Positions 1 through 64,000 of a stretch of DNA of 64,000 nt are shown here, one piece after another. The stretch is from the NCBI GenBank assembly GCA_013214945.1, contig JABSRT010000009.1:127070-191069 (forward strand), given 5' to 3'. The notes beneath the pieces are model-generated. The model was given only the letters and a program-made list of their open reading frames with translations, had not been told where the DNA came from and ran no database searches. The translations under genes were made by a program, and so were the position numbers. Source of the DNA: Gammaproteobacteria bacterium (GTDB lineage: Bacteria > Pseudomonadota > Gammaproteobacteria > Enterobacterales > Psychrobiaceae). Each line of letters starts with the position of its first letter. Position 1 is the stretch's first letter.

Positions 1-657
1 TGGTGACACTTTACGCTCTAATGCGATATTAGCCGTCGGAAAGCCGATGGTTCGGCCCTTTTTATCACCGTGACGCACTCGGCCACTGATGGTGTAAGGA
101 TGCCCTAACATTTTCTGCGCCGTAGCTATCTCGCCAGCGGCTAATTTTTGGCGAATAAGGGTACTGCTAATGCGCGCATTAGCCAGCTTTAAACTTTGGG
201 TGCTAACGACTTCAAAATCATATTGCTGACCCGCCTTAACTAACATATTGTAGTCGCCGGTTCGGTCATGGCCAAACCTGAAATCATCACCCACCACCAA
301 AAATTTAACCCCTAGTTTATTAACCAATAATTGCTCAATAAACTCAGGTGCCGACAGGGTGGCAAATTGCTGATTAAAACGAACACATAACAAGCGATCG
401 ATATCATAATTTTCAAGTAGCCGCAGTTTTTCTCGCAAACGCGATAATCGTGCTGGTGCTTGCTGCCCCAAAAATAGCTCTTGCGGATGCGGCTCAAACG
501 TCATCACCGTGCTCGCTAAACCTAACGAATTGGCACGTGATTTGAGGCCATTAAGTACTTCTTGATGCCCTAAATGAACACCGTCGAAATTACCTATGGT
601 TAATACACAGCCGCGATGGCGTCTAGCGATATTATGTATACCACGTATTAATTCCAT
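1..657 (-). CDS. ribF: Bifunctional riboflavin kinase/FAD synthetase, N-terminal part (cut by window edge)
   Basis: Makes FMN from riboflavin and then FAD from FMN in the cytoplasm. Only the first 219 codons are present; the 3' end lies beyond base 1. The start is ATG at 655-657. The N-terminal adenylyltransferase domain shows the nucleotide-binding motif TIGNFDGVHLGHQ near residue 20, and the flavokinase domain begins with GHPYTISGRVRHGDKKGRTIGFPTANI-type sequence near residue 185 (GRTIGFPTAN is clear). It lies 71 bases downstream of murJ on the same strand, the usual gammaproteobacterial order murJ-ribF-ileS. No strong ribosome site is seen, so it is probably co-transcribed with murJ. Family identity is very secure. 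Confidence 0.95.
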   Translation of the reverse strand, partial: MELIRGIHNIARRHRGCVLTIGNFDGVHLGHQEVLNGLKSRANSLGLASTVMTFEPHPQELFLGQQAPARLSRLREKLRLLENYDIDRLLCVRFNQQFATLSAPEFIEQLLVNKLGVKFLVVGDDFRFGHDRTGDYNMLVKAGQQYDFEVVSTQSLKLANARISSTLIRQKLAAGEIATAQKMLGHPYTISGRVRHGDKKGRTIGFPTANIALERKVSP

Positions 658-728
658 ATTTTCGCTCGCACCCTCACCCCTAAAATTGGCGAATTATATA
701 TCATTGTCCATCACATATCAGCCGTTTA

Positions 729-2294
729 TTATGCCTTTAAATGGCGAAGTCTAAAACCCGTCACAAATAATGTACTAAAATAACTGACTAAGGCAATGCC
801 GATTAGCTTTACTAAGGTTAAAATTTGGCTCGATTTCTCATATTCAAACCATTGCTCTGCGCTCGGGTTAACATACCATATCAACGTCACCATCACTGCA
901 GTTGCTATTAATGATTTAAACGCAAAAATCAGCGTTTTTTGACTAAATTGATAAACGCCATCGGCTTTAAGCTGTCGGTACAACCAAAAAGCGTTGCACG
1001 TAGCAGATAATGAGGTTGCAAACGCTAAACCAATATAACCATATTGATAACCTAAGCTAAATGCAAAGACAGCGTTAAACACCATGTTGGCGATCATTGC
1101 TCTAATGCCTATTTTAACTGGCGTTTTAGTATCTTGACGGGCGTAAAACCCTGGCGCTAAAATCTTAATCATCATGAAGCTAAGCAAGCCAGTGGCATAC
1201 GCAATGAGACTATAACTGGCCATTAGAGCATCGCTACTGCTAAATTCACCGTGCATAAAGATAACCGTCACCAATGGCTGCGCCAGCACCATTAAGCCAA
1301 GCGCCGCCGGCAGACCCATCATTAAGATCATTCGGACCGCCCAATCCATGGTTTGGCTAAAATCACGCGTTGAGTCACTGCTGTGAAAACGCGACAAACT
1401 CGGCAAAATCACCGTCGCTATCGCAATGCCAAACATCCCAAGCGGGAACTCCAACAAACGATCAGAAAAAAACAACCAACTGACTGAGCCGGTAATTAAG
1501 AAGGTCGCGATTATAGTATCAAACAACAGGTTAATTTGGCTGACCGACACCCCAAACAAAGCCGGGATCATTAATGTTCTTATTTTTGTGACCCCCGGAT
1601 CATTCCAGCCCCATTTGGGTTTAACTAACACCTTAGCGCGGTATAAAAAAGGCAATTGAAACAGCAACTGCAACAAACCACCTAAAAACCAGCCCCACGC
1701 CAGTCCAATCGCCGTTTCTTCAAAGTGCGGCGCAATATAGAGCGCGGTCGCAATAATAGCGACATTGAGAAAAACCGGGGTAAAAGATGCCACTGCAAAT
1801 CGCCCCATCGCATTTAAAATGGAACCACTTAGCGCGACCAAGGTAATAAACCATAAGTAAGGAAAGGTAATTTTGAGCATGAGTGAGGCTAGCTCATACT
1901 TTTGCGCCGCTTCTGCGTCATTAATCCCGCCAATAAACCAACCAGCCCCAAATAGCGCGATCAATATAGGTGAACCAATTACTCCGACAATCGCCACCAC
2001 TGTAATAATAGTGCCAAGTGTGCCCGACGCATAAGCAATAAGCTCACGTATTTTATCCTTATCATTTTGATTCTGGTATTCACTTAATACCGGTACAAAG
2101 GCTTGAGCAAAAGCTCCTTCAGCAAATAATCGTCGCATAAAATTGGGGATTTTTACCGCTAAGTAATAAACATCGGCATGGGCGCTTGCGCCAAGTAATC
2201 CGGCAAGAACGACATCTCGCACTAATCCTAAGACCCTAGATACCAGTGTCATAACACTGACGATAAGGCCAGAACGTAATAATTTTTTACTCAA
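729..2294 (-). CDS. murJ: Lipid II flippase MurJ (MviN)
   Basis: Inner-membrane MOP-superfamily flippase that moves the peptidoglycan precursor lipid II to the periplasmic face. The protein is hydrophobic throughout, consistent with 14 membrane segments, and carries the family N-terminus SKKLLRSGLIVSVMTLVSRV followed by LGLVRD. The frame stays open 51 codons further upstream to 2447, but I chose TTG at 2292-2294: it has AGGA seven bases upstream, and family proteins begin exactly at this SKKLL sequence. This gives 521 residues, the normal size. It is followed by ribF and is divergent from rpsT. The upstream extension has no family resemblance. Confidence 0.93.
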   Translation of the reverse strand: MSKKLLRSGLIVSVMTLVSRVLGLVRDVVLAGLLGASAHADVYYLAVKIPNFMRRLFAEGAFAQAFVPVLSEYQNQNDKDKIRELIAYASGTLGTIITVVAIVGVIGSPILIALFGAGWFIGGINDAEAAQKYELASLMLKITFPYLWFITLVALSGSILNAMGRFAVASFTPVFLNVAIIATALYIAPHFEETAIGLAWGWFLGGLLQLLFQLPFLYRAKVLVKPKWGWNDPGVTKIRTLMIPALFGVSVSQINLLFDTIIATFLITGSVSWLFFSDRLLEFPLGMFGIAIATVILPSLSRFHSSDSTRDFSQTMDWAVRMILMMGLPAALGLMVLAQPLVTVIFMHGEFSSSDALMASYSLIAYATGLLSFMMIKILAPGFYARQDTKTPVKIGIRAMIANMVFNAVFAFSLGYQYGYIGLAFATSLSATCNAFWLYRQLKADGVYQFSQKTLIFAFKSLIATAVMVTLIWYVNPSAEQWFEYEKSSQILTLVKLIGIALVSYFSTLFVTGFRLRHLKA

Positions 2295-2630
2295 TGGTTT
2301 TTCCTGATTTAGTATAACAAGGTTAACTAACGACCAGTCAATAAGTGAACTGACTGCCAATTTTACCTTTATCTGCTGATATTCGTAATTAGTACTAGGA
2401 CTGCACAATAAATATTGATAGAATTCGGCCGCTATCATAACGGTCAATCTATGAGCTCGCTACTTTTTTCCATTTTAGTGGTGGCTAATTTTGTCTTTTT
2501 TGGTATAAATTGACAAATATTGACACAGTTATGTTTTTCTTTTAACAACGCGATTGATATTCGGTCATAAAGCGGGCATACTCCCCGACCTTTAAATAGT
2601 ATCGCAATAGAACAGTTCTAGGAGTTCACC
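2295..2630. other. Divergent intergenic region murJ/rpsT
   Basis: This 336-base gap separates the divergent starts of murJ and rpsT. It holds the probable rpsT promoter (see separate entry) and two overlapping TTGACA boxes at 2510-2515 and 2520-2525 without convincing -10 partners. The open frame extending murJ into this gap to 2447 is judged non-coding. Confidence 0.6.
2554..2590 (+). promoter_or_regulatory. Probable sigma-70 promoter of rpsT with GC-rich discriminator
   Basis: A -35 box TTGATA at 2554-2559 and a -10 box CATACT at 2577-2582 are separated by exactly 17 bases. They are followed by CCCCGACC, a GC-rich discriminator typical of ribosomal-protein promoters under stringent control. 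The predicted RNA start near 2589 would give a leader of about 40 bases. Seen as sequence match only. Confidence 0.5.
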
Positions 2631-2891
2631 TTGGCTAATATTAAGTCTGCTAAGAAGCGCGCAATTACATCTGAAAAGAACCGCCAGCATAACGCTAGCC
2701 GTCGTTCAATGATGCGCACATTCATGAAAAAAGTACTTGTTGCAATCGCTGCTGGCGATAAAGAAGCTGCAACTAAAGCATTCATTGAAGTTCAACCTAT
2801 TTTAGATCGTTACGCCACTAAAGGCTTGATCCATAAAAATAAGGCTGCACGTCATAAGACTCGTTTAAGCGCTCAAATCAAAGCACTTTAA
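2631..2891 (+). CDS. rpsT: 30S ribosomal protein S20
   Basis: Primary-binding 16S rRNA protein of the small ribosomal subunit. The 86-residue, Lys/Arg-rich helical protein begins [20 protein letters not shown] and ends in the typical SAQIKAL; length is normal for the family. The start codon is TTG, as in E. coli rpsT where UUG takes part in autogenous control, with AGGAG at 2620-2624, six bases upstream. It is transcribed alone, divergent from murJ, and is closed by a strong hairpin terminator 20 bases after the stop codon. Confidence 0.97.
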
Positions 2892-2911
2892 TCGAAGCTT
2901 AGGCTTTAAAT

Positions 2912-2941
2912 AAAAAAACCGACCGCGAGGTCGGTTTTTTT
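2912..2941 (+). terminator. Intrinsic terminator of rpsT
   Basis: Perfect 7-bp GC-rich stem ACCGACC/GGTCGGT (2918-2924 and 2928-2934) with a GCGA tetraloop, flanked by an A-run and a T-run. It lies just after the rpsT stop codon. Confidence 0.92.
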
Positions 2942-2942
2942 A

Positions 2943-3275
2943 TGTCTGCGTTATGCCTATCAGCAAAGCAACTGAATTAGAATTTAGATCTCGATACATA
3001 TTACGTAAACTCGCGGTGAATATATCCGTATACGCTCAACTTTTCGTCCATGTAAAATACAGCTTACTCCACATACACCGATCCCTTGACCAATTATCGG
3101 CGAATTATTTTCACGTTCATACCGTACAACCCCCACTCATCGACTCTCTTTCATAATCACCACATCACCCGCCCGTTTTCCCTAATTTAACCAATTTACT
3201 GTTGGATGAAATTTTTTGTTGAGTTAGCTTGTCTTATTACCTAGATACTAATTAGCATAAGCAACGAGGCCGCCT
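2943..3275. other. Intergenic region rpsT-msrP
   Basis: 333 bases without a supported gene. A 67-codon open frame at 2953-3156 lacks a ribosome site and resembles nothing I recognise. The segment presumably carries the msrP promoter near its right end, but no box pair stands out. Confidence 0.5.
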
Positions 3276-4307
3276 GTGACCAAAAAATATAATCAAGGAC
3301 TAACCACCCAAACGCCATGGCAGAGCAAAGATCATCAAGTAACACCCGAAGCCATTTTTAATCAACGCCGCACGCTGATTAAAGCGTTAGGTTTTGGTGC
3401 GTTAAGTGCAGGTTTTTCTCATTCGGCTCAAGCCGGTGTTTTCGATTTATTTTCAGATAAAAAAGAGCTCAAAACTTTTGTCACAACGCCCTTATCATTT
3501 AGCACCAATAGCAGCTACCCACTGACAGACGCAGCAACTCCACTGAAAAAAGTGATTAGCCACAATAATTTTTACGAATTTGGCACCGCCAAAAATGATC
3601 CAGCGGCTAACGCCCAAGGTTTTATCGTTAATCCATGGCAACTAGTGATCGACGGTGAGGTTGAACGACCTATTACCCTTGATTACGACGATTTAACCAA
3701 GTTATTTGCTTTAGAGGAACGAACTTATCGATTGCGCTGTGTTGAGGCTTGGTCAATGGTTGTGCCATGGACGGGTTTTTCACTGGCCAGCTTGTTGAAA
3801 AAAGCCGGGGTGAAAAGCAGCGCGACTCATGTCGCTTTTGAAACCTTATATGATCCAGAGCAAATGCCAGGGCAAAAAAGTCGACGCGTTGGCGGCGGCA
3901 TCCATTACCCTTACGTTGAAGGCCTCACGATCGACGAAGCAATGAACGAGCTGTCATTTATGGCGGTCGGACTGTATGGAAAAACCCTGCCACCACAAAA
4001 TGGCGCACCAATTCGGCTAGTTGTGCCCTGGAAATATGGCTTTAAGAGTATCAAGTCTATTACTCGAATCACCCTCACCCGCAGCCAACCAAAAACTAGC
4101 TGGAACCAATTAGCGCCTGGTGAATATGGTTTTTATGCCAACGTAAATCCTGCGGTTGATCATCCCCGTTGGTCACAAGCGAGCGAGCGACGTATTGGAG
4201 AAGGCGGATTATTTTCAGCGAAACGGATCGCGACCCAACCTTTTAACGGCTATGGCGAGCAAGTAGCGTCGCTTTATAAAGATTTAGATTTAACTAGGCA
4301 CTTTTAA
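3276..4307 (+). CDS. msrP: Protein-methionine-sulfoxide reductase catalytic subunit MsrP (YedY)
   Basis: Periplasmic molybdopterin enzyme that reduces methionine sulfoxide in oxidised envelope proteins, with electrons from MsrQ. The start is GTG at 3276. A Tat signal is visible at residues 31-53 ([17 protein letters not shown]), so the protein is exported folded. The molybdenum-ligating cysteine lies in [15 protein letters not shown] near residue 152, and the family blocks [48 protein letters not shown] and [11 protein letters not shown] are all present. Length of 343 is normal. The last four codons form the first unit of a 14-bp tandem array that fills the gap to msrQ. The molybdenum cofactor genes moeA/moeB lie 24 kb away. 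Confidence 0.96.
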
Positions 4308-4390
4308 ATAAGTTCTTTTAACTAAGTGCTTTTAACTAGAGACTTTTAATTAAGCACTTTTAAATAAGTTCTTTTAGATAAGTACTTTTA
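4293..4390 (+). repeat. Seven-copy 14-bp tandem repeat across the msrP stop and msrP-msrQ spacer
   Basis: Seven consecutive units of exactly 14 bases (starting 4293, 4307, 4321, 4335, 4349, 4363 and 4377) share the pattern aNtaagNNctttta. Unit 1 encodes the final MsrP residues and supplies its TAA stop; unit 7 ends four bases before the AGGA ribosome site of msrQ at 4394-4397. Units 2 and 6 are identical. Confidence 0.92.
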
Positions 4391-4404
4391 ATCAGGATAA
4401 CCCA

Positions 4405-5058
4405 ATGCGATTAATGACAAAACATCTAGTGTGGTTAAAGTTGCTGTTTCATACCTTAGCGCTTAGCCCAATTATTATCTTAATCATGTTGGTGTTAAGT
4501 GAACAAGCCGGTGGCGATCCCGTTGAATATATTATTCATTATACCGGCATGGGCGCCCTTAATAGCTTGGCGGCAGTATTGTTGATATCGCCAATAGCGA
4601 AGAATTTTAAACAAGGACTGCTAATGCAAACGCGGCGGCTGATTGGTTTATATGTGTTTGCTTACGCGAGTTTGCACCTAATGGCATTTATCAGCTTAGA
4701 TTTATTATTTGAATGGGGTCTGTTTATTGAAGAGGTAATTAAGCGACCGTATATCATCGTAGGCGCCGTTAGTTTTATCATTTTAAGCTTGCTGGCTATT
4801 ACTTCGTTGAACGTTATTAGGCGAAAGATGGCACAGCGCTGGCAACAGCTGCATAATTTAATTTATTTAGTCGCCTTACTGGTCCCAATTCATTTTTACT
4901 GGTCAGTAAAGTCAGAAATTATCGAACCGACTATCTATATTACCCTAATGATTGGCTTGTTGTCGCTACGTAAGTCTAGTTTAACCAAAATAATTAATGG
5001 CCTCTCGCTGGCAATAAAACCAAGCAACGCTCGCCAACCATTTGTTAAAAAAACATAA
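4405..5058 (+). CDS. msrQ: Heme b membrane subunit MsrQ (YedZ)
   Basis: Inner-membrane cytochrome b that passes electrons from the quinone pool or a flavin reductase to MsrP. The 217-residue protein has about six hydrophobic segments and the ferric-reductase-like core. Histidines likely to bind heme lie in YASLHLMAF (about residue 91), QLHNLIYLV (about 151) and PIHFYWSVK (about 164). The early motif GGDPVEYIIHYTGMGAL and the RRLIGLYVFAY block are typical. The ribosome site AGGA is at 4394-4397. It follows msrP after a spacer made of 14-bp repeats, and the two form one operon ending at a strong terminator. Confidence 0.94.
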   Translation: MRLMTKHLVWLKLLFHTLALSPIIILIMLVLSEQAGGDPVEYIIHYTGMGALNSLAAVLLISPIAKNFKQGLLMQTRRLIGLYVFAYASLHLMAFISLDLLFEWGLFIEEVIKRPYIIVGAVSFIILSLLAITSLNVIRRKMAQRWQQLHNLIYLVALLVPIHFYWSVKSEIIEPTIYITLMIGLLSLRKSSLTKIINGLSLAIKPSNARQPFVKKT

Positions 5059-5090
5059 GAAATCAGCCTTAAACTCTAGCCATTAATAAC

Positions 5091-5120
5091 AAAAAAGGCC
5101 CTTAATTAAGGGCCTTTTTT
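5091..5120. terminator. Bidirectional intrinsic terminator after msrQ
   Basis: A 30-base perfect palindrome: A-run, GGCCCTTAA/TTAAGGGCC stem, T-run. It ends the msrPQ operon and is symmetric, so it could also serve convergent yaaA. An inverted-repeat element begins at the very next base. Confidence 0.9.
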
Positions 5121-5282
5121 ATACCAATTCCGTTAAATTAGTGGCCAATTTATCAACAAGGAAAAACGGATGAGAACAAGGCATTCATTTACGTCTGTAG
5201 TCATTCTACATAGAAAATAAATAACGCGGTTATCATTTGTTTTAACCGTTAAGAATGATCAGTTAATTATCGGAATTGGTAT
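5121..5282. mobile_element. 162-bp MITE-like inverted-repeat element
   Basis: Perfect 12-bp terminal inverted repeats, ATACCAATTCCG at 5121-5132 and CGGAATTGGTAT at 5271-5282, with partial symmetry continuing inward (taaattag versus taattaactgatc). There is no coding capacity. It fits exactly between the terminator at 5120 and the yaaA stop codon at 5285. Its interior has tagTCATTCTA and AAATAAATAACGCgGTT, similar to a core in the elements at 25.5 and 38.2 kb. Non-autonomous mobile origin is inferred. Confidence 0.7.
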
Positions 5283-5284
5283 TA

Positions 5285-6055
5285 TTACTGTTTACGGGTA
5301 AAGACCAACTCTTTATCGCTTGATGATAACGGATCAAATTGATAGCCGTCGTAATCAAATTGTTGTAATTGCTCTGGGGTACTAACTCGCTTATCAATCA
5401 TGTATCGAACCATCATGCCGCGGGCCTTTTTGGCATAAAAGCTGATAATTTTATATTGACCATTTTTATAGTCTTTAAAAACCGGCGTGATAATTTTAGC
5501 TTTAATGTCTTTGGTTTTAATCACCTTGAAATATTCGGTCGATGCCAAATTAATTAAAAATTGACTGTCACTAGCGGCCAAGCTTTGATTAATGTTGTCT
5601 GTGACCAAACTGCCCCAAAACTGATACAGATTAGTGCCGCGACTATTAGCCAGTTTTGTGCCCATTTCTAATCGATAGGCCTGCATTAAATCAAGTGGTC
5701 TTAATACGCCATATAGACCAGACAAAATCCGCAAATGTTGCTGGGCAAAATGTAAGTCATCATCTGACAACTCTTGCGCGCCAAGACCCACATATACATC
5801 GCCTTGAAATGCAAAAATCGCCTGCTTAGCATTATCTTTGGTAAACGGGGTTTGCCATTGACCAAACCGCGCGGCATTTAAGCCCGCTAATTTGTCACTT
5901 AGCTTCATCAGCGAGGCAATATCAGCCGGGCTCAACGCCTGGCAATCTTTGATCAAAAGCTCGGACTGTGCCAACAGCTGACATTGGCCCGCGTCAATAT
6001 CGTGGGCCGGACTTTCAAAATCTAGCTTTTTGGCAGGAGAAATAACAGCCAACAT
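5285..6055 (-). CDS. yaaA: Peroxide stress protein YaaA (DUF328/UPF0246)
   Basis: Cytoplasmic protein of the YaaA family, which in E. coli lowers free iron and protects DNA during hydrogen peroxide stress. The 256-residue sequence begins with the signature [16 protein letters not shown] and carries [37 protein letters not shown] and [11 protein letters not shown] blocks that define the family. The start is ATG at 6053-6055. It is a single gene, convergent with msrPQ; an inverted-repeat element abuts its 3' end. Function in this organism is by family only. Confidence 0.93.
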
Positions 6056-6437
6056 ATCAATACCTATAAAGTTAAATCACAATAGCTCTATTGTACTGAT
6101 TGCAACAATGTCGGCAACTAGTTAAATCGTCTTCCCCCTGATTAAACTCTACACATAGCGCAAGCACAGCTAGATAAGCCATAATAATGTGATAAAAATA
6201 ACGCTTTAACGATAAAAGCTCCAAAATAGACAATAATAGAGACAAATTGACCGATAACCACTGGGGTTATCTCATTTTACATGCTATATCTAATATTAAC
6301 TAAATTGATTAATAGATCGATGAATCGGCAATTAGCAGCCTGTTTCAATGGCATAAAATAAATTACAATTCAGATAAATTTCACAGTAACTTCTTTTATC
6401 ATAAGTATTTAGTGGTTATTAGGATTAGGGGCATCAA
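6056..6437. other. Divergent intergenic region yaaA/tal
   Basis: 382 bases holding the promoters of yaaA (left) and tal (right). One small dyad, GATAACC/GGTTATC (6253-6259 and 6265-6271, 5-base centre), could be an operator. I see no RNA gene or additional reading frame. Confidence 0.5.
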
Positions 6438-7400
6438 ATGAACAAACTCGAACAACTTAAAGCAATGACTTCTGTCGTTGCCGATACAGGTGATATTGAA
6501 GCGATCAAACTGTACCACCCACAAGATGCGACCACCAATCCGTCGCTTATTTTGAAAGCCGCTCAATTACCGCAATATAGCGAATTAGTTAAAAATGCAA
6601 TTGCGCATGCAAAAACGCAAACGGGTGATCAACAGCAACAATTATCTTACGCCTGTGATCATCTCGCCGTGGCGATTGGCCAAGAAATATTAACCATTAT
6701 TCCTGGCCGCATTTCAACCGAAGTTGATGCCAGATTATCGTTCGATAAAACGGCTTCAGTGGCTAAAGCCCATCAGTTAGTAGCGATGTATCAAGAAGCT
6801 GGTGTCGATAAAAGCCGAATTTTAATTAAACTGGCGTCAACCTGGGAAGGTATCTGTGCCGCTCGAGAATTAGAGCAACAAGGCATAAACTGTAACCTCA
6901 CCTTGCTCTTTAGTTTTGCTCAAGCGAAAGCTTGTGCTGAAGCTGGCGTATTTTTAATTTCGCCATTTGTTGGCCGGATCCTTGATTGGCATAAAGCTAA
7001 TTCAGGGAAAACGCAGTACAGCGCCAGTGAAGATCCTGGGGTAGTTTCGGTCACCGAGATTTATCAATATTACAAACAGCATGATTACAATACCGTTGTG
7101 ATGGGTGCTAGCTTTAGAAATACTGGCGAGATTATTGAGTTGGCGGGTTGTGATAAGTTAACCATCAGCCCAGCGTTACTCGAAGAGCTGTCTAATATGT
7201 CTGGCGAAGTAACCAGAAAGCTAATGCCTGAAAATAGCTCGCAACAGACCGCGTTAACGCGTCCAGACCAATTGAGCGAATCTCAGTTCCGCTGGCAGTT
7301 TAACGAAGACCCAATGGCAGTTACCAAATTGGCTGAAGGCATCAGAAACTTTGCAATCGATCAAGACAAGCTTGAGCAAATGTTACTGGAAATGTGGTAA
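6438..7400 (+). CDS. tal: Transaldolase
   Basis: Pentose phosphate pathway enzyme that moves a dihydroxyacetone unit between sedoheptulose 7-phosphate and glyceraldehyde 3-phosphate through a lysine Schiff base. The 320-residue protein is of the TalB type. [14 protein letters not shown] lies near residue 31, the catalytic lysine is in [16 protein letters not shown] near residue 132, and [19 protein letters not shown] and [11 protein letters not shown] follow, with [12 protein letters not shown] at about 225. ATG at 6438 has AGGATTAGGGG upstream. A small DUF3545 gene follows after 112 bases. Confidence 0.96.
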
Positions 7401-7512
7401 GCACCTAAAATAGTACTTTAGTATTATTTTAGGCTAAATAATGAACTTATTGTTGATTGAACGACTTTTGTTGTGTTATCTATAACTTAGGATGCAGCTA
7501 AAGGAGTAAACC

Positions 7513-7698
7513 ATGGATAGGTTAGAATTTTCAGCAAACTACGATCAACCAGCAAAACGAGGACGCCCTAAAGGAAGCAAGAAGAAAAAATGGCGAGAAA
7601 TTGAATTGATTCAAGACCGCCAACGACTTGCTAAAGAGCTCTCTGATCTCGACAACGGGCATGAATACTGTGTAGACGAGCTAGATTTGGATTTTTAA
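7513..7698 (+). CDS. Small basic DUF3545 family protein
   Basis: A 61-residue protein with the AT-hook-like stretch KRGRPKGSKKKKWREIE at residues 15-31 followed by a charged helix and an acidic tail (DELDLDF). It matches the DUF3545 family of marine gammaproteobacteria, whose function is unknown. A near-perfect AAGGAG lies at 7500-7505, seven bases before ATG. The RGRPKGS segment suggests minor-groove DNA contact, which is inference. It follows tal on the same strand and ends before a terminator hairpin. Confidence 0.8.
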   Translation: MDRLEFSANYDQPAKRGRPKGSKKKKWREIELIQDRQRLAKELSDLDNGHEYCVDELDLDF

Positions 7699-7735
7699 TC
7701 CCTAGCTATCAACTGTCAACACAATCAGCCCCAAT

Positions 7736-7763
7736 ATAAAGCGCCTTACGGCGCTTTATCTAT
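7736..7763 (+). terminator. Probable terminator after the DUF3545 gene
   Basis: A 10-bp perfect stem ATAAAGCGCC/GGCGCTTTAT (7736-7745 and 7750-7759) with a TTAC loop. The T-tract after it is broken (ctatttta). Confidence 0.75.
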
Positions 7764-7814
7764 TTTATCCCCGCTAAAAAAAGTACAATAACGCTTTTGA
7801 TTAGGCAAGATCCA

Positions 7815-8516
7815 ATGCAGTCATTGATATCAACCATAGATCCTAGCTGGCAGCCATTTTTTGAACAACAACTAGCCCAGCCTCAACTCAAGCAACTGTT
7901 TGAGTACTTGGCGCAGCAACAAGCCGCGGGTGTTGTCATTTATCCACCACAAGCACTGTGGTTTAGAGCTTTCGAGCTGCCGATAGCGCAAATTAAACTG
8001 ACCATTATTGGCCAAGATCCTTATTTCAACGCTGGTCAAGCAATGGGCTTATCTTTTAGCGTGCCTCATGGTGAAAAAATTCCGCCAAGTTTAAGAAATA
8101 TCTATAAAGAATTGACCACCGACATTGGTTTACCTGCCGCTAATCATGGTGACTTAAGTCGCTGGGCCGACCAAGAGGGGATATTTTTACTCAACGCTTC
8201 ATTAACTGTCGAAGCAGGCAATGCTGGCAGCCACCTAAAACGCGGTTGGCAGCAGTTTACCTTGGCCGCCTTAGATTATATCAACCAACAGTGCCACCAC
8301 ACGGTATTTCTCGCCTGGGGCGCTTTTGCCCATAAGTGTTGTAAAAATATAGATCTTGAGCGTCATCAAGTTATAAAAACATCACACCCGAGCCCACTTG
8401 GTGCTTATAAAGTAATGAAAACTGCACCGGCATTTTTGGGCTCGAATTGTTTTTCTGATGCCAATGATTATTTAATCGCGCATCAAAAAAAGCCGATTAC
8501 TTGGGCAGTTGATTAA
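7815..8516 (+). CDS. ung: Uracil-DNA glycosylase, family 1 (divergent active-site loop)
   Basis: Removes uracil from DNA at the start of base excision repair. I chose ATG at 7815 (233 residues, AGG upstream); a TTG at 7797 would add six residues. The water-activating loop reads GQDPYF where the family has GQDPYH: the catalytic Asp and Tyr are kept but the neighbouring His is Phe. LLNASLTVEAG holds the uracil-reading Asn, and TSHPSPLG holds the catalytic His and the intercalating Leu. The segment after HPSPL has extra residues compared with E. coli Ung. The 3' end overlaps the convergent protease gene by 20 bases. Confidence 0.9.
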   Translation: MQSLISTIDPSWQPFFEQQLAQPQLKQLFEYLAQQQAAGVVIYPPQALWFRAFELPIAQIKLTIIGQDPYFNAGQAMGLSFSVPHGEKIPPSLRNIYKELTTDIGLPAANHGDLSRWADQEGIFLLNASLTVEAGNAGSHLKRGWQQFTLAALDYINQQCHHTVFLAWGAFAHKCCKNIDLERHQVIKTSHPSPLGAYKVMKTAPAFLGSNCFSDANDYLIAHQKKPITWAVD

Positions 8517-9282
8517 GTAATTTATTTAAATATTTAACGGGGATGGCATAGGTGATTGCGCTGGGTTTAGATAAAACATTCTCTTTAGATTGTTTTACAA
8601 ACACTTTGTTTACTATGCCGTGGACCCGCCCAGTGCGGGGATCATACATTGGACTGCCACTATTGCCCGGATACGCAGTCGCATCAAGTTGGTAAACAAA
8701 ATAAGGGTTACGTAAACGCTTAAGGCTCGCCAAATTGAGTTGTTTGGCTGAGGCGGCGGGGATCGCAATAGGCGTGATACTAGCAACAATTCCAGTATGA
8801 GTTGCTGGGTATAATCCTAATACGCCACCAATGGGAAAACCGGTGAATGCAATATCACTCCCTTCACCTATTAGGTTACTTGCCCCTAACTTAAAAGTAG
8901 GTAACGCTTTACCGGAAATTTTCAGCACCGCCAGATCATGCAATGACGAAGACGCGATAACCTTAGCATCACGGAACTGCGGTTTGTTGCCCGTACCAAT
9001 CAACACCACTAAACGTTCTCGTCCGCCCTCATCAAGCGAGCTCGGGATTACATGTTTATTGGTTACAATATGACGGCCATCCAAAATAGCAAAGCCGGTG
9101 CCTCTAAGCGTTAACCTTGGCGAGCCAGTGGGATGAAAAGTACCGATACCGACGATAGCAGGTTTGATTTTTGCGATAGTTTTCGCCAGCTCACCACTGG
9201 CAAAAGCACTCGCTGGCCATAACATTACAACAATAAAAAATACCCTGCTCATCCTTAACCATCGTTTTTCAATTGCTGCCAT
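8497..9282 (-). CDS. Secreted trypsin-like serine protease
   Basis: Predicted exported serine peptidase of the trypsin/HtrA fold. The catalytic triad is visible: His in TNKHVI, Asp in LHDLAVLKI, Ser in YPGNSGSPMY. There is no PDZ domain, so it is not a full DegP/DegS. The frame is open to 9315, but ATG at 9280-9282 has GGAG seven bases upstream and gives 261 residues with a normal signal peptide (KRW..RMSR n-region, hydrophobic core, cleavage after SAFA). It is divergent from the acyl-CoA ligase with 82 bases between the starts, so the promoters must be close. Substrate unknown; a link to the neighbouring exosortase-type cluster is inference. Confidence 0.85.
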   Translation of the reverse strand: MAAIEKRWLRMSRVFFIVVMLWPASAFASGELAKTIAKIKPAIVGIGTFHPTGSPRLTLRGTGFAILDGRHIVTNKHVIPSSLDEGGRERLVVLIGTGNKPQFRDAKVIASSSLHDLAVLKISGKALPTFKLGASNLIGEGSDIAFTGFPIGGVLGLYPATHTGIVASITPIAIPAASAKQLNLASLKRLRNPYFVYQLDATAYPGNSGSPMYDPRTGRVHGIVNKVFVKQSKENVLSKPSAITYAIPVKYLNKLLNQLPK

Positions 9283-9364
9283 TGTTATCTCCGCAATAAA
9301 TAATGAAAAAATCACAAAATGTGACTATTCTTTAACTACAGTAATTATAGAAGAGATCCTCAGG

Positions 9365-10945
9365 ATGAGTATTTTTTTCCATCACTTGGTCACCGAAACA
9401 GCCAAAACAAAACCCAATAATATCGCGCTAACTTTTCAGCAACAACAGCTAACCTATCAGCAACTTGCCGATGAGATAAGCCGAGTTGCCGCTAAATATC
9501 TGACGCTCAATGTTAAGCGTTATGACCGAGTGGCAACCTTTTTACCCAAATGCCCACAAGCGGTAACGGCGCTGTTCGCCACCAGCATGATTAATGCAGT
9601 ATTTGTACCGATTAACCCAGTCTTAAAGCCCCAACAAGTGAAACACATATTAACCGACTGCAATGTCAAAGTGTTAGTCACTAACAGCGCCCGCGCTAAG
9701 CAATTACTGGAGATATTTCCACAATGCCCAGACTTAGTCCAATTGATCATCATTGATCCTAAACCAGCGCAGTTTCACACGATTAATCTCAACATTCAGG
9801 CTTGGCCTAACCAAGAACCGGTCACCGAGTTACCGCCCCTTGCCAATGCTACCGATGGTGACATGGCCGCGATCCTGTACACCTCTGGCAGTACTGGTGC
9901 AGCAAAAGGGGTGGTATTGTCACATCGGAACCTGATTTGTGGCGCGCAAAGTGTTGCTAGTTATCTTAATAATAGCGCTGAAGATAAAATATTAGCCTTG
10001 CTACCTTTAAGTTTTGATTATGGTTTAAGCCAGTTAACAACCGCATTTAATGTTGGCGCGCAATGTGTCTTGATGGACTATTTATTGCCTGGAGATGTCA
10101 TTAAAGCCGTTGCCAAACATAAAATTACCGGCCTTGCTGCCGTACCGCCATTATGGGCACAATTAGTTAAGTTAAACTGGCCAGCTGAGGCCAGAGATTC
10201 GTTACGATATTTCACCAATACGGGTGGCGCGATGCCAGAAGCAGTATTGATTAAAATTCGCCAGATATTCGAACAGGCTACCCCTTATTTAATGTACGGC
10301 TTAACCGAAGCATTCCGTTCTAGCTACCTGCCACCTGAATTTGTCGATAGTCACCCGACGTCGATGGGCAAAGCGGTACCCAATGCCGAACTATTGGTTG
10401 TTACGAACGATGGCCGTATTGCCGACGATGACGAACCAGGAGAGTTAGTTCACCGTGGACCGCTCGTCAGCTTAGGCTACTGGAATGCCCCCGAAAAAAC
10501 AGCGCAACGCTTTAAGCCTTTTAGTCAGTCATTATCCGAACTATGTTTGAACGATATTGCGGTTTACTCAGGCGATTGGGTTCGCCGTGATGCCCAAGGT
10601 TTTTTATACTTCATTGGTCGCAAAGACGAAATGATCAAATCGTCGGGTTATCGAATCAGTCCTGCTGAAATAGAAGAAGTTGTGTATCAAATAGCCGATG
10701 TCGTCGTCGCCGCGGTAGTTGGTATTCCTCACCCTGAACTAGGCCAAGCGGTCGTTGTTATTTATCAAGCTAAAGGGGACAACCAATCGCTCACCGCTGA
10801 TATCACTCGCCATTGTAAAAAAGAGTTAGCCAATTACATGCAACCATTGCATTATATTAGTCGCGCTGAGATGCCGCACAATGCTAATGGAAAAATTGAT
10901 AAAACCGTATTAACGGCCGAGTTACAAGATTTATTCAAGGAATGA
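9365..10945 (+). CDS. Acyl-CoA ligase (AMP-forming), exosortase A system-associated
   Basis: Adenylate-forming enzyme that should activate a carboxylic acid as acyl-AMP and transfer it to CoA or a carrier protein. Core motifs are all visible: LYTSGSTGAAKGVVLSHRNL (phosphate loop) near residue 180, MYGLTEAFRSSYLPP, YSGDWVRRDAQGFLYFIGRK, DEMIKSSGYRISPAEIEEV, and the C-terminal catalytic lysine in NANGKIDK. Family resemblance and neighbours fit the ligase of exosortase A/PEP-CTERM loci (TIGR03098 type). The frame is open to 9164, but ATG at 9365 starts the family-typical MSIFFHHLV. It overlaps the next gene by four bases (ATGA). The true substrate cannot be read from sequence. Confidence 0.85.
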   Translation: MSIFFHHLVTETAKTKPNNIALTFQQQQLTYQQLADEISRVAAKYLTLNVKRYDRVATFLPKCPQAVTALFATSMINAVFVPINPVLKPQQVKHILTDCNVKVLVTNSARAKQLLEIFPQCPDLVQLIIIDPKPAQFHTINLNIQAWPNQEPVTELPPLANATDGDMAAILYTSGSTGAAKGVVLSHRNLICGAQSVASYLNNSAEDKILALLPLSFDYGLSQLTTAFNVGAQCVLMDYLLPGDVIKAVAKHKITGLAAVPPLWAQLVKLNWPAEARDSLRYFTNTGGAMPEAVLIKIRQIFEQATPYLMYGLTEAFRSSYLPPEFVDSHPTSMGKAVPNAELLVVTNDGRIADDDEPGELVHRGPLVSLGYWNAPEKTAQRFKPFSQSLSELCLNDIAVYSGDWVRRDAQGFLYFIGRKDEMIKSSGYRISPAEIEEVVYQIADVVVAAVVGIPHPELGQAVVVIYQAKGDNQSLTADITRHCKKELANYMQPLHYISRAEMPHNANGKIDKTVLTAELQDLFKE

Positions 10946-12240
10946 AAATAATGCCAAATGCCGTACCAAAAGCAATGCTAGAATCCGCGCCAAAAGCAAT
11001 GAGAAAGCCGACGCCCATTCATGCGCCAATGGAGCAATTTAGCAGCGTGAACGGTCAGCTGATGTTAGGACGTTTCACCATGCGTGATATCGCCAACATG
11101 GTTGGTCAAACGCCTTTTTATGCATATGACCGCACCGTAATCAACACGACGGTCAATGCCTTGCGCCAAGCTTTACCTGCGGCAATAGAGTTGCACTATG
11201 CGATTAAAGCCAACCCCTATCAGCCCGTGATAAATCACATGGCTTCATTAGTTGATGGTTTTGATGTCGCGTCTGCCGGAGAGATGTTACGGGCACTGCA
11301 AACGTCAATGAGCCCCGAAAATATTAGTTTTGCAGGCCCCGGAAAAACTAACCAAGAACTCATCAGCGCCATCACCGCGGGTGTGACATTAAATGTTGAA
11401 TCAGCCTCAGAACTGACAAAAATCGAGCAGTTAAGTCAGCACCTCAACATTAAGGCTAATGTTGCGCTGCGGGTCAACCCTGCCTTTGAATTAAAATCGT
11501 CTGGCATGCAAATGACCGGGGGCGCTAAGCCGTTTGGCATCGACAGCGAGCAAGTCGCCGATTTAATTGTGAAGATAAATAACGGCCCGCTTAATTTTAT
11601 CGGGTTACACATTTTTAGCGGCTCGCAAAATTTAAAACCTCAAGCATTAATCGAGGCGCACAATCAAACCTTTGCGTTGGCTAGTCAGCTGCTCGAGCAA
11701 GCAAATAGCAGCGCGATTAGTATCAATATTGGTGGTGGGTTTGGCATTCCCTATTTCCCAGGTGAGTCACATTTGCCGCTCAGTGAAATTTGCAAAAATT
11801 TAGACCGCTTGTTAAATCAATATCAACGACAATTTAGCCAAACAAAAATAGTGATGGAGTTTGGTCGTTATTTAGTTGGCCCCGCTGGCGTTTATGTCTG
11901 TGAGGTTATCGATATTAAGCAATCGAGGCAGCAAACTTTTGTAGTCGCTAACGGTGGTCTACATCATCACCTGTCAAATTCAGGAAATTTCGGCCAGGTG
12001 ATTAGAAAAAATTACCCGGTGGCTGTCGCTAATAAATTAACCGGCCATGAAAATGTGAATGAAACGGTAACCTTAGTGGGTCCTCTTTGTACCCCGCTCG
12101 ATATTTTAGCCAATAAGGTTCAGCTACCAGCTATTGAGGTCGGAGATTTGATTGTGGTTTATCAATCAGGTGCCTACGGTGCTAGTGCCAGCCCCCAACA
12201 ATTCTTAGGTCATCCAAATCTTGCTGAAATATTAATTTAG
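10942..12240 (+). CDS. PLP-dependent decarboxylase, exosortase A system-associated
   Basis: Fold-type III decarboxylase related to diaminopimelate and ornithine decarboxylases. The PLP lysine is in LHYAIKANPY near residue 92. Glycine-rich phosphate binding is in INIGGGFGIPYFPGE, with EFGRYLVGPAGVY and the active-site cysteine of GPLCTPLD further on, and YQSGAYGASASPQQFLGHP at the end. It matches the decarboxylase that accompanies the ligase in exosortase A clusters (TIGR03099 type) better than lysA, because lysine-pathway neighbours are absent. The ATGA overlap with the ligase implies translational coupling. The first 30 residues are a low-complexity KAM/PTP stretch, so ATG further in could also be used. 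Confidence 0.85.
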   Translation: MKIMPNAVPKAMLESAPKAMRKPTPIHAPMEQFSSVNGQLMLGRFTMRDIANMVGQTPFYAYDRTVINTTVNALRQALPAAIELHYAIKANPYQPVINHMASLVDGFDVASAGEMLRALQTSMSPENISFAGPGKTNQELISAITAGVTLNVESASELTKIEQLSQHLNIKANVALRVNPAFELKSSGMQMTGGAKPFGIDSEQVADLIVKINNGPLNFIGLHIFSGSQNLKPQALIEAHNQTFALASQLLEQANSSAISINIGGGFGIPYFPGESHLPLSEICKNLDRLLNQYQRQFSQTKIVMEFGRYLVGPAGVYVCEVIDIKQSRQQTFVVANGGLHHHLSNSGNFGQVIRKNYPVAVANKLTGHENVNETVTLVGPLCTPLDILANKVQLPAIEVGDLIVVYQSGAYGASASPQQFLGHPNLAEILI

Positions 12241-12280
12241 CCTCATGTTTTAAACATAAAACCTCATATATTTCAAATAT

Positions 12281-12305
12281 AAAAAAGGGCCATTGGCCCT
12301 TTTTT
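12281..12305. terminator. Bidirectional terminator between convergent exosortase-type operons
   Basis: A-run, GGGCCA/TGGCCC stem and T-run form a symmetric hairpin at 12281-12305. It serves the rightward ligase-decarboxylase operon and possibly the leftward prsT operon. Confidence 0.88.
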
Positions 12306-12360
12306 ATTACTTTATAAACTACAACAGACACTACACCATGCACTACAACATAGCCTACAA

Positions 12361-15135
12361 TTAAGTGCTGGCCTGCTCTCTTAACTGCATCAATTGCGAT
12401 TTTAAATGCTCAGGTATGTCATTGCCTAAATTATTCAATAGCTCTAATGCTTGATTTTTTTGTGCCATCGCAATTAATACTTCGGCTTTATGCAGAGTAA
12501 AAGCGATGCCTTGGGGGGCGAGACTAATCGCTTTATCAAATTGAATAACCGCTTGCTGGTATTGTTGCATCTTAAACAGAATCACACCGTAACTGTCGAT
12601 AACTTGTGGGTTCTTTGGCATTATCGTTAAGGCTTGTTTAATGTATTTCAGCGCTTGTTGATGCTGACCATTTTCTGACAGGCTCCAGGCTAAATTATTC
12701 AAATAGGCAGGGTTTTTAGGTACCGCTTTAATAAGCTCTTGATAAAGCCCAATCGCCAGCGGTGAGTTAGTACTAACATATATTGTCGCCAATAATGATT
12801 TTACCGAACGATTCAAAGGTTCGGTGACTAAATGATCTTTAAGTACCGTTACCGCCAGATCTGTTTGTTGCAGCTTGATATTACTTTTTGCCAACAACAG
12901 CGCATAACGCGCTTTAGGTTCCGCAGTATATGCTTTGGTTAACTGAGTCAGAGCTTGCGGATATTTCTGTTCTCTAAAAAATAGCTCACCTTCAATCGCC
13001 GCAATATAACTACGGTTTTTTACATTTTTCTTATAGGTATTAAACAAGCGACGCGCCGAGCCTAACTGGCCATCTAGCATCATTAAATTAATTTTAAGCC
13101 CATCAATATTAGTTAAATTACCAAACTTTTTAGCAACCTGTTCAACCAATCGCAGACCATCATTATAACGTCCAAGCTTTTCATGTAGGGCAATTTGCTT
13201 TAATAACGGTAAGGGAGAGTTTGGGTTGCGCAGTGCCCACTGCTCAAAAGTTTTCAACGCCTGTTCCGGTTGGCCTGCTAACATCAAAATATCACCGTAA
13301 CGACGCCAATATGTCTCACTTAATTGCTCTCGAGATTTTATTGAATTTAATAAATCAATGCCTTGCTGCATTTCACCATCAGTAACATGAATAACCGCTC
13401 GTTTGAGTAATATCGGCTCCGATTCAGGAAATGCACTATAAGCCTCTTTAAAAACATTTTTATACTGTTCAATATCCTCGGCTTGCTTCAGTATTAGTTT
13501 CGCTTTTAATTGCAACGCGGTGAAACGTTGCGGATCCATCACCAACACGTTATTAATATCGATGAGAGCTTGATCGTAATCATCTTGAATCACCCGCAAT
13601 TTGGCTAAATTATGTAATGCATCGGCATTATTTGGAAATTTAGCCAAATTAGCCTGCAGCATCTTTTCAGCCAAAGCATAGTCTTTATTATAAAATGGGA
13701 TAATACTTGCGACATTCCAGCCATAAGGCTTATCACTATATTGTTTTTTCAATCGCTCAGCGATATCACGTAATTCGTCAAAACGCTTAGCCAACGCATA
13801 AGATGAGCTAACTTGTGGTAGAACTTGCTCAACTAATTCGGCAACAAATAACGACTGAGTTAAGTCATCGAGTCCCTCAGCCATGCCAAGTTTCATTTTT
13901 AGCACGCCGCGCTTTAACACTAAAGTTTGATTGTCAGGCAATTGGGTTAGCGCCTGCTCAACGAGTTTCAGTGCCGTTAAGTAATCTTGTGCGATCGTAA
14001 ATTCATTGGCCGCTAATACATACAAAACGGCATTCTTTTGGTCTGGAGCCGATAAATTGCCCACCGCATCTCGAGCGGTGTTAATGCTGCCGCGTTTAAT
14101 ATTATTAATTATTTGCATGATCTTCGGCCCGATTAAGGTCGTAGTATGCTTGCTGACCCGAGATAAATGACGGTAAGAGGCTTTATAATCTTCTTGGCGA
14201 AACAGAACCATGCCCGCAACAAGGTTAGCTTGCACATTACCCGACATCGACTCGAGCGTCACTAGCGCATGTTTTAGCGCTAACTCAATCTCATTATCTT
14301 GATAAGCTAACCGAGCAAGTATCACATTAACTACCGGTTGCTTAGCATTAACCTTTAATAGTTTAGCTAACTCTTCCTTAGCACGATTCACGTTATCATT
14401 TTTCAATAAGCTATTAATCAGTAATAGGTTTATTTTGCTGACATTAATTTTGGTCAATTCGATATATTTATCGTAAGCAGCGACCGAGCTTGCATAATCA
14501 GCTCCGGCATAAGACAGTCCTGCATATAGCAGAACAGCTTCTTCCATTGAAGGGTGATCCTCAAGCAGTGTCTTAACGAGTTCAGTTGCTTGAGCGTAGT
14601 CAGTATTAGCAGAAGCCGACATTACTTGTCCTAACCTAGCGTATGCTGCCTCTTCATTAAGGTCATTAGCTAAACTATATTCCGCTAATGCTTGGTCTCG
14701 CATGCCTTGGGACATTAATGCCTGCCCGCGTAACACATAAGCAACCACCAGATCATCAGTGGCCAAGTCAGAAGTCACTAAGGGCAAAGCTAATAGCTGC
14801 TCAAATTCTTTTTGTTTGAACAGTACCATCGCCAGTGGCATTAGCGACTCTTGCAGTAAAGCTGGCTCGCTAACAGTACGCTGCAATTCCTTTTTTGCTG
14901 AAGCATATTGGTTATGTGCCAAATACAACTTGCCCAGTGCCAATCGAACTATAGCGTTAGTAGGATCTTGACGAATAGAATTTTTATACTCAATAATAGC
15001 GGCATTGGTATCACCATTTGATTGATGATTTTTAGCTAATTCAAAATACTCCTGACTAGTTTTAGCACCAGTACAACCGCCAACCATCAAACTAGCCACC
15101 AGTAACGCTAATGTGAACCTTTTATCTTTTAACAT
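12361..15135 (-). CDS. prsT: PEP-CTERM/exosortase system TPR-repeat lipoprotein PrsT
   Basis: A large (924-residue) exported TPR protein. The N-terminus is a lipoprotein signal with lipobox MVGGC (Cys at about 21), and the rest is a run of roughly twenty tetratricopeptide-like helix pairs, for example LGKLYLAHNQYASAKKELQR and LAWSLSENGQHQQALKYIKQ. Length, lipobox and neighbours match PrsT of exosortase A loci (TIGR02917 type). Function is unproven; a role as envelope scaffold for export or polymer assembly is inferred from TPR content. It is last in the leftward operon, 12 bases after hydrolase 1. ATG start at 15133-15135 with AGGATAAAAATT upstream. Confidence 0.85.
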   Translation of the reverse strand: MLKDKRFTLALLVASLMVGGCTGAKTSQEYFELAKNHQSNGDTNAAIIEYKNSIRQDPTNAIVRLALGKLYLAHNQYASAKKELQRTVSEPALLQESLMPLAMVLFKQKEFEQLLALPLVTSDLATDDLVVAYVLRGQALMSQGMRDQALAEYSLANDLNEEAAYARLGQVMSASANTDYAQATELVKTLLEDHPSMEEAVLLYAGLSYAGADYASSVAAYDKYIELTKINVSKINLLLINSLLKNDNVNRAKEELAKLLKVNAKQPVVNVILARLAYQDNEIELALKHALVTLESMSGNVQANLVAGMVLFRQEDYKASYRHLSRVSKHTTTLIGPKIMQIINNIKRGSINTARDAVGNLSAPDQKNAVLYVLAANEFTIAQDYLTALKLVEQALTQLPDNQTLVLKRGVLKMKLGMAEGLDDLTQSLFVAELVEQVLPQVSSSYALAKRFDELRDIAERLKKQYSDKPYGWNVASIIPFYNKDYALAEKMLQANLAKFPNNADALHNLAKLRVIQDDYDQALIDINNVLVMDPQRFTALQLKAKLILKQAEDIEQYKNVFKEAYSAFPESEPILLKRAVIHVTDGEMQQGIDLLNSIKSREQLSETYWRRYGDILMLAGQPEQALKTFEQWALRNPNSPLPLLKQIALHEKLGRYNDGLRLVEQVAKKFGNLTNIDGLKINLMMLDGQLGSARRLFNTYKKNVKNRSYIAAIEGELFFREQKYPQALTQLTKAYTAEPKARYALLLAKSNIKLQQTDLAVTVLKDHLVTEPLNRSVKSLLATIYVSTNSPLAIGLYQELIKAVPKNPAYLNNLAWSLSENGQHQQALKYIKQALTIMPKNPQVIDSYGVILFKMQQYQQAVIQFDKAISLAPQGIAFTLHKAEVLIAMAQKNQALELLNNLGNDIPEHLKSQLMQLREQAST

Positions 15136-15147
15136 AATTTTTATCCT

Positions 15148-16032
15148 CTATCCTTGGACAATTGTATTAACAGTATAAATCTCAACTTCACTGCGCCATT
15201 GCGCACAGGAAAATGTATGGTTAGCGGCGGCTAGTTTTAGCTCACTGGTCATTTTCTGTGACCACAATTGAGCCCACTGAGAATCGTCAGTAAGCAACTG
15301 CATAAATTCTTTGACCACTAAATCTTGGCCACTGGCGATAAAATGCACCTGGCCATTAAATTTAGTTAAACCTTGGCACATATATTCTACAAAATTATCT
15401 TGGGTAAACTTATGACTAACCAACGGAGTCGCCGATCTTTTACTGCTGTTTTGCGGTAAATAAATACCCCTAACGGTGCTAAAAAAACCAGTCACTGCGG
15501 CAGAGAAATTAAAACGACCCGAGCTTAATTTCCCCCAAAATTCTTTGGACAAAAAGCGTTCAAGATAGTAATACTTGAGCATGGTCTTCGCTTTAGTCTT
15601 TGACTGCTCGACCCAAGGGTTAGCGATAAAAATTTGGTTGATTACTGTTGGCTGATGCTGGCTTAAATAGAGTAAAATAGCTGAAGCGCCATCACATAAT
15701 CCCCACAGGGCAATATGCTTTAGCATCGGACACTGCGCTTGAAACTGCTCTATTGCTGCAGGTATGTCTTGATAAGCAGTTAAAAAATTGCTTAATTGAC
15801 CATCACTATCACCAATGCCAGCATAATCAAAACGAAAAACCGCGATACCATGGGCTGCCAAAAATCGCGCCAGCAGTACAAACTGGCGATGACTGCCAAC
15901 GCGTGTTTGCGGCCCGCCAACAATAATGACCACTCCCTGTTTAACTTGGGTTTCATCAGCACAATTAGCCTGATGAACCATACCGGTTAGCCAGTGCTGA
16001 TGACCTTTGAACACTACCGCAGTCTCATGCAT
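15148..16032 (-). CDS. Exosortase A system-associated alpha/beta hydrolase 1
   Basis: Cytoplasmic alpha/beta hydrolase of 294 residues, TIGR03100 type. The block IVGGPQTRVGSHRQFVLLAR with RFDYAGIGDSDG (residues 37-77) is diagnostic, and the nucleophile elbow reads LWGLCDGAS, with Cys where many hydrolases have Ser. The same elbow is usual for this family. The start ATG at 16030-16032 lies inside the end of hydrolase 2 (8-base overlap ATGCATGA), so the two are translationally coupled. The natural substrate is unknown; release or transfer of a carrier-bound acyl group is a guess from the ACP and ligase nearby. Confidence 0.82.
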   Translation of the reverse strand: MHETAVVFKGHQHWLTGMVHQANCADETQVKQGVVIIVGGPQTRVGSHRQFVLLARFLAAHGIAVFRFDYAGIGDSDGQLSNFLTAYQDIPAAIEQFQAQCPMLKHIALWGLCDGASAILLYLSQHQPTVINQIFIANPWVEQSKTKAKTMLKYYYLERFLSKEFWGKLSSGRFNFSAAVTGFFSTVRGIYLPQNSSKRSATPLVSHKFTQDNFVEYMCQGLTKFNGQVHFIASGQDLVVKEFMQLLTDDSQWAQLWSQKMTSELKLAAANHTFSCAQWRSEVEIYTVNTIVQG

Positions 16033-16867
16033 TCAAGCCTCCTAACAAATAACTGATACAGTAATCGCTAAGCTCGGGCACCTGAGTGATTTCTTGTGTT
16101 TGCCAAAAGCTATCACCAACAATAAATTGCTCAGTAACGTCATTAAATTTCTGCCAATTGGCAATGGTTTTTTTACTAATCGCTTTAATTTGTTGCGTCG
16201 GTGGCTGACCAATCTCGACCCAAGCTAAACTTAAGCTATCAGGTAATTGTTTAAGGTCAAGATAGTTTAATTGGGCTATCGCCTCACTTAGTCCGTGATT
16301 TAAATGGTAACCGGCAATTTCAAGCCCACCATTTTTTAATAATTCTTGCTGTAAGTCGGCCATCGTCAATTTGGCCTTAGCATTAATCATGCCCGCCGCT
16401 AAACGCAGCCGCATAAATTGCACCATAAATTGCTTACCATTAAGGGCCGGTTGCAATAACACCAAAGGGGCAGCGGGCGAAATCAATTGGTTACAATAGC
16501 AATCTAAAGCCAATAATGCTCCGCTACGCAGCCCAATCAGTCCGATAGCAACGTCTGGATCTTGCCTTTGCAACGCAAGATAAAGTGCCCGAATATTTTG
16601 TTGCCAAATATCCCAACTGGCTTGACTAAAATCGCCTTCGCTATCTCCGGTACCAAATAAATCAATTAAGCTGACTCTAATATGATGTTGAGCGGCTTGG
16701 CGCGCGAAATCAGCCAACATTTTACGGCTTTTATTTGCTTCTTCAGCAAAAGGAGCGATCACAATAACATTTAACCGGATTTTCTGTTCAAGCTCCGGAA
16801 CAAATTGGGTTATAAATAGCTTGCCGTGAGCTGTATTTAAAAAAAACAGCCGCGGCTTTATTAGCAT
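16025..16867 (-). CDS. Exosortase A system-associated alpha/beta hydrolase 2
   Basis: Second alpha/beta hydrolase-like protein of the cluster, 280 residues, TIGR03101 type. The family stretch IAPFAEEANKSRKMLADFAR is at residues 37-56 and LIDLFGTGDSEGDFSQASWD at about 68-87, with the elbow-like LIGLRSGALLALD near residue 110. The elbow has Arg-Ser rather than the Gly-x-Ser-x-Gly consensus, so catalytic competence is uncertain. It starts at ATG 16865-16867 inside the end of the ACP gene (7-base overlap) and runs into hydrolase 1 with an 8-base overlap. All three are one coupled operon. Confidence 0.82.
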   Translation of the reverse strand: MLIKPRLFFLNTAHGKLFITQFVPELEQKIRLNVIVIAPFAEEANKSRKMLADFARQAAQHHIRVSLIDLFGTGDSEGDFSQASWDIWQQNIRALYLALQRQDPDVAIGLIGLRSGALLALDCYCNQLISPAAPLVLLQPALNGKQFMVQFMRLRLAAGMINAKAKLTMADLQQELLKNGGLEIAGYHLNHGLSEAIAQLNYLDLKQLPDSLSLAWVEIGQPPTQQIKAISKKTIANWQKFNDVTEQFIVGDSFWQTQEITQVPELSDYCISYLLGGLNA

Positions 16868-17097
16868 TTTAGTTCGACAAATGATGTTAATGTACCGATA
16901 GTTTCAAAAACTTCGGCGCTTATTTCATCATCATCAATGACAAAGCCGTAGTTCTCCTCTAACTGGGTAATGACAGTAACAACAGCCATTGAGTCGAATT
17001 CGGCGATAGCGCCAATTAATGGCGTCGCGTCATCCCAATCACTGATGTCGTCAATTTGAAGGCATTGCTGTAGGATCACCATGATATCGTTAAGCAT
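16861..17097 (-). CDS. Acyl carrier protein of the exosortase-type cluster
   Basis: A 78-residue acidic carrier protein. The phosphopantetheine attachment serine is in EFDSMAVVTVI near residue 41, and the C-terminal helix region IDDDEISAEVFETIGTL is typical of ACPs. ATG at 17095-17097 has AAGGA seven bases upstream; the longer frame to 17157 lacks a site and adds a non-ACP sequence. It is first in the leftward operon ACP-hydrolase 2-hydrolase 1-prsT. It is distinct from the fatty-acid ACP, which normally sits with fab genes. The likely partner is the AMP-forming ligase 6 kb away in the convergent operon (inference). Confidence 0.88.
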   Translation of the reverse strand: MLNDIMVILQQCLQIDDISDWDDATPLIGAIAEFDSMAVVTVITQLEENYGFVIDDDEISAEVFETIGTLTSFVELKC

Positions 17098-17287
17098 ATA
17101 ATTCCTTTTAATATTAGTTAGACATGGCGAGACAAAACTAACAATCACTTTCAGCAAGAAAGCTCTGAGTTAGAATGTCCCTTTCTTAACTTCTTTATAT
17201 AGTATGAGTGACGACAGATTGAACACCATCATCCTTTTAGCGTAAATCATTAGTTCACTCAGCTTTTAGTATTAAATAAATCCAGAA

Positions 17288-17318
17288 ACAAAAACGGCAG
17301 CTCCATGAGCTGCCGTTT
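17288..17318 (-). terminator. Intrinsic terminator of hemE
   Basis: An 11-bp perfect stem AAACGGCAGCT/AGCTGCCGTTT (17292-17302 and 17308-17318) with a CCATG loop; on the minus strand it is followed by a T-tract. It lies 25 bases after the hemE stop codon. Confidence 0.9.
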
Positions 17319-17343
17319 AATCATTGATATTATTTATTGAGGG

Positions 17344-18411
17344 TTATTTATGAAATGGCCGCGACAATTCATTAACCGCTTTAATAAATACTCCAGCATG
17401 CTCAGGGTCAACATCAAGATGAATACCATGGCCAAGATTGAAAACATGACCGGTATTATCCTGACCAAACTCTTCAAGAATTGTTTGTACTTCTTGACGA
17501 ATTCGCTCCGGAGAAGCGTATAGCATTGATGGATCCATATTACCTTGTAACGCGACCTTATCACCAATTCGTGCTTTAGCATCGCTAATATCAATAGTCC
17601 AATCAAGCGCTACAGCATCACAACCAGTGGCGGCGATTTCTTCGATCCATTGGCCACCATTTTTAGTAAATAGTGTTACCGGTACCTGACGGCCTTCATT
17701 TTCGCGTGTTAAACCATCGACAATTTTAGCCATGTAGCGCAATGAGAATTCACGATAATCTCGTGGCGATAAAATACCGCCCCAAGTATCAAAAATCATC
17801 ACTGATTGCGCGCCTGCTGCAATTTGGGCATTTAAGTATAAAATAACTGAATCTGCTAATTTATCGAGTAACAGGTGCAAAGTTTTTGGCTCAGCAAACG
17901 CCATTTTTTTGATCTTGGTAAAGGCTTTAGAGGTGCCGCCTTCAATCATATAAGTAGCCAGAGTCCATGGGCTGCCTGAGAAACCAATTAACGGCACTTC
18001 GCCATTTAGCTCGCGGCGGATAGTGCGCACCGCATTCATCACATAACCAAGCTCATCTTCCGGATCAGGAATGCCTATTTTTTTAACATCAGCTAACGAG
18101 GTGATTGGGCGCTCGAACTTTGGCCCTTCGCCTGTTTCGAAAAACAAGCCTAAGCCCATTGCGTCTGGCACAGTTAAAATATCTGAGAATAAAATCGCGG
18201 CGTCCAAATCATAACGACGTAACGGCTGCATCGTCACTTCGCAAGCAAAGTCAGCATCACGGCACAATGACATAAAATCACCAGCATGAGCACGCAACTC
18301 ACGATATTCAGGTAAATAACGCCCAGCTTGACGCATCATCCATACTGGAGTTTGATCGACCGGTTGCTTTAACAGCGCACGAAGATAGCGGTCATTTTTT
18401 AGCGGAACCAT
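17344..18411 (-). CDS. hemE: Uroporphyrinogen decarboxylase
   Basis: Heme pathway enzyme that converts uroporphyrinogen III to coproporphyrinogen III by four decarboxylations, in the cytoplasm without cofactor. The 355-residue sequence has the substrate-binding blocks [17 protein letters not shown] (about residue 22), [15 protein letters not shown] with the catalytic Asp, [27 protein letters not shown] and [18 protein letters not shown]. The start is ATG at 18409-18411. It lies downstream of nudC on the same strand with a 166-base gap, as in E. coli (rsd-nudC-hemE neighbourhood). Confidence 0.97.
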
Positions 18412-18577
18412 GAAATCATCCTAACATTAAGTAAATATAAATTTGCGACATTGTACCATTGCCTAAGCTAAAAAAACTATCCCAGATCAAGATGACTATC
18501 GCGTTAGATAACATCTGTTAAATAACGCAAGCTGTGGTGAGATAATCAGCCATTATCGGCAAATTAAAGCGCAACAA

Positions 18578-19381
18578 TTAGTCTTGCTGGTGCAAAATGT
18601 GGTCAATCAACTGCTTGGCAATCGAGTGAGGTCCTGGCAATTGCGGTAAATTGTCAGCATCGTACCAATCAGCGGCCGATAATTCATTGTCATCAATTGA
18701 TATTTCGCCGGATTTATAATCGGCAATATATGCAATCATCATATTATGTGGGAAAGGCCAAGGCTGAGAGCCGAAATAGCGAATATTATCAACTTCGAGT
18801 CCAACCTCTTCTTTGACTTCGCGAGCAACTGTTTGTTCTAACGTTTCACCCACTTCAACAAAGCCCGCTAACACCGAATATACTCCGCCAATATTACGTT
18901 TGTTTTGAGCCAGCAATAATTTGCCATCTTTGATCACAGCCATCATCACCGCAGGTGAAACTCGTGGGTAAGCACGATGACCACATGGCTGGCATTGCAT
19001 CGCGACTTCCCATGCAATAGCTTTCATTTGCTGACCACATTGACCACAGTATTTATGCGTACGAATAAAGTTAGCGACCTGCCAAGCTCGCCCAGCCATT
19101 AAAAACAACTCGGGGGGCATCAAGCCCATTGCTGCGCGTAACCCTGTCCATTGCCCGTCAGAACAATCGAACTGCTGATGCTGTAAATCAATTAAAATAC
19201 ACGACTTTTGCTGATAGTAACCTAAGTGATAACACGGTGAGTTTTCATCAACATTAAGCCCTAGCTGATTGAGTGCACCTTGAGGTAATGTTGCATCTTG
19301 GTCGAGGGTCCATAATTGATCATCTTGGCAAATGAACCAAAGTGCTTTACGGGCAGGATTAAGTTTATTGATTTTTTTCAT
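18578..19381 (-). CDS. nudC: NAD+ diphosphatase / NAD-RNA decapping enzyme NudC
   Basis: Nudix hydrolase that cleaves NADH to NMNH and AMP and removes NAD caps from RNA. The four zinc cysteines are in CGQCGQQ and MQCQPCG (around residues 110-132). The Nudix box GFVEVGETLEQTVAREVKEE and following VGLEV fit GX5EX7REUXEEXGU, and the subfamily marker SQPWPFPHNMM follows. The open frame reaches 19465, but ATG at 19379-19381 has GGGAAG upstream and gives 267 residues, the normal size. It is divergent from rsd and upstream of hemE, the conserved arrangement. Confidence 0.95.
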   Translation of the reverse strand: MKKINKLNPARKALWFICQDDQLWTLDQDATLPQGALNQLGLNVDENSPCYHLGYYQQKSCILIDLQHQQFDCSDGQWTGLRAAMGLMPPELFLMAGRAWQVANFIRTHKYCGQCGQQMKAIAWEVAMQCQPCGHRAYPRVSPAVMMAVIKDGKLLLAQNKRNIGGVYSVLAGFVEVGETLEQTVAREVKEEVGLEVDNIRYFGSQPWPFPHNMMIAYIADYKSGEISIDDNELSAADWYDADNLPQLPGPHSIAKQLIDHILHQQD

Positions 19382-19710
19382 AAGCTTCCCAGCATAATAT
19401 TCTATGTTTTTTAATGGATATTTATGACAGATATTATAACGGGCGAATTTAGTGGTGAATAGCAATTAGATAAAATCTTTTTACGAGTTAAGCTCAAAAA
19501 AAATCAATGTTTTCAAAACGTTTATTGTTATTTAATTAACGCCAGGCATTTAATATGCTTAAAGTTTAACGCCGATGTGTCAGCGCTATAGCGCAATAAT
19601 CTAGCCAAGTATTTAAGATCTAAATCAAAACCAAAGACAGTTATTGTTGATTTGCACCAAGCCTTGCCTTACATTGGGATTATAAACAATAAAATCAAAG
19701 GAGACTCTTC
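19382..19710. other. Divergent intergenic region nudC/rsd
   Basis: 329 bases with the promoters of both genes. A perfect 12-bp palindrome GCGCTATAGCGC sits at 19583-19594, about 120 bases before rsd. I cannot assign it to a regulator. No further gene is seen. Confidence 0.5.
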
Positions 19711-20184
19711 ATGCTCACAAAAATTGAATATGCACAGCAGCAATGGGGAGGTTCAAACGCACTGATTGATACTTGGCTCGGTAAACGCCAAGAGCTTATT
19801 GTAAATTATTGCCAAATTGCGGGCTTACCTCCGTTTGAAATAAAAACACAAGCACTACCAGCCCCTGATGATATCCATGAGTTTTGCAACAAACTTGTTG
19901 ATTATGTCTCGACCGGTCATTTTGAAATATATAAAGAATTGGTTTCATGCTGTGAAATCCATGGTAAAGATAGCCTCAGTAAAATCGACCAAATTATTCC
20001 TCAAATTACTGATACCACTGACATGTCGTTAGAGTTTAGCGATAAGTATGCAGAAAGCTTAGATGAACCTCTTGAGCTATTCGACCGTCACCTATCAACC
20101 TTAATTGAGGGGTTAGAACGACGTTTTGAACTGGAAGATCGGTTATTATCGACGTTATTTGAAAAACATACCAACCCTGCCTAA
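19711..20184 (+). CDS. rsd: Regulator of sigma D (anti-sigma-70 factor) Rsd/AlgQ
   Basis: Binds region 4 of the housekeeping sigma-70 factor and shifts RNA polymerase toward alternative sigma factors in stationary phase. The 157-residue helical protein has the family blocks WGGSNALIDTWLGKRQELIV at residues 12-31, CNKLVDYVSTGHFEIYKEL in the middle and LIEGLERRFELEDRLLSTLF near the end. AAAGGAG at 19697-19703 precedes ATG. It is divergent from nudC as in enterobacteria and ends at a symmetric terminator shared with convergent fkpA. Confidence 0.92.
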   Translation: MLTKIEYAQQQWGGSNALIDTWLGKRQELIVNYCQIAGLPPFEIKTQALPAPDDIHEFCNKLVDYVSTGHFEIYKELVSCCEIHGKDSLSKIDQIIPQITDTTDMSLEFSDKYAESLDEPLELFDRHLSTLIEGLERRFELEDRLLSTLFEKHTNPA

Positions 20185-20261
20185 CGTCGCTTGCTAAACG
20201 TATTTTTGGCTTAGGGCTGCTGCGCTTTGCCTCGATCATGGTGATACAAAATATCAAGATC
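20185..20261. other. Short gap after rsd
   Basis: 77 bases between the rsd stop and its terminator. Nothing is seen here besides the hairpin that follows. Confidence 0.4.
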
Positions 20262-20298
20262 AAAAAAGGGCTATTCAATAATATGAATAGCCCTTTTT
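20262..20298. terminator. Bidirectional terminator between rsd and fkpA
   Basis: A 15-bp stem made of an A-run plus GGGCTATTCA pairing with TGAATAGCCC plus a T-run (20263-20277 and 20284-20298), 6-base loop. It lies between convergent genes and can act in both directions. Confidence 0.9.
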
Positions 20299-20318
20299 GT
20301 GTTCGCTCAGCCGTCGTA

Positions 20319-21065
20319 TTACTTAACTACTTCTAGCAGTTCAACTTCAAATACTAGTGTTGAATTAGCAGGAATAGTTGGCGTATCACGTTCTCCGTAA
20401 GCTAAGTCAGATGGAATGGTAAATTTGAATTTAGCACCAGGCTTCATTAGTTGCACGCCTTCAGTCCAGCCTTTAATCACCCCATTTAATGGGAATGTTG
20501 CAGGTTCACCACGATCGTATGAACTATCAAATGGCGTACCGTCGATTAATGTGCCTTTGTAATGCACGGTAACTTTATCAGTTGCAACTGGTGAGTCTCC
20601 TTCGCCTTGAGTCATCACTTCGTACTGTAAACCTGACTCAGTAGTAACAACACCTTCATTTTTACCATTAAGTGCCAAGTAATCAGTGCCCGCTTGCTTA
20701 ACTTTAGCGCCTGCTTCTTTCGCTTGCGCTTCAAACAAGGCTGATAACTTTTTACTAAACGTTTCTAACGTCTCATTAACTTGCTTTTCGTCTAACTCAG
20801 ACTTGCCAGCTAAGCTGTCAGATACCCCTTGAGCAATCAGAGTGCGGTCAATAGTCACGCCTACTTCTTCTTGCTTTTTAACGCTTTGCTCAAGGTATTG
20901 CGCCATAGAAACACCAATCGCGTAAGCCGCTTTTTGGTCATCATTTTCAAAAACGAACTGTTGAACTTCAGGAGCAGCCACTACCGCTTGCTCTTCTTTG
21001 TCATTACAAGCAGCAACAGCTAACAGTGCCGCTGCCACAGCAGATATTTTAATCAATTTGTTCAT
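20319..21065 (-). CDS. fkpA: FKBP-type peptidyl-prolyl isomerase, FkpA-like lipoprotein
   Basis: Periplasmic folding catalyst. Residues 1-20 are a lipoprotein signal with lipobox AVAAC, unlike E. coli FkpA which is soluble, so this one is probably membrane-anchored. Residues 38-125 are the helical dimerisation/chaperone domain ([17 protein letters not shown] at the start). From about 145 a full FKBP domain follows with [38 protein letters not shown] and IPSDLAYGE. Length is 248. The slyX and yheV genes close by reproduce the enterobacterial fkpA-slyX locus. Confidence 0.93.
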
Positions 21066-21297
21066 TACATTACCTTTAGTTATATATTTCTATCTTTAGA
21101 TTATGAAGATCTAGACGAATAATTTATTTCAACGCAGATGTTATGCCATATCAATTGGGGTTGATTCAAGCATTTTCAAGCAATTAGTATTGATTAGCAG
21201 CTCAAATACCTATTATCATGAAAATTAAGTCACACAATAACTGCACTGTTTATATTCAAACAGCGCAATATTATTTTTAACACCTTGGGACAACCCG

Positions 21298-22254
21298 ATG
21301 CTAAAGCTCACCCTCGCGATTTTTTCAATCTTAGTACTGACTGGCTGTAGTGGTCAAAACGATCCAGATAAATATTGGCAACATTCTGGCACTGGCGCAT
21401 TAGCCGCAGCGATTTCGCAAGACGCGACATTGGCACTCGTTTCATCAAATGCCCATGGTTTAATTCTATGGGACTTAACCAGCAATACTCAAATTCACCG
21501 CTGGAGCCAAGGTGACGATAATTTAGTGTTATTTACCGATATTTCAGATAACAATAAATATGCGGTGTCTGCCGACAAAACGACTTTTGTGGTATGGGAA
21601 GTTAGCAGTGGCAAGGCCTTAACTTATACCAAGATTAGAGAGTCTGCCATTCGTGATATTGCGATTGCTAATAACGGCGATTTATTGATTGGCAAAGTCA
21701 ACGGGGTGGTAGTGCATGTCAATATCTTTAGCGGCCGCCGCATTGAATTTTTAGGCCATAGTGAAAAGATTAACTCAATCGACATTTCGCCCAATGGTCG
21801 CTATGCACTTACTGGCAGCAATGATTACAGCGCCCTGCTGTGGGACACAAAATCAGCTCAGATCATCCATCGGTTTATTCACCCAAGCCGAGTTTCTAAA
21901 GTCGTGCTTGAGCCCAAAGGCCGCTATGCATTTACCGCCGACAGCAAACGACTTTCAGCAATATGGGATCTTAAAACCGGCAAAGAAGTTAGCCGCTTAC
22001 AATACATGTCTCGTTCAAGAATTTTTAGCGCGGTTCGGTTCAGTCAAGACGCCAAGCAGCTATTTACCGGTAACCCGGGGCGGTTACTTAATCGCTGGGA
22101 TGTCGCCAGCGGCCAACAACTACAGCAGTGGCAAGTACAGCCGCGTGAAGATTCTCGCCCACCCAGCTCAGTAATTTATTCCATTGGTGAAACGAAATCA
22201 GGTAAACTAGTCACCGAAAGCAGCTCTGGCTATGCCGAGTTTTGGAGTTATTAA
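21298..22254 (+). CDS. WD40-repeat lipoprotein
   Basis: An exported 318-residue protein: lipobox LVLTGC with Cys at 17, then about six WD40-type blades. Clear blade units are GLILWDLTSNTQIHRW, INSIDISPNGRYALTGSNDY followed by SALLWDT, and RLSAIWDLKTGKEVSRL. It should fold as a beta-propeller on the periplasmic face of a membrane and act in protein contacts; no enzyme motif is seen. It lies between fkpA (divergent) and slyX (13 bases downstream, same strand). Specific function unknown. Confidence 0.85.
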   Translation: MLKLTLAIFSILVLTGCSGQNDPDKYWQHSGTGALAAAISQDATLALVSSNAHGLILWDLTSNTQIHRWSQGDDNLVLFTDISDNNKYAVSADKTTFVVWEVSSGKALTYTKIRESAIRDIAIANNGDLLIGKVNGVVVHVNIFSGRRIEFLGHSEKINSIDISPNGRYALTGSNDYSALLWDTKSAQIIHRFIHPSRVSKVVLEPKGRYAFTADSKRLSAIWDLKTGKEVSRLQYMSRSRIFSAVRFSQDAKQLFTGNPGRLLNRWDVASGQQLQQWQVQPREDSRPPSSVIYSIGETKSGKLVTESSSGYAEFWSY

Positions 22255-22267
22255 GATCGAGGTATCG

Positions 22268-22483
22268 ATGAACGAACAAGCACAACAGCGGTTAACGGAA
22301 CTCGAAATGAAAGTCGCGTTCCAAGATGAAACTATTAATGTTTTAAGTGATGAAATAGCGACGCTTAATGAAGCGCTAGATCGTCAACGCACTCAGCTCG
22401 AATATTTAGCAAGTCGCTTAGGCGATATAGCGCAACCTGAACAGGGCAGCCAAACCGCCGAGCCGCCACCACCACATTATTAA
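22268..22483 (+). CDS. slyX: SlyX family coiled-coil protein
   Basis: A 71-residue protein of unknown function, nearly all one coiled coil (LTELEMKVAFQDETINVLSD, LNEALDRQRTQLEYLASRL) with the family's proline-rich end PPPPHY. ATG at 22268 follows GAGG by five bases; a longer frame from 22232 overlaps the WD40 gene and is not family-like. Position between fkpA and yheV is conserved in gammaproteobacteria. Confidence 0.9.
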   Translation: MNEQAQQRLTELEMKVAFQDETINVLSDEIATLNEALDRQRTQLEYLASRLGDIAQPEQGSQTAEPPPPHY

Positions 22484-22506
22484 TCTAGCCTTAAATAAAT
22501 GGCCGT

Positions 22507-22713
22507 TTATTCGGGTTTAAATATCCCGATCACCTGATCCGGTGCCTGAGCGGCCTTAGCTACCTCGTTGCTTACTTGCGACTGTTGATGATGACATTCA
22601 ACACATTCAATTTTTTCTACATCATTTTCCATAAACAGCATAATGCTATCCATCGCTTTACATTTAGGGCAGCTTGCGCCAGCAATAAAGCGTTTTTTTA
22701 GTCGCGATGACAT
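22507..22713 (-). CDS. yheV: YheV family zinc-ribbon protein
   Basis: A 68-residue protein with a Cys4 zinc ribbon, CPKCKAMD and CVECHHQ, and the family start RLKKRFIAGASC and end VIGIFKPE. Function is unknown. ATG at 22711-22713 has GGAG eight bases upstream; the longer frame to 22752 has no family resemblance. It is convergent with slyX and divergent from yheS, in the same gene neighbourhood as in E. coli. Confidence 0.9.
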   Translation of the reverse strand: MSSRLKKRFIAGASCPKCKAMDSIMLFMENDVEKIECVECHHQQSQVSNEVAKAAQAPDQVIGIFKPE

Positions 22714-22841
22714 CCCATAGTCTCCAATGTTTTTATCGGTCAAGTATCCCATAAATTATCCGACAAGTTTATCACAGCAGCTAGGAGAACGTCGCGGATT
22801 AAGCTATTATGCCCCCCACTTTTATTTTAAATTTGTGCCCA

Positions 22842-24785
22842 ATGATAGTTATTAAAGATCTGCAGTTGCTGCGTGGCGGCAAGACCCTACTCGATAAAGC
22901 CAATGCCACCATCTACCCCGGAACCAAGGTTGGTTTGGTTGGTTCAAACGGTTGTGGCAAGTCGAGTTTATTTGCCTTAATGCGTGGGCAACTGCATCAA
23001 GATCTTGGCGACTTTTCATTTCCATCACAATGGCAGGTTGCTTGGGTAAAACAAGAAACGCCGGCCGACAATACCAGCGCGCTCGATTACTGTATTGACG
23101 GCGATACCCAGTACCGTCAGTTTGAGCAGCGCTTAGTCGCCGCAGAGCAAACTGATGACGGTCATCAAATTGCAGAAATGCATGCTGCCATTGATAATAT
23201 CAACGGTTATAGCATTGCCGCGCGTGCTGGTGAATTACTGCATGGACTTGGTTTTAGCGACCAACAGCTGCATTTGCCCGTGTCGAGCTTTTCAGGGGGC
23301 TGGCGAATGCGCCTTAACCTTGCCCAAGCACTGCTATGCCGCTCTGATTTATTATTGCTTGATGAGCCCACTAACCACCTCGATTTAGACACGGTATTGT
23401 GGTTAGAAAAATGGCTCCAAAATTACCCTGGCACCTTGGTCTTAATTTCTCATGATCGTGACTTTCTCGATAATGTTGTTAACCAAATAGCCCACATTGA
23501 GCAGCAAACGATCTTTAATTACAGCGGTAATTACAGCGCCTTTGAACGCCTGCGCAGTGAAAAGCTTGCTTTGCAGCAAAGCATGCATGAAAAGCAAGTT
23601 AAAGAACGCGCCCACATGCAAAGTTTTGTTGACCGTTTCCGCTATAAAGCCAGCAAAGCCAAGCAGGCTCAAAGCAGACTTAAAGCGCTCGAAAAACTGT
23701 CTTTGATTGGTCCTGCTCACGTTGACAGCCAATTTACGTTCAAGTTTTTCCAACCGGACCAATTGCCAACACCATTAATTCAAATGGAAAAGTTGTCGGC
23801 GGGTTACGGTGAGATTGAAATATTGAAATCGATTAAGCTTAATTTAGTGCCAGGCTCGCGCATTGGTTTGCTTGGTCGTAACGGCGCTGGTAAGTCGACC
23901 CTGATTAAGTTATTAGCCGGTGAAATAAACCAGCAAGCTGGTAAGCTTATTCGTGCTGGTGATTTAACCATAGGTTATTTCGCCCAGCATCAACTTGACG
24001 CACTGCGCAAGCAAGATACCGCTTTAGAGCATATGGTGCGGTTAGCCCCAGACAAAAACGAGCAAGAACTGCGTAATTACCTTGGCAGCTTTGGTTTTAT
24101 TGGCGACATGGCTACGACAGCAATCGCGCCATTTTCAGGCGGCGAAAAAGCGCGGCTGGCACTGGCAATCTTAACGTGGCAACGACCTAATCTATTATTA
24201 CTTGATGAACCAACCAACCACCTCGATATCGAGATGCGCTTGGCGCTAACCATGTCATTGCAAGAATTTAGCGGCGCGATGGTAATCGTGTCGCACGATC
24301 GCCATTTATTACGGGCTACTACCGATGAGTTTTACCTCGTTGACAACCAAAAAGTAGAGCCCTTTGCTGGCGATTTAGATGACTATCATCGCTGGCTTAG
24401 TGAGCAACAAAAAGAGCAGCGCGCCGCCGACAAATTGGCAATATCGAGTAAAAAGTCGAGCGAAAAACCGAGCGAAATTAAAATTGATCGCAAAGAACTA
24501 AAACGTAAACAGGCCGAGTTTCGCAAATTAATCCAGCCACTCAAAAAGCAGTTTACCAAGGTTGATTTGGACATGGAACGTCATACAGTACAGCTCTCTG
24601 AAATAGAGCAGCAACTGGCGGACCCAGAGTTATATCAAGCCGAGAATAAAGCGAAACTATCGCCATTGCTGCTGCAACAAGGCGAATTAAAGTCAACGAT
24701 GGAAGATCTAGAAATGCAATGGCTCGATCTGCAAGAACAGATTGACCAGCAAGAAGCAGACTTTAACTTGGCCTGTGGCGTTTAA
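22842..24785 (+). CDS. yheS: ABC-F family ATPase YheS
   Basis: Soluble double-ATPase of the ABC-F (translation-factor-like) family with no membrane domain. Walker A motifs are GSNGCGKSS and GRNGAGKST, signatures are SFSGGWRMRLNLAQAL and FSGGEKARLALAIL, and Walker B plus switch are LLLLDEPTNHLD in both halves. The linker between the domains is charged (about residues 240-300), and a long C-terminal coiled coil is rich in Lys/Glu. I chose ATG at 22842 (MIVIKDLQLLRGGKTLLD) to match YheS, giving 647 residues; the frame opens at 22809. It overlaps the next gene by one base (TAATG). Confidence 0.92.
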   Translation: MIVIKDLQLLRGGKTLLDKANATIYPGTKVGLVGSNGCGKSSLFALMRGQLHQDLGDFSFPSQWQVAWVKQETPADNTSALDYCIDGDTQYRQFEQRLVAAEQTDDGHQIAEMHAAIDNINGYSIAARAGELLHGLGFSDQQLHLPVSSFSGGWRMRLNLAQALLCRSDLLLLDEPTNHLDLDTVLWLEKWLQNYPGTLVLISHDRDFLDNVVNQIAHIEQQTIFNYSGNYSAFERLRSEKLALQQSMHEKQVKERAHMQSFVDRFRYKASKAKQAQSRLKALEKLSLIGPAHVDSQFTFKFFQPDQLPTPLIQMEKLSAGYGEIEILKSIKLNLVPGSRIGLLGRNGAGKSTLIKLLAGEINQQAGKLIRAGDLTIGYFAQHQLDALRKQDTALEHMVRLAPDKNEQELRNYLGSFGFIGDMATTAIAPFSGGEKARLALAILTWQRPNLLLLDEPTNHLDIEMRLALTMSLQEFSGAMVIVSHDRHLLRATTDEFYLVDNQKVEPFAGDLDDYHRWLSEQQKEQRAADKLAISSKKSSEKPSEIKIDRKELKRKQAEFRKLIQPLKKQFTKVDLDMERHTVQLSEIEQQLADPELYQAENKAKLSPLLLQQGELKSTMEDLEMQWLDLQEQIDQQEADFNLACGV

Positions 24786-25273
24786 TGAATACGGCCTACC
24801 ACAGCGACAGTCACATTCAACTTGACCCCGCTGAGCTGTGGCAATACAGCCTAGATCATTACGCCAAGGTTGATGACTTGTTATTGGCGCTGCAAGACCA
24901 ATATCAACTGAACATTAATCTGTTTTTACTTTGTGGTTATGCCCAGCAACAAGGCTGTGCGATTGATGAAATGCAGTTAGCAAACTTAGTGGCCCAGTGT
25001 CAGCAGTGGCAAGAGCAACTTATTAGCCCTTTTAGAGCGCTCAGGCGCTCACTGAAGGTTAGCATTAGCCAAACTGATTATCAGGCGATGTTAACCATGG
25101 AGCTTGCCTTAGAAAAGCAGCAACAGTATCAATTGGTTAACAGTTTGCCCGAACTGCCAACCAACAACCCAGAAGCTCAGGCCAATATTCTAAGTTGTTT
25201 AATCTTTAGCGGCATCGCCTTAGAGCAGTTAACAGAACAACAAATGGGTCAGTTAATGACCATTAACGATTAA
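24785..25273 (+). CDS. TIGR02444/DUF2390 family protein
   Basis: A 162-residue, mostly helical cytoplasmic protein of unknown function, recognisable by [20 protein letters not shown] and [15 protein letters not shown] near the start and by [18 protein letters not shown] in the middle. No catalytic motif is seen. Its start shares a base with the yheS stop codon, so it is translated with yheS; yheU follows after 13 bases. The three-gene order is common in Alteromonadales. Confidence 0.8.
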
Positions 25274-25286
25274 ATCAGGAACCGCG

Positions 25287-25508
25287 ATGATTATCCCGCA
25301 CCAACAATTAGCCCACGACACACTCGATTCCTTGCTTGAAGAACACGCGTTACGCGATGGTACCGACTACGGCGAATCAGAAGTAAGCTTAAGCGAAAAA
25401 GTGGCACAATTACGCTGCCAACTCGCCAGTGGCGAGATAGTTTTAGTCTATTCAGAACTGCATGAATCGGTAAATTTAATGCTTAAAAGCGATTTAAATT
25501 TGACCTAA
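25287..25508 (+). CDS. yheU: YheU family protein (DUF270)
   Basis: A 73-residue protein matching E. coli YheU across its length: [39 protein letters not shown] and [14 protein letters not shown]. Function unknown. AGGA lies before ATG at 25287. It closes the yheS operon; the gap to prkB is occupied by an inverted-repeat element. Confidence 0.93.
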
Positions 25509-25524
25509 GCCCTAATTTATTGCT

Positions 25525-25797
25525 TATATACCCGTGCTACCTGGAGATACGTGATTTCAGCAAGTCGAGAAGCGTGCCAAATGCTAGGCATAATATGTGC
25601 AGTTTAGTCATTCTAAATAAATATATTATAACAACGCAGTTGGTCGCTTATCGCCTTGCCCTACGGAAGTTTGGGTAGAAAACGATTACCGCGTTATGAT
25701 TCATAATCAGGGAATAACCATGAATTAAAAATCATGCCTTGTACTCGCATCCTACCCAAGCTCTGAAACCTGAATTTTCAAGTGGCACGGGTATATA
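25525..25797. mobile_element. 273-bp MITE-like element (TATATACCCGTGC termini)
   Basis: Perfect 13-bp terminal inverted repeats, TATATACCCGTGC at 25525-25537 and GCACGGGTATATA at 25785-25797, with imperfect symmetry continuing inward. No coding capacity. It fills the gap between yheU and prkB almost entirely. The termini resemble those of the element at 38205-38470 (TATACCCaaGCtACtTGa), and both carry an internal AACGCAGT...GGTC segment. A mobile origin is inferred. Confidence 0.7.
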
Positions 25798-25826
25798 CCG
25801 CCTGACTTTCACAAATAGGGAACATT

Positions 25827-26723
25827 ATGTCTGAGCTTCATCCGATAATTGCAATTACAGGTTCATCTGGAGCTGGCACTTCATCGTCGGCGTCGGCGTT
25901 CACGCATATTTTTAGGAAGTTAGGCGTTAAAGTATCCTATACCGAGGGCGACAGTTTTCATCGCTTCACCCGGCCCGAAATGGATTTGGCGATTCGAAAA
26001 TCAAAAGAAGGACATAGTAATATTTCCTATTTTGGCCCTGATGCTAATAATTTTGGCCAACTTGAAGATCTATTTGAGACCTATGGCAATACGGGAACCG
26101 GTCAAATCAGACGCTACCTGCATACCTTTGACGAAGCCGTACCCTACAACCAAATGCCCGGTACCTTCACCCCATTTCAGCCGTTAGAGCCAGACTCTGA
26201 CCTGTTATTTTATGAAGGTCTGCATGGGGGAGTGGTGACCGATGATTGCAATGTCGCCAAGCATGTTGATTTACTGATTGGCATGGTGCCGATTGTCAAT
26301 TTAGAGTGGATTCAAAAGATCATCCGCGATACGCACGATCGTGGTCATACCCGTGAAAAAGTGATGGAATCAATTGTCACCAGCATGGATGATTATATTA
26401 ATTATATTACGCCGCAATTTTCTCGGACCCACATTAATTTTCAACGTGTGCCAACCGTCGATACCTCAAACCCTTTTAGCGCTAAAGACATACCAAGTCT
26501 TGATGAAAGTTTTGTGGTGATTAGGTTTCGTGGCGTCAGCACGACAGACTTCCCCTACTATCTGCAAATGATCGATGGCTCATTTATGTCGCGGATTAAT
26601 ACGCTAGTTGTACCGGGAGGAAAAATGAAATTGGCGATGGAGTTAATATTAACCCCGTTAATTCGCAGTATTGTTGAACGAAAAAGAAAAATAAGTCAGG
26701 AACAATCAACAACTAACGATTGA
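25827..26723 (+). CDS. prkB: Phosphoribulokinase-like protein PrkB
   Basis: A cytoplasmic P-loop kinase of the phosphoribulokinase/uridine kinase family. The P-loop is GSSGAGTSS at residues 12-20, and the sequence follows E. coli PrkB closely through EGDSFHRFTRPEMDLAIRK, FYEGLHGG, PIVNLEWIQKIIRDT, TPQFSRTHINFQRVPTVDTS and VVPGGKMKLAMELI. Physiological substrate in non-autotrophs is not known; no RuBisCO gene is nearby. Length of 298 fits. Position next to yheU is conserved in enterobacteria. The 3' end overlaps the convergent gene by 11 bases. Confidence 0.93.
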   Translation: MSELHPIIAITGSSGAGTSSSASAFTHIFRKLGVKVSYTEGDSFHRFTRPEMDLAIRKSKEGHSNISYFGPDANNFGQLEDLFETYGNTGTGQIRRYLHTFDEAVPYNQMPGTFTPFQPLEPDSDLLFYEGLHGGVVTDDCNVAKHVDLLIGMVPIVNLEWIQKIIRDTHDRGHTREKVMESIVTSMDDYINYITPQFSRTHINFQRVPTVDTSNPFSAKDIPSLDESFVVIRFRGVSTTDFPYYLQMIDGSFMSRINTLVVPGGKMKLAMELILTPLIRSIVERKRKISQEQSTTND

Positions 26724-27666
26724 GCATAATTAGGCGAGATGCCGCTTTGTGGCAATTAATATCCCCCGTTTGTTGATGCAATAATTGGCAGGCATAGCAA
26801 AATTCAATTAAATGTTCATTATCACTGTCGCAACAAAATGCTCTAATCTCGAGCCAATCTATTAATTCGGCTGGCTCGGCCGCATTCATTTGAACGCCAC
26901 CGGTGCTTAAATAAACCAAGACCAACGCTTGCCAAAAATAGCGTAAAGCTAACTCGGGTTCATCGACATAAGGCAACAATTCCCTTAATGCATTAACCGC
27001 AACCACGCCCTGACAAAGCGTAAAATCACCGGTCATCCGGTAGGCAGACACCACGGCTTTGGCTAAAATATCAAAGCTGATTTGTTGTGGCTGAGATGCC
27101 ATCTCATGATAATCAGGTAATAACAATACACTCGCTATTCGGTCAACGGTATTGCCCGCAGGAAAACGATAATGAGTAATGATTTTTGTCGCTGCGCGCA
27201 GCAAGCCGAGTGGTTTTTTATCCTCGGTCGGTTTGATCCCTTCAACATCTAAATAATAGAGCTGCCAGCAGGTAAGCGCAATAGCCACTTCTTGATGCTC
27301 TTGACTCTTAACCGCACTGGCAAGGCGACTAAGACAATAAAAGGCCCCTGCCGCAATGCCTGGTATTAAGAGCGGTAACGCTTGTTTCAACGTATGCTCA
27401 AGCCCAAATTGCTTAAGCTGATTAAGATAGTCTTGCCTAATTTGCTCAAACTGCTGACCCACTGGATCGCTTAAGCTAAAAACATCGGCCCGATGGGCCA
27501 AACGTTCAACATAATTAACGTAGGATGATTGCAACTGATCAGGAGTCGCTTGCATCTGATCTAAAGCCACTAAAACCATAGGCAAATGATTAAATAGTCG
27601 ACGAGAGTAAGTTATTTGATAGTCTTTAATACTCGAAATAAGATGACGGCATTCCTCTGTAATCAT
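26713..27666 (-). CDS. Questin oxidase-like family protein (DUF4243)
   Basis: A 317-residue helical protein. The early block FNHLPMVLVALDQMQATPDQ followed by LQSSYVNYVERL, and GAFYCLSRLASAVKSQEHQE near residue 106, resemble the questin oxidase-like family, whose fungal members act in anthraquinone breakdown while bacterial members are uncharacterised. No signal peptide or cofactor motif is obvious. It stands alone, convergent with prkB. The family call is from memory of motif patterns and is only moderately sure; the reaction is unknown. Confidence 0.5.
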   Translation of the reverse strand: MITEECRHLISSIKDYQITYSRRLFNHLPMVLVALDQMQATPDQLQSSYVNYVERLAHRADVFSLSDPVGQQFEQIRQDYLNQLKQFGLEHTLKQALPLLIPGIAAGAFYCLSRLASAVKSQEHQEVAIALTCWQLYYLDVEGIKPTEDKKPLGLLRAATKIITHYRFPAGNTVDRIASVLLLPDYHEMASQPQQISFDILAKAVVSAYRMTGDFTLCQGVVAVNALRELLPYVDEPELALRYFWQALVLVYLSTGGVQMNAAEPAELIDWLEIRAFCCDSDNEHLIEFCYACQLLHQQTGDINCHKAASRLIMLNR

Positions 27667-27839
27667 AAATCTCCCTTACATCAGCTTAGCTTTTACAATT
27701 GAAATAACTGGCTTTCTTATTCAATTGTAGGTTACAAAGTTAACATTGGCATAAAAATAGCACTAAACGCTGAGCAAAATAACCGAAGCCTAGATAAAGG
27801 GATTAAATTTGGAAGATTTACTTAATAAAAACAACAACT

Positions 27840-27863
27840 AACTGGCTGAGCGCGCAGCCAGTT
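27840..27863 (-). terminator. Probable terminator of moeA-moeB
   Basis: Perfect 9-bp stem AACTGGCTG/CAGCCAGTT with a 6-base loop, just after the moeB stop on the minus strand. The T-rich stretch on that strand begins a few bases beyond the stem and is interrupted. Confidence 0.7.
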
Positions 27864-27868
27864 GTTCA

Positions 27869-28621
27869 TTAACTGCACACTTGGCATTGCGCCGATTTTT
27901 TTAATTTCATTTCGCAAAATGACATAGCTGCGATGTCAGCAAGCAAAATGCGACCGATTAAGGGACGGCCAATACCGCTGATGATTTTAATAACTTCTGC
28001 CGCTTGAATAGAACCAACAATACCAACCGCCGGTGATAATACCCCCGCTTCCATGCAAGAAAGTTGCTGCTCACCAAAAAACTGACTAAAACATTGATAA
28101 CATGGGCTATCGTCAGAATAATCAAAACAACTCACCATGCCTTCCATGCGAATCGCGGCCCCAGAAACAAGTGGACGCTTAAGCCGAAAACACAGTTCAT
28201 TTAACTGCGAGCGGGTCGCGAGGTTATCACAGCAATCAACAATAACGTCGTGCTCGGCGCACAGCTTCGCTAGCTGCTCCCCTTCCACTTTGTGGTCAAT
28301 TGCAATCACGTTTATCTCGGGATTAATCGCCTGTAACGCAGCTTGACCCGATTGCGCTTTGTTGTCGCCAATATTGGCCGTGGTATGGAGTATTTGGCGC
28401 TGCAGATTCGACAACTCGACCTGATCAAAATCAACCAGGGTTAATTGACCCACGCCTGCGGCTCCAAGATATTGAGCCGCAGCACAACCTAAGCCACCAA
28501 TGCCAATCACCAAAACCCGCGCCAGTTTGAGTTTTTCTTGGCCGTCGATATCACATGCCGGCAATAATATTTGCCGGCAATAACGCACCATTTCTTGATC
28601 AGATAATATCTCGTCAGTCAT
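27869..28621 (-). CDS. moeB: Molybdopterin-synthase adenylyltransferase MoeB
   Basis: E1-like enzyme that adenylates the C-terminal glycine of MoaD for sulfur loading in molybdopterin synthesis. The nucleotide-binding motif VLVIGIGGLGCAAAQYLGAA is near residue 36, with DFDQVELSNLQRQILH, and the catalytic Asp in DCCDNLATR. Two zinc-binding pairs are CYQC (about 173) and CQVC at the C-terminus. No rhodanese domain, so this is the short 250-residue form. It shares one base with moeA (TAATG). It supports cofactor supply to molybdoenzymes such as MsrP in this window. Confidence 0.93.
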   Translation of the reverse strand: MTDEILSDQEMVRYCRQILLPACDIDGQEKLKLARVLVIGIGGLGCAAAQYLGAAGVGQLTLVDFDQVELSNLQRQILHTTANIGDNKAQSGQAALQAINPEINVIAIDHKVEGEQLAKLCAEHDVIVDCCDNLATRSQLNELCFRLKRPLVSGAAIRMEGMVSCFDYSDDSPCYQCFSQFFGEQQLSCMEAGVLSPAVGIVGSIQAAEVIKIISGIGRPLIGRILLADIAAMSFCEMKLKKSAQCQVCS

Positions 28622-29877
28622 TAGCTATACACTGCGTCAAATAGCTCAACGGTGACCGTCTCACCCGCGCTAACATTGCCTCGCTCCTGTTCAAGCACAA
28701 TAAAGCAATTGGCCAAACATAGGCTGCTCATCATGCCTGATCCCTGCTGTCCGGTTGAACTAACTTCGAGTAATCCCTGCGCTGTAGTCGTCGCGAAACC
28801 GCGCTGAAAATCGAGTCGACCGGGGGCCTTCTTAATATTGTCGCGTACGGTGGCTGCGATCCGCAGTGGTGGTGCGATATCGGCGCCACTGAGTTTTTGT
28901 AACGCCGGTTTAGCCAGTTGATAAAATGTGACTAACGCAGAAACGGGATTGCCTGGCAAACCAAAGAAAATACTGTTAGCAAACTTGCCATAAGCAATAG
29001 GTTTTCCGGGTTTAATCGCCAGCTTCCAAAAATTAATTTCACCAAGCTGTTCGATAATTTCACGGGTAAAATCGGCCTCACCAACCGATACTCCACCGCT
29101 CGTAATCACCACATCGGCTAACTTATCGGCTTTAACAAATGCGGCACGAATAAGATCTTTATTGTCTTTAATCACGCCCATATCAATAATATCAACATCG
29201 AGGCGTTGCAACTGCGCCACTAACCCAAATCGGTTACTGTCATATATTTCGCCCGGTTTTAGCACCTGGCCTTGAGGCTGTAGCTCATCACCGGTCGAAA
29301 ATATTGCAACTTTTAAGCGCCTAATCACCGCGACATCAACTAAACCCAAAGTCGCTAACAACGCCATATGCCGCGCTGTTAACTTAGTACCTTGGGTTAA
29401 CACTACTTGATCGACCGAGATTTCTTCACCACAGTGACGAATATTATTGCCCGGCTTATAGCCCGAATCAATCGCCGCGCTAAAGCTTATTTGGTCACCT
29501 TCGGCACAAGCTTGTTCTTGCATGATCACCGTATCGAAAAAGGGTGGTATTTGCGCCCCAGTCATGATCCGAATGCATTGCCCTGCCGTTGCATTACCTT
29601 GATAAGGTGCTCCAGCAAAAGATTTGCCGACCATAGTGAGCGTATCGCTAGTCGTTAAATCACTTGCGTTGAGCGCGTATCCGTCCATCGCTGAATTATC
29701 GAAAGGAGGAATAGCCAAAGGAGAGGTTATGTCGTGGGCTAATACTCGACCCAACAAGGCTTCGAGCTTAACCGATTGGAAATCCGCTACCGGGGTAATA
29801 GACGCCAGCATTTGACTTAACGCTTGCGCTAATGGCATTAACGGTTCTTTGATTGAACCGCAGTCACAAGAACTCAT
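28621..29877 (-). CDS. moeA: Molybdopterin molybdenumtransferase MoeA
   Basis: Inserts molybdate into adenylated molybdopterin to make the molybdenum cofactor. Recognised by PPFDNSAMDGYALNASDL, GQCIRIMTGAQIPPFFDTVI, IFSTGDELQPQG, VVITSGGVSVGEADF and GLPGNPVSALVTF. I chose ATG at 29875-29877 (418 residues, GAG upstream); a TTG four codons earlier also lies in frame. The first residues SSCDCG resemble the short Cys-containing leader common in these proteins. It forms an operon with moeB, as in E. coli. Confidence 0.95.
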   Translation of the reverse strand: MSSCDCGSIKEPLMPLAQALSQMLASITPVADFQSVKLEALLGRVLAHDITSPLAIPPFDNSAMDGYALNASDLTTSDTLTMVGKSFAGAPYQGNATAGQCIRIMTGAQIPPFFDTVIMQEQACAEGDQISFSAAIDSGYKPGNNIRHCGEEISVDQVVLTQGTKLTARHMALLATLGLVDVAVIRRLKVAIFSTGDELQPQGQVLKPGEIYDSNRFGLVAQLQRLDVDIIDMGVIKDNKDLIRAAFVKADKLADVVITSGGVSVGEADFTREIIEQLGEINFWKLAIKPGKPIAYGKFANSIFFGLPGNPVSALVTFYQLAKPALQKLSGADIAPPLRIAATVRDNIKKAPGRLDFQRGFATTTAQGLLEVSSTGQQGSGMMSSLCLANCFIVLEQERGNVSAGETVTVELFDAVYS

Positions 29878-29967
29878 GATCGATCTCAAATAATACTAAA
29901 GGGGCTTAGTAAACCACATTATGCCAAGTTACAACATCGTCAATTGAGTCTTTAACTGTCTAAGATC

Positions 29968-29994
29968 AAAAAAGCCTCACAAGGTGAGGCTTTT
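29968..29994 (-). terminator. Intrinsic terminator of the ast operon
   Basis: An 11-bp perfect stem AAAAGCCTCAC/GTGAGGCTTTT (29970-29980 and 29984-29994) with a 3-base loop and a T-run on the minus strand, 31 bases after the astD stop codon. Confidence 0.9.
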
Positions 29995-30025
29995 CAACTA
30001 AACAAACGTTAACTCAGTGCCCTGC

Positions 30026-31510
<1,485 letters not shown>

Positions 31511-31514
31511 TTAA

Positions 31515-32531
31515 TTACAGTGACAAGATTCGGATAACGTCATCTTGTTTTACCTTTAAGGCATCCGCGTGTTGCTGAGTAATAGTCGCGCGACCTTGCT
31601 GATGGTCAACATCAATATGGACCTCAGTAGCGCGGAAGTTTTTCAAATCGGTATTACAAGCGATATGAGCAGCTCCTGATTCAACGTCACCAATAGTGAC
31701 CAGAACTCGAATACTGTCTTTTACCGCTTTTATTTGCGCTAATTCACACTCAACAGTTGGGCCAGCGTCAAAAATATCAACATAACCACGACATGAAAAA
31801 CCTTCACGTTGCAGCAATTTTAGTGCCGGACGGGTATTGTCATGCACTTGACCTATCACGGCCTGCGCTTCGGTGCTTAACAAGCTGGCGTAAATTGGCA
31901 GGCGCGGCATTAACTCAGGAATAAACACTTTATTGCCAATGCCTGACAAATAGTCGGCCGTTGGAAAGTCCATTCCAAAAAAATGTTTCTCTAACCACTG
32001 CCAAAACGGTGAGATACCTTGTTCATCTGAAACGCCACGCATTTCAGCGATCACAATTTTACCAAAGCGTTCAGTAAATTCAGCTAAAAACAAGAAACGG
32101 AACCGTGATAATACACGGCCGTTATTGCCGCCACGAGCGCTTTGCTTAAGAAACAAGGTACACAGTTCAGCTGAACCGGTGTGATCATTACATAGGGTTA
32201 AGGTTTCAATGGTATTGTGTACTTTAAGCTCTTGCGAGCTATGAACTACCTTGCCTAGATGGTAATGATAAAATGCATGCTCAAGCCCAACTGCTGACTC
32301 AACACCACTAGTACCAACAACTTCACCGGTAAGGGTATTTTCCATTACTAGTAAATAGCCTTCATTGCCAGGCTGGTCGGTCTCGGTTAAAAATGAATCT
32401 TCAGAATGAGCAATGCGCGAGCGAAGTAAGGTTTCATTAGTTGGTAATGACGTAAAACCAATGCCTGAGTCGTGCGCAATTTGCATTAATGCTGGATAAT
32501 CAGCTTCAGTAATTGGACGAATAATTAACAT
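31515..32531 (-). CDS. astA: Arginine N-succinyltransferase AstA
   Basis: First enzyme of arginine degradation by the AST pathway: arginine plus succinyl-CoA gives N2-succinylarginine. The 338-residue protein starts MLIIRPITEADYPALMQIAH and has the family blocks FTSLPTNE, FYHYHLGKVVHSSQEL, CTLFLKQSARGGNNGRVLSR, FAEF-like FLAEFTERFGK and SPFWQWLEKHFFGMDF. ATG at 32529-32531 has GGAG nine bases upstream. A strong hairpin separates it from astC. The hydrolase astB is not in this cluster. Confidence 0.94.
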   Translation of the reverse strand: MLIIRPITEADYPALMQIAHDSGIGFTSLPTNETLLRSRIAHSEDSFLTETDQPGNEGYLLVMENTLTGEVVGTSGVESAVGLEHAFYHYHLGKVVHSSQELKVHNTIETLTLCNDHTGSAELCTLFLKQSARGGNNGRVLSRFRFLFLAEFTERFGKIVIAEMRGVSDEQGISPFWQWLEKHFFGMDFPTADYLSGIGNKVFIPELMPRLPIYASLLSTEAQAVIGQVHDNTRPALKLLQREGFSCRGYVDIFDAGPTVECELAQIKAVKDSIRVLVTIGDVESGAAHIACNTDLKNFRATEVHIDVDHQQGRATITQQHADALKVKQDDVIRILSL

Positions 32532-32579
32532 AATCGTTGCTCCCACAACAGGCATCACATAGCCTAAAAAAATTAAAGA

Positions 32580-32632
32580 CGAATTAAGCGGTTATTTAAT
32601 CCATAACAATTGAATTAAACCCGCTTAATTCG
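32580..32632 (-). promoter_or_regulatory. Intra-operon hairpin between astC and astA
   Basis: Perfect 12-bp arms CGAATTAAGCGG (32580-32591) and CCGCTTAATTCG (32621-32632) enclose 29 bases. On the minus-strand transcript it follows the astC stop and is trailed by a T-rich stretch, so it may act as a partial terminator or an mRNA-stabilising element. Confidence 0.6.
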
Positions 32633-32657
32633 CCTTACTAATAGCAATAGCTAATAG

Positions 32658-33911
<1,254 letters not shown>

Positions 33912-34116
33912 TTAATTAACATTTATATACATACTGATAAATTAAAATTCACAGTGTTTTGACCCAAACTGGACCATGTTTTGTATCATTTTGACGACGG
34001 ATTATCCCAGAATAAGTGTGCGCTGTCTTGCCCACCACATAAAAGAGACTGCACTTACGATGATTTTTGAGCACTATTTTTTGTTTAACAAAACAGCGAT
34101 TGCATAATTACCCAGA

Positions 34117-34141
34117 ATTTATTCGTATGACACGAATAAAT
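34117..34141. promoter_or_regulatory. Candidate operator: perfect 10-bp dyad
   Basis: ATTTATTCGT at 34117-34126 and ACGAATAAAT at 34132-34141, separated by five bases. The symmetry and size fit a dimeric repressor site. It does not match the ArgR box, whose half-site order is reversed (GAAT...ATTC). It lies about 240 bases before the astC start. Confidence 0.4.
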
Positions 34142-34178
34142 AATCGATTTTTACGTTATAAATTCATTAGAAGAAAGT

Positions 34179-34209
34179 AAAAAAAAATCACCAAAAGGTG
34201 AATTTTTTT
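34179..34209 (-). terminator. Probable terminator of the HDOD gene
   Basis: An A-run, TCACC, four-base loop, GGTGA and T-run form a hairpin with one bulged base. It lies 35 bases after the minus-strand HDOD stop codon and has a long T-tract on that strand. Confidence 0.65.
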
Positions 34210-34243
34210 ACATTTGCGAAAGAGTTCAGCCGATTTAGCTCAA

Positions 34244-35476
34244 TCAATCTTCAATTTTTGGCACCGTTAAGAATTTAACTTTGTTAAGAACTCGAATTTT
34301 ATCCGCATCGAGCTGATGATATTTCAAGTATTGAGATGCTTGCTCTTTCGTCATTAATTGGGCTTTAAACATTTGCTTAAATAACGCATATGCCCGACCT
34401 TGCGCAATCACTCGTGATATTGGCGAGAGCTCATCAAAGGTCATCGCCGTAGCCAACTCATTTAAGCTATTACTTAACGAAAAATGCGACAGCTTATATT
34501 GCTGAGCTAACTTAAAACTAATGTTAGGTGCAAACAGCGGTAACAGTTTATCAAGCACTGGCGCCGCCGATTTTATCTCAGAGATTTGGTGACTAATTTC
34601 CGACGCGCCGCTTTCCTTGGCTAGCGTTCTAAAACTACGGCAAGCCTCATCAAAACAATCACTCACCACATGCATGGTATAAATTGCGCCCATCTCATGA
34701 AACATCGTCTGCATGTAAACTTCATCGGCGTTAAGTTCACCGTCAAGTTCAGCCAACACCCGAGCCGACTCGGCGGTTATCTGCAGATGTTGCCATAACT
34801 TACGCGAGGGTTGATTGAATTTACGACCCGAGTCTTTTAACGCTTCGTGCATAATTAAATAGGGTAACAATAATCGCAGTTGGTCAATGCCCAAAAAGCT
34901 CAGACTTAATTCGGCATCTTTTAGCCCCAATGGTTTGCCGGAGCTCTTTTGGCCAAAGTCAAAACGGTTAAGCAAGTTAACCATATTAAGTAATAAACCA
35001 GAATGCTTTAATAACAGCGGCTTAATCCGTGATATTGAAGCCGCCCGTGTATTAAGCACGTTCAGGGCATCCATCAAACTATCAGCTATCGCAAAGCGTT
35101 TAATATCCTCATTGGTCAAATGAATCAGTCTGGTTTCAGATTGCTCTTCAACCGCATGAAATAGTTGCGCTTGCAAAGCCAAAAACAGATCCTGACTCGC
35201 TTGGCGATCGGCCTGACGCTGCAACGCCGGCCCAAGTTCTATTTCAAGTAAAATCCGGTTGTCTGGCATTTCACTGTTCACTTCAGTTTCTTCCGGCGCT
35301 AACAGTGATTTACTCACTAAATAACGATAAAACGTGTGCTCTAAATCTTTGACCATCTTTGATTTAAGGCCAGTTTTTTGATTTATTTTTACTTGTTGAG
35401 GCTGTTTATGCTCTAGTTCAATTGTCTCAGGTTGATTAACCTGCTCTTTTGAGAACCATTTTTTTAGGCGACTCAC
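34244..35476 (-). CDS. HDOD domain-containing protein
   Basis: A 410-residue cytoplasmic protein. The first 110 residues are charged and poorly conserved (SRLKKWFSKEQ, KQPQQVKINQKTG). From about residue 125 the sequence follows the helical HDOD pattern, with LTNEDIKRFAIADSLMDALN, LLLNMVNLLNRFDFG, LSLSFLGIDQLRLLLPYLIM and FHEMGAIYTMHV. Full HD-type metal ligands are not preserved, as usual for HDOD proteins, which are thought to be signalling or regulatory scaffolds. It stands between astC and pabA. No specific partner can be named. Confidence 0.78.
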   Translation of the reverse strand: MSRLKKWFSKEQVNQPETIELEHKQPQQVKINQKTGLKSKMVKDLEHTFYRYLVSKSLLAPEETEVNSEMPDNRILLEIELGPALQRQADRQASQDLFLALQAQLFHAVEEQSETRLIHLTNEDIKRFAIADSLMDALNVLNTRAASISRIKPLLLKHSGLLLNMVNLLNRFDFGQKSSGKPLGLKDAELSLSFLGIDQLRLLLPYLIMHEALKDSGRKFNQPSRKLWQHLQITAESARVLAELDGELNADEVYMQTMFHEMGAIYTMHVVSDCFDEACRSFRTLAKESGASEISHQISEIKSAAPVLDKLLPLFAPNISFKLAQQYKLSHFSLSNSLNELATAMTFDELSPISRVIAQGRAYALFKQMFKAQLMTKEQASQYLKYHQLDADKIRVLNKVKFLTVPKIED

Positions 35477-35650
35477 AAAATACCCTCTTACGATATTGTA
35501 TTAAATTTTAAAGCTCGACAATGAAAAACACTGTCAAAAATAGTAACGGAAAACAGTAACGTTTAATACCGGCTTTACCTGCACTGCTGCCGTTGGATTT
35601 GTGTGGCTATAATATAACGGCATTATCACCAATTTCTTTAATATACACGC

Positions 35651-36271
35651 TTATTCATTATTGCTGCTAACAACAGCCAAACTTTTTACATAATCGAGGT
35701 GATTGCTTAAAAAATTAGCCAATAGATCTAATCCCTGCTCAGTCATGATCGATTCAGGATGAAATTGAACACTTTCAAGCGGCAACGTTTTGTGACGCAT
35801 GGCCATAATCTCAGCGCCAGTAATACCTTCTATCGTCGCGGTCACTTCAAAGCAATCGGGCAAGCTAAGCGGTTCAACAACTAATGAATGATAACGGGTT
35901 ACCCGTAATGGATTAGTTAATTGCTTGAACACCCCAGTATTATTATGAGTAATAAGTGAGGTTTTTCCGTGCATCACCTGAGGCGCTCGTACCACCTGTG
36001 CCCCAAAAACTTGGCCAATCGCTTGATGACCCAAGCACACGCCCAAAATAGGTAATTTACCCGCAAAATGTTTTATCGCTGCTAATGAAATACCAGCCTC
36101 ATTGGGGGTACATGGACCTGGGGAAATGACTAAATATTGCGGCTTGAGTTGCTCAATCTCGTCAAGGCTAATTTCGTCATTACGATACACTTCAACTTGT
36201 TGCTTTAGTTGCTGAAAATATTGAACCAAGTTGTAAGTAAATGAATCATAATTATCAATGATTAATAACAT
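35651..36271 (-). CDS. pabA: Aminodeoxychorismate/anthranilate synthase component II (glutamine amidotransferase)
   Basis: Glutaminase subunit that supplies ammonia for 4-amino-4-deoxychorismate (folate pathway) or anthranilate. The catalytic triad is visible: Cys in [10 protein letters not shown] (about residue 79), His and Glu in [14 protein letters not shown] (about 172). [18 protein letters not shown] and [15 protein letters not shown] are standard. The absence of trp genes and 206-residue length favour PabA; a dual role is possible. Its start abuts the stop codon of the upstream MFS gene, so they are co-transcribed. Confidence 0.92.
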
Positions 36272-37492
36272 TTATTGGCTTACCTCTACACTTCTGTTTT
36301 TCTCAACCCAAGATGAAATTATTGCCCCAGCAAGCGCAGCGCCCAAAAAAGTGGCGGTTAATGGCACCATCGTATGATCAAAAAATCGTGATAGTGCAAT
36401 GGCTAACCCGGCCGAAATCAAGGTCGATAAAGAACCAACAACCGCCGCTCCCATCCCCGCAAGGTGCCCCAAAGGCTCCATCGCGAGCGCATTTAAATTA
36501 CCAAACAAAATGCCAATGCAACTAAACACCAAGACCAAATACACCGTGGTCCACATCAATGGCGGCATACCTTGCTGCTGCACCACAATAATCAAAAACA
36601 CCGCAGAGCTAATAGCCAAGCCAGCAAGCGCTCGCCACACCATATATTGCATGCCTTTAATGACGACCATTTTGCCGTTAAACAACGAACTCAGGCCGAT
36701 AGCTAACGCTAACCCCGCAAAATACAGCGCAAACGAATCACCTAAATTATAAGCTTGTTGAAACAACGGCTGGGCCGAGCCCAAGTAAGTAAAAAATGCG
36801 CCCGAGATAATGCCAGCAGTTAGGGTGTAACCTATAGCTACCCGGTTCTGGCATACTTGTTTTAATGCAGCCCATAAATTTTGTAGCCGTAATGGCTGGC
36901 GATATTGTGGCTTAAGGGTTTCTGGTTGCCTTATTGCAAACCAAACTAATGCGACGATACCAATCGCCAACATGGCACCAAACACCATCGGCCAACCAGC
37001 CCACAATAAAATGAATTGCCCCAATAGTGGCGCTAACATCGGCACAATAATAAACACGACAAAGATGAATGACATGACTTGGGCCATTTCTCTGCCAGCG
37101 TATTTATCACGAATTATCGCGGTCGTTAACACCCGAGGCGCCGCTAATCCTAAGCCTTGAATAAAACGCCCGATCAACAATATCTCAAAAGTCGGTGCAT
37201 ATACGCACAGTAAACTGCCGGCAAAAAAGATCACATAGCCAAGATAAATAACCGGCTTGCGGCCAAAGCTATCAGACAAGGGGCCTAATAATAACTGGCC
37301 TATGCCCAACCCAACAAATAGGCTCGTGATCACTAATTGCAGTGTTTGACTGCTAATGACATCAAGATCATGAGCAATAAGCCCAAGGGCTGGTAAAATT
37401 GCATCAATCGACAGTGCGACTAAAGACATCATCAGTGCCATTAAGGCAACAAATTCATAAAAAGATAACGACTTAACTGGGCTAGTATTCAC
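36272..37492 (-). CDS. Bcr/CflA family MFS multidrug exporter
   Basis: Twelve-helix major facilitator, 406 residues. The first-loop motif GPLSDSFGRKPVIYLGY, the TM1 sequence LSIDAILPALGLIAHDL and GRFIQGLGLAAPRVLTTAIIRD place it in the Bcr/CflA group of proton-coupled drug or sulfonamide exporters. The start is GTG at 37490-37492 with AGGAG six bases upstream. pabA follows directly with no spacer; since Bcr-type pumps can export sulfonamides, pairing with a folate gene is suggestive, though this is inference. Confidence 0.9.
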   Translation of the reverse strand: MNTSPVKSLSFYEFVALMALMMSLVALSIDAILPALGLIAHDLDVISSQTLQLVITSLFVGLGIGQLLLGPLSDSFGRKPVIYLGYVIFFAGSLLCVYAPTFEILLIGRFIQGLGLAAPRVLTTAIIRDKYAGREMAQVMSFIFVVFIIVPMLAPLLGQFILLWAGWPMVFGAMLAIGIVALVWFAIRQPETLKPQYRQPLRLQNLWAALKQVCQNRVAIGYTLTAGIISGAFFTYLGSAQPLFQQAYNLGDSFALYFAGLALAIGLSSLFNGKMVVIKGMQYMVWRALAGLAISSAVFLIIVVQQQGMPPLMWTTVYLVLVFSCIGILFGNLNALAMEPLGHLAGMGAAVVGSLSTLISAGLAIALSRFFDHTMVPLTATFLGAALAGAIISSWVEKNRSVEVSQ

Positions 37493-37796
37493 TGATACTC
37501 CTAACGTAATAAACCCTGATAAAAAATTCGCGTGAATAATAGCAGGTAATAAGCTTAGGATCAGCAGTGATAACTCGATAATACCAAGCGAGATATCTTG
37601 CCGCTTGGTATTAGATATTTATTGGTTATATATTGGTTATTTATTAGCTTCTACCGTCAGACTATCAGTGCTACTCTAAACTATGACCCTAGTACCACCA
37701 TTACTGCCAACGTCAATTGATAGCGAAGTTTTATTCAAAAGCGTCTAAGTTGCTCTATGCTAAATACATCTCTAAACCACCACATTGGGACTTTTG
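37493..37796. other. Divergent intergenic region MFS/PilZ
   Basis: 304 bases carrying the two divergent promoters. The main structure is a 12-bp perfect hairpin, TAATACCAAGCG (37579-37590) and CGCTTGGTATTA (37602-37613), with an 11-base loop and no T-tract. Confidence 0.6.
37579..37613. repeat. Short palindromic (REP-like) hairpin
   Basis: Perfect 12-bp inverted repeat TAATACCAAGCG/CGCTTGGTATTA around an 11-base loop, in a divergent promoter region where a terminator is not expected. It could be an operator or a small palindromic repeat; its ataccaa end recalls the termini of the element at 5121. Confidence 0.55.
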
Positions 37797-38129
37797 ATGC
37801 ACTCAGAACGGCGCCACCACCCAAGATATTTGGTTGATTTTAAATTAAAATTAACCTCTGACCACCAAAACCACTCCATCACAGCGGTCAACCTTTCAGC
37901 CGCTGGCATTCAAGTAATCTGTGATGATGATTGCGCCGAGCAATTGAGTAAAGGCCAACAACACCCACTGACTTGTCAATTAACGATTGAATTACCGCAC
38001 AACAAATTATCGATCAACTGCCGAATTATCGTCAAAAGGCGACTGTCACAATGCCGTTATATTCTTGGCATCAAGTTTATTAATTTGAGCAATGATGATT
38101 GCGAACTGCTCATTAATAGCTTCCGTTAA
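37797..38129 (+). CDS. PilZ domain protein
   Basis: A 110-residue single-domain protein. The cyclic-di-GMP binding signature is present: RRHHPRY at residues 5-11 (RxxxR) and NLSAAGIQV near residue 38 (the N/DxSxxG turn). It should bind c-di-GMP in the cytoplasm and act on a partner. ATG at 37797 has GGGA upstream; a TTG four codons earlier is in frame. It is a single gene followed by an inverted-repeat element, so its target pathway is not shown by context. Confidence 0.85.
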   Translation: MHSERRHHPRYLVDFKLKLTSDHQNHSITAVNLSAAGIQVICDDDCAEQLSKGQQHPLTCQLTIELPHNKLSINCRIIVKRRLSQCRYILGIKFINLSNDDCELLINSFR

Positions 38130-38204
38130 TCACTGTTACAGACCTGCCACTAATGGCTTAGCGCCATAACCCGAGTGTGATCTATTTGAAAGCGCAGTAG
38201 CCTC

Positions 38205-38470
38205 TATACCCAAGCTACTTGAGAATGCAGGTTTCAGAGCTTCTCAGGTGAGTTAGCACAAGGCATATCATTTTAGGAATGCTTACTGCCTTTTAAACTG
38301 ATGTAACGTAGTGATTACTTACCTGAGAAGCTCCCACGGGCGGGTTTTAAATGACCAACTACTGCGTTATTTATTTTGATAAGGGAGTGACCATTATCTG
38401 CAATAAATGCCTTGCATTTGGCCATTTAAATTCCCGCTGAAATCCTGCAATTCCAAGTGGCTTGGGGATA
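38205..38470. mobile_element. 266-bp MITE-like element (TATACCCAAGC termini)
   Basis: Imperfect terminal inverted repeats of 27 bases (38205-38231 and 38444-38470, 22 of 27 matching), beginning TATACCCAAGCTACTTG and ending CAAGTGGCTTGGGGATA. A perfect 13-bp inner inverted repeat GAGCTTCTCAGGT/ACCTGAGAAGCTC lies at 38237-38249 and 38321-38333. No coding capacity. The termini resemble the element at 25525-25797. It occupies most of the PilZ-rmuC gap. Confidence 0.72.
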
Positions 38471-38511
38471 GGTTACTATATGATTATTCGTAAAATAGTT
38501 GGAATAAATTT

Positions 38512-39897
38512 ATGCAACTAGCGCTGACCCCATGGGGTGCTTTAGTGATTCCTATCTTTGGTTTTCTGTTTGGCATCGTAATCTGTTATTTTTTGCTGCG
38601 CCAACTCCATCAAAAAGACGTGACCGCGCAGCAAAAAATTACCGCGATCACGGTGCTACAGCTTGAGACAACCTTGCATCAAAGTGAAGATCAACTCGAT
38701 TCGCTGCAGCTTGAGTTATCACAAACTCAGCAAAAATCAGCCAAGTTACAAGCTGAAAACTATGAACTTATCTCTCAAGTGAGGGAATTAAACGCCACCA
38801 GCAAACTGCACCAACAAGCCCATCAAGAACAGCTCGCACTGGTCAACAATAATCACGAGAGTGTCAAACACCAATTTAGTTATTTAGCGCAGCAAATTCT
38901 TGAACAAAAAGGTCAGCTATTTCAACAACAAAATAAAGCCAGCATGGATGCAGTACTGTCGCCTTTGCAACAGCAATTGGGCGAATTTAAAGCGCAAATC
39001 CAGCACAGTCATGAAAACGAAACCAAGCAACGTCATCAGCTTCAGCTCGAGATTGGTCACCTGAAACAGCTCAATCAACAAATGGCAACCGATGCCATTA
39101 ATCTGACCCGTGCACTCAAAGGAGATAACAAACAGCAGGGTAATTGGGGCGAGTTAATTTTAGAGCGAATATTACAAGAGTCTGGCTTACGCCAAGGGCA
39201 CGAATACCATACCCAAAGCCAACACCACAACGAACATGGCAAAGCTTTTCGGCCCGATGTTATCGTGCATCTTCCCGATGACAAAGACATTATTGTCGAC
39301 TCTAAGGTTTCATTAACCGCTTACGAACGTTACTTTAATAGCGACAATGAAACAGAGCGCCAGTTAGCGCTAAATGAACATATTAATTCTATTAAACAGC
39401 ACATTAAAGATTTAGGCAGTAAGGATTACCACCAATTAAAAGGCTTGCGTAGTCTCGACTACGTCTTGCTATTTATTCCAATTGAGCCCGCCTTTTTACT
39501 CGCGATTGAGAACCAACCAGACTTAATTGCTACCGCGATGAATAACAATATCATGCTGGTTAGCCCAACCAATTTATTAGTCGCTTTACGCACCATTCAT
39601 AACTTATGGCGTTACGATCAACAAAATAAAAACAGCCAGCTAATCGCCAGCAAAGCCGCAAAACTTTATGATAAATTACGATTATTTAGTGAAGACTTGC
39701 TCACCATTGGCCATAGCCTTAATAAGGCGAATCAGAGTTATGAGCAGGCAGTCAAAAAATTATCGAGCGGCAAAGGCAATTTAATCAGTCAGGTTGAAAG
39801 TTTTCGTGAGCTGGGGGTCGATGTAAAAAAAACATTACCCGTACAACTAGTCACTAACCATACCGAGGACCTTGCGCCTCCCCAACAATTAAAATAA
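38512..39897 (+). CDS. rmuC: DNA recombination protein RmuC
   Basis: A 461-residue protein with one N-terminal membrane helix (residues 8-28), a long coiled coil (about 40-200, rich in Gln and Leu), and a C-terminal nuclease-like RmuC domain. The domain shows NKQQGNWGELILERILQESG, GKAFRPDVIVHLPDDKDIIV with DSKVSLTAYERYF, and LFIPIEPAFLLAI. In E. coli it limits inversions at short inverted repeats. The ribosome site is weak (GGAAT). The HD hydrolase gene follows after 7 bases. Confidence 0.93.
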   Translation: MQLALTPWGALVIPIFGFLFGIVICYFLLRQLHQKDVTAQQKITAITVLQLETTLHQSEDQLDSLQLELSQTQQKSAKLQAENYELISQVRELNATSKLHQQAHQEQLALVNNNHESVKHQFSYLAQQILEQKGQLFQQQNKASMDAVLSPLQQQLGEFKAQIQHSHENETKQRHQLQLEIGHLKQLNQQMATDAINLTRALKGDNKQQGNWGELILERILQESGLRQGHEYHTQSQHHNEHGKAFRPDVIVHLPDDKDIIVDSKVSLTAYERYFNSDNETERQLALNEHINSIKQHIKDLGSKDYHQLKGLRSLDYVLLFIPIEPAFLLAIENQPDLIATAMNNNIMLVSPTNLLVALRTIHNLWRYDQQNKNSQLIASKAAKLYDKLRLFSEDLLTIGHSLNKANQSYEQAVKKLSSGKGNLISQVESFRELGVDVKKTLPVQLVTNHTEDLAPPQQLK

Positions 39898-39904
39898 GAG
39901 TAAT

Positions 39905-40564
39905 ATGACGACAAAAACGCCCTTGCAATGGCAAACTCAGTTCGAACAATTTGTGCAGCAACAAATGGATTTTGATCCGGCGCATGATATTGCCCATATC
40001 AAACGCGTAGTCACCAGTGGCATTGTACTCGCCGAGCTAGAAAATGCCGATTTAGCGATTGTTATTCCAGCCTGCTGGCTCCACGATTGTGTCAATGTCG
40101 CGAAAGATTCACCGCAACGCAGCCAAGGCTCAGTTTTAAGTGCCAAACGTGCGATCGAGTATTTAACTGAGGTGGGTTATCCGGCGCAGTATTTTGAAGC
40201 AATTGAACATGCTATTAGCGCCCACAGTTATTCTGCTAACATTGCGACCACCACACTTGAGGCCGCTGTGGTGCAAGACGCCGATCGCCTTGATGCACTT
40301 GGTGCCATCGGGCTATCACGCTGTTTAATGCTGGGAGGTTCTTGGGGCAGCTCTCTTTATCAAACGGACGATCCCTTTGCTAAAGCGCGGCCATTAAACG
40401 ATAAGCAATATAGTGTTGATCACTTTTTTGCTAAATTACAGGGCCTGGTTGGCACGATGAAAACCAGCGCTGGTTTAACTGAGGCTAAAACTCGCTGGCA
40501 ATTTATGAGTCAATTCTTAAGCCAACTCGGCCATGAAGTTGGCCACAACTACACCGAGAAATAA
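39905..40564 (+). CDS. HD domain phosphohydrolase (YedJ-like)
   Basis: A 219-residue metal-dependent hydrolase. The HD metal ligands are visible: HDIAHIKRV (about residue 27), the central WLHDCVN pair near residue 58, and DADRLDALGAIG near residue 125. Resemblance is to the YedJ-type HD proteins, which act on nucleotides or phosphorylated compounds; the substrate is unknown. It is co-transcribed with rmuC, only 7 bases downstream. Confidence 0.85.
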   Translation: MTTKTPLQWQTQFEQFVQQQMDFDPAHDIAHIKRVVTSGIVLAELENADLAIVIPACWLHDCVNVAKDSPQRSQGSVLSAKRAIEYLTEVGYPAQYFEAIEHAISAHSYSANIATTTLEAAVVQDADRLDALGAIGLSRCLMLGGSWGSSLYQTDDPFAKARPLNDKQYSVDHFFAKLQGLVGTMKTSAGLTEAKTRWQFMSQFLSQLGHEVGHNYTEK

Positions 40565-40611
40565 CTTCCTAGAGTCATAGCCATTACCGAGAAAAGCAAC
40601 ACAAATAACAG

Positions 40612-41091
40612 CTATGGCTGATCTTTAGCTTTAGCTTCAGTGATTAGTGGCTCAATGACGTCGATTTCATCGGCGTCCATCATCGTTGCAATGCGTTCGA
40701 CACTTGATAATATTTGACTTTGTTCCCAACCTTGCAATGACTGAAAACGTTCAATGAAATGACGCTGTAGAGGCTGCGGATCGTTATCGAGAATTAACTG
40801 CCCTTTCTGAGTTAAATACAATTCAACCTTGCGTTTGTCATGCTCACTGCGTTGGCGCTTAACCAACTCACGGGCTTCGAGTCGGTCAATAATATTGGTG
40901 ATCGTCGCTGGGCTTAAAGTGATCTCTTTGGCAACCTGCTTGGCCATTGGACCATCGAGCTGGGCAATTTTTTTCATCACTAATAATTGCGGCCCAGTCA
41001 AACCTGACTCTTTATTTAGTTGTCTTGAATGTACATCGATAGCGCGGATCACTCGACGCATCGAAATAAGCAGTTGTTCGTACTTTTCCAT
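40612..41091 (-). CDS. MarR family transcriptional regulator
   Basis: A 159-residue winged-helix dimeric repressor. The DNA-binding core is visible as LTGPQLLVMKKIAQLDGPMA, EITLSPATITNIIDRLEARE (recognition helix) and the wing VKRQRSEHDKRKVELYLTQKG. It recalls the EctR subgroup, but no ectoine genes are present, so that link is weak. It lies upstream of a class III aminotransferase on the same strand, 154 bases away and with a terminator between their coding regions that belongs to the aminotransferase's own end. Target unknown. Confidence 0.88.
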   Translation of the reverse strand: MEKYEQLLISMRRVIRAIDVHSRQLNKESGLTGPQLLVMKKIAQLDGPMAKQVAKEITLSPATITNIIDRLEARELVKRQRSEHDKRKVELYLTQKGQLILDNDPQPLQRHFIERFQSLQGWEQSQILSSVERIATMMDADEIDVIEPLITEAKAKDQP

Positions 41092-41185
41092 AATAACAAT
41101 TTACTCTCAATTACCTAACGCAATATAAGCGTAGCGGCTGACTTTAATCCAAGTGCTATAACTTCAGCAATATAACCCTAGCACT

Positions 41186-41213
41186 AAAAAGGGCCTACAA
41201 CTCTGTTAGGCCC
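41186..41213 (-). terminator. Terminator of the class III aminotransferase gene
   Basis: Perfect 7-bp stem GGGCCTA/TAGGCCC (41191-41197 and 41207-41213) with T-run on the minus strand, 33 bases after the aminotransferase stop codon. Confidence 0.85.
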
Positions 41214-41245
41214 TATCGTTATGACTGTTCAATAAACGTTGAGAA

Positions 41246-42568
41246 TTAAACGGCTAGCGCTTGCGCCATTGATAAATCGGCCATTTTTTCTAACCATTGC
41301 AGATCAACACTCTGATGTGACTCACAAATGAACCAAGGTTCGCGTGAATCTGGTTCTAGCATCACGCCATTTTTAATCAAGTTTAAAGCAAACTCGGTAT
41401 AAAGGTCACTATTGGTTTTTTTCCAATCACGGTAATTCAGCGGTACTTCACTGCCAAAGTGGATCCCAAACATTGAATCAGGACCGGCAAAGCGGTGCTC
41501 GATACCGTGCTTGGTAAAGACACGTGATAGCAACTGTTGAATATTAGCGCCAACGGTATTAATCGTCGCTAAAGCATCGGTTTCACTTAAGATTGTTAAC
41601 GTCGCTTTAGCTGCACTTAACGCAATCATGTTCGCGGTATAAGTACCGCCATGCGTAACGCCACCTTCTTCAAAGCTAATCATGTCCATGACTTCAGCGC
41701 GACCACCAAATGCCGCGACAGGGTAGCCATTACCAATGGCTTTGGCATAAGTAGTCAAGTCTGCATAGATACCATAAAGCTCTTGCACGCCACCTTTAGC
41801 CACACGGAAACCTGTTTTCACTTCGTCCATAATCAGTAACGAGCCGTGGCTGTCACAAATATCACGCAATTGCTGCATGTATTGTTGGGTTGACGAAATA
41901 CTGCCGCAGTTGCCCATAATTGGCTCAATCACAATCGCCGCAATATCTGCGCCATGTTCAGCAAATACTGCTTCAAGTGCTGCAGCATCATTAAGCGGTA
42001 CACTAACCTGATGCTCGCGGGTGCTTTCTGGAATGCCAGCGCCAAATGGGATAATGCTAGGAGCGGCTTGCTGTGCGCTGTCCCAATTATCGACATCTGA
42101 TTTCCACATCATTTCGTCATATAGACCGTGGAATCCACCTTCAACAACAACAACTTTGTTACGCTTGGTAAAACCACGTGCAGTACGTACTGCGCCAATT
42201 ACCGCTTCGGTGCCTGAGTTAGCAAAACGCATTTTTTCAATCTGCGGACAAAGCTTTTTAACCAGGCTAACCACTTCTGAGTCTAAACCCGTAGAGAAAC
42301 CAGAAATGGTGCCAACATTAGTAATTGCATCAATAACAGCTTGATCAACTCGGCTATCACGATAACCTAAAATGATTGGCCCATACGCTAAACGAAAATC
42401 AACGAAAGTCTGATCGTCACAATCGGTGATGGTGCACCCTTTCATGTTTTTAACAAACACGGTGTTTTCTTCACCCCAATAACGGTAACTATCGGCTACG
42501 CCCATCGGCATATGTGTATGGGCTTGCTTTAGCATTGCAGCGCTTGCGATTTTGCTGGTCTGTGTCAT
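41246..42568 (-). CDS. Class III aminotransferase, HemL-like
   Basis: A 440-residue PLP enzyme of the glutamate-1-semialdehyde aminomutase/omega-aminotransferase group. The PLP lysine is in TYAKAIGNGYPVAAFGG (about residue 265), the cofactor Asp in LLIMDEVKTGFRV, the phosphate site in FANSGTEAVIGAVRTARGF, and EGGFHGLYDEMMWKSD follows. The start differs from HemL (no SRAL/PGGVNSPVR), and the neighbours are a MarR regulator and a GNAT enzyme instead of heme genes, so I do not call it hemL. The substrate is open; an amino-acid or polyamine transamination is plausible. Confidence 0.85.
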   Translation of the reverse strand: MTQTSKIASAAMLKQAHTHMPMGVADSYRYWGEENTVFVKNMKGCTITDCDDQTFVDFRLAYGPIILGYRDSRVDQAVIDAITNVGTISGFSTGLDSEVVSLVKKLCPQIEKMRFANSGTEAVIGAVRTARGFTKRNKVVVVEGGFHGLYDEMMWKSDVDNWDSAQQAAPSIIPFGAGIPESTREHQVSVPLNDAAALEAVFAEHGADIAAIVIEPIMGNCGSISSTQQYMQQLRDICDSHGSLLIMDEVKTGFRVAKGGVQELYGIYADLTTYAKAIGNGYPVAAFGGRAEVMDMISFEEGGVTHGGTYTANMIALSAAKATLTILSETDALATINTVGANIQQLLSRVFTKHGIEHRFAGPDSMFGIHFGSEVPLNYRDWKKTNSDLYTEFALNLIKNGVMLEPDSREPWFICESHQSVDLQWLEKMADLSMAQALAV

Positions 42569-42751
42569 GACTTGATTCTCTATCTATTGTACGGTCGCCA
42601 ACCTAATAACTAGCGCTGGCCATTAATTGGGCAGGATGATACAGGGCAAAATATCCAAGCGAAAGGGTAATATTAAGGTTTTTTTAACTTTGCGAGCAAT
42701 AACCCTACTTTTTACCAGTAATTTGGCATTTGAAGCGGCAATAATTTAGAT

Positions 42752-43282
42752 TCAAGCGATAGAGTATTGATAAAAGGAAATCCCATTATCAGTGGTCTCA
42801 TTTAATTCAAACCCAACTTTTTGTAATAATCTCGCTGAGGCAATGTTTTCAACATCAACCCCAGCTGCTAGTTGGTCAATTAACCGATCCGCTCTACAAC
42901 ACTCAATTAAACCAAACAATAGCTCACTGCCATAGCCTTGATGCCATAATTGTTCCGCTAACAAATAACCTAAATGAGCAAGGCTATCGTCAGACGGATA
43001 AAGAAAAACAAAACCAACTGCGGACTCATGCCCAAGCAAAGTCACTGTAAAGAGATGACTGTCAGCCAGCATATTATCAAGCCACAGCTCGGCTTGTGAC
43101 TCAGTTTCAATATCATGAAAATTATCAGGCAGTGATTGGACAACTAGAGGCGAAAACACTCTAACAATGGCAGTTAACAGCGCTGACTTTGATGATGGTG
43201 TCGCCAAGGAGCTTTCGACATTGGCCACGTTAAGCCGAGCAGTGGTAAATGTTAGCGATGCTAATCTGGATTTTTTATTCAT
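42752..43282 (-). CDS. GNAT family N-acetyltransferase (RimJ/Acetyltransf_3 type)
   Basis: A 176-residue acetyltransferase. The acetyl-CoA-binding part is LGYLLAEQLWHQGYGSELLF near residue 103, followed by the characteristic VENIASARLLQKVGFEL near residue 145. The first 40 residues are less typical. The acceptor substrate cannot be deduced. It lies upstream of the aminotransferase on the same strand with a 183-base gap, so co-transcription is uncertain. Confidence 0.85.
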   Translation of the reverse strand: MNKKSRLASLTFTTARLNVANVESSLATPSSKSALLTAIVRVFSPLVVQSLPDNFHDIETESQAELWLDNMLADSHLFTVTLLGHESAVGFVFLYPSDDSLAHLGYLLAEQLWHQGYGSELLFGLIECCRADRLIDQLAAGVDVENIASARLLQKVGFELNETTDNGISFYQYSIA

Positions 43283-43561
43283 CTGTCATCTCAAGCAGTC
43301 ATAACCGCCAATAACTCTGGTCTGAGGAATATCAATTAATATGTTTATAGTTCAATAGCATCTGTGCTGGCTAGTTGCCTGCTGCGCAGCGCTTATTACT
43401 AACTCTGCTTGCTAAAAAAATAGAACTATTAGAAATGATTTTAACTTAAACGTGTTACTTGATAAAATCAGCGCTATTGCACAGGCGTCACAACCAATAG
43501 ATCTCCAATAACGTTACCACAACACTTGGTCAGGTCGATATTTTAAAGCTCGGAGTTTTGA

Positions 43562-44242
43562 TTGAAAATAAGCAAAAGAATCCAACAAATTGCAGCGATG
43601 GTCGGTCAAGATCATTCTTGGCATCACATCTGGGACTGCTGTTGTGATCATGGCCACTTAGGCATGAATTTGCTAAGCCAAAATTCAAATTCAACCATTC
43701 ACTTTGTCGATATTGTGCCAAGCATTACTGAACTTTTAACTGAGCAACTTAAGCGTTTTTTTAAGGCCGACGCTCAGACTAATGCATGGCAAGTTCATTG
43801 CCTTGATGTTGCAAACCTACCGATAAATAACTTCAGCTCAGACCAACGTCATTTAGTGATTATAGCAGGGGTTGGGGGTGAACAAAGCATCGCCATGGTA
43901 CAACAAATACTCGCCCGCTTTAACGACCACCAGCTCGATTTTTTACTTTGCCCGTTGCGCCATCAGTTTAAATTACGCAGCGCGCTGCAAGCGATGAATT
44001 TAGGCCTAGTCGATGAATGTTTGATTAAAGAAAATAAACGCTTTTATGAAATTATTCATGTTTCGAACACTAGCAATCAGCCCATTGTTGCCCAAGGCTC
44101 GATCTTGTGGCAACAAGCTGGCGCGCTTGAACAAGCATATTTAGCTCAGACTTTAGGCCATTACCAGCGGATGGATCAAAATACCGGACAAGACGTGGGC
44201 CCAATTATCGCAGCGTATCGGCAGTTAAATTTATCGGCCTAA
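43562..44242 (+). CDS. trmK: tRNA (adenine(22)-N1)-methyltransferase TrmK-like
   Basis: SAM-dependent methyltransferase, 226 residues. The SAM motif I is in IWDCCCDHGHLGMNLL (about residue 24), acidic motif II in FVDIVPS, then LVIIAGVGGEQSIAMVQQIL and LLCPLRHQFKLRSALQAM. The start is TTG at 43562 with GGAG at 43552-43555. It fits the TrmK family, which methylates A22 of some tRNAs, though the gammaproteobacterial members are little studied. Four imperfect 13-bp repeats follow the stop codon. Confidence 0.8.
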   Translation: MKISKRIQQIAAMVGQDHSWHHIWDCCCDHGHLGMNLLSQNSNSTIHFVDIVPSITELLTEQLKRFFKADAQTNAWQVHCLDVANLPINNFSSDQRHLVIIAGVGGEQSIAMVQQILARFNDHQLDFLLCPLRHQFKLRSALQAMNLGLVDECLIKENKRFYEIIHVSNTSNQPIVAQGSILWQQAGALEQAYLAQTLGHYQRMDQNTGQDVGPIIAAYRQLNLSA

Positions 44243-44245
44243 ACA

Positions 44246-44296
44246 TGGAGCTAAGGATTGGAGCTAAAGGTTGGAACTAATATTGGACCTAAGGTC
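44246..44296 (+). repeat. Four imperfect 13-bp tandem repeats after trmK
   Basis: Units tggagctaaggat (44246), tggagctaaaggt (44259), tggaactaatat (44272, one base shorter) and tggacctaaggtc (44284) begin four bases after the trmK stop codon. Confidence 0.75.
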
Positions 44297-44399
44297 CGGC
44301 ACAGACTGTATCTATCTGTGAGCGCCGTACTAGATTAAATTAACAGCCAGACCTTTAGTTTGGTCATATTATTCATATTATTAAGTGTCGGGGATATCG

Positions 44400-45431
44400 A
44401 TGGCTCATACCGAAAAACACTCTATTACCTCAAGTTCGCCATTTTTACGTAAACTTTCGGTGTTAATGCCCGGTTTTTTGTTGTGCTTAGTGATCGGTAT
44501 GGCGGCTAAATTTGTCTCCGAACATCACGGTGGCCCAACCATTCTTTACGCATTATTAATGGGCATGGCGCTTAATTACTTATCCAGTGAAGGTCGCTGC
44601 GTTGAAGGTATCCAGTTTGCAGCCAAGTCTATTCTGCGCTTTGGCATTGCTTTGCTCGGCGCTAGAATAACTATTGAGCAATTAATGAGTCTGGGCATGA
44701 CCCCTGTTGTGTTAGTGCTTATTGGCGTACCAGCGACTATTGGTTTTAGTTACCTGTTTGGCCGATGGTTAAAATTAGGCAAATCACAGAGTATTTTAGC
44801 GGGTGCATCGGTCGGTATTTGTGGTGCTTCAGCGGCACTCGCCGTTTCAGCCGTACTGCCACAAGATAAAGACGCTGAAAAGAATCTAATTTTTACGGTT
44901 ATTTGCGTCACAGGTTTAAGCACGGTGGCAATGATCCTCTACCCTGTTATTGTATCTTCGCTCGGGCTAACGGCTGCCGAAAGCGGAATTTTTCTTGGTG
45001 CCACTATTCACGACGTCGCGCAGGTCGTTGGCGCCGGTTACATGATTTCTGACAGTGTTGGCGACGTCGCAACCTTTACCAAGCTATTACGGGTCGCGAT
45101 GCTAGTGCCTGTTGTTTTGGTCATTTCTATTATTGTTGCTCGACAAAACAATCAAAATTCCAGTGCGAGCTCGAAAGTTTCTTTACCTGGTTTCTTAATT
45201 GCTTTTATCGTTATCGTGATGATTAACAGCACAGGTTATGTACCCGTAGAAATTACCAGCTCCTTGGTTGATCTTTCTCGCTGGTGTTTAATCGTGGCCA
45301 TGGTTGGTTTAGGCATGAAAGCATCGTTTAAAGAACTGGCAGCAATGGGCTGGCGACCAATTGTGTTAATGATCACTGAAACCATATTTTTGGCCGTGTT
45401 AATCGCACTAGGGCTATTTATTAGTCGTTAA
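44400..45431 (+). CDS. YeiH family putative sulfate exporter
   Basis: Inner-membrane protein of 343 residues with about ten hydrophobic segments, matching the YeiH/UPF0324 family. Signature stretches are ILRFGIALLGARITIEQL, LAGASVGICGASAALAVSAV, FLGATIHDVAQVVGAGYMIS and VGLGMKASFKELAAMGWRP. A role in exporting sulfur anions is proposed for the family but not settled. ATG at 44400 has GGGG six bases upstream; a GTG five codons earlier is in frame. The usual LysR partner yeiE is not adjacent. A TSUP exporter lies convergent, 72 bases away. Confidence 0.88.
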   Translation: MAHTEKHSITSSSPFLRKLSVLMPGFLLCLVIGMAAKFVSEHHGGPTILYALLMGMALNYLSSEGRCVEGIQFAAKSILRFGIALLGARITIEQLMSLGMTPVVLVLIGVPATIGFSYLFGRWLKLGKSQSILAGASVGICGASAALAVSAVLPQDKDAEKNLIFTVICVTGLSTVAMILYPVIVSSLGLTAAESGIFLGATIHDVAQVVGAGYMISDSVGDVATFTKLLRVAMLVPVVLVISIIVARQNNQNSSASSKVSLPGFLIAFIVIVMINSTGYVPVEITSSLVDLSRWCLIVAMVGLGMKASFKELAAMGWRPIVLMITETIFLAVLIALGLFISR

Positions 45432-45435
45432 CCTA

Positions 45436-45479
45436 ACGCTGCGACTCAAGGTTGCGGCCTAACTAACAAGCCGCAGCGT
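45436..45479. promoter_or_regulatory. Overlapping inverted repeats between convergent yeiH-type and TSUP genes
   Basis: ACGCTGCG (45436-45443) pairs with CGCAGCGT (45472-45479), and an inner TGCGGC (45453-45458) can pair with GCCGCA (45470-45475). The two pairings exclude each other because they share bases. This could be a weak terminator without a clear T-tract. Confidence 0.35.
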
Positions 45480-45503
45480 CAAAAGGCTAGGTATTAATCA
45501 CCG

Positions 45504-46241
45504 TTAAAAGATTAAGCTACTGCCAATAACGATTAATAAAGCAAAGGCCACTCGGCGCATCTGAATAAGGTCAAGCGGTGGCGCAAAGCGTTTTCCAACC
45601 CAACTGGCCAACATCACTACAGGCATGCAAGCCAAACCAAAGATCAACACCTGCCAACTTAAACTGCCCTCGATGCCGACTAGTACCAAACGACTGCTTG
45701 AGCTCACCAAAAAGATACTTAACAAACACAAGCGGATAGTTTTCAAATCAAACGGCTGGCGATAAAAAACAAATATTAATGGCGGACCACCAATACTAAA
45801 AAGGCCAGCCAACAGGCCAGAACAGCCACCAGCAAGCATAAAGCGGCTTGGCTTTGATATTTGTGTTAACGGTTGCGGCTGCAACAACATTAATATGCCC
45901 GCAATGATAATAGTTAGCCCCAGCAACAGCTGTAATGCTTGAGCGAATTCACTGCTGAGATAATCAAGTAAAAACAAACCTAATAATAACCCGGGTAAAA
46001 TACCAAAACAGGTTCGGCGTACCGCCTGAAAATCAACACCACGAAAATCGCCTTTTATTACAAACAAGCTATTCATGAAGGCTACCATGCTAATAATGAC
46101 CGAAGAGTCAGCGATACTCATTAAATCTAAAGTCGTGACAGCGCCCATCACAACCATGCCAAGCCCAAAGCCAGAGACAGTTTGCACATAGGTAGCGACA
46201 AATATTATCGCCAGCACTAAACCGATAGTTTCAAATGCCAT
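45504..46241 (-). CDS. TSUP family transporter (TauE/SafE-like)
   Basis: A 245-residue inner-membrane protein with about eight hydrophobic segments. The two TSUP repeats each start with the glycine-rich motif: VSGFGLGMVVMGAVTTLDL near residue 22 and LAGLFSIGGPPLIFVFY near residue 147. The family moves sulfite, sulfoacetate or related organosulfur anions. It is convergent with the YeiH-type exporter. The exact substrate cannot be told. Confidence 0.87.
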   Translation of the reverse strand: MAFETIGLVLAIIFVATYVQTVSGFGLGMVVMGAVTTLDLMSIADSSVIISMVAFMNSLFVIKGDFRGVDFQAVRRTCFGILPGLLLGLFLLDYLSSEFAQALQLLLGLTIIIAGILMLLQPQPLTQISKPSRFMLAGGCSGLLAGLFSIGGPPLIFVFYRQPFDLKTIRLCLLSIFLVSSSSRLVLVGIEGSLSWQVLIFGLACMPVVMLASWVGKRFAPPLDLIQMRRVAFALLIVIGSSLIF

Positions 46242-46411
46242 AAAGGATCTCTTCAGCTAAATTTCGTCAATTAGTAGCAGATAAGTTTACCAAAGTGACA
46301 AGTATAATAAATGCTTACCGTTTGTTTTTTATTTTAAATCAATGGAGTGATTCTGGTTTAAGCGATAACCGGCTTGGGTAATAACCCACTTAGGCTACCG
46401 CTAGTTGCGGC

Positions 46412-47293
46412 TCAATGAAATGGTCCGATTAAGGTCGATACTACCGTGGTAATCACCAATATAGTGAGGCCCAAATATATCTCAACTTTAAGCGAGCTGG
46501 CTAAGACCTTGCTCGATTGCTGTTTAAGTAATGCTGGCACTAGCGTCCACTTATGATGAGCGCCAAGCAACAAGATAAAGTTCACCGTCAATAACTTAAT
46601 CGCAATGCCCAGGCCATAGATCGTTAAAAACAGCGCCTCAAATGATCCGACTAACTCAACCCCAAGCACAGTGCCACAAATGATCAAAACCAAGACATTA
46701 ATCACGGCATAGTTACCAAATTTTTTCATCAGGCCATGCAGCGCTTGGTTTGGCACGTCAAAACAAGCTCGCCATAACGGCCACAACGCCCCCAGCCACC
46801 AAGCCGCTATGCTCAAGTGAATCGCCAAAATTACTTGAGTAGCTAAGCTAAGCTGCGAAGTATGGCCAACTAAAGTAAAAGCCTTGCTTAGTACAACCAA
46901 GCCCACGACTGTCAACACTATGCTCAAGTAGCGCAGCCAAATAGCCGATGCACCAGCGAGCAAGCAACTAACAAGCATCACAACAAGAGCCAGCAAGATT
47001 AAAATCAATGCGTCACCTATTGGCGATTGCCATAACAGCTCAATAAAAACCTCATCAAACATGCCTGCAAGCCCTGCCTCGGCAAAGCTGCCTACCTGAA
47101 TAAAAAAATTAACGCCAGCAGCGACAATCGCACCACTAATCAAGCACAGGCAATACTTTTTAATATTGAGTACCAGTGTCCGATGCTCCACGGTCATCAG
47201 CATGATAAAAATCCCACCAACCGCGGCAGACATGCCCAAATAAATGACAAACTTACTTAATACCGTCGCTAATTCCCAGCCATATTCAGCCAT
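46412..47293 (-). CDS. copD: Copper resistance protein CopD, copy 1
   Basis: Inner-membrane protein of 293 residues with about eight helices, PF05425 type, thought to import copper from CopC into the cytoplasm or membrane enzymes. Conserved stretches are FTLVGHTSQLSLATQVILAI with HLSIAAWWLGALWPLW, and LGAHHKWTLVPALLKQQSS. It is about as long as, and clearly a paralogue of, copy 2 at 47934-48815. It starts 18 bases after copC copy 1. The start is ATG at 47291-47293. Confidence 0.9.
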   Translation of the reverse strand: MAEYGWELATVLSKFVIYLGMSAAVGGIFIMLMTVEHRTLVLNIKKYCLCLISGAIVAAGVNFFIQVGSFAEAGLAGMFDEVFIELLWQSPIGDALILILLALVVMLVSCLLAGASAIWLRYLSIVLTVVGLVVLSKAFTLVGHTSQLSLATQVILAIHLSIAAWWLGALWPLWRACFDVPNQALHGLMKKFGNYAVINVLVLIICGTVLGVELVGSFEALFLTIYGLGIAIKLLTVNFILLLGAHHKWTLVPALLKQQSSKVLASSLKVEIYLGLTILVITTVVSTLIGPFH

Positions 47294-47311
47294 TATTATA
47301 TCCTTAACCCA

Positions 47312-47713
47312 TCACTGTGGCTGGCTTTCATCGGTCGTCATGTTAGTGGTCAGTATCGGGTCCATTTCATGTACCATAAACGTATAATATCCAGTCTCTT
47401 TATGGGTGTCGCTGCCCATGATCATCCAGTTAACACGATAGTTGCCAGTCGCTAATGTTGGCAGAGCATAGCTAAATTCTTTCATTGCTGACGCTGTAGG
47501 TTTAAAATTAAATTTAATATCTTGCGTATCGCTATCGTGCAAAGACAACTTAACCAACCGAACTTCACTACGAAATTCAAGCGCTAACCGTTGCGGCGCC
47601 GTTTGCAATATTGAATTATCCGCAGGCACAGAGCCAGTTAACTTAGTATGAGAAAATACTGCAGAACTAAACACAACGGCACTAATGGCACCCCAAATTA
47701 CTAATTTATTCAC
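47312..47713 (-). CDS. copC: Periplasmic copper-binding protein CopC, copy 1
   Basis: A 133-residue periplasmic beta-barrel copper carrier. I chose GTG at 47711-47713 because it has a perfect AGGAGG nine bases upstream and aligns with copy 2; the frame opens at 47746. After the signal peptide the mature protein would begin near HTKLTGSVPA, giving the N-terminal copper-ligating His, and the Asp-x-His ligands are in GSDTHKETGYYTFMV. It is followed by copD copy 1. A terminator at 47881 separates this pair from copy 2, so it may have its own promoter. Confidence 0.9.
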   Translation of the reverse strand: MNKLVIWGAISAVVFSSAVFSHTKLTGSVPADNSILQTAPQRLALEFRSEVRLVKLSLHDSDTQDIKFNFKPTASAMKEFSYALPTLATGNYRVNWMIMGSDTHKETGYYTFMVHEMDPILTTNMTTDESQPQ

Positions 47714-47880
47714 CTTCAATATCCTCCTAAATAGCTGAACTGGCATATTACCAGCGGCACAATAACCCCGGAGCTAATTACCCGTATTATTTAAATGATG
47801 GGATTAGCTCGCTAAAAATACACTACTTACAATACAACAGCTAGATCCTAACTTTATTCAGAGTATTAACTTGGGCATTA

Positions 47881-47909
47881 AAAGCCTAAGCAGGAGATCA
47901 CTTAGGCTT
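47881..47909 (-). terminator. Terminator between the two copC-copD pairs
   Basis: Perfect 9-bp stem AAGCCTAAG/CTTAGGCTT (47882-47890 and 47901-47909) with a 10-base loop; on the minus strand a short T-tract follows. It lies 24 bases after the stop codon of copD copy 2. Confidence 0.8.
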
Positions 47910-47933
47910 ATAATAGTACAGAGTAAGCAACCC

Positions 47934-48815
47934 TTAATGAGCAGGCCCTGTTAAAGTCGATACTATTGTGGTGACTGCCAATATCGCAATGCCGAGATAT
48001 ATTTCGACGATTATTGAACGTGCTAAAACCCCGCTCGATTGCCTTTTAAGTAACGCCGGCACTAACTTCCATTTATGATAAGCCGCGACCAGCAAAATAA
48101 CACTGACCATAAATAACTTAACTACTATGGCCTGACCGTAGTCAGTAAAAAAGAGTGCTTCAAATGAGCCGACCAATTCAAACCCGAGCAAAGTGCCACA
48201 AACAATCAAAATGCCAACACTTAACCCGGCATAACGACCAAATGTCTCCATTAAACGGTACAATACTTCGCTAGGTACGTCATGACAGGCACGCCATAAT
48301 GGCCATAAAGCCCCCATCCACCATGCTGCAACGGCAAGGTGAACGCCTAACAGAATTTGCGTGAACAAACTCAATTGCGCGGTATGCCCGACTAAAGTAA
48401 ATGCATTCATCAGCAACAGTAACGCACTACCCAACAACACAATAATCAAGGATCGCGCCTGGGCAATAGGGAAAGTTATTAATAGGCTACTAAGCAGCAT
48501 TAATATCAAAGCTAATAGCGTGAATAACATTGAGCTGCCAGCATTTGACTGCCACAAAAACTCAATAAACATCACATCAAACATCCCTGTTAACCCGGTC
48601 TCAGCAAAGGCGCCAACCTGAATAAAAAAGTTAGCGCCAGAGGCGACAAGCGCCACACTAATTAAGCACAGGCAATACCGTCTAATATTGAAGACTAAAG
48701 TGCGATGCTGAGCAGTGTTCAAGGAGATAAAAATTCCGCCAACCGCTGCAGCAATGCCCAAATATATAAACAATTTACTCAATGCCGTGGCTAATCCCCA
48801 ACCATATTCTGCCAT
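47934..48815 (-). CDS. copD: Copper resistance protein CopD, copy 2
   Basis: A 293-residue CopD paralogue, with the same conserved blocks as copy 1: FTLVGHTAQLSLFTQILLGV with HLAVAAWWMGALWPLW, and AAYHKWKLVPALLKRQSSG. The open frame reaches 48893, but ATG at 48813-48815 has AAGGG upstream, starts MAEYGWGLATALSK like copy 1, and avoids overlap with copC. It begins 10 bases after copC copy 2. Together they form the second half of a tandem duplication. Confidence 0.9.
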   Translation of the reverse strand: MAEYGWGLATALSKLFIYLGIAAAVGGIFISLNTAQHRTLVFNIRRYCLCLISVALVASGANFFIQVGAFAETGLTGMFDVMFIEFLWQSNAGSSMLFTLLALILMLLSSLLITFPIAQARSLIIVLLGSALLLLMNAFTLVGHTAQLSLFTQILLGVHLAVAAWWMGALWPLWRACHDVPSEVLYRLMETFGRYAGLSVGILIVCGTLLGFELVGSFEALFFTDYGQAIVVKLFMVSVILLVAAYHKWKLVPALLKRQSSGVLARSIIVEIYLGIAILAVTTIVSTLTGPAH

Positions 48816-48825
48816 TGTTTTACCC

Positions 48826-49236
48826 TTACTGCAGGTGCAGTGAGTGATCAGTATTTGTCGTGTTATCGGTGTTATGCATCTCGCCCATGTCATGCACCAT
48901 AAACGTATAATATCCGGTCATTTTGTGGGCGTCGCTGCCCATAATCATCCAGTCAACGCGATAGTTTCCCGTCGCTAGTTTCGGTAACTGATAATTAAAA
49001 TTTTTCATGCCTTTGGCTGAGGGCTTAAAGTCGAATTTAATTTGTTCGGCCTTGCTATTGCGTAAATACAATTTAACCAAGCGAACTTCACTGCTAAATT
49101 CCAGCGCTAGCTGTTTTGGCGTCATCATCAGCATTGCATTGCTTGCGGGCGTTGAATCTTTTAAGCCAGTATGAGCAGATACTGCCGAGCTAAACATAAA
49201 GATACCTACAGCACACCAAGTCACTAATTTTTTCAT
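48826..49236 (-). CDS. copC: Periplasmic copper-binding protein CopC, copy 2
   Basis: A 136-residue CopC. The signal peptide ends at VSA, so the mature protein begins AHTGLKDSTPAS or HTGL, supplying the N-terminal His ligand; Asp-x-His is in GSDAHKMTGYYTFMV. The C-terminus is Asn/Thr/His-rich and differs from copy 1. The leader before its ATG contains a small hairpin, ACCAGC/GCTGGT at 49253-49267, just ahead of the AGGAG site, and is alignable with the leader of copy 1. It lies 128 bases after cusA. Confidence 0.9.
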   Translation of the reverse strand: MKKLVTWCAVGIFMFSSAVSAHTGLKDSTPASNAMLMMTPKQLALEFSSEVRLVKLYLRNSKAEQIKFDFKPSAKGMKNFNYQLPKLATGNYRVDWMIMGSDAHKMTGYYTFMVHDMGEMHNTDNTTNTDHSLHLQ

Positions 49237-49364
49237 CTTTCAAATTCTCCTAACCAGCAGAGCTGGTATATAAAACAACAAAATATAACCATGGCGGCAC
49301 AGCGCAACATTCTTGAACGCGACAATGCACGACCATGATTTCAACATTAGCTTTCAAACCGCCC

Positions 49365-52300
49365 TTAATTGTCTAAACTCAGGGTTTTAATCGATTTTGA
49401 ACGCCATAAAAAATACACCACGGGTAAAACTAATAAGGTCAAGATCACCGCACTTATCATGCCGCCAACCATAGGTGTCGCAATGCGGCTCATGACTTCA
49501 GAACCCGTGCCAGTGCCATACATTATTGGCAATAAACCAACCACAATCGCCGCAGCTGTCATCATGACCGGGCGAACTCGCAAACCAGCGCCGTTAAGTA
49601 CTGCTTGCAACAACGTCGCTTGATCGGGCAGTTTATTTTGATGTTTCAGGCTCTCGATCATCTCTTGGTATGATTGATTGAGATAAACCAACATAATCAC
49701 CCCAATTTCAACCGCGACTCCAGCAAGCGCAATAAAACCAACACTAACCGCGACCGAAAAGTTATAACCTTGGCTATACATCAGCCAAATACTGCCGACC
49801 ATTGCAAAGGGTAAAGTACCCATAATGATCGCCACTTCGGTAATATTGCGAAAATTGAGAAACAACAAAAATACAATGATCGCCAACGTCAATGGAATAA
49901 CATAAGCCAGCTTCTCTTTCGCCCGCAGCATGTATTCATACTGACCAGACCAAGTAATCGAATAACCTGCCGGCAGTACTAGTTGGTCTTGTACGGCGTC
50001 CTGGGCATTTTCGACATAACTGCCGATATCAATATTTTCAATATCAATAAATACCCAACCATTAAGTCGCGCGTTTTCACTTTTAATGCCCGGCGGGCCG
50101 TCTTCAACAATAATGTTAGCGACATCGCCCAACGCAATACGCTGGCCCTGTTGCGTTACTATGGGTAATAAGGCCAGCTGTTCTGGCGAATTACGGTAGT
50201 CTTGCGGGTAACGAATATTAACCGGATAGCGCTCAAGCCCTTCAATAGTGTTAGTGACATTCATGCCACCAATTGCGGTTGAGACAACCAGTTGAATGTC
50301 AGCAATGTTTAAACCAAAACGGGCCGCTTTTTCACGCGCAATATCGACTTTAATATAACGTCCACCAGCAACTCGCTCGGCATAAACAGAAGCGGTGCCG
50401 GTCACTTGGCCCAAAATAGTTTCAAGCTGCAGTCCAATAGCTTGAATTTGTTTAAGGTTGGGTCCCGCTATTTTGATCCCGACTGGGGTTTTTATGCCTG
50501 TCGCCAACATATCGATCCGTGTTTTGATCGGCATAACCCACGCATTGGTCACGCCCGGTAAATTAATGAGTTGGTCGAGTTCTTTTTTAAGGCTCTCTTT
50601 GGTTACTCCTTCGCGCCACTGGTCTTGTGGTTTAAATTGAATGAAGGTTTCAATCATGGTTAATGGCGCCGGATCGGTGGCACTTTCGGCGCGACCCATT
50701 TTACCAAATACCGTTTTAACCTCGGGCACAGTACGGATAAGCTTGTCCGTTTGCTGTAACAGTTCACGTGCTTTACCAATAGAAATACCCGGATAAGTCG
50801 TTGGCATATACATTAAGTCGCCCTCATCAAGCGGCGGAATAAACTCACTGCCAATCTTGTCAAGCGGCCAGAGTCCAATCGCTAACACCACTAACGCAGC
50901 GCCGAGAGTTGTTTTGGGATAATGTAAAACCGTTTTTAACAGTGGCATATAACCCGCGGTTAAAAGCCGATTAACCGGGTTTTTATGTTCGGCCAACACC
51001 TTGCCACGAATAAAATAACCCATTAACACGGGCACTAAGGTTATCGCCAAAACAGCAGCAGCTGCCATTGCATAAGTTTTGGTGTAGGCGAGTGGCGCAA
51101 ACATGCGCCCTTCTTGCGCTTCAAGGGTAAATACCGGCACAAAACTAACCGTGATGATAAGCAGGCTAAAGAACAATGCAGGACCAACTTCGCTGGCTGA
51201 CTTAATCACGATTTTCCAACGATTTTCATCAGTTAGCGGCGTTCGTTCCATGTGTTTATGCATGTTTTCGATCATCACAATCGCGCCATCAATCATTGCA
51301 CCAATCGCAATAGCAATACCGCCCAATGACATAATATTGGCATTAAGCCCTTGAAAGTGCATGATGGTAAAGGCGGTTAATATACCAACTGGCAAGCTGA
51401 CTATCGCCACCAAGGACGAACGAAAGTGGAATAAAAACACCACACAGACCAGTGCCACAACAATAAATTCTTCGAGCAGTTTCATCCACAAATTATCAAT
51501 CGCGCTCTCAATTAAGGCGCTGCGATCATAAACCGTCACCACCTCAACGCCTTCGGGCAGGCCTTGCTTTAATTGCTCTAGTTTCGCTTTTACACCATCA
51601 ATCGTCTTTTGTGCATTTTCACCAAATCGCATCACCACAATGCCACCGACAACTTCACCTTCACCGTTGAGCTCAGCTAGGCCGCGACGCATTTGCGGAC
51701 CAATGCCAATATCTGCAACGTCTTTTAATAACAGCGGCGTGCCACTTTTATTAACGCCGAGCGGTATGTTGCCAATGTCATCTTCGCCCCGTAAATAACC
51801 TGTGGTACGGATCATGTATTCAGCTTCGGCCATTTCAACAACTGAGGCACCAATTTCTTGATTACCGCGTTTAATCGCGGTTTGGATATGAGCTAATGGA
51901 ATGCCAAAAGCACGTAATTTATCTGGATCGACCCGCACCTGATATTGCTTAACCATGCCTCCTAAAGTAGATACTTCTGAAACGCCGGGCACCGTTTGCA
52001 GCTCAAATTTTAAAAACCAATCTTGCAAACTGCGCAGCTGGCTTAAATCATGTTTGCCGGTTCGGTCAACCAAGGCATAAAGATAAACCCAGCCGACCCC
52101 TGTTGCATCGGGGCCCAGTTGTGGCCTGGCAGTGGCAGGTAAAGTCGAGGCGACCTGGCTTAAGTATTCCAGCACTCGACTGCGCGCCCAATATAAATCG
52201 GTATTTTCATTAAAAATAACATAGACATAAGAGTCGCCAAAAAACGAATATCCCCGCACCACTTCCGCACCTGGCACAGACAACATCGCGGTCGTTAGCG

Positions 52301-52502
52301 GATAAGTCACCTGATCTTGCACCACCTGCGGCGCTTGTCCCGGATAACTGGTTTTTATAATTACTTGGACATCAGACAGATCGGGCAAGGCGTCAACGGG
52401 AGTGTTTTTTAATGAATACAAGCCAATGCCAACCATCAACATGGCGGCTAAAATAATGAAAAGACGATTGCCGACTGACCATTTTATGATAGAACCAATC
52501 AC
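49365..52502 (-). CDS. cusA: Copper/silver efflux RND transporter CusA
   Basis: Inner-membrane, proton-driven heavy-metal pump of the CzcA/CusA group, 1045 residues with the twelve-helix RND plan. The metal-site methionine region RIDMLATGIKTPVGIKIAGP matches CusA/SilA and marks Cu(I)/Ag(I) specificity. Other blocks are NTPVDALPDLSDVQVIIKTS, AIAIGAMIDGAIVMIENMHK and GTGSEVMSRIATPMVGGMIS. The start is GTG at 52500-52502, overlapping the cusB stop by one base (TAGTG). It works with CusB and the TolC-like protein upstream. No CusF-like gene is seen in the operon. Confidence 0.94.
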   Translation of the reverse strand: MIGSIIKWSVGNRLFIILAAMLMVGIGLYSLKNTPVDALPDLSDVQVIIKTSYPGQAPQVVQDQVTYPLTTAMLSVPGAEVVRGYSFFGDSYVYVIFNENTDLYWARSRVLEYLSQVASTLPATARPQLGPDATGVGWVYLYALVDRTGKHDLSQLRSLQDWFLKFELQTVPGVSEVSTLGGMVKQYQVRVDPDKLRAFGIPLAHIQTAIKRGNQEIGASVVEMAEAEYMIRTTGYLRGEDDIGNIPLGVNKSGTPLLLKDVADIGIGPQMRRGLAELNGEGEVVGGIVVMRFGENAQKTIDGVKAKLEQLKQGLPEGVEVVTVYDRSALIESAIDNLWMKLLEEFIVVALVCVVFLFHFRSSLVAIVSLPVGILTAFTIMHFQGLNANIMSLGGIAIAIGAMIDGAIVMIENMHKHMERTPLTDENRWKIVIKSASEVGPALFFSLLIITVSFVPVFTLEAQEGRMFAPLAYTKTYAMAAAAVLAITLVPVLMGYFIRGKVLAEHKNPVNRLLTAGYMPLLKTVLHYPKTTLGAALVVLAIGLWPLDKIGSEFIPPLDEGDLMYMPTTYPGISIGKARELLQQTDKLIRTVPEVKTVFGKMGRAESATDPAPLTMIETFIQFKPQDQWREGVTKESLKKELDQLINLPGVTNAWVMPIKTRIDMLATGIKTPVGIKIAGPNLKQIQAIGLQLETILGQVTGTASVYAERVAGGRYIKVDIAREKAARFGLNIADIQLVVSTAIGGMNVTNTIEGLERYPVNIRYPQDYRNSPEQLALLPIVTQQGQRIALGDVANIIVEDGPPGIKSENARLNGWVFIDIENIDIGSYVENAQDAVQDQLVLPAGYSITWSGQYEYMLRAKEKLAYVIPLTLAIIVFLLFLNFRNITEVAIIMGTLPFAMVGSIWLMYSQGYNFSVAVSVGFIALAGVAVEIGVIMLVYLNQSYQEMIESLKHQNKLPDQATLLQAVLNGAGLRVRPVMMTAAAIVVGLLPIMYGTGTGSEVMSRIATPMVGGMISAVILTLLVLPVVYFLWRSKSIKTLSLDN

Positions 52503-53908
52503 TAAAGAGCTCCTTGCTTTATTGGCGTCGAGATCTGATCATCACTCAAGTCAATACCGGGCATCTCAGCCATATTGCTCATTTGGCTATGATCCATGCC
52601 ACTCATATCTTTCATCGTGCCCATTTGGCTATGATCCATGCCGAGCATATCTTTCATCTTGCCCATTTGGCTATGATCCATGCCGGGCATATCAACCGCC
52701 TGATTATTATGATTCATTCGGACAAAATCCGAGCTAATGCTTGATTCAGAATCAAGTAAGAATTGTGCCGAGACAACAATGTCGTCACCGGCGACAAGGC
52801 CGTCGATTATTTCAATGCTGTGGCGATTAGTACGGCCAATATCGACGTTAATCGATTTAAACTTACCCTCTCCCAAAGCTAATACCACCCGGTTTGACTC
52901 GCCAGTGCGAATAACCGCCTCTTTGGGCACCAACAATGCTTGGTCTGAGTCACTGGCGATCATGATCTGAGCAAACATATTTGGCTTTAATGCATAATCA
53001 GAATTAGCAAAACGTAATCGAACCTGAACCGTACGCGTATCGGCATCCAGCGTCGGATAAATATAATCGACCTTGCCCTGCCAACGTTGACCCGGTAAAT
53101 AATCTAAACTCATTACCACTGCGTTGCCCACAGCGACAAATGATGCCTGGCGCTCAAAGACCTCAGCATTGACCCACACCTCATCGAGTGCACCAATCGA
53201 CATAATTTTAGTGCCCGGTTTAACAAAAAAACCTTCACGAACCGATAGGTTGTCAACCACGCCTGATTGCGGGGCAAAGATGGTAATATTTTGTCTCACT
53301 TTACGGGTTTTAATCAGTTGGTTAATGGTTGATTTCGGCACCAATAACGCGGCTAATCTTGCTTTAGCCGCACGAATTAACCGCTTGTTGTTACGCTCTA
53401 ACGCTATCACTAGTTCTTCTTGGGCATTAACCAGTGCTGGCGAATAAATGTCGTATAACGGCTGCCCTTTAACGACCTGTGCCCCTTTGTTTTTGATATA
53501 AAGTTTGTCTAACCAACCCTCCACTCGCGGGTGAATATGAATTAAACGGTCTTCGTCATAACCAATGTAACCGACAGTATTAATTTGCTCGTTAAACAGG
53601 CGGTACTCAACCGCGGCTGTGCGCACCCCGAGACTATTCACGACATCAGGTGAAATATTTATGGTGCCTGGGCTGTCTTTAGCGCCCGCAGGTTGGTCAT
53701 AAACCGCGATTAAATCCATGCCCATCGGTGACTGGCCTGGTTTATCACGACGGTAATTTGGATCCATCGGCGCAACCCAATATAAGGGTAACGTTGCTGT
53801 ACTAACGGCACTACTGGCGGTACTTGCAACGCCAAATTGTGAGAAGCCTACAGCACCCATTGCGGCGCCAACGATCAATAAGGTGATAGTTGATAATGCT
53901 TTATTCAT
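52502..53908 (-). CDS. cusB: RND efflux periplasmic adaptor CusB with Met/His-rich C-terminal repeats
   Basis: Membrane-fusion protein of 468 residues linking CusA to the outer-membrane channel. After a signal/anchor helix comes a heavy-metal-binding segment, YWVAPMDPNYRRDKPGQSPM with GMDL, then lipoyl and barrel domains (VEGWLDKLYIKNKGAQVVKG near residue 133, SGVVDNLSVREGFFVKPGTK). Residues 409-450 are three 14-residue units of the form GMDHSQMGxMKDMx, absent from E. coli CusB and probably able to bind copper. Start is ATG at 53906-53908. It lies 10 bases after the TolC-like gene. Confidence 0.92.
   Translation of the reverse strand: MNKALSTITLLIVGAAMGAVGFSQFGVASTASSAVSTATLPLYWVAPMDPNYRRDKPGQSPMGMDLIAVYDQPAGAKDSPGTINISPDVVNSLGVRTAAVEYRLFNEQINTVGYIGYDEDRLIHIHPRVEGWLDKLYIKNKGAQVVKGQPLYDIYSPALVNAQEELVIALERNNKRLIRAAKARLAALLVPKSTINQLIKTRKVRQNITIFAPQSGVVDNLSVREGFFVKPGTKIMSIGALDEVWVNAEVFERQASFVAVGNAVVMSLDYLPGQRWQGKVDYIYPTLDADTRTVQVRLRFANSDYALKPNMFAQIMIASDSDQALLVPKEAVIRTGESNRVVLALGEGKFKSINVDIGRTNRHSIEIIDGLVAGDDIVVSAQFLLDSESSISSDFVRMNHNNQAVDMPGMDHSQMGKMKDMLGMDHSQMGTMKDMSGMDHSQMSNMAEMPGIDLSDDQISTPIKQGAL
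52559..52684 (-). repeat. 42-bp tandem repeat, three units, in the cusB 3' end
   Basis: Three in-frame 42-bp units (CATTTGGCTATGATCCATGC recurs at 52580, 52622 and 52664 on the plus strand) encode GMDHSQMGKMKDML, GMDHSQMGTMKDMS and GMDHSQMSNMAEMP. The third in protein order has diverged most. Confidence 0.93.
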
Positions 53909-53918
53909 AATTTATTCC

Positions 53919-55184
53919 TTAACTCGCGTTACCTGTCAAAAAGTAGTTCAAGCGAGTTATTAGTATTTGTTGTTCAATTTCAATATTTAATGCCGAGATA
54001 TTGGTATTAAGCTCGACTATTCTCGCCCGCATCACTTCACTAAAATCGCCGTCGTCATTGCTATAGGCATTAAGCGCAGCCTCAGCCTGTTGATGCACTT
54101 GCGGGATCAGTAAATTTCGGTAACGATTTTTCCGCTGATTAAGCTGATATAATTGCGCTTGAATTGCTTTAGCACTGGCGCTCATTTGACGTAACAGCAA
54201 GATTTTATCGATTTTAACCGCCTCAGTACTGGCGATAGCAGCCTTAACATATTGGTCTTGTCTATTCGCGGTAAAGAGTGGTAAATCAAACGTTACTCCA
54301 ACCGACACCAAATCAGCACGACGCGTGTTATTGTCCATATCACTCCGATAACCATAACTGGCATTAATCCCCCATTGCGGCTCATAACTTTGCTTGGCGA
54401 CATCAATGCCAACGGTCATTGATATTGCCTGCTGAGCTAAATTTTTCACCGCAGGATGAGACATCAACGCCCGAGGTTCGGAGGCTGAGGCCGCTAGATT
54501 CAGTGTTAATTTTGGTAAGTCACGACCCAAGGGCAATGCCATAGTCGCAGGTGATAACCACTCGCCTAACTGACGTAATAAGCCCGACTTACGTTGCGCG
54601 AGTACAGTGAGGCGATCATCAAGTAAAATAAGCTCCAATTCTGCGCGAATGACATCTTGCTGACTGGTTCGACGAAAGGCACTTGAATAACTCATTTCAG
54701 CGATATCAATCAACTGCTCAAACAAGTGACGGTCTTTATTAATTAAGGCCGCTGTTTTCGTGATTTGATACAACTTAAGCCACAACACACCAGCATTAAC
54801 CCGTACCTTGGCTTGGCGGTCACTGCGCATCAACGGATAAGCCAAACTCTGCTGCTGCAGCTGCTTTTGCATCAGTGCCAGCGAGTCACCACGACCAAAT
54901 TGTTGGCTAATGCCGACCTTCAGCTGAGTCATACCTTCTTGATTAAAATCAAAGTTATCAAGTGGTAGATTGGCTAAACCCAGTGATATTTTGGGGTCCG
55001 CTTCGGTGGCCGCCGCGATACTGCGCGCGTTCACCGCAGCCTGACGATGCCGGTTCGCGCTGAACCAAGGATCGTTCATCACCGCTTCGTTCTCTGCCAA
55101 GGCCTGTGTCAGCTCATCGCTTTGCGCCCAAACGGGCAGCGTTAAGCTCACGCTAATACTCAAGAGTATTAATCGATTCATCAT
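53919..55184 (-). CDS. cusC: TolC family outer-membrane channel of the copper pump (CusC-like)
   Basis: A 421-residue outer-membrane efflux protein. A signal peptide (residues 1-20, ending WAQ) is followed by the long coiled-coil helices typical of TolC channels and the motif ISLGLANLPLDNFDFNQEGM with TQLKVGISQQFGRGD. It is the third component of the Cus-type pump with cusB 10 bases downstream. It belongs to the shorter, czcC-like type rather than the acylated CusC, since no lipobox is present. Start ATG at 55182-55184; a second ATG follows directly. Confidence 0.87.
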   Translation of the reverse strand: MMNRLILLSISVSLTLPVWAQSDELTQALAENEAVMNDPWFSANRHRQAAVNARSIAAATEADPKISLGLANLPLDNFDFNQEGMTQLKVGISQQFGRGDSLALMQKQLQQQSLAYPLMRSDRQAKVRVNAGVLWLKLYQITKTAALINKDRHLFEQLIDIAEMSYSSAFRRTSQQDVIRAELELILLDDRLTVLAQRKSGLLRQLGEWLSPATMALPLGRDLPKLTLNLAASASEPRALMSHPAVKNLAQQAISMTVGIDVAKQSYEPQWGINASYGYRSDMDNNTRRADLVSVGVTFDLPLFTANRQDQYVKAAIASTEAVKIDKILLLRQMSASAKAIQAQLYQLNQRKNRYRNLLIPQVHQQAEAALNAYSNDDGDFSEVMRARIVELNTNISALNIEIEQQILITRLNYFLTGNAS

Positions 55185-55192
55185 AGGCCCCG

Positions 55193-55720
55193 TTAAAACT
55201 GTTGGTTATAACTAGATATTTCGGCATAGACCGAGCTACTACCGTCACGATTTAGCACCAGCACTTGATAGGCTCTGAATTTATCACCAACTTCCATGCC
55301 CGGACTACCGACAACCATACCTGGTACTGTTAGGCCTAACGCATTGCTCGGTGGATTATTAAGAAATTGCTTGATGTACTTGGCGGGAACATGACCTTCA
55401 AAAACAAAACCATTGTCCGTTACGGCGGTATGACAAGAGCGCAAATTAGTGCCTACTGACAAGCTCTCTTTAAACGCATATAAGTCTTGTGGGTGCACGA
55501 CAGTGGATTTAAATCCATGCTTATCAATATGCTCAATCCAGCCAGTACAACAGCCACAATTGGGATCTTTATAGACGGTAACAGGAATAATTGAGTCGGT
55601 TGCAATAACCTCAGAGACTTGCTGATTAGACGAACCTGCAACAGCACTGTAAATGCCGGCAGCACCAAACAAACTAACGGCAACAATTGCCAATAATGGA
55701 CGATTAATTAAATTTTTCAT
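55193..55720 (-). CDS. DUF411 domain protein, putative copper-binding
   Basis: An exported 175-residue protein of the DUF411 family, commonly found in copper and metal resistance clusters. A signal sequence or anchor covers residues 1-28. The conserved metal site candidate is VYKDPNCGCCTGWIEHI, then LRSCHTAV and the family block EGHVPAKYIKQFL. ATG at 55718-55720 has GGAG six bases upstream; the longer frame to 55732 adds only four residues. It precedes the TolC-like gene by 8 bases, so it is in the pump operon. Biochemical role is not established. Confidence 0.87.
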   Translation of the reverse strand: MKNLINRPLLAIVAVSLFGAAGIYSAVAGSSNQQVSEVIATDSIIPVTVYKDPNCGCCTGWIEHIDKHGFKSTVVHPQDLYAFKESLSVGTNLRSCHTAVTDNGFVFEGHVPAKYIKQFLNNPPSNALGLTVPGMVVGSPGMEVGDKFRAYQVLVLNRDGSSSVYAEISSYNQQF

Positions 55721-55822
55721 GAGAAACTCCACATAAAACCAAAATGGTTAAAAGTCAGGAGCATTGCTCCTGCTAACGATAAATGTGGTGATCAGCTTGT
55801 ATAAAAACGGATCAACCCTGTG

Positions 55823-56203
55823 TTAGCAGAATATTGGTGGGCGGAACAGGCTATCGGTGGTGGAAGAGATGTGGTTATCTTCATTAAGATATGGTTTTTC
55901 GGTCGGAAAAACGCTTGCTACAATATCGATATGCTTAATAAAGTGTAATGAACAGGCAGTTTGGCAACCTTCACACTCGTAATTGCACAATTGGTTAGTA
56001 TCAACGTCGCTCATGTTATGTTGCATACATGACTCGCAGTCGCTAGTCCCTACAGCCATTGAATCGTTTGCGCTAGCCATAACATGATTGGTTTTGATCA
56101 TTTGATAAGGCATAGCAACAGTCGCCATTGCCTGCGCACCGCTGGCAATAAACAAAACTATTAATAATATGCGCTTAAACAGAATCAAAAAATGTTCCAC
56201 CAA
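55823..56203 (-). CDS. Small secreted Cys/Met-rich protein, putative metal-binding
   Basis: A 126-residue protein I cannot assign to a named family. Residues 1-27 are a signal peptide (ILFKRILLIVLFIASGAQAM). The mature part has a cysteine cluster CESCMQHNMSD...CNYECEGC..ACSLH with six Cys and several His/Met, followed by a plain tail ending RPPIFC. Position at the head of the copper operon suggests a periplasmic metal-sensing or -binding role; this is inference. The start is TTG or the following GTG, with no clear ribosome site, so the exact N-terminus is uncertain. Confidence 0.65.
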   Translation of the reverse strand: MVEHFLILFKRILLIVLFIASGAQAMATVAMPYQMIKTNHVMASANDSMAVGTSDCESCMQHNMSDVDTNQLCNYECEGCQTACSLHFIKHIDIVASVFPTEKPYLNEDNHISSTTDSLFRPPIFC

Positions 56204-56447
56204 ACTGTCAGTAAGAATATGCGAAAAATAACGAGTGATACAATATGTAAGCCGGCATCTTAGCCCAGTAGATTTTAAGATGCAACAAGCATGGCTTGGT
56301 TGCTCACCGAAAATTCAGCTACACGGTTTTAATTTATAGTTCATTTATAGTTAGGTGTCAGGCGTTATTGGTAGGTATATCGAAATCAATAAAACTCCAA
56401 GCAATATCATGGTTGGAGTTAGATTATATTTAAATATTGTTTCATCA

Positions 56448-56651
56448 CTACCGCCAAAATGGTTTTTGTATTTCAACGACGGCATCATGGCAACTAATGC
56501 CAATATCTCGCAATTGCTGGCAGGTTAATTGAGCCAACTGACGGCGCGTTCTGGCGTTTAGCCGCCAATGGTGCCAAACACTGAACACCAGCTGGCTTAG
56601 GTTCGCTACTTTAAGGCTAACATGATTTTGACTTACCGTTTGCTCTCTCAT
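56448..56651 (-). CDS. DUF1127 domain small protein (YjiS-like)
   Basis: A 67-residue basic protein with the DUF1127 core in its second half: WHHWRLNARTRRQLAQLTCQ, QLRDIGI and the terminal KPFWR. DUF1127 proteins are small Arg-rich proteins; in alphaproteobacteria some bind RNA or affect phosphate and RNA turnover, but the function here is unknown. AAAGGATC precedes ATG at 56649-56651. It is divergent from a GcvA-type LysR gene, a common pairing that suggests it is that regulator's target. Confidence 0.85.
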   Translation of the reverse strand: MREQTVSQNHVSLKVANLSQLVFSVWHHWRLNARTRRQLAQLTCQQLRDIGISCHDAVVEIQKPFWR

Positions 56652-56726
56652 GATCCTTTCCTCTTGATTGTTAACCTTACCTATACTCCGCCACTAACTT
56701 GGCACTGACAAACGAGATATTCCCAG

Positions 56727-56753
56727 CTATAGTTAAGAGAATCTTATCTATAG
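56727..56753. promoter_or_regulatory. Candidate LysR operator between DUF1127 and LysR genes
   Basis: Imperfect 27-base dyad: CTATAGTTAAGA (56727-56738), three bases, TCTTATCTATAG (56742-56753), with one mismatch between arms. It ends 11 bases before the LysR ATG, where an autoregulatory site is expected. Confidence 0.6.
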
Positions 56754-56764
56754 TGAGACGTGAA

Positions 56765-57718
56765 ATGACTCGATTGCCACCATTAAAATCACTGCAAGCA
56801 TTTCGCGCCGCCGGCAACTGCCAAAGTTTTAAAGTAGCCGCCACACAATTGCACGTGACCCCAACAGCGATTAGCCAACAAATTAAAACCTTAGAACAAT
56901 ACTTAGGTCTTTCCCTGTTTAAACGGTTGACCCGAGAAGTCGAATTAACCGCAGAAGGCCGACTATTGCTGCCGTTTATCGATCAGGCTTTTGTCAGTAT
57001 GGAAGATGGCATTGGCCGACTGGCGCTTGATCCTGAGCCCAATAAGCTCAGCATGACGGTATTACCCTCCTTTGCTGGGCGTTGGTTGGTGCCACGGTTA
57101 GGAAGGTTTCAGCAAGCATTACCTGAGCTTACAATCAGCTTATCGCCCAGTTTAGGTTTGATTAGCTTTGACAACAGCGATCTGGATCTGGCCATCCGTT
57201 TCGGACGAGGGCAATATTCAGGGTTAAGTTCACGCTTACTGCTAGAAGATTATCTGTTGCCGGTATGTCACCCAGCCTTAATTAATACAGAGCAAGCCGC
57301 TTTAACCCAATTGGTAAAATTGCCTTATCTGCGCGATGCTGCGCCAGACATGGAGGTTGCGTTAGCAGAGTTTCAACAAACATTAGGTGTGACCTTTGCC
57401 AAAGAGTCACTTTATCTCAGTGATTCAACCATGCTGGTTGAGGCGGTATTAAGCGGTCAAGGGTTTGCAATGTTACGCTACAGCCTAGTATACGAGCTGC
57501 TCGAACGCGGCCAGTTAGTTTGCCCTGTTAATAGCTACTTAAAATCGAACTACGATTTTTATCTGGTTGCGCCACCATTGCATTTTAAACGCCCTAAGGT
57601 CCAGAAATTCGAGTCTTGGCTGCGCAGTGAGCTCAAAGTAATAGCTAGTAGTTGGCACAAGTTTAAGCAACAACACTTAGCCAATAAGCCGCCAGTTAAT
57701 CATGATGCAGTAAAGTAG
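56765..57718 (+). CDS. LysR family transcriptional regulator, GcvA-type
   Basis: A 317-residue regulator. The N-terminal winged helix is RLPPLKSLQAFRAAGNCQSF followed by TQLHVTPTAISQQIKTLEQ and FKRLTREVELTAEGRLLLP; the GcvA group is indicated by PPLKSLQAFRAA and by the periplasmic-binding-like C-terminal domain (LSMTVLPSFAGRWLVPRLGR). I chose ATG at 56765; a longer frame from TTG 56699 runs through the operator dyad and adds an unlike sequence. It is divergent from DUF1127. The effector is unknown. Confidence 0.9.
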   Translation: MTRLPPLKSLQAFRAAGNCQSFKVAATQLHVTPTAISQQIKTLEQYLGLSLFKRLTREVELTAEGRLLLPFIDQAFVSMEDGIGRLALDPEPNKLSMTVLPSFAGRWLVPRLGRFQQALPELTISLSPSLGLISFDNSDLDLAIRFGRGQYSGLSSRLLLEDYLLPVCHPALINTEQAALTQLVKLPYLRDAAPDMEVALAEFQQTLGVTFAKESLYLSDSTMLVEAVLSGQGFAMLRYSLVYELLERGQLVCPVNSYLKSNYDFYLVAPPLHFKRPKVQKFESWLRSELKVIASSWHKFKQQHLANKPPVNHDAVK

Positions 57719-57868
57719 AAAACAACTAGAATTAAATAAAGGTTTATCGCGCGAACAATTGCTGTATCTTAAATATCAGCGTGTTGCGACTATTTTTAGA
57801 TTGGTATTTAGATAGTATATTTAACATCGATAACCACAGACTCAGTTAGGGATAGGGAAACAAAACGA

Positions 57869-60088
57869 TTGAATACTCTGAATTTTATTAGGAACTGGCT
57901 ACAATCGATCCCAACGATGATTCGCTCCATTTTAATGCTAAGTTTCATAAGCTTGGCTCTTTCTGGCTGCGATAGCAGCGCATGGAACAATCCGCACCCT
58001 AAAACAGCACCAGATAAACTAACGATGTATTCGGTGTTTAGCAATAAACCTAAGCATCTCGACCCGGTCCGTACTTATAATTTAGATGAAGCAACCTTAA
58101 TCGACCAAATCTACGAACCATTGCTTGAATATCATTACCTTAAACGTCCTTATCAATTGCAACCATTAACACTAATAAAAATGCCGACGGTCAGTTACCT
58201 TGATCAGCAAGGTCAAATATTAAAACCCGCGAGCAATGGTGATGTGAGCGAGCCTGCATATTCGGTCTATTCTTTTGAACTGAAAAAAGGGATTTACTAT
58301 CAGCCGCACCCCGCTTTTGCTAATAACGAACAAAATCAGGCGTATTATCGAGTCGGTAATAAAACGCAATATCAAGATTTTCAAAATTTAGATCAATTTA
58401 GCCAAATCGATACTAAAGAGCTGATCGCCGACGATTATATTTATCAAATTAAACGGATGGCAGATCCGACCTTGCACCTGCCCATTTGGGATCTGTTATC
58501 GCAATACATTGTTGGGCTAAAACCATTGCGTCAGCAAATAAAATCTATTCGAACTGACAATAATAAGCAGCAATGGATCGATTTAAGCCAGCTAGATTTA
58601 ACCGGTGTCACCAAAAATAACGACTACTCTTTTAGCATTAAGCTTAAAGGCAAATATCCCCAATTTAAATATTGGTTAGCATTCCACTTTTTTGCTCCAA
58701 TTCCAGTAGAGGTTGATCGTTTCTATCACTTACCAGGACTCGCTGATAAAAACATTAGCTTAGATTTTTACCCCGTTGGCACTGGTCCCTACATGATGAC
58801 CAAGCACAATCCAAATCAAGAAATAGTATTAAGCCGCAATCCTAATTATCACGATGATTTTTACCCAAGCTCTGGCAGCGATGACGATCAAGCGCAAGGT
58901 TTATTGGTCGATGCCGGTAAGAAACTACCTTTTATCGATCAAGTTAGTTTTCGGCTAGAAAAAGAGTCGATCCCAATTTGGACCAAGTTTTTGCAAGGCT
59001 ATTATGATCGTTCAGGCATCAGCAGTGATAGTTTTGATCAAGCGGTTAATGTTGGCGTTGAAGGCATTGGTTTAAGCGATGACATGCGCAAAAAAGGCAT
59101 CTCGCTGACCATGGCTATTTCACCTGCGACTTATTATTTCGGGTTTAATATGCTCGACCCAATTGTTGGTGGTAACAGTGAGAAAAACCGCAAACTGCGC
59201 CGTGCTATCGCGATGGTGTATAACGAGCAAGAGCAAATTTCTATATTTAGAAACGGCCGTGGCCAAGTCGCTCAAGATCCTTTGCCGCCAGGTATATTTG
59301 GCGCATATAAGGGCGGCGAACAAGGTATTAATCCCTATATTTTTGACTGGGATTCAACACAGCAGCAGCCAGTTACAAAATCCTTAGCTCAAGCGCAAGA
59401 AATGCTCGCACAAGCCGGATACCCGCAGGGGCGTGACAGTGTTACCGGCAAGCCATTGATCCTTAATTATGATACGACAGGCAGTAATAATGCCAGCCAA
59501 AACTGGATGATTAAACAGTTTAAAAAGTTAGGTATTCAACTTAATATTCGTTCGACCGATTACAACCGCTTTCAAGAAAAAATGGAATTGGGCAATGCTC
59601 AAATTTTCTCTTGGGGCTGGTTTGCCGATTACCCAGATCCTGAAAATTTCTTATTTTTACTCTACGGCCCCAATGGACGAGTAGGCAGCGGCGGCTCTGG
59701 CGTTAATGCCAGCAATTATGATAATCCGCAATACAATCGCTTATTTAACCAAATGAAAACGATGGCTGACTCGCCTGAACGTTTAGCGATAATAAAACAA
59801 ATGATCGATATTTATCATCGTGATTTACCCTGGGCATCGGGCTTTCATCCGCAATCCTTTGTCTTAAATAATCAGTGGATGAAAAACTATAAACCGCATG
59901 GAATTTCGCAGGCGACCCTTAAATTCCAAAATATTGATCCACAACTGCGAGAACAAAAACGCCAACAATGGAATCAGCCAGTACTGTGGCCGCTGGCATT
60001 AGTTTTGTTGGTCGTATTACTGGTGACTATTCCGGGCGTATTAGCCTACCGACGGCGTCAGACCATGGTATTAACCGATAACGAATAA
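57869..60088 (+). CDS. Peptide ABC transporter substrate-binding lipoprotein with C-terminal anchor
   Basis: A solute-binding protein of the DppA/OppA/SapA family (SBP_bac_5), unusually long at 739 residues. A lipoprotein signal ends at LALSGC (Cys 34), and the binding domain has YPVGTGPYMMTKHNPNQEIV, LRRAIAMVYNEQEQ and FSWGWFADYPDPENFLFLLY. Residues about 703-727 are a hydrophobic helix followed by RRRQ, which is not typical and suggests a second membrane anchor. The start is TTG at 57869 with AGGGA upstream; ATG at 57917 is an alternative. It heads a transporter operon with two permeases and a fused ATPase. Confidence 0.87.
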   Translation: MNTLNFIRNWLQSIPTMIRSILMLSFISLALSGCDSSAWNNPHPKTAPDKLTMYSVFSNKPKHLDPVRTYNLDEATLIDQIYEPLLEYHYLKRPYQLQPLTLIKMPTVSYLDQQGQILKPASNGDVSEPAYSVYSFELKKGIYYQPHPAFANNEQNQAYYRVGNKTQYQDFQNLDQFSQIDTKELIADDYIYQIKRMADPTLHLPIWDLLSQYIVGLKPLRQQIKSIRTDNNKQQWIDLSQLDLTGVTKNNDYSFSIKLKGKYPQFKYWLAFHFFAPIPVEVDRFYHLPGLADKNISLDFYPVGTGPYMMTKHNPNQEIVLSRNPNYHDDFYPSSGSDDDQAQGLLVDAGKKLPFIDQVSFRLEKESIPIWTKFLQGYYDRSGISSDSFDQAVNVGVEGIGLSDDMRKKGISLTMAISPATYYFGFNMLDPIVGGNSEKNRKLRRAIAMVYNEQEQISIFRNGRGQVAQDPLPPGIFGAYKGGEQGINPYIFDWDSTQQQPVTKSLAQAQEMLAQAGYPQGRDSVTGKPLILNYDTTGSNNASQNWMIKQFKKLGIQLNIRSTDYNRFQEKMELGNAQIFSWGWFADYPDPENFLFLLYGPNGRVGSGGSGVNASNYDNPQYNRLFNQMKTMADSPERLAIIKQMIDIYHRDLPWASGFHPQSFVLNNQWMKNYKPHGISQATLKFQNIDPQLREQKRQQWNQPVLWPLALVLLVVLLVTIPGVLAYRRRQTMVLTDNE

Positions 60089-60131
60089 TCACGATGCATT
60101 TTTCTCATCATTCATTAAAAGTAAGTTGACT

Positions 60132-61112
60132 ATGTTTACCTATATATTACGAAGAATATTGTATTCACTGCCAATTTTATTGGGGGTCAATGTACTGACC
60201 TTTGCGCTGTTTTTTTTGGTCAATAGTCCAGATCAAATGGCGCAAGTGCAACTGGGCGGCAAGCATATTTCTGCCGAAGCGGTCACGCAATGGAAAGTCG
60301 AACGCGGTTATGACAAACCATTATTTATTAACAATGATCCAGATAGTGAGGGTTTGCTCACCGATACGGTATTTTTTGAGAAATCACTCAAGCTGTTCGT
60401 GTTCGATTTTGGAAAATCAGACGAGGGCCGTGTTATCGCCCAAGATATAGCCCAGCGAATGTGGCCAAGTTTGGCGGTACAAATTCCGACCTTTATTATT
60501 GGGATCATCGTCAATATAAGCTTCGCGTTGATTGTCGTGATGTTTAGAGCCAGTTTGTTTGAAGTAGGCGCGATGATATTTTGTATCGTCGTATTTTCTA
60601 TTTCAGCAGTTTTTTACATTATTGGCGGCCAATTTATGTTTGGCAAGCTGTGGCACCTAGTACCAGTTTCAGGCTATTTACACGGTATTGAGGCGGTTAA
60701 GTTTTTGATCTTGCCAGTGATCATCGGTGTGTTATCCGGCATTGGCGGGGGCACCCGCCTATACCGCGCAATCTTTACCGAAGAAATTAATCGCGATTAC
60801 GTCCGCACAGCTCGCGCTAAAGGAGTGTCAGAGTTGTCGGTATTATTCAAACATTTACTGCCTAATGCGATGATCCCAATTTTGACCGGTATTGTCGTCG
60901 TGATCCCAACCTTGTTTATGGGCAGTTTATTAATGGAGTCATTTTTTGGTATTCCGGGTCTGGGCAGTTACACCCTTGATGCGATACAAGCGCAAGACTT
61001 TGCGGTTGTGCGTTCAATGGTATTTATAGGGTCAGTGTTATATATCATCGGGCTAATCCTGACCGATATCTCATATACCTTAGTTGACCCACGAGTGAGG
61101 TTATCATCATGA
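60132..61112 (+). CDS. Peptide ABC transporter permease (DppB/YejB-like)
   Basis: Inner-membrane permease of 326 residues. MFTYILRRILYSLPILLGVN is the standard DppB-type start, and the ATPase-contact loop lies in YVRTARAKGVSELSVLFKHL with LPNAMIPILT. The end VDPRVRLSS is typical. ATG at 60132 is chosen over an in-frame TTG two codons earlier. It overlaps the next permease gene by four bases (ATGA). The substrate is probably a peptide, judged from the whole operon. Confidence 0.9.
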   Translation: MFTYILRRILYSLPILLGVNVLTFALFFLVNSPDQMAQVQLGGKHISAEAVTQWKVERGYDKPLFINNDPDSEGLLTDTVFFEKSLKLFVFDFGKSDEGRVIAQDIAQRMWPSLAVQIPTFIIGIIVNISFALIVVMFRASLFEVGAMIFCIVVFSISAVFYIIGGQFMFGKLWHLVPVSGYLHGIEAVKFLILPVIIGVLSGIGGGTRLYRAIFTEEINRDYVRTARAKGVSELSVLFKHLLPNAMIPILTGIVVVIPTLFMGSLLMESFFGIPGLGSYTLDAIQAQDFAVVRSMVFIGSVLYIIGLILTDISYTLVDPRVRLSS

Positions 61113-62527
61113 AATTTACCATGCTCTACAGCGATGGCTTATTGTTTGTGTTAATTGTTGCGATATTTTGGTTGGTTAAAACAATTAGAACCAATCCACA
61201 AACGGCAAAAAAGTGGCGCTATGTGTTTCAAACACGCGTCGGCTGCGGATCTTTTATCATTATTGCTTTTTACTTGCTCATTGCGATTTTAGATTCAATT
61301 CATTATCGCCAAGCATTAACGCAGTCTCCAACGAACCCAGTAAGCACCGAGATTCACTACAGCAGTGAAGTGAAAAGTGTGCTCGACTTTATCTTAACGG
61401 ACGTCAAGGCCAATGTTGAAACCACTTACTCGGCCCCTTTTGCGCTATATTCTTTCGCCAAAGAAAACCAAACTGATTCACTGGGCCGAGTTTACCGCGA
61501 TTATGCCCGCTTAAAATATGCTGGCAGCCATATCGCCGATCCCGCTAACCATACCAATGACGTATTAGCACGCAGCGCCATCGCGTTAGGTCAAGGGGTA
61601 GTCATTTCATTACTGGTGGTCGGCTTAATAAATTTTCTGCTAAAACGAAAACCGAGTCAAACAACAAGTTATTTACCGCTTGTTACTATCTACTGCACCT
61701 TGTCCTTGTTAATCGTACTTAATACTTGGGCCATTCAACTCGGCGCGGTCTATCATATTTTTGGCACCGACAAAGTCGGTACCGACGTGTTTTATCAAGC
61801 GGTAAAGGCTATTCGAACCGGGGTACTTATTGGCACCCTTGCGACAATATTAACCTTGCCATTGGCCATTGGTTTAGGCATTAGTGCCGGTTATTTTAAA
61901 GGCCTCGTTGATGACGTGGTGCAATATGTTTATACCACCTTAAATTCAATTCCTGGGATCTTGTTAATTGCCGCATCAATCTTGTTAATCGATGTCTATA
62001 TTGAAACCCACCAAGCCAGCTTTAATTTGACCATTGAACGCGCCGATTTTAAATTTTTATCACTGTGTTTAATTCTCGGATTAACTAGTTGGACAGGTTT
62101 ATGCCGCCTGTTACGCGCCGAAACCCTAAAAATAAGCCAACTTGATTATGTGCAAGCCGCGCACGCCTTTGGTGTGCCACATCGCAAGGTAATTAGCCGC
62201 CATATTTTACCCAATGTCACTCATATCATTTTGATTGCGCTGGTACTTGATTTTAGCGCCTTTGTATTAGCCGAGTCGGTCTTATCTTATATCGGCGTTG
62301 GGGTTGATGCCTCGATGAATAGCTGGGGCAATATGATCAATGCCGCCCGCTCTGAATTGTCACGCGACCCAACTGTATGGTGGTCAGTCACAGCAGCCTT
62401 TAGCTTAATGTTCGTGTTAGTACTCGCCGCTAACCTATTTGCCGATGAAGTACGTGACGCGTTCGATCCTCGCATTGTTAAGGCAGGAATATTTGGGATT
62501 AAACGCAAGCAGGCACAGGAAATTTAA
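61109..62527 (+). CDS. Peptide ABC transporter permease (DppC/YejE-like), extended
   Basis: The second permease, 472 residues, well above the usual 280-340. The C-terminal part is a normal DppC/YejE permease with YVQAAHAFGVPHRKVISRHI (ATPase contact) followed by LPNVTHIILIAL, and the ending FADEVRDAFDPRI. The first 200 residues carry extra membrane segments and a soluble stretch (about 75-165) between helices. Whether this extension is periplasmic and interacts with the unusual binding protein is not known. Start ATG overlaps the preceding stop (ATGA). Confidence 0.87.
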   Translation: MKFTMLYSDGLLFVLIVAIFWLVKTIRTNPQTAKKWRYVFQTRVGCGSFIIIAFYLLIAILDSIHYRQALTQSPTNPVSTEIHYSSEVKSVLDFILTDVKANVETTYSAPFALYSFAKENQTDSLGRVYRDYARLKYAGSHIADPANHTNDVLARSAIALGQGVVISLLVVGLINFLLKRKPSQTTSYLPLVTIYCTLSLLIVLNTWAIQLGAVYHIFGTDKVGTDVFYQAVKAIRTGVLIGTLATILTLPLAIGLGISAGYFKGLVDDVVQYVYTTLNSIPGILLIAASILLIDVYIETHQASFNLTIERADFKFLSLCLILGLTSWTGLCRLLRAETLKISQLDYVQAAHAFGVPHRKVISRHILPNVTHIILIALVLDFSAFVLAESVLSYIGVGVDASMNSWGNMINAARSELSRDPTVWWSVTAAFSLMFVLVLAANLFADEVRDAFDPRIVKAGIFGIKRKQAQEI

Positions 62528-62528
62528 C

Positions 62529-64000
62529 ATGGCTTTATTAAGTATCAACAATCTCAGCATTGAACTTGCTCATGACCAGACCCAGCTAGTAAAGCAAGTT
62601 AGCTTTGATATCAGTAAAGGTGAAATTTTTGCCTTAGTCGGCGAATCAGGCTCAGGAAAATCGTTAACCGCATTATCAATCTTGAGATTATTGCCCGATG
62701 CATTAAAGATTAGTCACGGTAATGTCATGCTAGCCCAGCGCTCGCTATTTTCGATAACCGAACAAATGATGAATGGGGTTCGTGGTAAAGATATTGCGAT
62801 GATATTTCAAGATCCGCAAACCTCTTTAAATCCGGTCCAAACGATCAAACAACAAATTGGTGAAGTATTACGGATCCATCAAGGTTTAACACTTGCTCAA
62901 GCCGAGCCTCGCATTATTGAATTATTAACAGAAGTGGGCATTCCTGAACCACAAAGCAGGCTAAGCTGGTATCCCCATCAACTCTCCGGCGGTCAAAAAC
63001 AACGGGTAATGATTGCGATAGCATTGGCATGTAATGCTAAATTACTGATTGCCGACGAACCAACTACCGCGCTTGATGTGACAATTCAAAAGCAGGTATT
63101 AAGCTTGCTTAAAAAGCTCTGTAAACGACACCAGCTTGCGATGTTGTTAATCACCCACGACATGGGCGTGGTCTTTGAAATGGCTGATACTGTCGCGGTG
63201 ATGCGCCAAGGTAAAATTGTTGAGCACAACAACACCAAAGATTTTTTTAACGCACCACAACACCCCTATTCCCAACAATTGATAAACTCGCTGCCTGACG
63301 GTTCCTTTTTTACCAATCGTGCCAGTGAACAGCCTTTATTAGAAGTATCGAATCTGCATGTATGGTTCGAGCAGCGCAAAGGTTTGCTACAACGCGTCAA
63401 CAGCCATACAAAAGCAGTCGATGGCATCAGTTTTGTGATCAATAAAGGCGAAACACTGGCGTTAGTCGGTGAAAGTGGCAGCGGTAAAACAACGGCTGGC
63501 CAAGCAATTTTAAACCTAATTCATACCACTAAAGGCAACATAGTCTTTAACGGCAAAGTAACCTCGCAGCTGTCAGCCCGCAACTTTATGCCTTATCGCA
63601 AAGATATACAGGTGATTTTTCAAGATCCTTTTTCATCGATGAACCCGCGTATGACCATTAATGACATTATTGAAGAAGGCATGGTTAGCCTTAAGGTGGA
63701 ACCGGACAAACAGCAACGGCAACAGCAGATAAACAGTCTGATTAAACGCGTTGGCTTAGAGCCAGAACACTTAAATCGTTATCCCCATGAATTCTCTGGC
63801 GGTCAACGCCAGCGTATTGCGATAGCTCGGGCACTAGCGGTCAAACCAAAACTAATTATATGCGATGAGCCTACCAGCGCCCTTGATGTCTCGATTAGGG
63901 GCCAGGTCTTAGACTTGCTGTTAGAGCTGCAGCAAGAGCACGGCTTGTCTTACTTGTTTATTACCCACGATCTGTCGTTAATTCCGCAGCTCGCCCATAA
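62529..64000 (+). CDS. Peptide ABC transporter fused double ATPase (YejF/GsiA-like), incomplete
   Basis: The window ends inside this gene: 490 codons are visible and the C-terminus is missing. Two ABC domains are fused in one chain. The first has Walker A VGESGSGKS (about residue 38), signature LSGGQKQR and Walker B LLIADEPTTALD; the second has VGESGSGKTT (about 314), FSGGQRQR and LIICDEPTSALD. Each corresponds to a DppD or DppF half. ATG at 62529 lies one base after the permease stop codon. With the upstream genes this completes a YejABEF-like layout. Confidence 0.92.
   Translation, partial: MALLSINNLSIELAHDQTQLVKQVSFDISKGEIFALVGESGSGKSLTALSILRLLPDALKISHGNVMLAQRSLFSITEQMMNGVRGKDIAMIFQDPQTSLNPVQTIKQQIGEVLRIHQGLTLAQAEPRIIELLTEVGIPEPQSRLSWYPHQLSGGQKQRVMIAIALACNAKLLIADEPTTALDVTIQKQVLSLLKKLCKRHQLAMLLITHDMGVVFEMADTVAVMRQGKIVEHNNTKDFFNAPQHPYSQQLINSLPDGSFFTNRASEQPLLEVSNLHVWFEQRKGLLQRVNSHTKAVDGISFVINKGETLALVGESGSGKTTAGQAILNLIHTTKGNIVFNGKVTSQLSARNFMPYRKDIQVIFQDPFSSMNPRMTINDIIEEGMVSLKVEPDKQQRQQQINSLIKRVGLEPEHLNRYPHEFSGGQRQRIAIARALAVKPKLIICDEPTSALDVSIRGQVLDLLLELQQEHGLSYLFITHDLSLIPQLAH

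Follow-up and report, generated by a model that had tools for sequence, protein, structure and literature searches.

What does a gene set named for exosortase A do when it stands among housekeeping genes with no exosortase beside it? The window considered here, the whole stretch of 64,000 nucleotides that was analysed, raises this question in its tal-ung-hemE region on contig C9, where the following features are found:

8497 to 9315, minus strand: trypsin-like protease gene, divergent from LIG (PF13365, 75.3 bits; signal peptide by eye)
9365 to 10945, plus strand: LIG, "acyl-CoA ligase, exosortase A-associated" (TIGR03098, 720.9 bits against a cut-off of 592)
10942 to 12240, plus strand: DEC, PLP decarboxylase (TIGR03099, 577.1 bits against a cut-off of 478)
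12361 to 15135, minus strand: PrsT, TPR lipoprotein (TIGR02917, 448.5 bits against a cut-off of 312)
15148 to 16032, minus strand: HYD1, alpha/beta-hydrolase with Cys113-Asp237-His272 (TIGR03100, 284.9 bits against a cut-off of 168)
16025 to 16867, minus strand: HYD2, alpha/beta-hydrolase relative with Arg replacing the nucleophile (TIGR03101, 217.4 bits against a cut-off of 203)
16861 to 17097, minus strand: ACP, stand-alone carrier protein of 78 aa (PF00550, 22.0 bits against a cut-off of 20.8, in a longer frame)

The answer that is somewhat favoured on balance is that these genes form the accessory half of an exosortase A exopolysaccharide system, set at a site of its own and making a beta-alanyl-type ACP thioester for the N-acylation of the exopolysaccharide.

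The six gene coordinates given by the sequence-only reading were correct, as were its flanking genes hemE and ung, both of which are confirmed by NCBIfam profiles. That reading assigned all six genes to accessory families, and this stood for five of the proteins, each scoring above the curated cut-off of its named family; the ACP passes no NCBIfam cut-off and only narrowly exceeds that of Pfam PF00550. LIG and DEC overlap by 4 bases, and the accessory genes make up two convergent operons, not a single one. The protease gene, on which the earlier reading was silent, sits between ung and LIG. It adjoins LIG, or lies one gene away, in 7 of the 14 exosortase-bearing members of the same order that carry DEC, and was found near LIG in none of the 15 exosortase-less ones (stretches of up to 20 kb); among relatives that have an exosortase, the protease may belong to the set as well.

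A whole-genome profile search agrees with the earlier statement that the window holds neither an exosortase nor a PEP-CTERM target: the single exosortase of the genome lies on contig C4, with none on C9 and none beside the accessory genes. This XrtA (TIGR03109, 318.7 bits against a cut-off of 208) has in its locus 12 other families of XrtA type, polysaccharide and regulator ones, that score above cut-off, and the accessory set is not located there. XrtA and the accessory module each lie more than 50 kb from the nearer contig end. PEP-CTERM tails gave nine matches over the 16-bit cut-off, none of them on C9, five at E 2e-4 or better and one of the nine in a frame of 74 aa; the weak matches are unsure because 2 of 14 control genomes pass the same cut-off. 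The system of this organism is divided over two sites, with XrtA and the export, regulator and glycosyl genes on another contig. The earlier proposal that the module is physically uncoupled from its sortase therefore holds for the two separate sites, but the organism does possess a full XrtA locus elsewhere along with PEP-CTERM tails. Comparison of gene order in relatives reveals the same two-site layout in the congeners G139 and G016, in which ung and tal stand beside LIG-DEC and XrtA is on another contig.

Uncoupling at the level of the whole genome is seen in relatives, not in this genome. Among 197 order-mates, with exosortase detection set at E 1e-10, DEC is present in 29, 15 of which have no detected exosortase and 14 of which do. 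The exosortase-less carriers retain LIG, DEC and ACP, not the full six-gene set, and HYD2 (E <= 1e-20) is found in 1/15 of them vs 13/14 of the exosortase-bearing carriers. Exosortase state changes at least three times on the LIG-DEC tree, a pattern that fits exosortase loss and transfer of LIG-DEC into exosortase-less genomes alike. Family notes carry the idea of a linker for exosortase-deposited proteins, by which the module would make a small-molecule carrier or linker that receives PEP-CTERM proteins from the exosortase, and would hence be part of sorting. The phylum sample speaks for this idea through a strong tie of DEC to the sorting system, exosortase being present in 18 of the 19 genomes over the DEC cut-off and within ~12 kb of DEC in 12 of those 18, and the consulted part of one source places PrsT within the PEP-CTERM regulatory profile (PMC1569441). 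A role in sorting is nevertheless unlikely given the 15 order-mates with LIG, DEC and ACP and no detected exosortase, the repeated changes of state, and a further 42 exosortase-bearing order-mates that have neither DEC nor this ACP. In the phylum sample, HYD2 (E <= 1e-20) occurs in only 7 of the 18 genomes with both DEC and exosortase, which means that not every DEC system requires the hydrolases. Of the small-molecule or acyl product that had been suggested for polysaccharide or protein export, the polysaccharide part finds support, with a beta-aminoacyl-ACP as a more precise candidate for the product, while protein export is less likely because LIG, DEC and ACP occur without an exosortase.

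The nature of this product is suggested by the enzymes themselves. The core region of LIG finds its best match in the structures of VinN, from whose chain the residue numbering used here is taken with a single offset of 16. VinN Asp230 and Arg331 are each matched in 49/49 LIG rows, and the Ser299 position holds Ser in 43/49 and Thr in 6/49, including the LIG of the window. Around the loop beta13-beta14, which is one residue shorter in VinN-type enzymes than in alpha-amino acid domains, the sequence of LIG aligns to VinN without gaps. LIG is predicted from its three pocket residues to be a VinN-type adenylation enzyme for aspartate or an analogue, with Asp230 and Arg331 marking a putative amino-dicarboxylate pocket. 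The Lys330 position of VinN is Phe in 48/49 LIG rows, with Lys solely in the second G139 copy, which leaves room for a substrate other than aspartate, such as a methylated analogue or the glutamate used by BtrK, either of which would suit LIG equally well.

DEC has BtrK as its nearest solved structure (E 3.9e-75), and matches it with 256.8 bits, the next family following at 167.4 bits. It keeps the C-T-P of BtrK, where LysA of the same genome has C-E-T, as well as the K-M-x-G-G..F-G-like motifs. The substrate of BtrK is glutamyl-ACP, and DEC is likewise predicted to act on an aminoacyl-ACP. The carrier matches PDB 2lki (E 1.2e-14) and bears the attachment motif Asp-Ser-Met by eye. A matching ACP is present in 30/30 genomes with DEC vs 1/60 others, that one being weak (Fisher 4.6e-23, with kinship between genomes ignored).

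The two hydrolase proteins appear to have parted in function, as read solely from their letters and fold. HYD1 displays Cys113, Asp237 and His272 in all of 15 aligned rows and, in a wider set of 22 rows, Cys in 21, His in 22 and Asp in 20. Its predicted structure (pLDDT 88.8) is matched mostly by feruloyl/cinnamoyl esterases and lipases among the top hits of a fold search, which informs the fold class only, and the protein is a predicted acyl-thioester transferase or thioesterase. In HYD2, the nucleophile position is occupied by Arg114 in 16/16 rows, and the wider set has Arg in 21/22 and Lys in 1/22 at this elbow, the nucleophile being absent. HYD1 and HYD2 are fused as one protein in G052, G064, G098 and G172, and HYD2 is predicted to be a non-catalytic partner of HYD1. 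A model of the natural HYD2-HYD1 fusion, intended for the interface, was set aside at pLDDT 50.6.

Taken as a pathway for exopolysaccharide N-acylation, LIG would adenylate L-aspartate, or a closely similar compound, at its side-chain carboxylate and load it onto ACP, where DEC would strip the alpha-carboxylate to leave beta-alanyl-S-ACP. Loading by LIG may be repeated to give a short oligo-beta-alanine. Where both are present, HYD1 would use its Cys nucleophile to move or edit the thioester while held by the non-catalytic HYD2, and a FemAB/GNAT-type enzyme would finally form an amide between the unit and an amino sugar that the polysaccharide deacetylase of the locus has freed. The outcome would be a cationic decoration of the exopolysaccharide, lying outside protein sorting proper; both substrate and acceptor are predictions. 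A wider view, tentative and rather less than evenly probable, is that LIG, DEC and ACP have no part in sorting and would instead form a machine of general use, inherited separately, that supplies surface polymers with beta-alanine (or oligo-beta-alanine), in which iterative loading of the Asp side chain and decarboxylation would build a chain to be mounted on deacetylated amino sugars by the Cys-hydrolase, its dead partner and a FemAB/GNAT enzyme. XrtA organisms would then use the resulting cationic exopolysaccharide as the matrix that holds PEP-CTERM proteins.

The neighbourhoods of these genes in other genomes bear on the acceptor. On pSymB of Sinorhizobium meliloti, LIG, DEC and ACP stand in a row within a polysaccharide region, with a polysaccharide deacetylase ~1 kb on, and the set of the exosortase-less G172 and G297 is also found in polysaccharide settings. 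A further setting of this kind is the gene order DegT-Acetyltransf_6-ACP-HYD2-HYD1 in G134. In 12 exosortase-less genomes of g8, ACP adjoins PrsK/PrsR and LIG-DEC adjoins a gene of plsB length; no polysaccharide genes were seen adjacent to ACP or LIG-DEC in these 12, and therefore the acceptor there could be a lipid. If LIG were instead a fatty acyl-CoA/ACP ligase, the set would make an N-acyl amine or N-acyl amino acid lipid from an acyl group and a decarboxylated amino acid, a reading helped by the TIGR03694 acyltransferase (269.2 bits against a cut-off of 112) that comes after LIG-DEC in G134 and by plsB after LIG-DEC in f8/f14 (Pfam-confirmed in one locus, the others by position and length), but quite unlikely in view of the putative amino-dicarboxylate pocket, whose Arg331 is shared by none of the other AMP-binding domains that align fully in this genome (0/15). 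Very improbable is an ordinary gene relocation that has spread a complete XrtA system across two sites and carries no message about function, which is exactly what the data of this genome alone show and which suits the finding that only 4 of the 14 order-mates with both exosortase and DEC keep them within ~62 kb on one contig, but which leaves unexplained why LIG, DEC and ACP recur without an exosortase and with ACP at a different site.

Sigma-54/PrsR-like sites matching 8 or more of the 12 letters were looked for in the window upstream of LIG and of ACP, to a distance of 400 bases, and were not found; one site with 8/12 letters lies upstream of the protease gene. Of the nine PEP-CTERM matches, five belong to genes with a placeable frame, and four of these five genes have such a site upstream, as a raw count; sites of at least 8 letters precede 3/14 LIG and 0/11 ACP stretches in relatives, again as raw counts. 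No conclusion on co-regulation of the accessory operons with PEP-CTERM genes is drawn from this search.

In the open-licence literature, no report was found that joins an exosortase with an acyl-CoA ligase and decarboxylase, the phrase "exosortase A system-associated" gave no match, and none of the matches listed joins an exosortase with BtrK, VinN, butirosin or vicenistatin. The terms decarboxylase, ligase, hydrolase and acyl carrier are absent from the text of Haft 2006, and one report that brings PEP-CTERM together with decarboxylase, hydrolase and ligase holds nothing on this gene set in its accessible portion. The four TIGR numbers were found in a single paper, which places TIGR03100 in a Burkholderia polysaccharide cluster. 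A concrete and testable chemistry is proposed here for four protein families whose names state nothing but a link to exosortase, and within one order that link proves to be loose. Should the proposed chemistry be true, numerous genome annotations are misleading, and bacterial polysaccharides that bear beta-alanine may be a class awaiting discovery.

Among known systems, the XrtA/PEP-CTERM exopolysaccharide system (EpsH; PrsK, PrsR, PrsT; TIGR03098-03101) shares with this genome the five named accessory families, XrtA with its locus partners, and PEP-CTERM tails; unlike it, the accessory set here is at a separate site, and relatives have LIG, DEC and ACP with no exosortase found. For butirosin, where BtrJ loads glutamate and is another kind of ligase than LIG, the likeness to BtrI/BtrK lies in DEC, with BtrK the nearest of the solved structures and its motifs held in common. 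In the available part of its report, AfcQ/AfcK/AfcP acts in vitro by the loading of Asp by a VinN-type relative and its decarboxylation to beta-Ala on the carrier (PMC12186527). As far as the portions consulted extend, VinN/VinL/VinO and AfcQ/AfcK/AfcP share with the locus the pocket letters Asp230, Ser/Thr299 and Arg331, a stand-alone carrier and a PLP decarboxylase of the BtrK kind (PMC11284099, PMC12186527), but in 9.4-17.1 kb the present locus encodes two alpha/beta-hydrolase proteins and lacks any NRPS/PKS gene, and LIG differs from VinN in its Phe for Lys330 and in relatives that occur in polysaccharide settings. The Dlt D-alanylation of teichoic acids, an analogy only, similarly relies on a stand-alone adenylation enzyme and carrier that feed aminoacyl groups to a surface polymer, to which LIG-DEC-ACP would add a decarboxylation step.

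The six accessory genes of the exosortase A (XrtA) system in the window form two convergent operons, one of the 'acyl-CoA ligase' (LIG) and the PLP decarboxylase (DEC), the other of the ACP, both hydrolases (HYD1 and HYD2) and PrsT, with a protease gene alongside:

8497-9315, divergent from LIG: trypsin-like protease gene (PF13365)
9365-12240, plus strand: LIG-DEC operon, 4-base overlap between the genes
17097-12361, minus strand: ACP-HYD2-HYD1-PrsT operon, adjoining genes overlapping by 7-8 bases or 12 apart

In a profile search, five of the proteins exceeded their family cut-offs (LIG, TIGR03098; DEC, TIGR03099; PrsT, TIGR02917; HYD1, TIGR03100; HYD2, TIGR03101), and the ACP passed narrowly by Pfam and clearly matched the solved protein 2lki, which bears out the sequence-only reading of an accessory set without an exosortase beside it. 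The trypsin-like protease is again a neighbour of LIG, immediately adjacent or one gene removed, in the exosortase-bearing genomes G016, G139, G134, G082, G098 and G064, and was absent from all exosortase-less stretches examined.

That reading had further held that the module can be uncoupled from its sortase, which is true among relatives but not of this genome, where a search of the whole assembly (4.70 Mb, 59 contigs, the window being C9:127070-191069) found one exosortase, on contig C4. Around it, the PrsR, PrsK, ATPase, outer-membrane protein, tyrosine kinase, chain-length, export, EpsB, deacetylase, FemAB, XrtA, amidotransferase and O-ligase families are all over cut-off; one glycosyltransferase there scores below every cut-off, and another is also present. 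Nine PEP-CTERM tails exceed the cut-off; five of these reach E 2e-4 or lower, and the 74-residue frame of one is doubtful. Sigma-54-like sites lie upstream of 4 of the 5 placeable PEP-CTERM genes of this genome (nine hits in all; L004-L009). The exosortase system of this genome is complete but split over two sites. An assembly fault is an unlikely cause of the split, because over 50 kb of contig separates the module, and likewise XrtA, from the closer contig end, because G016 and G139 also have LIG-DEC beside ung/tal and carry the exosortase on a different contig, and because the one-contig genome G014 carries LIG-DEC and exosortase 1.26 Mb apart. G096 shares the window's gene order, but its contigs of about 9 kb are too short to place the exosortase relative to LIG-DEC. 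Five of eight sampled congeners have neither DEC nor exosortase, three of these five being 80-93% complete.

Across the phylum sample (299 genomes; exosortase presence being a match at E 1e-10 or better), DEC is over cut-off in 19 genomes, 18 of which have an exosortase, within about 12 kb of DEC in 12; this count excludes 15 DEC matches that were weaker (up to E 1e-100), of which 4 have an exosortase. This textbook picture breaks down within the window's order, where, among 197 genomes, 29 have DEC (26 over cut-off, the other three having an exosortase), 58 exosortase, 14 both and 15 DEC alone (Fisher p 0.026, kinship not corrected for). Where both occur, they lie on one contig within about 62 kb in four genomes, on different contigs, some short, in seven, and on one contig 0.5 (if circular), 1.3 and 1.5 Mb apart in the remaining three. 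Thirteen of the 15 exosortase-less DEC genomes belong to one family, f8, so that the counts are not independent; one-contig assemblies rated 99-100% complete among the 15 are G053, G148 and G161. In a LIG+DEC tree of 49 rows (G013 was left out, its LIG being cut by a contig end), exosortase-less rows are nested among the others and the exosortase state must change three times or more, which can reflect exosortase loss or LIG-DEC transfer.

A search with the window's ACP gave a single match in each of 30 of 30 DEC genomes (G297 and 29 order-mates; E no higher than 6e-11), including those in which it lies far from LIG-DEC, compared with one weak match (E 4.4e-4) in 60 of the 168 DEC-less order-mates used as controls, and none in the 42 of these 60 that bear an exosortase. 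In the 12 g8 genomes of f8, the ACP gene lies between relatives of serA and rpiA, ahead of PrsK and PrsR relatives (families verified in L219 only: PrsK 372.6 bits against a cut-off of 300, PrsR 616.5 against 502.6; in L229 another frame masks the ACP, placed there by the match search), and LIG-DEC is followed by a gene of plsB length (its family confirmed by Pfam in L081 only). With a threshold of E 1e-20, HYD2 was found in 13 of the 14 genomes that have both DEC and exosortase, in 1 of the 15 that have only DEC (G172) and in 0 of 14 that have only exosortase (43 order-mates searched; the 4 passing the cut-off all bear an exosortase), and at the same threshold in 9 of 299 phylum-sample genomes, including 7 of the 18 with both. 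It is LIG, DEC and ACP that co-occur, the hydrolases being distributed otherwise, and the inheritance of this three-gene core apart from the exosortase in the window's order is new. HYD2 relatives without any DEC match occur in two phylum-sample genomes (G393:C11:87033, E 3e-24; G420:C1:1355579, E 6e-27), which suggests that the hydrolases, like the core, may also exist independently. A gene of about 375-395 aa is divergent to LIG in f8 (L078, L081, L082-L092, L095, L096) and f15 genomes (L076, of G014); the two scanned, L081 and L076, are VanZ-like proteins, and VanZ may belong to the accessory set.

Cys113, Asp237 and His272 of HYD1 are kept in 15 of 15 proteins and, in an alpha/beta-hydrolase model (pLDDT 88.8), are placed in loops after strands; a Cys at the nucleophile place would suit acyl transfer from thioesters. 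The equivalent place in HYD2 is Arg in 16 of 16 proteins (21 of 22 in a wider set). The two are fused in G052, G064, G098 and twice in G172 (those of G172 scoring below both cut-offs), and fusions in four genomes make a HYD1-HYD2 complex likely. In G172 (L221, L222) the HYD2-HYD1 fusions flank a formyltransferase gene near an XrtA-type polysaccharide locus, and one has Ser in place of Cys.

On pSymB of S. meliloti, where LIG and DEC signatures are intact, a conserved unknown gene, LIG, DEC and ACP are followed at a distance of about 1 kb, in a part where the gene table is incomplete, by a polysaccharide deacetylase, amid glycosyl-, sulfo- and pyruvyl-transferases. An XrtA search of a plasmid collection matched 39 records; Sinorhizobium was not among the ten genera listed, the remaining genera having one record each. 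On an Aureimonas plasmid LIG-DEC lies among glycosyltransferases with ACP nearby; G297, with no exosortase found, has LIG, DEC, ACP and deacetylase together; and G172, with no exosortase at E 1e-10, has XrtA-type FemAB, deacetylase, chain-length and export families over cut-off, a tyrosine kinase below it, and ACP near XrtA-type polysaccharide genes. Exosortase-bearing G134 has DegT, Acetyltransf_6, ACP, HYD2 and HYD1 in a row. These settings point to polysaccharide as the destination of the product, from which we infer that a beta-alanyl-type unit would be joined to an amino sugar by an amide bond. In g8 genomes no polysaccharide-type neighbours of LIG-DEC or ACP were seen, and the acceptor there may be a different one. 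In S. meliloti, Aureimonas and G297 the gene immediately preceding LIG encodes a conserved protein of 289-295 aa (L238:16977-17864, L239:11101-11970, L233:5970-6857; 59-60% identity to the S. meliloti protein); it has no Pfam hit (one scanned), appears GNAT-like by eye and could be the transferase to sugar.

The case as a whole consists of homology, gene order, co-occurrence and active-site letters, with activity, substrate and acceptor predicted; that the pocket letters of LIG name a likely product of the core is also new. Despite its name, LIG has amino acid adenylation domains as its closest solved relatives (gramicidin synthase, 256 bits over two domains summed, the better 142; VinN, 195 bits), and its core stretch is nearest VinN (3wv4/3wvn; 58.9 bits, with the next family at 32.5). 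VinN is described as binding 3-methylaspartate or aspartate as a beta-amino acid, Asp230 contacting the amino group and Ser299/Arg331 the non-activated carboxylate (PMC7756342, PMC11253843). These correspond at one constant offset to D218, T286 and R318 of LIG; in 49 LIG rows (that of the window and those of the 48 among 58 DEC loci that had a LIG frame over 350 residues in the available stretch) the columns hold D in 49, S in 43 or T in 6, and R in 49, with no difference between exosortase-bearing genomes and the exosortase-less ones, which supply 15 rows. Of 18 further AMP-binding loci in the window's genome, 15 could be aligned across the three columns; Arg occupies 331 in none of them, and Asp is present in 10. 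The Lys330 column, Phe in 48 of 49 rows, counts against straight VinN identity. A second, diverged LIG-DEC pair in the Psychrobiaceae MAG G139 (L102, C112), possibly a natural-product cluster, has a LIG that keeps Lys330-Arg331. The window's genome also has large NRPS-like frames, of 2212 and 4527 aa, in which several AMP-binding domains occur (G000:C3:2472-24802).

The best solved match of DEC is BtrK (E 3.9e-75; 256.8 bits, as against 167.4 for the family after it), named in the database L-glutamyl-[BtrI acyl-carrier protein] decarboxylase. BtrK shares the C-T-P motif of 52 of 59 DEC rows (C-T-T in 4, C-T-S in 2, C-N-P in 1), where LysA of the window's genome has C-E-T. A third LysA-like decarboxylase there (L186, G000:C4:188400-189548) scores 205.5 bits, below the lysA cut-off. 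A reconstituted precedent is described for carrier-bound decarboxylation: VinN-type AfcQ loads L-Asp onto the carrier AfcK, its authors conclude via the side-chain carboxylate, AfcP decarboxylates the bound Asp to beta-Ala, and AfcQ then repeats the loading (PMC12186527).
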